NCBI GenBank assembly: GCA_018398765.1
Contig: JAHBMJ010004628.1
Location: forward strand, 45,001 to 67,500
Length of the DNA stretch: 22,500 nt
Reading direction: 5' to 3'
DNA from: Chromera velia
Taxonomy: Eukaryota > Sar > Chromeraceae
Shown: piece after piece, positions 1 to 22,500 of the stretch
How positions within the stretch are numbered: position 1 is the first letter of the stretch
Layout of the letters: the number at the start of each line of letters is the position of its first letter
Notes under the pieces: model-generated
Database searches by the model: none
What the model saw: only the letters and a program-made list of their open reading frames with translations
Told to the model about the DNA's origin: nothing
Program-made: the position numbers and the translations under genes

Positions 1-76
1 GTCACAAGCGCCCCACTTCGGACCCATGGCGACGGTCATCACTCCTCACGTCGAGGCACTCATCCGCATCTTCTGA
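1..76 (+). CDS. possible 3' end of a coding exon, cut by the left edge
   Basis: Reading from base 2, an open frame of 24 codons ends in TGA at 74-76. Its residues (SQAPHFGPMATVITPHVEAL then IRIF) look like ordinary protein, with none of the low-complexity Ser/Leu/Cys runs typical of shadow frames here. The sequence just after the stop turns T-rich and non-coding. This would be the last exon of a gene lying to the left. No domain can be recognised from so little, and chance cannot be excluded. Confidence 0.3.
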   Translation, partial: SQAPHFGPMATVITPHVEALIRIF

Positions 77-563
77 TCGCAAAATCGACCGACGTCATTT
101 TCTTCTGTCTTTTGTTTGCTTGACCTTCCAGTCCCACAAAGTGCGTGATCCACGTCTGGGATCACTCTCAGGGACTGTATCGCATATTGGAAGTTCTGTC
201 TAGATACAAATCTATACTAGATCAGTACTGCATGCGTGCGCGCGCAGCTTTGGGTCTTTGTGGGCGCTTTTCCCCATGTCTTTAAAATGTTTGTAGGTAT
301 CGTTTTGCAGAATTAGTAGAAAAAAGGTTCTCGTGAGCATTTGACTATGACTATGACTATGAGTCTATGACGCGCCGCCGTTATCCATATATCCAGAGCT
401 AGCTGGATACTTCTAACGCTAGGCAGGGAAAAGTTGTTATTTTCTACGACGCCACGCTAGTGTGCGCTTGCATAATTATAAATTGTAGACTAGCCATGCA
501 CAATATCGTCATCATCATGATATATGACTATATCAGTTTAATCTTTAAAATAAAAAATATACT
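77..563. other. non-coding stretch, AT-rich towards the right
   Basis: No gene-like frame is seen. The stretch contains a short GACTAT repeat (about 343-368) and becomes strongly AT-rich just before the LINE insertion site at 564. It is probably a 3' untranslated or intergenic sequence. Confidence 0.5.
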
Positions 564-600
564 ATAATCTGACCATTTTACTATTAAAATAGTCACATCC
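564..600 (+). repeat. left target-site duplication of the LINE
   Basis: This 37-bp segment matches 2963-2999 at 35 of 37 positions; the differences are A587 versus G2986 and C599 versus T2998. The two copies lie exactly outside the reverse-transcriptase remnant and its ATTC tail. They are therefore read as the target-site duplication made when the element inserted, slightly diverged since. Confidence 0.85.
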
Positions 601-602
601 AT

Positions 603-2742
603 TGGGCAGGGGTCTTTGATGGGGAGAGGGACCTACCTGAACCTGCACCCGAGCCTGACCTGCCTGAGCATTTTATTTTTTCTTATAAACAGATCATGGA
701 CCGACTGAAAGGAATGGATAAGAAAAAGGCAGCGGAATTGGATGGTATCTCTCCTAAGCAGCTTAATTTATGTTTTTCTCATTCTCTTCTTTCTCGTTTT
801 CTTTTGTTTACTTTCTTTAACTTGATGCATGCTTACTCTTGCTGGCCTGAGAATTGGAATGTGCTGAGAATCGTCCCTGTACCAAAAGGAGTCCCTTCCC
901 CCAATCCGAATGAATGGCGGCTGGTCTATGTCATGAACCCTCTCACAAAGCTTTTTGATCTCTTGATGGATGACCGGGTCTGCTCCCAGTCGCGGTTTGA
1001 TGAGAGACAGATAGGCTAAGCCTTCAGGAAGGGAGTCGGGACCAGGAAAGGGAACGGAGCGGTGGTTGGCCTTACACAGTCGTACAGAAAGAAAAAGAGA
1101 GCGCTGTTGGGAGATTTTGTCGACTTTTCTAAGGCGTTTGACTCAATCCTACGAGTTAAACTCTTAGTAAAGTTAGGGAAGCAAGGCATCCAACGTGCAG
1201 ACCTCTCTATGATGACAGCAATATATAGGGGAGTCAGGGCAAAAGTAGATGGGGACAGTATGTTATTTAATGAAGGGGCGAGCATCAAACAAGGGGATGC
1301 ATTATCTGCTTCTCTTTTTCTTTTGTATGTTAATGACCTGCATAAATGTATTAGTAATGGACTGAGGGAAGATGGGAACTAGACAGAGAAAGTTTGTTTA
1401 GGTCGGTAAGAAGTGGGGAGCCTGAGGTATGCGGACGACAGTCACTTAGTTCTTTTTACGCATTGCACCTCAGACTTCCAAGCCAAATTCAATGCATTGC
1501 ATATATATTCTGAGAAGTGGGGGTTGAAAGTTAATTTGAAGAAAGCAAAAATCCTCCGTCTGTCTGATGAGTGTGAAAAATGTGCAGGAGCAGTCATGTA
1601 TGGAGGGAAAGAAGTAGAGAGAACGGATGAATATAAATATCTGGGATGCTTGTTTTTTTAAGGGGGGGACTTGGTTCGATCGATTGAAGCGCGGCTGCGA
1701 AACGGAGAGTGTGCATTGGGGGCAGTGATTCGGTTGGCAGCAAACATGCTAGGGTTGTCTCTTGGAGCGAAGATTCAGCTCCTGCAGACCTGCTTGGAAC
1801 CGGTTGCATTGTATAGTCTCAAGTGTCTCCCTATCAGGCAGATAGACTGGGAATCGATCGATAATTTACGTTTGCGTTTCATATGTTGGGCTGCCCGTCT
1901 TCCCTTCCACAGCCTCCGCATTCCTTCTCTTCTTTGCTTAGGTCTCCTTCCTGTGCAAGCTCTTCTCTATGCCCGTTTTGCAAACCTCTGGATCTCTCTA
2001 AGTCATTCTACCCTCCCTATCCCTCAAGCACTTCTCAGGGTCTAGAGGGGGCCAGAAGGGCCTGAGAAGGCCAGAGGCATAGAAGAACGGTATGTGGACT
2101 CTTTATATGGGCTGACCTTAAATTTTTAATGTCTCTCCTCATACAGGCTTCAGGAAGGAATCCAGGCAGACAAAACCTTTTTGTCGATTCAAAAATAAAG
2201 GATGCAGTAGGAAAGGAGTGTATAAGAAAAAGAGAGCAACAAGAGGCTACACGTTTTCTCCTGACTACACATCTGTCTGGTATGCAAAGAGCCTTTCCTT
2301 CTTCTTTCAGATCCTGTCTCTTTTTTCTTTCGAGTCCTCCCGATACGAACATAGGGGGGGGGGCAGAGTGAGAGTTTTTGGTCTGCCTAAGAAAGCTCTG
2401 CATGAGAGGATTGAGCCGTTGGTAAGGGTCCTTTCCTTCAACAGATAAGGTAAGAAAGCACTGCCAGGCGTGTCTGCTAAAGTCTTTTGTAAAGAGTCTT
2501 CTTGCATGGAAGGGAGGAAAGTTGATGACCTGTGGCATAGATTGTCGGTTTGCCCTCGGTGGGCCTCCGCAAGGGAGGGGTTACGGGCCATTAACTCTGA
2601 GAGACAGGCACATCGGTTGCAGGAACTCAGAGTGAATGGTAATTCAGGTGTGGAGAGAGTAGACCCAGAAGAGAAGGAGGCGAGGAAATTGTTGTGGGAT
2701 GGCTTGAAGGCAGACCCCGAAAGCGCTATGAAAATTATTTGA
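603..2742 (+). pseudogene. reverse transcriptase ORF remnant of the LINE
   Basis: Recognisable non-LTR reverse-transcriptase blocks occur in order in one frame. They are a finger region around 840-1010 (WPENWN, then VPVPKG), motif A (VDFSKAFDSI, about 1118-1147), motif B (KQGDALSASLFLLYVNDL, about 1288-1341), the catalytic YADD (1428-1439), and a YKYLGCLFF block ending at 1658. Nonsense codons interrupt this frame at 1017, 1380, 1407, 1659 and 2043. After about 2127 it frameshifts into frame 1, where the C-terminal part (about 2449-2742) carries a Cys/Cys/His/Cys pattern (CKESSC, then H and C in LWHRLSVC) like the C-terminal zinc knuckle of LINE proteins. The product is non-functional. The decay is mostly point changes, so the copy is old but still legible. 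Confidence 0.85.
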
Positions 2743-2944
2743 AAGCTTTGTATTTCTTTTTATTTACTTGAATCAGTTCGATGAACACTCTCTAACTTGT
2801 TGTTTCTCGCTTTTTCCTCTGATTCCAAATCAGTTTCGCTGTTGAAGTCTTGCTTCAGCCTACCGTCTCTTGAAGTAGAGCTAGGATCTTGAACAAGACT
2901 TGCATGAACATGAACTGCCAGGAGCTAGGCTCCGACGGCTATAG

Positions 2945-2962
2945 TCATTCATTCATTCATTC
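2945..2962 (+). repeat. (ATTC)n 3' tail of the LINE
   Basis: About four and a half ATTC units end directly at the right target-site duplication. This is the position of a non-LTR element's 3' terminal repeat. Confidence 0.8.
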
Positions 2963-2999
2963 ATAATCTGACCATTTTACTATTAGAATAGTCACATTC
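2963..2999 (+). repeat. right target-site duplication of the LINE
   Basis: This is the partner of 564-600, 35 of 37 bases identical, placed immediately after the ATTC tail. Similarity stops abruptly beyond base 3000. Confidence 0.85.
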
Positions 3000-4237
3000 A
3001 AATTATGATTCAAATCATTCAATAGTGAAAACAACTCATAATTTTCGCTATTTGTATTGTTAAGCATAGCAAGTAGTAAAATCGTGAACAATTTTGACTA
3101 TTTTTACTACTTTGGCGCAGTAGACCGATTCATAAATCCTATATTCCACAGTGTAATTTCCACTAAGTATTCTAGTTAGTATTAATCATAATTAAATTAA
3201 TTTCTAAATTGAAAATCAGAAAAGTCAAGCCTAACTACAGACTGAGAATCAATTGGATGATGACGATTAATGACAATTAAGGGCTCAACCCATGAGGTGT
3301 GGCCGTTGCGTATAATACTAACTCCCGAACAAACTGCTGGCAAGGAAGAATCCACCAAAGCAGAAGGGCAGCCAAGTCCAGGGCATATAGCACTGTATTA
3401 GCACATGCAAGTTTAAAAAAAAAAAAATCAACACAGTACTTTCATCATATAATATACATATCTTAAGATATGAAACTAATAATTATTAAATAATGTGAGA
3501 ACTACTACATATGCCATACACGTCACACGTGTTTCACGGCCGGTGCGTGCTGATCGATATACTCCCTGTGATACGATAAGCAGGTCTGACATGACTATAC
3601 CAGAAGGAATGCCTCCCTGCTTACAAGCCTTTAGCTACCTCCGACGTTCTTTTCCGTTTGCTTCACCTTCTCCTTCTCTTTCTCGCCTTTCCATTTAGTG
3701 ACGGCTTTTTTCTGCAGAGAGAGAATTTGAATAGATATGAAACAAAGTATAAAACGTACATAAAGTTAGACAACAGGCCACTTTTGACGAATGTATTGAG
3801 CTCGTCGATGACAAGTCGCAATCAAAAAGCGTTCCCCCCCTTTGCAATCTTTTGCTTTCTGCGCTCTCTTCTCCACTGTATTCCAACGCAAACTTCTTTG
3901 TTTCTTCTTATGCATGTATGTTGGGTCAGACTGAGCACACCAAAGCTAGAGAGAACAAAGTCGATCAGTCACTGACTTCGGCTGGGCCAACAGATCATCA
4001 ATTCAATTGCTTTGAAAGAAAAAAAATAGCCATTTCGACCGCTCACTTTCTGACTGCTGGCTGGTTCGGATATCCTTCTGCTTTGCTGCAAGCGCGTCTG
4101 ATTGACTGAAAAAGACTGACTGAATGACAGGCTCTCTGACAGAGTGACCGACTGAATAGACCCTCTGACAGAACACTAAAGCCGGGCAGGCTCACACTCA
4201 CATCTGACTGATTTGTAAGTTGCCGACTGCGTGCTAC
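3000..4237. other. non-coding: AT-rich, then downstream flank of the RRM gene
   Basis: Bases 3000-3500 are AT-rich with no usable frame and include a 16-bp perfect palindrome at 3457-3472. From about 3500 the composition changes, but the open frames seen are low-complexity Ser/Leu/Phe reads without motifs. The 3' end of the minus-strand RRM gene must lie in the right part. Its exon-5 frame stays open to a TGA at 4043-4045, and a possible acceptor with a further exon start lies near 4085. Confidence 0.45.
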
Positions 4238-4884
4238 CTCTCTGGGTGATCCACTGACCGTGTCCTTGAGGGTCTTTTCCTTTTTCTTTTGCAGACGCTC
4301 CTGGCGTTTGCCGCCCTTTCCGCCTCTGCATAGAGAACACACGCGTACCGGGAGGGAATTTGCGGAGGCAAACAAAAAAGGGAGAGAAAAGAATGAAGGA
4401 GGGAAGAAAGGAAGGAAGAGAGAAAACAAAAACCACGGAACCAGAGAAAAGAATGAACGACACGGGTCGAACCACCCACTCACCCACCCATCCCCCCCCA
4501 CACACATACACACATACACACACACCTGCACAAAACGACCAAACCCCAACAAACAAAGCGGCAGAACGGGGCAAAGTTGCAATCCAACACAGCACTGCTT
4601 TGTCCCTTCAGGCATCGTGTAGAGTATGGACAGCTCTTCTTGCTTTTTTTTGTGTTTCTGTAAACAAACTTTCATCCCGCCTAAGGCACATGCATATGCG
4701 TGGACTGTCCCGGACCGACCCTCCCACAGTCGGCTCGATTCGCACTTTCTTGCCCATCAGCGTCTGTCCGGACATCTTCAGGGCCTTCTGCGCAGGAGAA
4801 TGTCAAAACGAGCGGAGGCATGTTTAATTCCACGGCCTCTTCAAGTATCAAACCCCCACAACCAATAAAGGCATGCAGACAGAC

Positions 4885-4930
<46 letters not shown>

Positions 4931-5786
4931 GCGCACAAACACTCATGCAAGCAGACAGTCAAGATTGAAGAGCAAACTGACTGACAGGCAAGCAGGCAGG
5001 ATCATACAGGATCCCTCTGAGACGGGAGGTCAGGAAAGGTGGAAGGAAGGAAAGGCCAAAGAAAAGAACGGGAGGGTCTTGGAGTCGGGCCAGTGTCTCA
5101 GAGTGTCATGCAGAAGCAGGGCAGAAGGTCAGATGGATGCTCTTTCTCTTTGCTTCCTTCCGTTGAGTGATTCGTTGGAAGGCCCTTCCACCCTTCTCCT
5201 TCATAGTGACGACCTGCTCTCCTTCCGTCTAAACAGCCGCCCTCCCTCTCATCCCCCCTTCCTCGCTTCCTTCCTTCTGTCTGCGTTCTTCTTTCTTTCC
5301 GTCCTTCCTTCCTTCCTTCCTTCCTTCCTTACTTCCTTCCTTACTGATGTCCCTTGCATCTTCTTTTCTTCCTTCAGTGCGAGGTCTTGATTGCAATTTT
5401 GGCAAAGACTCACCGCAAGTGAGGAACTGTCTTTGAATTCCACAAAGGCACACCCTGCGTGCACACAGAGATTTACATCACGCATATATACATCGAACAA
5501 AACAGGCGGAAGGCCAGACGACCAGTATATATGTACGTTAAACTTCACGACATGGGGAATGTGGGGCTTTATTGGTCATCGGAGACTGATGTCATCACAA
5601 TGGTGTGGGAGCTCTATGACCTCTCCCGTACTTTCTGAGAGATGATTTCACTCTGCGCCTTCACCAGCCGCTGCCTCAACGCTGCCGCGTAGTCGGAAGC
5701 TGCTCTCTCTCTCTCACTCACTCACTCACTCACTCACTCACTCTTTCACTGTCTCTCACTGACTCACTCACTTACTCACTCACTCA

Positions 5787-5837
<51 letters not shown>

Positions 5838-5843
5838 TGTGTG

Positions 5844-5874
<31 letters not shown>

Positions 5875-6429
5875 ATGCATATATATAACCTTGAAAGCGA
5901 ACGCCCCACCCAACCCCCCAATGTCAGACAGAGAGACTGCGCAGACATATATGGGGAAAAACGAGAGCGTGTTGATATCTACTCACCTCTTGGTTTGTTC
6001 GTCCCCTTCTCCGTCAGTATCCGCACACTCACCAGATTCTCACCTGCACGCGTCCAAGCAAGACCATAACAATACGTACAAATCAACGTCCTCGCAGTGT
6101 GCGAAGTTCCTGAAGCGATCTTGTGGTTACGATGCTCGGACCTTTCTACATGTTTCGTTCTCACCCAAGTTGTGCTGACCTGCGAATTTGAAAAACTTGG
6201 AGATGTCCTCTTTGTTGGCGCTCTTGGGCACGGCTCCCATGAAGCAGATGAATCTCTTCGGCTGTCCCTTTCCTTTGGGTGGAACTGACTCCTTTCCCTT
6301 TCCACCACTAGGAGACTTCCTCGGAGCCTCCTGTTCTGGAGAGCCTGCTTTTCTCTTGGGGGCGTTCTGCCCGCCTTTCACTTTCGTGGCGTCAGTCTGT
6401 GCCACACTTTTCTGTTTCAGGTCAGGCAT
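4238..6429 (-). CDS. Nop6-like RRM protein, 5 exons, C-terminus unresolved
   Basis: I read five minus-strand exons with compatible phases: 6429-6180, 6043-5987, 5454-5414, 4787-4720 and 4325-4238 (504 nt, 168 codons to that point). All four introns are GT-AG. Residues 1-58 are a Lys/Pro/Gly-rich basic tail. One RNA recognition motif follows: beta-1/RNP2 (RFICFMGAVP), helix 1 (NKEDISKFFKFA), beta-2 (LVSVRILTE), RNP1 (RGCAFVEF), helix 2 (SSSLAKALKMSGQTL) and beta-4 (GKKVRIEPTV). Directly after the RRM comes Gly-Gly-Gly-Gly-Lys and then a basic, coiled-coil-prone stretch (RQERLQKKKEKTLKD). This RRM-GGGG-K-basic-helix layout is that of the Nop6 type of nucleolar proteins, which act in small-subunit ribosome biogenesis. 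The chosen start (AAAATGCC) gives no targeting signal. An in-frame ATG at 6543 would add a hydrophobic leader, which is unlikely for a nucleolar protein. The last exon may continue to a TGA at 4043 or splice again at GAG/GTAGCA (4238). Confidence 0.8.
4873..4925 (+). repeat. (AG)n microsatellite
   Basis: A CAGA/AG dinucleotide run lies in intron 3 of the RRM gene. It has no sign of function. Confidence 0.9.
5291..5345 (+). repeat. (CTTC)n microsatellite
   Basis: An imperfect CTTC tetranucleotide run lies in intron 3 of the RRM gene. On the sense (minus) strand it is a GAAG run, and it produces spurious Lys/Arg/Glu-rich open frames. Confidence 0.9.
5701..5876 (+). repeat. compound microsatellite (CT)n-(CTCA)n-(CT)n-(GT)n-(CTGT)n
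   Basis: Five simple-repeat types follow one another without a gap inside intron 2 of the RRM gene. They create the Cys/Val and Ser/Val-rich open frames seen on the plus strand, which are not genes. Confidence 0.92.
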
Positions 6430-6797
6430 TTTGATAGCGATTTCGGCACATGCGCAGGGCGTGACAGACACGACCAGAAGAATGAGGATGTTTCGGATGC
6501 ACTGCAGCTGTATAAAGGTGCTCAGGACATATGCGTTTCTCACACACCTTCTTCTATATATGTGTTGATCTGCCTTCCTGCAACTGCAAAGGTGCTGCAG
6601 ACATCAGACTGCAGACTGGAGGCTGCATCATCGTACGTGCGCGCAAAAACACGCGCAAAATCCTCGCGCGCACAAGCTGAAATCGCGCGAATTACACGCG
6701 TGTATCGGTCGCGACGCATTTACTTTTTTTTTTCCTTGAGTCTTAATTATATATAATTGCATTTTTTTTTTGCCATCTGCAATTGCATGTGCATGGA

Positions 6798-6842
6798 CTC
6801 ATGCATGCATGCAGCTTCGATCATTTCAGCTGCATGCATGAG
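6798..6842. promoter_or_regulatory. TGCATG-rich inverted repeat
   Basis: The left arm CTCATGCATGCATGCAGCT (6798-6816) pairs with the right arm AGCTGCATGCATGAG (6828-6842) across an 11-base spacer. The left arm has one extra ATGC unit. The arms are built from overlapping TGCATG(C) motifs, which in apicomplexans and relatives are bound by ApiAP2 factors (known for the family, inferred here). It lies near the middle of the divergent promoter, roughly 325 and 370 bp from the two start codons. Confidence 0.6.
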
Positions 6843-7120
6843 ATGTATATATGCATGGCGGCTCTACGAGTCGTTGGACGTTGGACGTCGGACATTCCCC
6901 ATCCTGCTGAATGGTCTGTATTTCGTCCCAATTCTGTCGACACATGTACTCATAAGCAGAACGGCTCGCGGCTGGGAGCACTTTCAGTCTGACAAGGGCC
7001 TGTGCCGACCTCCAGGCTCTGCTTCCTTCATAGGAGAAAGCAAAGCCATCCGTTGGAAGCTGACAAAAGACAAGTAGAAGTTCAGAAGCAGAGGGTGGAG
7101 TCTTTGACTGCACAAAAAAA

Positions 7121-7165
7121 GGAAAGAAGGACGAAGGAAGGAAAGAAGGAAAGAAAGAAAGAAAG
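7121..7165 (+). repeat. GAAA/GGAA purine repeat in the 5' leader
   Basis: Purine-only tetranucleotide units run directly up to the ATG of the glutaredoxin gene at 7166. They form the proximal 5' leader. Confidence 0.85.
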
Positions 7166-9003
7166 ATGCCTCCACCCAGAGTCGATCTGTACTGTAAACC
7201 TGGCTGCCAGAGGAGCAGCACCGTATGCAAGGCCATGTCAGAGAGGGGTCCTGAATTCAACGTCATCATGGTAGGTCGGGCGGCTGCTCCCAAATTAATC
7301 CATCGGGGTTTTCTGTGGAATGATTTGTTTTCAGCGTTCGCCGAAGATTCGTACGCATGCTTTTCAAAGCCTCGCGTGCATTTTCTCTGACGTGGGGTCC
7401 AAGTGCACGTCCTTCCTCTCATGTTCATCTGCTCTCTCCGTTTCTTTGGCCTCTTTTCCCTGCATGTCGAGCGGTTTGTTTCGATCGGCTCTTAAGTCTC
7501 GATCGTGCAGGTCGGATCTCAAAAGACGTCACTTTCCCTTTTCTGTTCGCCTTCTCTCTCTTACATGCTGCACACGCATCCGTCTTTTTTCTGTCTTCCT
7601 ACATATGAACTTATTTATTCCCGTACGTATCTGACGTTTCTATTTGCCCATGTACGTCTGTTTCGGTCAGTGTGTCTGGGAATCACCGTCATGTCACCTT
7701 CCGTTGATCGTTTGACGTACCATTGTGTTCATGTCTTTCCTTCCTTGCTTGCAGGTTGATGACGAAGACACGAAAGCCCAGATCTACTCAGTCGTTCGGA
7801 GAGTCAACCCCATGGCTTCCTCTGTGCGTATGCCTGTGGCAGTGATTGGGGACGACGTGTACATGGATTTCGACGTAGACGAATTTATGAGGGAGGTATG
7901 GAGTCCCTTCTCTGAGTCCTATGGAAGGCAGAGTGCGGTTGGGGGAGGGGGAGGGGGTTCAGTGATGCACGCAGGCGGAGGGTGCTCTGAAAGGCGCCCC
8001 CGGTGCTGTCCAAGGTCACCCCGGGGCACAAAGGGTTCCCGCACTCTTGAGGTGTTTGCCAAAAAGGGATGCCAACGGTGCTCCGACCTGATTCGATCAC
8101 TTACAGAAGCCAACCTCCAACCCCACGTTTACCTCACAGACTATTGGGGGAACCGTGCTGCCCTCTGGAGACTTGTAGACGAACAGTGTGCGTCTCTAGA
8201 CTCAGTCGATCTTCCAATTTTGGTCTCTGATGGCACTCTGTATCTCTACTCCGACATTCCCAAACTCGGCCTTCCTCTCCAGTTGCCTAGAGGATTCCCC
8301 TGTTCACAGGGAGCCTCTGCTTCCAGAGTCAGTCAGACGGTCTTCCCAGCATCCTCGTCTGTCTGTGCAGATTCCAACTGCCTGCAGCCCCGACCGAACC
8401 CCTGTGCAAGCTACTGCAATCCCCCCCAACCCACACCCTGTCCCCCCCCCGCCTCCTGCCCCACCGCCGGTCAACAAGTGACTTCCAGTTGCCACGGCTG
8501 CCACGACTGTCTGCCGAAAATCCAAGTGTACGCAAAGACTGGCTGCGGGAGGTGTGCGCAGCTTCAGGACGCACTAGGCCAGCTCGGTCTAGGGTACGAG
8601 TTGTTCGACTTGAAGTATGAAGGCAACTTGGAAGCGATGTGGGATCTCCTCAACGCACATGACCCTCAGGTTGGTTTGGAGGTTGGATGATTCACTCGTT
8701 TGGTGGGTGGTTTGGTGGATGGATAAGTACTCAGTGGGTTATTACTTCATCAGTTGGTTGCTCGTTTGTCTGATCGGCCGGTCGATTGGTTGGTTTGCCT
8801 TGTCACCGTACGTGAATCATCATCTCTTATTTTCTTCTCTCTTCGGGTTCGTTTTTTGCTTTCTTTGTTGTCTTCTTTTCTTTTTTTTCTTTTCCACATG
8901 ACGTGCCCTGTTTCCCCTTTTTTCACTAGAGTCGCACGTTTCTTGTTACTCGCACTTGCCTTTCTTTTTCTCTGTCCATCTCTCTATCTTGCCTGTGCAT
9001 AAA

Positions 9004-9048
<45 letters not shown>

Positions 9049-9955
9049 CTCTCTGTCTGTCTGTCTGTCTGTCCATCTGTCTGTCTGCCTGTCTGTCTGT
9101 CTGTCTGTCTGTTCGTCTCTCTGTCTGTCTGTGAAGGAAAGACGATATAGTCTGTCTGTCTGTCTGCAGATCGAGAAGGTGAATCTCCCCGTGGTGGTCG
9201 TCAACCACATCGTGTTTGCGAACTTCGAGAGTGTCGATGGTTTCATCACCGACATCCTCCAGCCAATCGCACCCAAACTCCCGGCATCTGACCTCATGCT
9301 CTTCAAAGAAGGTTTGTTCGTTCATTTACTTTCATACAAATGCATGCGGCATCTGACCCAATGCTCTTCAAAGAAGGTTCGTTCGTTCGTTCGTTGGTTG
9401 ACACACAGGCCTTGGGCAGGCAACACTTTGTTGAAAGCGGAAAAAAGTGTCACGCTTTCTCTTTGGATCTCATGTGTCTATTGGCTCCATTGGTCCATTT
9501 TGATGTGTATATGGAGATGCCCCTTTATTCTTTCATTTTTCTCCTTTTCTGCCATGCCATGTGCTATCTACTCATATCTGCATCTATTTAGGCTCTTATT
9601 TGTTCGTCTCAAAAAGCCCATACTTCATGAGTTGATCTTCCCCCATCCAATGTCCTATGATTAACTGATAAATCTATTTCTGCATGCAGGGGTGGCGATC
9701 CAGCAGAGAGGGGAGAGTCAGTACTTCCCCCTCCCTGCGGACACATGCAACACCGGGCACGGACGCACGCAGCCGCTGCCAAAGAAAACCCTTGCCGGGG
9801 TCCGGGTGGTCCCCCCCGCCCCTCCCCGTGTGTCGATTCCGGTGTTGGACACTTACGGGAAACTGCAGTTTGTTGACCTGGAAGTCGATGACGTCGCCCG
9901 GGTGCTTCAACAGACAAACGCAGTTAGAAGCACCACCACGTTGAATATCGGATAG
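7166..9955 (+). CDS. tandem tri-glutaredoxin-like protein, 4 exons, 475 aa
   Basis: Exons are 7166-7270, 7755-8669, 9170-9311 and 9690-9955, in phases 0, 0 and 1, all GT-AG, totalling 476 codons with the TAG. Three glutaredoxin/thioredoxin-fold units follow one another. Each has beta-1, a redox motif at the start of helix 1, and a later cis-Pro strand. Unit 1 (residues about 5-80) has VDLYCKPGCQRS, a CxxS motif at C14-S17, and cis-Pro in VRMPVAVI. Unit 2 (about 135-215) has EVFAKKGCQRC (C141, C144) and VDLPILVSD. Unit 3 (about 292-375) has QVYAKTGCGRC (C299, C302) and VNLPVVVVN. A Gly-rich linker joins units 1 and 2. A Pro/Cys-rich linker with ten cysteines joins units 2 and 3. The C-terminus (exon 4) ends with SIPVLDTYGKLQFVDLEVDD, which resembles the cis-Pro half of another unit without a CxxC half. 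No signal or transit peptide is seen, so the protein is probably cytosolic. The likely role is thiol-disulfide exchange or redox sensing; the substrate is unknown. A further short intron after residue 82 (GAG/GTATGG) cannot be excluded. Confidence 0.82.
9001..9168 (+). repeat. (TCTG)n microsatellite ending at a splice acceptor
   Basis: An imperfect TCTG/CTGT tetranucleotide array fills the right third of intron 2. It runs into the acceptor TCTGTCTGCAG at 9159-9169, so the repeat itself supplies the pyrimidine-rich tract. Confidence 0.9.
9282..9389 (+). repeat. tandem duplication spanning the exon-3 splice donor
   Basis: Bases 9282-9324 recur at 9347-9389 (offset 65 bp) with only three mismatches in about 42 bases. 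Both copies include the end of exon 3 (CTCTTCAAAGAAGGTT) and hence a splice donor. The first copy gives the phase that continues into the Grx-like exon-4 frame. The second copy would read exon 4 in another open frame. Confidence 0.8.
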
Positions 9956-11400
9956 GGGCTAGGGGGGTGTTGGGTTGACTTTCAAAAGGACTTAGAGAGA
10001 GGGAGGGAAGGGGGGGGTCCTGGGTTCCGACTTCCTTTCGTATTCTTCAGACAGACAGACAGACAGACAGACAGGCAGACGACTCTTTTCTCATCTCACC
10101 TTTCTGGCTCTATCTGTTCGTCTGCTTTCACTGATGTCTGTTTGTCTTTGTTCTTGTCTAATACTGTTCTTCCTGCTGACCTCTATTTCGTCTAGCTCCT
10201 GTTGGGCAGGAGACATCGACAGGACCAAACGAAGAAAGAAGGGGGGAGAGAGACAGAGAGAGATCGGGGTTTGGTTGGGGAAATCCGTAAAAAATAGAGA
10301 AGACAAGAGAAGAGAAGAGAAGAGAAGGGAAGGGAAGGCTGTTGGGTCGACTTTCCAATCGTGAGGGTGGGAGGAGAATTGCAGATCGAGAGGGTGGGGG
10401 GGTGGGGAGGGAGGAGAAAGCTGTTGCAGAAGTCAGTCAATTGTACAAACCAACGAAGTCAGGTGGGCAGGGGGAACGAGTGGCAATCGCAGATGGCAGC
10501 GAAGACAGACATGTGAATTAGAAAACAAGGAATTTTCATTCCTCCCTGCGCAGGTTTGGAGGGGAGGTCATGGATGCATTGTTCCATCTCATTCATTTAT
10601 GGGCAGCGGCTGAGGGTGCCAGAGGGGAAGCATAGAGGAATCCCAACATGCCATTAATAATAAAGTCTTGTCTGCTGTTTGTCTGCATGCCTCTGTTTCA
10701 CTTTTGATTCTGTCTTGTGTGATTGTAGACACTCATCTTCGGTCCTCCTTACAGGTAGGCAGGATGGAAAAACTTTCGCAACGACCTTACCGAAGGTCCT
10801 ATAATTCGCTCTCAGCCTTTTACCTTTTAGGCAGACATGACAGACGGGGAGGCAGACAGACACCTACAAAAAGAAAGAAAGGACGGGGGTAATTGACTCA
10901 TGCAGCCCCTCCTAGATGTTCTTTGACGACGGGATCTTTCTGTTTCTAAAAGTCGCCTTGTGTCTCGACATATCTATCCCTCTCTCCCTCTCTCTCTCTC
11001 AATGTCAAAGGACCCTCTTCGGTCAATTGACCAGATTTTAACAAATTTTCATATGGACGAACATTGCTCCAAGCAAAACAAATCGGAAATATTCACGCCG
11101 GCACTGACACAGACACAGAAGAGCCTCACACAAATACCGAGAAAGGGGGCAAAATTGCAGTTTGAAGAGCTGCAGGGAAAGTCTGAGGTCCACCCAAAAC
11201 CTCTTTCGGATTGGTTGCCCAGAGCACTCCAGAGAGAGAAGAAAAGACGATGGAGGTGGAGTGGAGACCGCATACAGAAAAAGCCAGAAATCCGAGCACA
11301 GAAAACAGCAGGGACAAATGAATGGACACGTGGACGGACGTACCGTGACGGATAAATTTGAATGCAAAGGCAGTAAATGAGAGAAACAAAACATCTCATC
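9956..11400. other. non-coding: 3' flank of the glutaredoxin gene
   Basis: This stretch is G-rich and purine-rich with simple repeats: CAGA units at 10048-10080 and GAGAA/GGGAA units at about 10297-10340. An AATAAA hexamer near 10656 could be a polyadenylation signal for the upstream gene. An open frame of 131 codons at 10960-11355 overlaps equally long frames on the other strand and carries no motif, so I do not call it. Confidence 0.5.
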
Positions 11401-12319
11401 TTGTCACTACGCGAAAAGTACTACAAAAAGTAATTGGCCGTCCATCATAAAGTCCCGAATCCTTGTTCACAATGACTTGTCTAGCAGCGACTCTCGTTTG
11501 TTAAACTGCTTTTGCTTCTTGAAGCCTTCCTTTCTAGCTTCTTTTATACGGCTTAAATCGGCTTAAGTATACAATGAATACTCCTGTACAGGAACCTAAA
11601 AATTTAGGTAGGAAACTAAAGCCATTACTACGGGTTCAATAGAAAAAGAATTCAAGCACTAGTTCAAGCAAGAATTTAACCAAATTTTGATAGGAATTTA
11701 AAGGAATTTAGAGAAGAATCTAAAAGAATTTAGCGGCTAAATTCCGAAAACTTTGGACTCGGACTCGGAAGTCATTTTTTTGTATTAAAAGCGTAATTAG
11801 TTGAAACTTAATATTACTAATGCTAGTATACTAATGATTATATAGCTTTAACTAGCTTAAATATATATTTATAAACACAATAAAAATCAAGTCTTCAAGC
11901 ATCATAGTTTGTGAGAAATTCATCCGCAAAAACTGTTTAAAAAAAAAAGTTAAAAAAATTTTCCATGTAAATTCTTATCAAAATTCTTGACAGTCTAGAC
12001 CCTTAGCTAAGTTTTTGTAAGGTGGATTTTAAGTCAAATTTAAGTTTTACATAAATTTTTGCACATACTAGTGCACATATATGAATTCTAATAAAATTTT
12101 AGGTGCTGATCTGTCATACTTTGACTTCGTGTCAGAGCTAGAGGAACAGACTTAGTCAGAACTACACTGTTACTAGTTAAAGGTCAGTAGAGATAGCAAG
12201 TTTTAAGTTAGAAGGTCTCAAGGGTTTCTTAAGAGTTCAATACAGATTTGCTGAAAGGTTCGATTCATGAATTCATAAATCATCATGACTGTCAGTGTCG
12301 GGCGTTCAACTTTTACATC
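11401..12319. other. AT-rich island without genes
   Basis: Composition falls sharply to AT-rich at about 11400. Between 11645 and 11755 the motif GAATTTA (or GAATCTA) recurs many times in loose tandem. No coding frame and no element boundary is visible. This may be an old repeat or transposon relic. Confidence 0.5.
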
Positions 12320-12715
12320 TTGATGAAGTCCTAACAACTATAGATCTAGATACCGATATACATAATTGAATACACAATCATTCCAGGTCCCTGTGTCTTG
12401 CCAAAACACTGAACGTAGTAGCATACACAGAGGTCACTGTATCGTTTATATGCCGAAAAATCTGTTTTAGCATGATGTAGACTCACAGTCAGTAAACCGA
12501 TGCATAATTTATGTACTTTGACATTCCTTTACTTGTATTGCATTGCTTTATATAGAAAAAGATACAAATCGACGCATGCTAAATTCATTATTAAATTAAT
12601 TGCCGCAATTGCAAAGCAACCATGCGCACGTTCTGCATGCGCCCGTCACAATGGCCTGTCACTGTTCTTCATTCTTCATACGTACCGCATACATGTACTG
12701 CCAGGGCTTCGACAT
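12320..12715 (+). repeat. dispersed repeat, copy A
   Basis: Bases 12409-12715 match 15024-15325 over about 300 bp in the same orientation. Long identical blocks include GATGTAGACTCACAGTCAGT and the adjoining bases. A weaker match with indels extends left to about 12320 (TGATGAAGTC, CTATAGATC). Open frames crossing it are not conserved between the copies, because indels of 4 bp shift the frame. It is therefore a non-coding repeat family of unknown type. Confidence 0.8.
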
Positions 12716-13363
12716 ACATTCCTTTCTTTTTTGCGGAGCGAGCCAATTTCAACATGCAATAGAAGAAAACCAAAAGGAAGAAATTTGATTCAAATCACTG
12801 TTACAAAGGATGTGCAAAGAGTGCCTTTTGAGAGCAAGAATGAAAGATTGAGTCACTATGGTGATGGACACGTACTTCACAATCGACGTCTGGGTGTGTG
12901 TGGTGACATGTTTTCGTCTTTTCCGCTTTCTTCTTTCGGCACTGCCCCCCCTCTGATTTCCTTTGCCCTGACTGAGGTCGACTCACGCCATTGCCTGCAT
13001 TTTTTTCTTTTCTTTAGCTTTTGATGGACTTAAAGAGTACAACATATTTAGAGCCCTCACGTCTGGTCGAAACGAATCAATTCTGCCTGTCTCGAAACGT
13101 GTGTCAACACAATGGCATGATGCGAGGAGACAGAGAGAGACAAACAGAGGGAATCACATGGATCTCACACACACTGTCAGTGAAGAGAGGGAAAGCACAA
13201 CCATAATGCCTTAGGCTAGCTATGTACACATCTGACCGGGCTATCTTTTAGCTACTTCGTCAGATAGGCCGCCCAGCACTCAGGCTGTAAAGGCTATCGA
13301 TCCATCGACTGCACCTTTGCAACGTACTCGGTCATTTCTTCTCTCTCTCCCTCTGTATGCTCT
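12716..13363. other. non-coding between repeat copy A and the hAT-like element
   Basis: No convincing gene is seen. The open frame that continues out of repeat copy A (to 13024) has no recognisable domain, and its start lies inside the repeat. Confidence 0.45.
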
Positions 13364-13371
13364 CTACGGTC
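13364..13371 (+). repeat. left 8-bp target-site duplication of the hAT-like element
   Basis: CTACGGTC here matches TTACGGTC at 14189-14196 (7 of 8). It lies directly outside the CAGGGTTG terminus. Confidence 0.7.
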
Positions 13372-14188
13372 CAGGGTTGCCAATTTTTCTGATGGTAAAG
13401 CAAGCTGATTACCGGTTAAGCGGTAATTACCGGTAGAGTGGCCGGCCACCGGTAAAAAGTTTGGTAAAGGCTGTAGAGATAAAGTATAATTCAAAACCAT
13501 AGTTTAAAAAATTTATTCATGATAATAAGCATTTTTTAAAGCATTTTGAGTTATTTATTCGTTCATTTATATGGTCTAACTAAGCATATTATAAATTAAG
13601 TTATCTATGGTTTAAGTGAAACACTAAAGGGCAGCTATGCTGTTTTAAATGATAAAACTAAAAAGACGGATTGCCATTGGCCTCAGTAGCACCTCAGTAG
13701 TATGTTAACGACCAAAAACGGTACACAATCGGCATAACTCGCCTCCACTAACACTCTTGTGGGCCGCCACGCTATATTTATAGGAACCATGCAAGTGTGA
13801 TGCAACAAATCTGATAATCTTGAAGGTGAGCACGTCCTCTCAAAAGAGGTTTTCACGTCTTAAGGCCAGGCCACCTGCTAGCTGCCTCTTTACCTCCGCA
13901 ATGACTACTGCTTCTGCGCGGTTCATAGACCTCTAAACCAGGTAGACAAGCGCAAACAAACAACATATTTTTAAAAGAATCTTAATTTGATTCCTAAAAG
14001 TGCCAAAAACGTTGAAAGAAGTCTTTAAAACTAAAGAATAGGAGTTACGTCGCAGGCGAAATTTTTTTTTTGAAGCTTCATTTTCTCCTCATTTTTTTCT
14101 GGTAAAACTTAGGTAAACGGAGTCCATTACCGGTAATCCGGTAATTACCAGTAGAGAGGGGTCGTTACCGGATGAAAAAACAACCCTG
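13372..14188. mobile_element. non-autonomous hAT-like DNA transposon (MITE)
   Basis: The 817-bp element begins CAGGGTTGCC and ends AACAACCCTG, so the terminal inverted repeat CAGGGTTG is perfect over 8 bp, with looser similarity inward. Both subterminal regions (about 13400-13465 and 14100-14172) are packed with ACCGGTAA / TTACCGGT motifs, several of them palindromic, as expected for clustered transposase-binding sites. Eight-base near-identical sequences flank it. CAGGGTTG-type ends plus 8-bp duplications are hallmarks of the hAT superfamily. The interior is AT-rich and has no transposase frame, so it would need a transposase from elsewhere. Confidence 0.8.
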
Positions 14189-14196
14189 TTACGGTC
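14189..14196 (+). repeat. right 8-bp target-site duplication of the hAT-like element
   Basis: TTACGGTC is the partner of 13364-13371, immediately after the CAACCCTG terminus. Confidence 0.7.
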
Positions 14197-14914
14197 CAAT
14201 CATTCATTTATGGCCACTGCCAGCCACTCTGTCTGCCCCTGTTTGCGGTTCTTCCTCCCTCTTGTCGGAAGGGAGTTCCGTTGCTCCTTCTTCCCTCAGA
14301 TGGGTCCCTTCCGCTCGGTGGGCTCTCCCAACTCCTGAGTCTGTGCATGCATGCAGTCACTCAATTCTTATACACAAACGCGGGCTTTGGACCACGATGC
14401 AAGTCCGACTTGACGTCTGCTTGTTGTTCTGGTTGTAACGTCTTTTAGCATCTTGAGGCACTAGGTTGCACTCGGTGTAGATGAGCTTGGATCTGGACGT
14501 AAGTTCTTGTAGATAATTCCCTTAACTCTACAGAAGGGACCCAAACACGCACACGCAGTATCGGTAGTCGGTACACATAATATTGAGATGTACTGCTAGA
14601 GGTCGAATTGCAAGTTCCGTCACCATTGACCTCCTCTCTCTGCGAGAAGCTGTGCTTGCTTGTTTGTCTCCTCCTCTATTTCCAGGACTGCTGCTTGGCT
14701 CCCGAAAGGCAAGACAAGAGGATGAAACCAAGTCTTAGAGACCAAAGGAGACTTCATACCAATACGTTAAGCTTCATACCTCATTCCTTTCTTCTTTGAG
14801 GCATGGCTTTCAAAACCGATGGAAGACAAAAGACCGAGGACTGGCTTGAGGACTGGCTACTGCTTTTTGATCGCCATCCGCAAGGACGGACGACCCCACT
14901 GCCAAGTCACCACC
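14197..14914. other. non-coding between the hAT-like element and repeat copy B
   Basis: Only short frames without motifs are seen. A GCATGCATGCAG motif occurs at about 14345-14356. There is no gene or RNA that I can support. Confidence 0.45.
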
Positions 14915-15325
14915 TGATGAAGTCTAAAGGACTAACTTAGCAATACAGAATCTACAAACAGACTGAAACTCTATAGATCGATGGACAAGAGAAGTTAGAT
15001 CCCTGCGCTATATACTCTAGGCGCTGAACGCAGTTGCATATACATAGGTCACTGTATCATTCACATGCCGAGAAATCTGTTTTAGCATGATGTAGACTCA
15101 CAGTCAGTAAACCGATGCATAATTCATGTACTTTGACATTCCTTTACTTGTATTGTATTGCTTTATGTAGAAGAAGATACAAATCGTATGCCAAATTAAT
15201 TGTTGAATTAATTGCCGTAATTGCAAAGCAACCATGCATATGCACGCTCTGCACGTGCCCGTCACAATAGCCTGTCACCGTTCTTCATTCTTTATGCACG
15301 CCGCATACATGCAGGGCTTCGACAC
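14915..15325 (+). repeat. dispersed repeat, copy B
   Basis: This is the second, same-orientation copy of the repeat at 12320-12715. It is well conserved from 15024 to 15325 and only patchily before that. It ends at the shared GCAGGGCTTCGACA-like block. Confidence 0.8.
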
Positions 15326-16600
15326 ATCTCGATTTCAATCATTTGCTTTCCATTTTATGATTTTGCTTTTCCATTCAGAATGTCCGATGGAGCGTGCATC
15401 CGATTTATCGTACATGTAGCCCGGTATAACGTCTGCCTGGTAGACTGGATTCGAATAGTGACATTCAATAGTCGGTTGTAACTGCAACTTTCGCAACACG
15501 AATAATCGGCTATTGTTTTTCCACACCTGAATAATGCACCGATCCGAATATTTGGTTATAATACCGCAGTTGAACGTACTATCTAGATATACCCTACAAC
15601 TTAATCTCTGGGAGACTAAGTACAATATGTAAAGCTCAACAGAATACGTTCCCCTTACATAAGACCATATTCCACGACAGTATCAACATAACACGTCAAC
15701 ATAACAGCCCCGCACTCAGGCTATAAGACAAAATGGCGACAGTGCTCTAGGGCACCACTAATCACTAATCACTTTAAAAAAAAACTAGAAAAAAAAGACC
15801 TCCCCAACTTTTTAAAAAAAATCAAAAGACTGACAAAAGTTAGGTACATGCACATGCATATACACATGCATCCAATTTAGAGAAAAGCAAGCTTAAGAAC
15901 GTTCTAAATGCGAAATTAATTGACGTTTTAAATGACGTTCTTACTTTTGGGAGCACTTGAAATAAAATAATAATAATAATAATAATAATAAAGAATTAAA
16001 AAATTGATATGTCCTTCAAATTCCTTGAGTGTTTGCTGTCCCCCCTGGCCCAGAAATTGTAATATGGCAGAAAATTTGAGTGATAATTTATTTCATCATT
16101 GGATATTTGTCTGTAGTCATTGGCAAACTCTTAGAGAATCATTGTGTGGAGTCGTTGAAAGAATCTTAGCAGACTCAGCTTCGTTGACGTGAACCAAACC
16201 ACGCCTTTCTCATCCATCTCTGTTTGACCCGTCGTAATGCAGTAAGGGTTGCACCCTCCCTTCTTCCGCCAATCAAGGAGAACGAGAGTGACAACAGCAA
16301 GAGAATCAAGCAGGTCATATCCAGCTTGGCACTATAGGGTTGACTCCGATTGAGTTCGCCAACATGAGAGAGACCACACCGCCAATGGAAGAAACACCCA
16401 AGTGCCGACTGAATCCAGCCTCCCCCAGCAGACAGACAAGCTTCCCTCCTCAAAACCGCACGGATGGGCTCCTGATCGAGGGATGAGAAGGGAGGGAAGG
16501 CGGTGAGGAGAATTTTCTTGAACAAGAGAACGGAAAGAAGACATTGCACACGAGCAGACAAAAGGCGCAACGCAAAGCAGGGGCAGGGTCTGATCGACAG
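15326..16600. other. non-coding, AT-rich in the left half, with an (AAT)n run
   Basis: There is no convincing gene. An AAT trinucleotide microsatellite lies at about 15965-15992, and a 13-base tandem (TCAACATAACA unit) lies near 15685-15710. A minus-strand frame at 16318-16175 could encode a 47-residue peptide with a hydrophobic N-terminus, but nothing else supports it. Confidence 0.4.
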
Positions 16601-17280
16601 GTAGACCGAGAAAAGTAATAAGGAAGAAACGGAGGTTCTTTCTTGACTTCTTGTACCTACATTTTCTCTTCCTGACCCGATCCTTTTCGTTCTTGTGTCT
16701 TTCGTTGCTTTGTCTTTTCTTTCCCCCTCTTTCGTTCTTCTTTCTTCCTTCACTCCTGTCTTCTTCCCTTTTTTCCGTCCGTCCTCCCTTCTTGTTTTAC
16801 CCGTCTATTTGATTGTTTAGTTCTTTCTTCCTGCATGTCTTCCTTTCGTCATGTTTGTCTTGTTGCCTTGTGAGCCTTTGTCTCTTCCTTGCTTCCTTCC
16901 TTCCGTAATTCCTTTTGCTGTGCATGTTTATTTGAGGCCATCTTTTTTTCTTTTCTTCTCGTCTCTTCTTTCGTTTTCCTCTCACTTTTTCCCCTTAAGG
17001 TTCCGTTTTTTCTCTTGTTCTTTCTTGTTTTGTTTATGCGTTGCATTGCCTTTCCCCTCTTCTCGCTTTCTCCGTTTTTTATTATATTTCGTTCTGACCC
17101 TACTCCCCCCTCTACCTCTTTTTTGAAGTCAGGATGGTTGTTTCTTCGTTGTTTGTTTTGTTGCTCGTTCCCTTCTGACTTTCTTCTGGTCACACATTTG
17201 ACTCAAGTACCGATGTGCCTGTGATACGGACGCTGTCTTTCCTGTCTGTTGAAACTGTCCTTGCTCCTTGTCCGTTTTCA
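16601..17280. other. long pyrimidine-skewed tract
   Basis: For several hundred bases the plus strand is dominated by T and C in TTCTT/CTTCC-like units, without a single clean microsatellite. After 17280 the bias flips to purines. No coding frame has any motif. Polypyrimidine tracts like this are found in introns and intergenic DNA; the function here is unknown. Confidence 0.5.
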
Positions 17281-17804
17281 GACAGACAGAGAAACCAAAA
17301 GAAAGATAATTCATTTTTGCCTCTTGATCACACGCGAGTCAGGAAAGAAAGAGGGAACAAACAAAAGAAGGACACAAAAAGGAACAAAAAGGTCCCACAC
17401 TCCGACGATCGACGCTGACACTCCCAACAGTCTGGCAGACATCACTGAAGTCACAGGCTCTTTACAAGACTAGAGAAAAGGTAAAGTAAGTGCACAATTA
17501 ACAGTAAAGACAGACGGATCTGCAGAGGCATGCAGGGGATCACGTCCTCTCGATCGGACTCCAAAGAGAGACAAGGCAGAGAGAGGAGACAGGTGGGCAG
17601 CTAAACAGACCATACCTTCTTTTACAGAAAGCTGAACAGAGAGACTCCGTTCTTCTTTCTGTTTCAGAGAGACGAACAAACAGGCCAACAGACATATCGT
17701 TCCCATGTTGTTTCTTTTCGTTGCGTTTTTCTTCCTTCCATTTGAGTCCCCACACAGAGACAAATACAGACAGACAGAGAGACTGTCTGTCCAACACAGC
17801 GACA

Positions 17805-17838
17805 GCCACACACACACGTTCACACACACACATTCACA

Positions 17839-17886
<48 letters not shown>

Positions 17887-17935
17887 CAGAGACAGAGACA
17901 GAGACAGAGACACACACAGAGGGACTGAGGGAGAG
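17805..17935 (+). repeat. compound microsatellite (CA)n-(GA)n-(GACA)n
   Basis: CA, GA and CAGAGA units follow one another just downstream (on the minus strand) of the stop codon of the membrane-protein gene. They generate spurious Ser/Leu and Arg/Glu frames. Confidence 0.92.
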
Positions 17936-17964
17936 TAAGAGGGAGACAGAGAAGAGAAGTGAAC

Positions 17965-19675
17965 TCACAAGTGAGTGAAAGGGGTTCGAAGAGCGACAGG
18001 ATCGTACTCCTTTGCGAGTTTCAGAACCTCGCTTGTCTTTTTCGCATGTTGGAGATCCGCCTCGAAGGCCATCTGCTTCTCTGCGTACCTGCAGAAGTTA
18101 GGCAGAGGTTGCATTGAAGAAAAAACATACAAGCATACAAGAAAGAATATGCAGTACAAGGTATAGGGGGGAATATGCAGTACAAGGTATAGGAGGAAGA
18201 GAGTAAGAATTCTGACGTGAAACACCATCTGTTTCTCGGTATACGCGCACGGATACCCGTGGATGTGTGTTGCGGAGAAGCAAAAGAAGACGGAGAATGT
18301 AGAAGAGATGCAAATAGCACCAATGCCGGAAATGCCTGCTCAGTCTTCTTCCATTCATTCAGTCCACTGTGTCTGTCCAAAATTGCGTTACACAATTGTG
18401 TTTGGGTTTTTTGATGGCTGCTTGTCGTCAGCAAAAAAGAAAGCAAAGGACAGGTCCTAATGCCCGTCCCCTCCTCATCAAAGCTGAGTCACCCACCCCA
18501 GCGTGGTCTCTTCCCTCAGTCTGTTGTTACAGCGCAGCAGTAACAGCATGAAAGAAGAATCTCACCGGTAGCACACGGAGGCCCAAATGCGATATGCATC
18601 CAACGCTCCCTATCCACACATCCGTCCATCCAGCCACCCACAGTGACAAAAACAAGCAGAAGTAAGAAAGAAACCCGCCTGACAAAAACAGACCGAAACA
18701 ATCGCAGCAACCGACGAAGGAACCAACCTTTGTCGAGAAAAGAAAGGGGCAGACTCCGTATCGAGGAAGGCCGTGTAGTCAAATCGCGCCAGCTGCCCCA
18801 CTTCGTATGCGACCACTCCCACAGCCGCACCCACGAGGACCGCATGGACGACTCCGGGGCCCTTCACGTGCGTCACGATGGGCTTGGAGATGCTGTTGAA
18901 CGCCCGTACAAAAAAGTTCGGTTTCGCACCTTCTGCAGACACCGAAAAGGAATGAGAACCACTGGTTTTCCGGCAGGGCGGAAGAGAGCAAAGGACAGAG
19001 GAATACAGAGGAAGCTTCTTGTGGGGACAGACGTGCAGACACTCAGGAGTGAACCTGAAAGCAAAAAGCAGCCATGATGCGGAAGTGGGCCAACGCATAG
19101 AAGGGACAGGTAAGAACAAAACAAGGGCGACAAATAGACGCCTTGGGTGAAGTTGATGTGAGTTGACAGAGGCGGTTTCTCTTTCTCTTCACATCCTGAC
19201 GCCCTGGAGGATGGACGGAGAGCTGCGGTGAGTAGAGAAGAAGAGTGCCGAGAGATCCGTAATAGGGAATTTTGAAGACAGGAGACGGATATTGGGAGGA
19301 GAAGAGAAACAGGTCGGCAGATGTGGAGACGGGACCGTAAAGGAGTCAGAATGACTTACGTTAACGACAACCGAGTTAATGGGAGAGGAACAGATGGAGG
19401 GGGCCTTACTTGTGTGGACTCACGGGTGTAATTTAACGCTCTTTGTTCAGAAAATAATATTAGAGGTAGACAAAGGAAGAGAGGAGAAAGGGAATCCCGA
19501 GGAAGCAAGAGGAACAGCCGGAGAAATTTGAATGGGGGTAGATGTTTTCAAGGAAGGGGGGTGGCGACAATAAAACACTCCGAGATGATCGACAGGTCGA
19601 TCGATGAAGGGGGGCTGTGGGAATTCAGAGAGTGGTCGCACCCCTGCACTCACCTATTTTGGGAGCCTCCGCCAT
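17965..19675 (-). CDS. 132-residue single-pass membrane protein, 4 exons, unknown family
   Basis: I read minus-strand exons 19675-19654, 18932-18724, 18609-18566 and 18088-17965 (399 nt with the TGA). Exon 1 (MAEAPKI plus G) ends at a canonical G/GTGAGT. Exon 2 continues with GAKPNFFVRAFNSISKP and a hydrophobic segment (VVHAVLVGAAVGVVAYEVG, about residues 36-54). Exons 3 and 4 encode a soluble helix-rich C-terminus (DAYRIWASVCYR joining YAEKQMAFEADLQHAKK) ending THL. Exon 2 can end at either of two GT dinucleotides four bases apart. The downstream one (G/GTTCCT, 18724) is chosen because only it keeps the DAYRIW-YAEKQ frame. I do not recognise the family. A short N-terminus, one membrane segment and a charged helical tail recall small accessory subunits of mitochondrial complexes, but that is only a suggestion. 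Confidence 0.65.
18145..18193 (+). repeat. two tandem copies of a 23-bp unit
   Basis: GAATATGCAGTACAAGGTAT plus AGG occurs at 18145-18167 and again, identically, at 18171-18193. It lies inside intron 3 of the membrane-protein gene. Confidence 0.9.
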
Positions 19676-20423
19676 TTTGGTCTGCTCTCCTTTTCTCTGT
19701 AAGTGTCAAATTAAAAGCCGAAGAGGACCAATTCTTCCGGGTACTCTTGGCAGAGGAAGCTTGCCTCCAGAGACCTTCCTTCGGTACGGATTCACCCTGA
19801 CTTCTGGAGGGGAAGCTCACTCGGTCGAGAATGTGACGTCAAATATTTACACCTGCTGGAATGCGCTGTAGCCTTTCACAATGGATGCTGCCGACAATGT
19901 ATCAAGCACAGAAGCCGAGAAGCGAACAAACTTGCTGCTCGTGAATAATGGGATCGACAGAGCATGAAGGAGGCTATCATAGGACAGGTCGCAGAATGGT
20001 CGCAGAGACGGTGGCTTTTCAGTGTCTCTCAGATACCGCACGAGCACCTCCTGAATATGAACGGCCACGGCATGCCTTGTCCAGAGCCCCTTTTTTCGCT
20101 TTCACGGATCTCAGAGTGTCCAAAATTTTGCAAAGGAATTTCCTGTCTCACGAAACTTTCCGGGGCCACATACACTGCGCGCGGGGCGATTGGTGGGCTT
20201 CCGGGGGCCACGGCTTTTTCATTCAGAGCTTTTGTCCCCCTTTCCCGCCGCTGCATGTGAGGACGAAACACAGTCTCGCCTGTACCTGAAAGCCAAACCG
20301 GTGCATTTCATAGATTAGAAGGAGGGCTGTGGACCGAGATCTACATAAACGAAAGACAGGAGGTCAGACTTTTGACCCCAAGAAGGTCTTCAGATTCCTT
20401 CCCGTCGCGCTTTCTCTCAAACG
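19676..20423. promoter_or_regulatory. head-to-head intergenic region (second divergent promoter)
   Basis: The 748 bp between the start codons of the minus-strand membrane-protein gene and the plus-strand secretory gene should contain both promoters. A TGACGTCA octamer (CRE-like palindrome) lies near 19834. Several overlapping frames of 70-113 codons are open on both strands between 19850 and 20290, but none has a recognisable motif. They are treated as chance in GC-richer sequence. Confidence 0.5.

Positions 20424-22500
<2,077 letters not shown>

Follow-up and report, generated by a model that had tools for sequence, protein, structure and literature searches.

The locus described here raises the question of what a single protein chain composed of three consecutive redoxin-like units, the first with one active-site cysteine and the other two with a pair, might do in Chromera velia. 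The gene lies in the window, by which we mean the whole stretch of 22,500 nucleotides that was analysed (positions 45,001 to 67,500 of contig JAHBMJ010004628.1, forward strand). A preliminary description of its product had proposed a concatenated glutaredoxin that could relay electrons internally or combine Fe-S/glutathione binding with disulfide reduction. The genome is probably that of a photosynthetic organism, since it yields 58 matches to light-harvesting proteins when exons are counted one at a time, which fits C. velia. In the following, the window protein is called W and its paralogs A and B, D stands for the unit encoded on contig C3794, and a number after the letter gives the unit, e.g., W1 is unit 1 of W.

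The gene is on the plus strand and comprises four exons, with GT-AG borders at all three introns and an open frame of 475 amino acids plus a stop codon, in agreement with the coordinates, splicing and length previously assigned to it:

Exon 1, 7166..7270, plus strand: residues 1-35, with the start codon and the first half of unit 1; GT donor, in frame
Exon 2, 7755..8669, plus strand: residues 36-340, bounded by an AG acceptor and a GT donor; from the latter half of unit 1 through linker 1, unit 2 and linker 2 to the first half of unit 3
Exon 3, 9170..9311, plus strand: residues 341-387 and one base; remainder of unit 3 and beginning of the tail
Exon 4, 9690..9955, plus strand: C-terminal tail and stop codon

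The coding frame of exon 2 contains no stops, compared with 7-11 in each of the other five frames. Relatives of the gene were found by searching the genome with the YruB-type model TIGR02196 and then with W itself, and one of them, paralog A (contig C1743; four exons, GT-AG introns, 404 amino acids), bears on the exon borders. Intron 1 of W has no counterpart in A, and the continuity of the A sequence across the junction supports this intron. Of the three introns of A, the first falls within the active site of unit 3, where splicing restores CNRC, the second is offset by three codons from intron 2 of W, and the third matches intron 3 of W in place and phase. Exon 4 likewise has a counterpart in A, with the common pattern RVS-PVLD--G-L--VD--VD. 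The N-termini of W (MPPPRV), A (MLPRV) and B (MAPKV) are similar, with the first strand 4-5 residues on, and the match of unit 1 to the family profile begins at residue 3 of W. The closeness of these similar starts to the first strand supports the start codon and disfavours a targeting peptide.

Inspection by eye found, in intron 3 (~9346-9385), a near-exact copy of the last part of exon 3 and the adjoining splice donor (~9281-9319), ~65 bases downstream of the original, which is a possible alternative donor. Simple repeats, including a long CTGT repeat, are also visible at ~9010-9135, within intron 2, and at ~5690-5900, upstream of the gene. Among the eight window frames scanned, a reverse-transcriptase fragment at 1020-1379 (plus strand) matched PF00078 at 25.6 bits, below the cut-off of 29.6, and this below-cut-off match may mark a retroelement remnant near the start of the window.

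The spliced protein divides into the following parts:

Unit 1, 7172..7907 with intron 7271-7754 excluded, plus strand: residues 3-86, CxRS type
Unit 1 active site, 7205..7216, plus strand: CQRS (CSRS in A, CPRS in B)
Linker 1, 7908..8036, plus strand: residues 87-129, with a glycine run and three cysteines; 24% identity to A over 29 aligned codons
Unit 2, 8037..8285, plus strand: residues 130-212, CxRC type
Unit 2 active site, 8070..8081, plus strand: CQRC (CRRC in A, CGRS in B)
Linker 2, 8286..8510, plus strand: residues 213-287, rich in proline and cysteine (10 Cys), with CHGCHDC directly before unit 3
Unit 3, 8511..9268 with intron 8670-9169 excluded, plus strand: residues 288-373, CxRC type; 70% identity to unit 3 of A
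Unit 3 active site, 8544..8555, plus strand: CGRC (CNRC in A, split by an intron)
C-terminal tail, 9269..9952 with intron 9312-9689 excluded, plus strand: residues 374-475

The motifs LYCKPGCQRS, VFAKKGCQRC and VYAKTGCGRC, each followed by a strand with a central proline (RMP, DLP and NLP, respectively), are present in W as had been noticed earlier. The Glutaredoxin profile PF00462 matched the whole of W at 46.6 bits (E 4.1e-12), above its gathering score of 22.9; three stretches were counted when the limit was relaxed to E 10 and two when it was set at E 0.01. When scanned alone with PF00462, unit 1 scored 22.1 bits, just below the gathering score, and unit 3 scored 23.2 bits, just above it; unit 2 alone gave no glutaredoxin profile match, and other evidence was therefore needed for this unit. 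Pairwise comparison of the units of W yielded scores of 81, 90 and 104, whereas shuffled sequences averaged 22-23 and, for every pair, none of 1000 shuffles reached the observed score; these scores and the PF00462 match indicate a likeness beyond chance. Structure prediction, a check proposed in the preliminary description, was poor for exon 2 as a single sequence (pLDDT 37.8), while the model of unit 2 has a thioredoxin fold, with glutathione-type glutaredoxins as its top-ranked structural matches; the β-α-β-α-β-β-α topology of PF00462 proteins was found. From its likeness to units 1 and 3, its 62% identity to the counterpart in A and the structure model, unit 2 is recognised as a glutaredoxin-fold unit. 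The claim of three glutaredoxin-fold units in one chain is borne out by the PF00462 match, the unit-to-unit likeness and the unit 2 model, and the claim that an N-terminal thioredoxin domain is lacking by a scan with PF00085, which found no such domain in W, A or B.

The tail of W may hold a fourth unit, but none is claimed here. The tail scored 2.9 bits against the family profile, with 1 of 200 shuffles higher, and in pairwise comparison with the tail only unit 1 was distinctive, its score being reached in 4 of 1000 shuffles, vs. 370 of 1000 for unit 2 and 289 of 1000 for unit 3. The tails of W and A have in common a strand-like PVLD...VD piece, at which the A tail gave no match to the family profile.

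The genome contains at least four loci of this family, namely W, A, B and the locus on contig C3794. The units of A carry CSRS, CRRC and CNRC, so that the CxxS, CxxC, CxxC order reported for W recurs in A and is conserved between the two. Paralog B (L036, contig C27, minus strand, 5626..3261) has three exons and 573 amino acids and is a more extreme array than the window gene, with five units that carry CPRS, CGRS, no active-site cysteine, CGKC and CTRC. PF00462 matched A at 55 bits and B at 85.4 bits, and B also exceeded the cut-offs of Thioredoxin_3 (PF13192) and, narrowly, DUF836. The fourth locus (L048, 647-5246, plus strand) is an open frame of 1533 amino acids, of low complexity by eye and with no Pfam match at E 0.01, that holds one family unit with SVKC near its end; it is weaker, at E 3.6e-4 in the search with W and 0.035 in the search with B. 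The latter search recovered the same four loci, plus C1559 at E 0.53. Separately, a CxxC thioredoxin-like stretch on contig C179 (L010) with a weak PF05768 match looks unrelated by eye.

Relationships among the units were examined in a tree of the 12 family units, to which three of the eight PF00462 loci of the genome itself and three bacterial DUF836 rows were added by choice; L009 was kept out of the alignments used, its C-terminal half being misaligned. The family separated from the six other rows at 99/98. The position-1 units of W, A and B grouped together at 87/92, as did W3 with A3 at 98/99, and the C3794 unit formed a long branch. The position-2 units did not form one group, W2 and A2 pairing at 99/97 with B2 apart, so that the arrays of W/A and of B have the head unit in common and the rest not clearly. 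Because the 12-unit profile was built from sequences that include the units of W, A and B, the scores of these units against it are inflated and were not used as proof. The best explanation is that the units arose by duplication inside one family, an account that, taken as a whole, stands at about even confidence.

Recognition of the fold leaves the chemistry to be decided, and one reading holds W to be a CGFS-type multi-domain glutaredoxin, whose CxxS unit would carry a glutathione-ligated Fe-S cluster while its CxxC units reduce disulfides. W does contain a CxxS unit, 10 of the 12 units of the family have a lysine three residues ahead of the Cys position, the fold model places glutathione-type glutaredoxins first, and the multi-domain CGFS glutaredoxins are, in the relevant part of one review, proteins of eukaryotes that carry one to three Grx domains (PMC7503856). 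Nevertheless, neither the CGFS motif nor the N-terminal thioredoxin domain of class II multi-domain glutaredoxins is found in W, whose active sites are CQRS, CQRC and CGRC. The glutathione site, marked by T-x-P and GG-x-D, is likewise missing: W has RMP, DLP and NLP and no GG in any unit, and across the family GG-x-D occurs in 0 of 12 units and the T of T-x-P is absent in 11 of 12. In contrast, the genome’s own glutaredoxins L001 (a CGFS protein, with TIP and GGLD), L003 and L004 possess both elements. The genome also encodes PF00085 and PF00462 in one frame, with another Grx frame lying ~0.4 kb beyond it on that contig, and the presence of this thioredoxin-glutaredoxin frame and of the CGFS protein makes an Fe-S/glutathione role less needed for W. 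The CGFS reading is accordingly very improbable, and the earlier suggestion of Fe-S/glutathione binding is not supported. As a separate observation, L004 (contig C351) combines a glutaredoxin (PF00462, 3.1e-13) with DUF547 (PF04784, 4.3e-13) in a single open frame.

Comparison of W with A over 400 codons provided information on which parts of the protein are maintained. Identity is 61% for unit 1, 62% for unit 2 and 70% for unit 3, and dN is 0.31, 0.29 and 0.25, respectively. NG86 gave a dS of 2.1 for unit 2; it returned an undefined dS (-1) in five of seven regions, including those of units 1 and 3, and YN00 gave no value in any of the seven. At the nucleotide level, the units are 75-78% identical at codon positions 1 and 2 and 39-44% identical at position 3. 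Outside the units, identity falls to 24% and 36% in the linkers and 37% in the tail. The unit identities, dN values and codon-position contrast point to units kept by selection and linkers that change faster, and the sequence comparison thus indicates purifying selection on the units. The fast divergence of linkers and tail would be expected of a decaying or mis-assembled gene without function, a reading rendered extremely unlikely by unit dN values of 0.25-0.31 beside a dS of 2.1 or undefined and by the GT-AG borders that all introns of three genes show.

The linkers are also the basis for a reading in which W is a metal-binding or metal-stress protein, its Cys-rich linkers binding metal and its redoxin units reducing or loading them. 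Linker 2 of W, with CHGCHDC, has 10 cysteines in 75 residues (13.3%), compared with 3 of 37 in A, where CGPCDDPCSPCPP precedes unit 3; linker 1 has 3 of 43 in W and 4 of 29 in A, and the A linkers carry CKPCNPC and CGPC. Against this, the linkers are weakly conserved and those of B contain no cysteine at all, and we regard a metal-related function as quite unlikely.

W is probably, with confidence near the midpoint, a cytosolic multi-unit thiol-disulfide oxidoreductase composed of three NrdH/YruB-like units without GG. By analogy with the thioredoxin superfamily in general, a CxRC unit would carry out dithiol exchange, while a CxRS unit could attack a disulfide and would not release the product alone. 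Units 2 and 3 would follow this ordinary dithiol route in reducing or exchanging disulfides, and the Arg or Lys between their cysteines would make the first cysteine more acidic and favour the thiolate. The head unit would form only a mixed disulfide with its partner. Because release then needs a second thiol, the mixed disulfide would be resolved by another one, most simply one in an adjacent CxRC unit or in a CxxC of a linker, such that the array would capture substrate at the head and reduce it at a later point in the chain. The electrons would be supplied by thioredoxin reductase or by a thiol pool, and not by glutathione held in the usual binding mode.

An electron relay inside the W chain, as earlier envisaged, is possible. 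A broader proposal, which we consider unlikely, is that these proteins are lineage-specific poly-redoxins without thioredoxin domains, in which a conserved one-cysteine CxRS head captures substrate, the disulfide is passed via Cys-rich flexible linkers to CxRC units, and one chain does the work of a separate redoxin, partner and reductase elsewhere. All three arrays begin with a CxRS unit, and in each the final complete unit is of the CxRC type. Active-site cysteines have been lost in B3, reduced to the second in D1 and to the first in W1, A1, B1 and B2, and such family units without the catalytic cysteine fit a binding role for some units and weaken a simple relay. Noncatalytic domains of PDI serve in partner binding, and W could similarly be a redox adaptor or substrate-binding scaffold, whose units mainly bind partners while only the last CxRC unit reacts. 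The cysteine losses and the CxRC kept at the end of every array favour this idea; however, W and A each retain two CxRC units, with 61-70% identity between the units of the two proteins and no damage to the motifs, so that the scaffold reading is unlikely.

The preliminary description held the arrangement to be unusual. This agrees with section 7 of a domain survey, which names no array without thioredoxin (PMC2679010), although the survey dates from 2009, before the chromerid genomes of 2015. That section and the relevant part of a review present eukaryotic multi-domain glutaredoxins as mostly thioredoxin-headed CGFS proteins (PMC2679010; PMC7503856), and thioredoxin-headed proteins are described in the corresponding parts of a fold-class atlas and that review (PMC2757866; PMC7503856). 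Among the matches listed in mainly open literature on multi-unit and chromerid glutaredoxins, no thioredoxin-less array appears in titles or abstract openings, subscription papers lying mostly outside this scope, and glutaredoxin is absent from the main text of PMC4501334. Short-pattern or single-protein scans, which miss distant relatives, found no relative in viral contigs and none of unit 3 in phages. A pattern-based scan of prokaryote genomes, with the same limit, found one relative, a DUF836 protein.

This DUF836 protein (Glrx-like, PF05768), the sole prokaryote relative from that scan, is 46% identical over 24 residues. DUF836 differs in having CxLC in the three bacterial rows aligned, which fall outside the family at 99/98, and against the PF05768 gathering score of 26, W (23.8) and A (25.2) fall short while B (26.8) is just over. 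PDI proteins have thioredoxin rather than glutaredoxin-like domains and carry an ER signal. They resemble W in having several thioredoxin-fold domains per chain, one to four in the relevant part of the atlas (PMC2757866), whereas W has no visible ER signal. The CGFS glutaredoxins (Grx3/PICOT type, Trx-Grx1-3) likewise combine several Grx-fold units in a eukaryotic chain and have one-cysteine sites, but the multi-domain members, as that part of the review describes them, have a thioredoxin domain at the N-terminus and CGFS as the active site (PMC7503856), and W has neither. The best sequence-profile matches of the family are small prokaryotic redoxins of the NrdH-redoxin, YruB-type and BC3987 thioredoxin-like kinds. 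NrdH lacks the GG-x-D glutathione loop, and redoxins of the NrdH/YruB type are characterised by reduction through thioredoxin reductase instead of glutathione. The W family resembles these redoxins in its glutaredoxin fold, PVVV-type strand and absence of that loop, and differs in its basic motif residue (Arg or Lys), its CxRS heads and its eukaryotic chains of three to five units, the matched PDB chains being 75-85 amino acids, or about one domain each. W also falls far below the NCBIfam cut-offs for these redoxins (TIGR02196, 46.4 bits vs. 88.55; TIGR02194, 26 vs. 85.75). As a separate family whose NrdH-like units lack GG and are joined into chains of three or five, these proteins would represent a second eukaryotic route to multi-unit redoxins, and the arrays, with a conserved CxRS head and a basic motif residue, would be a natural system in which to test the passing of disulfides between units of one chain.
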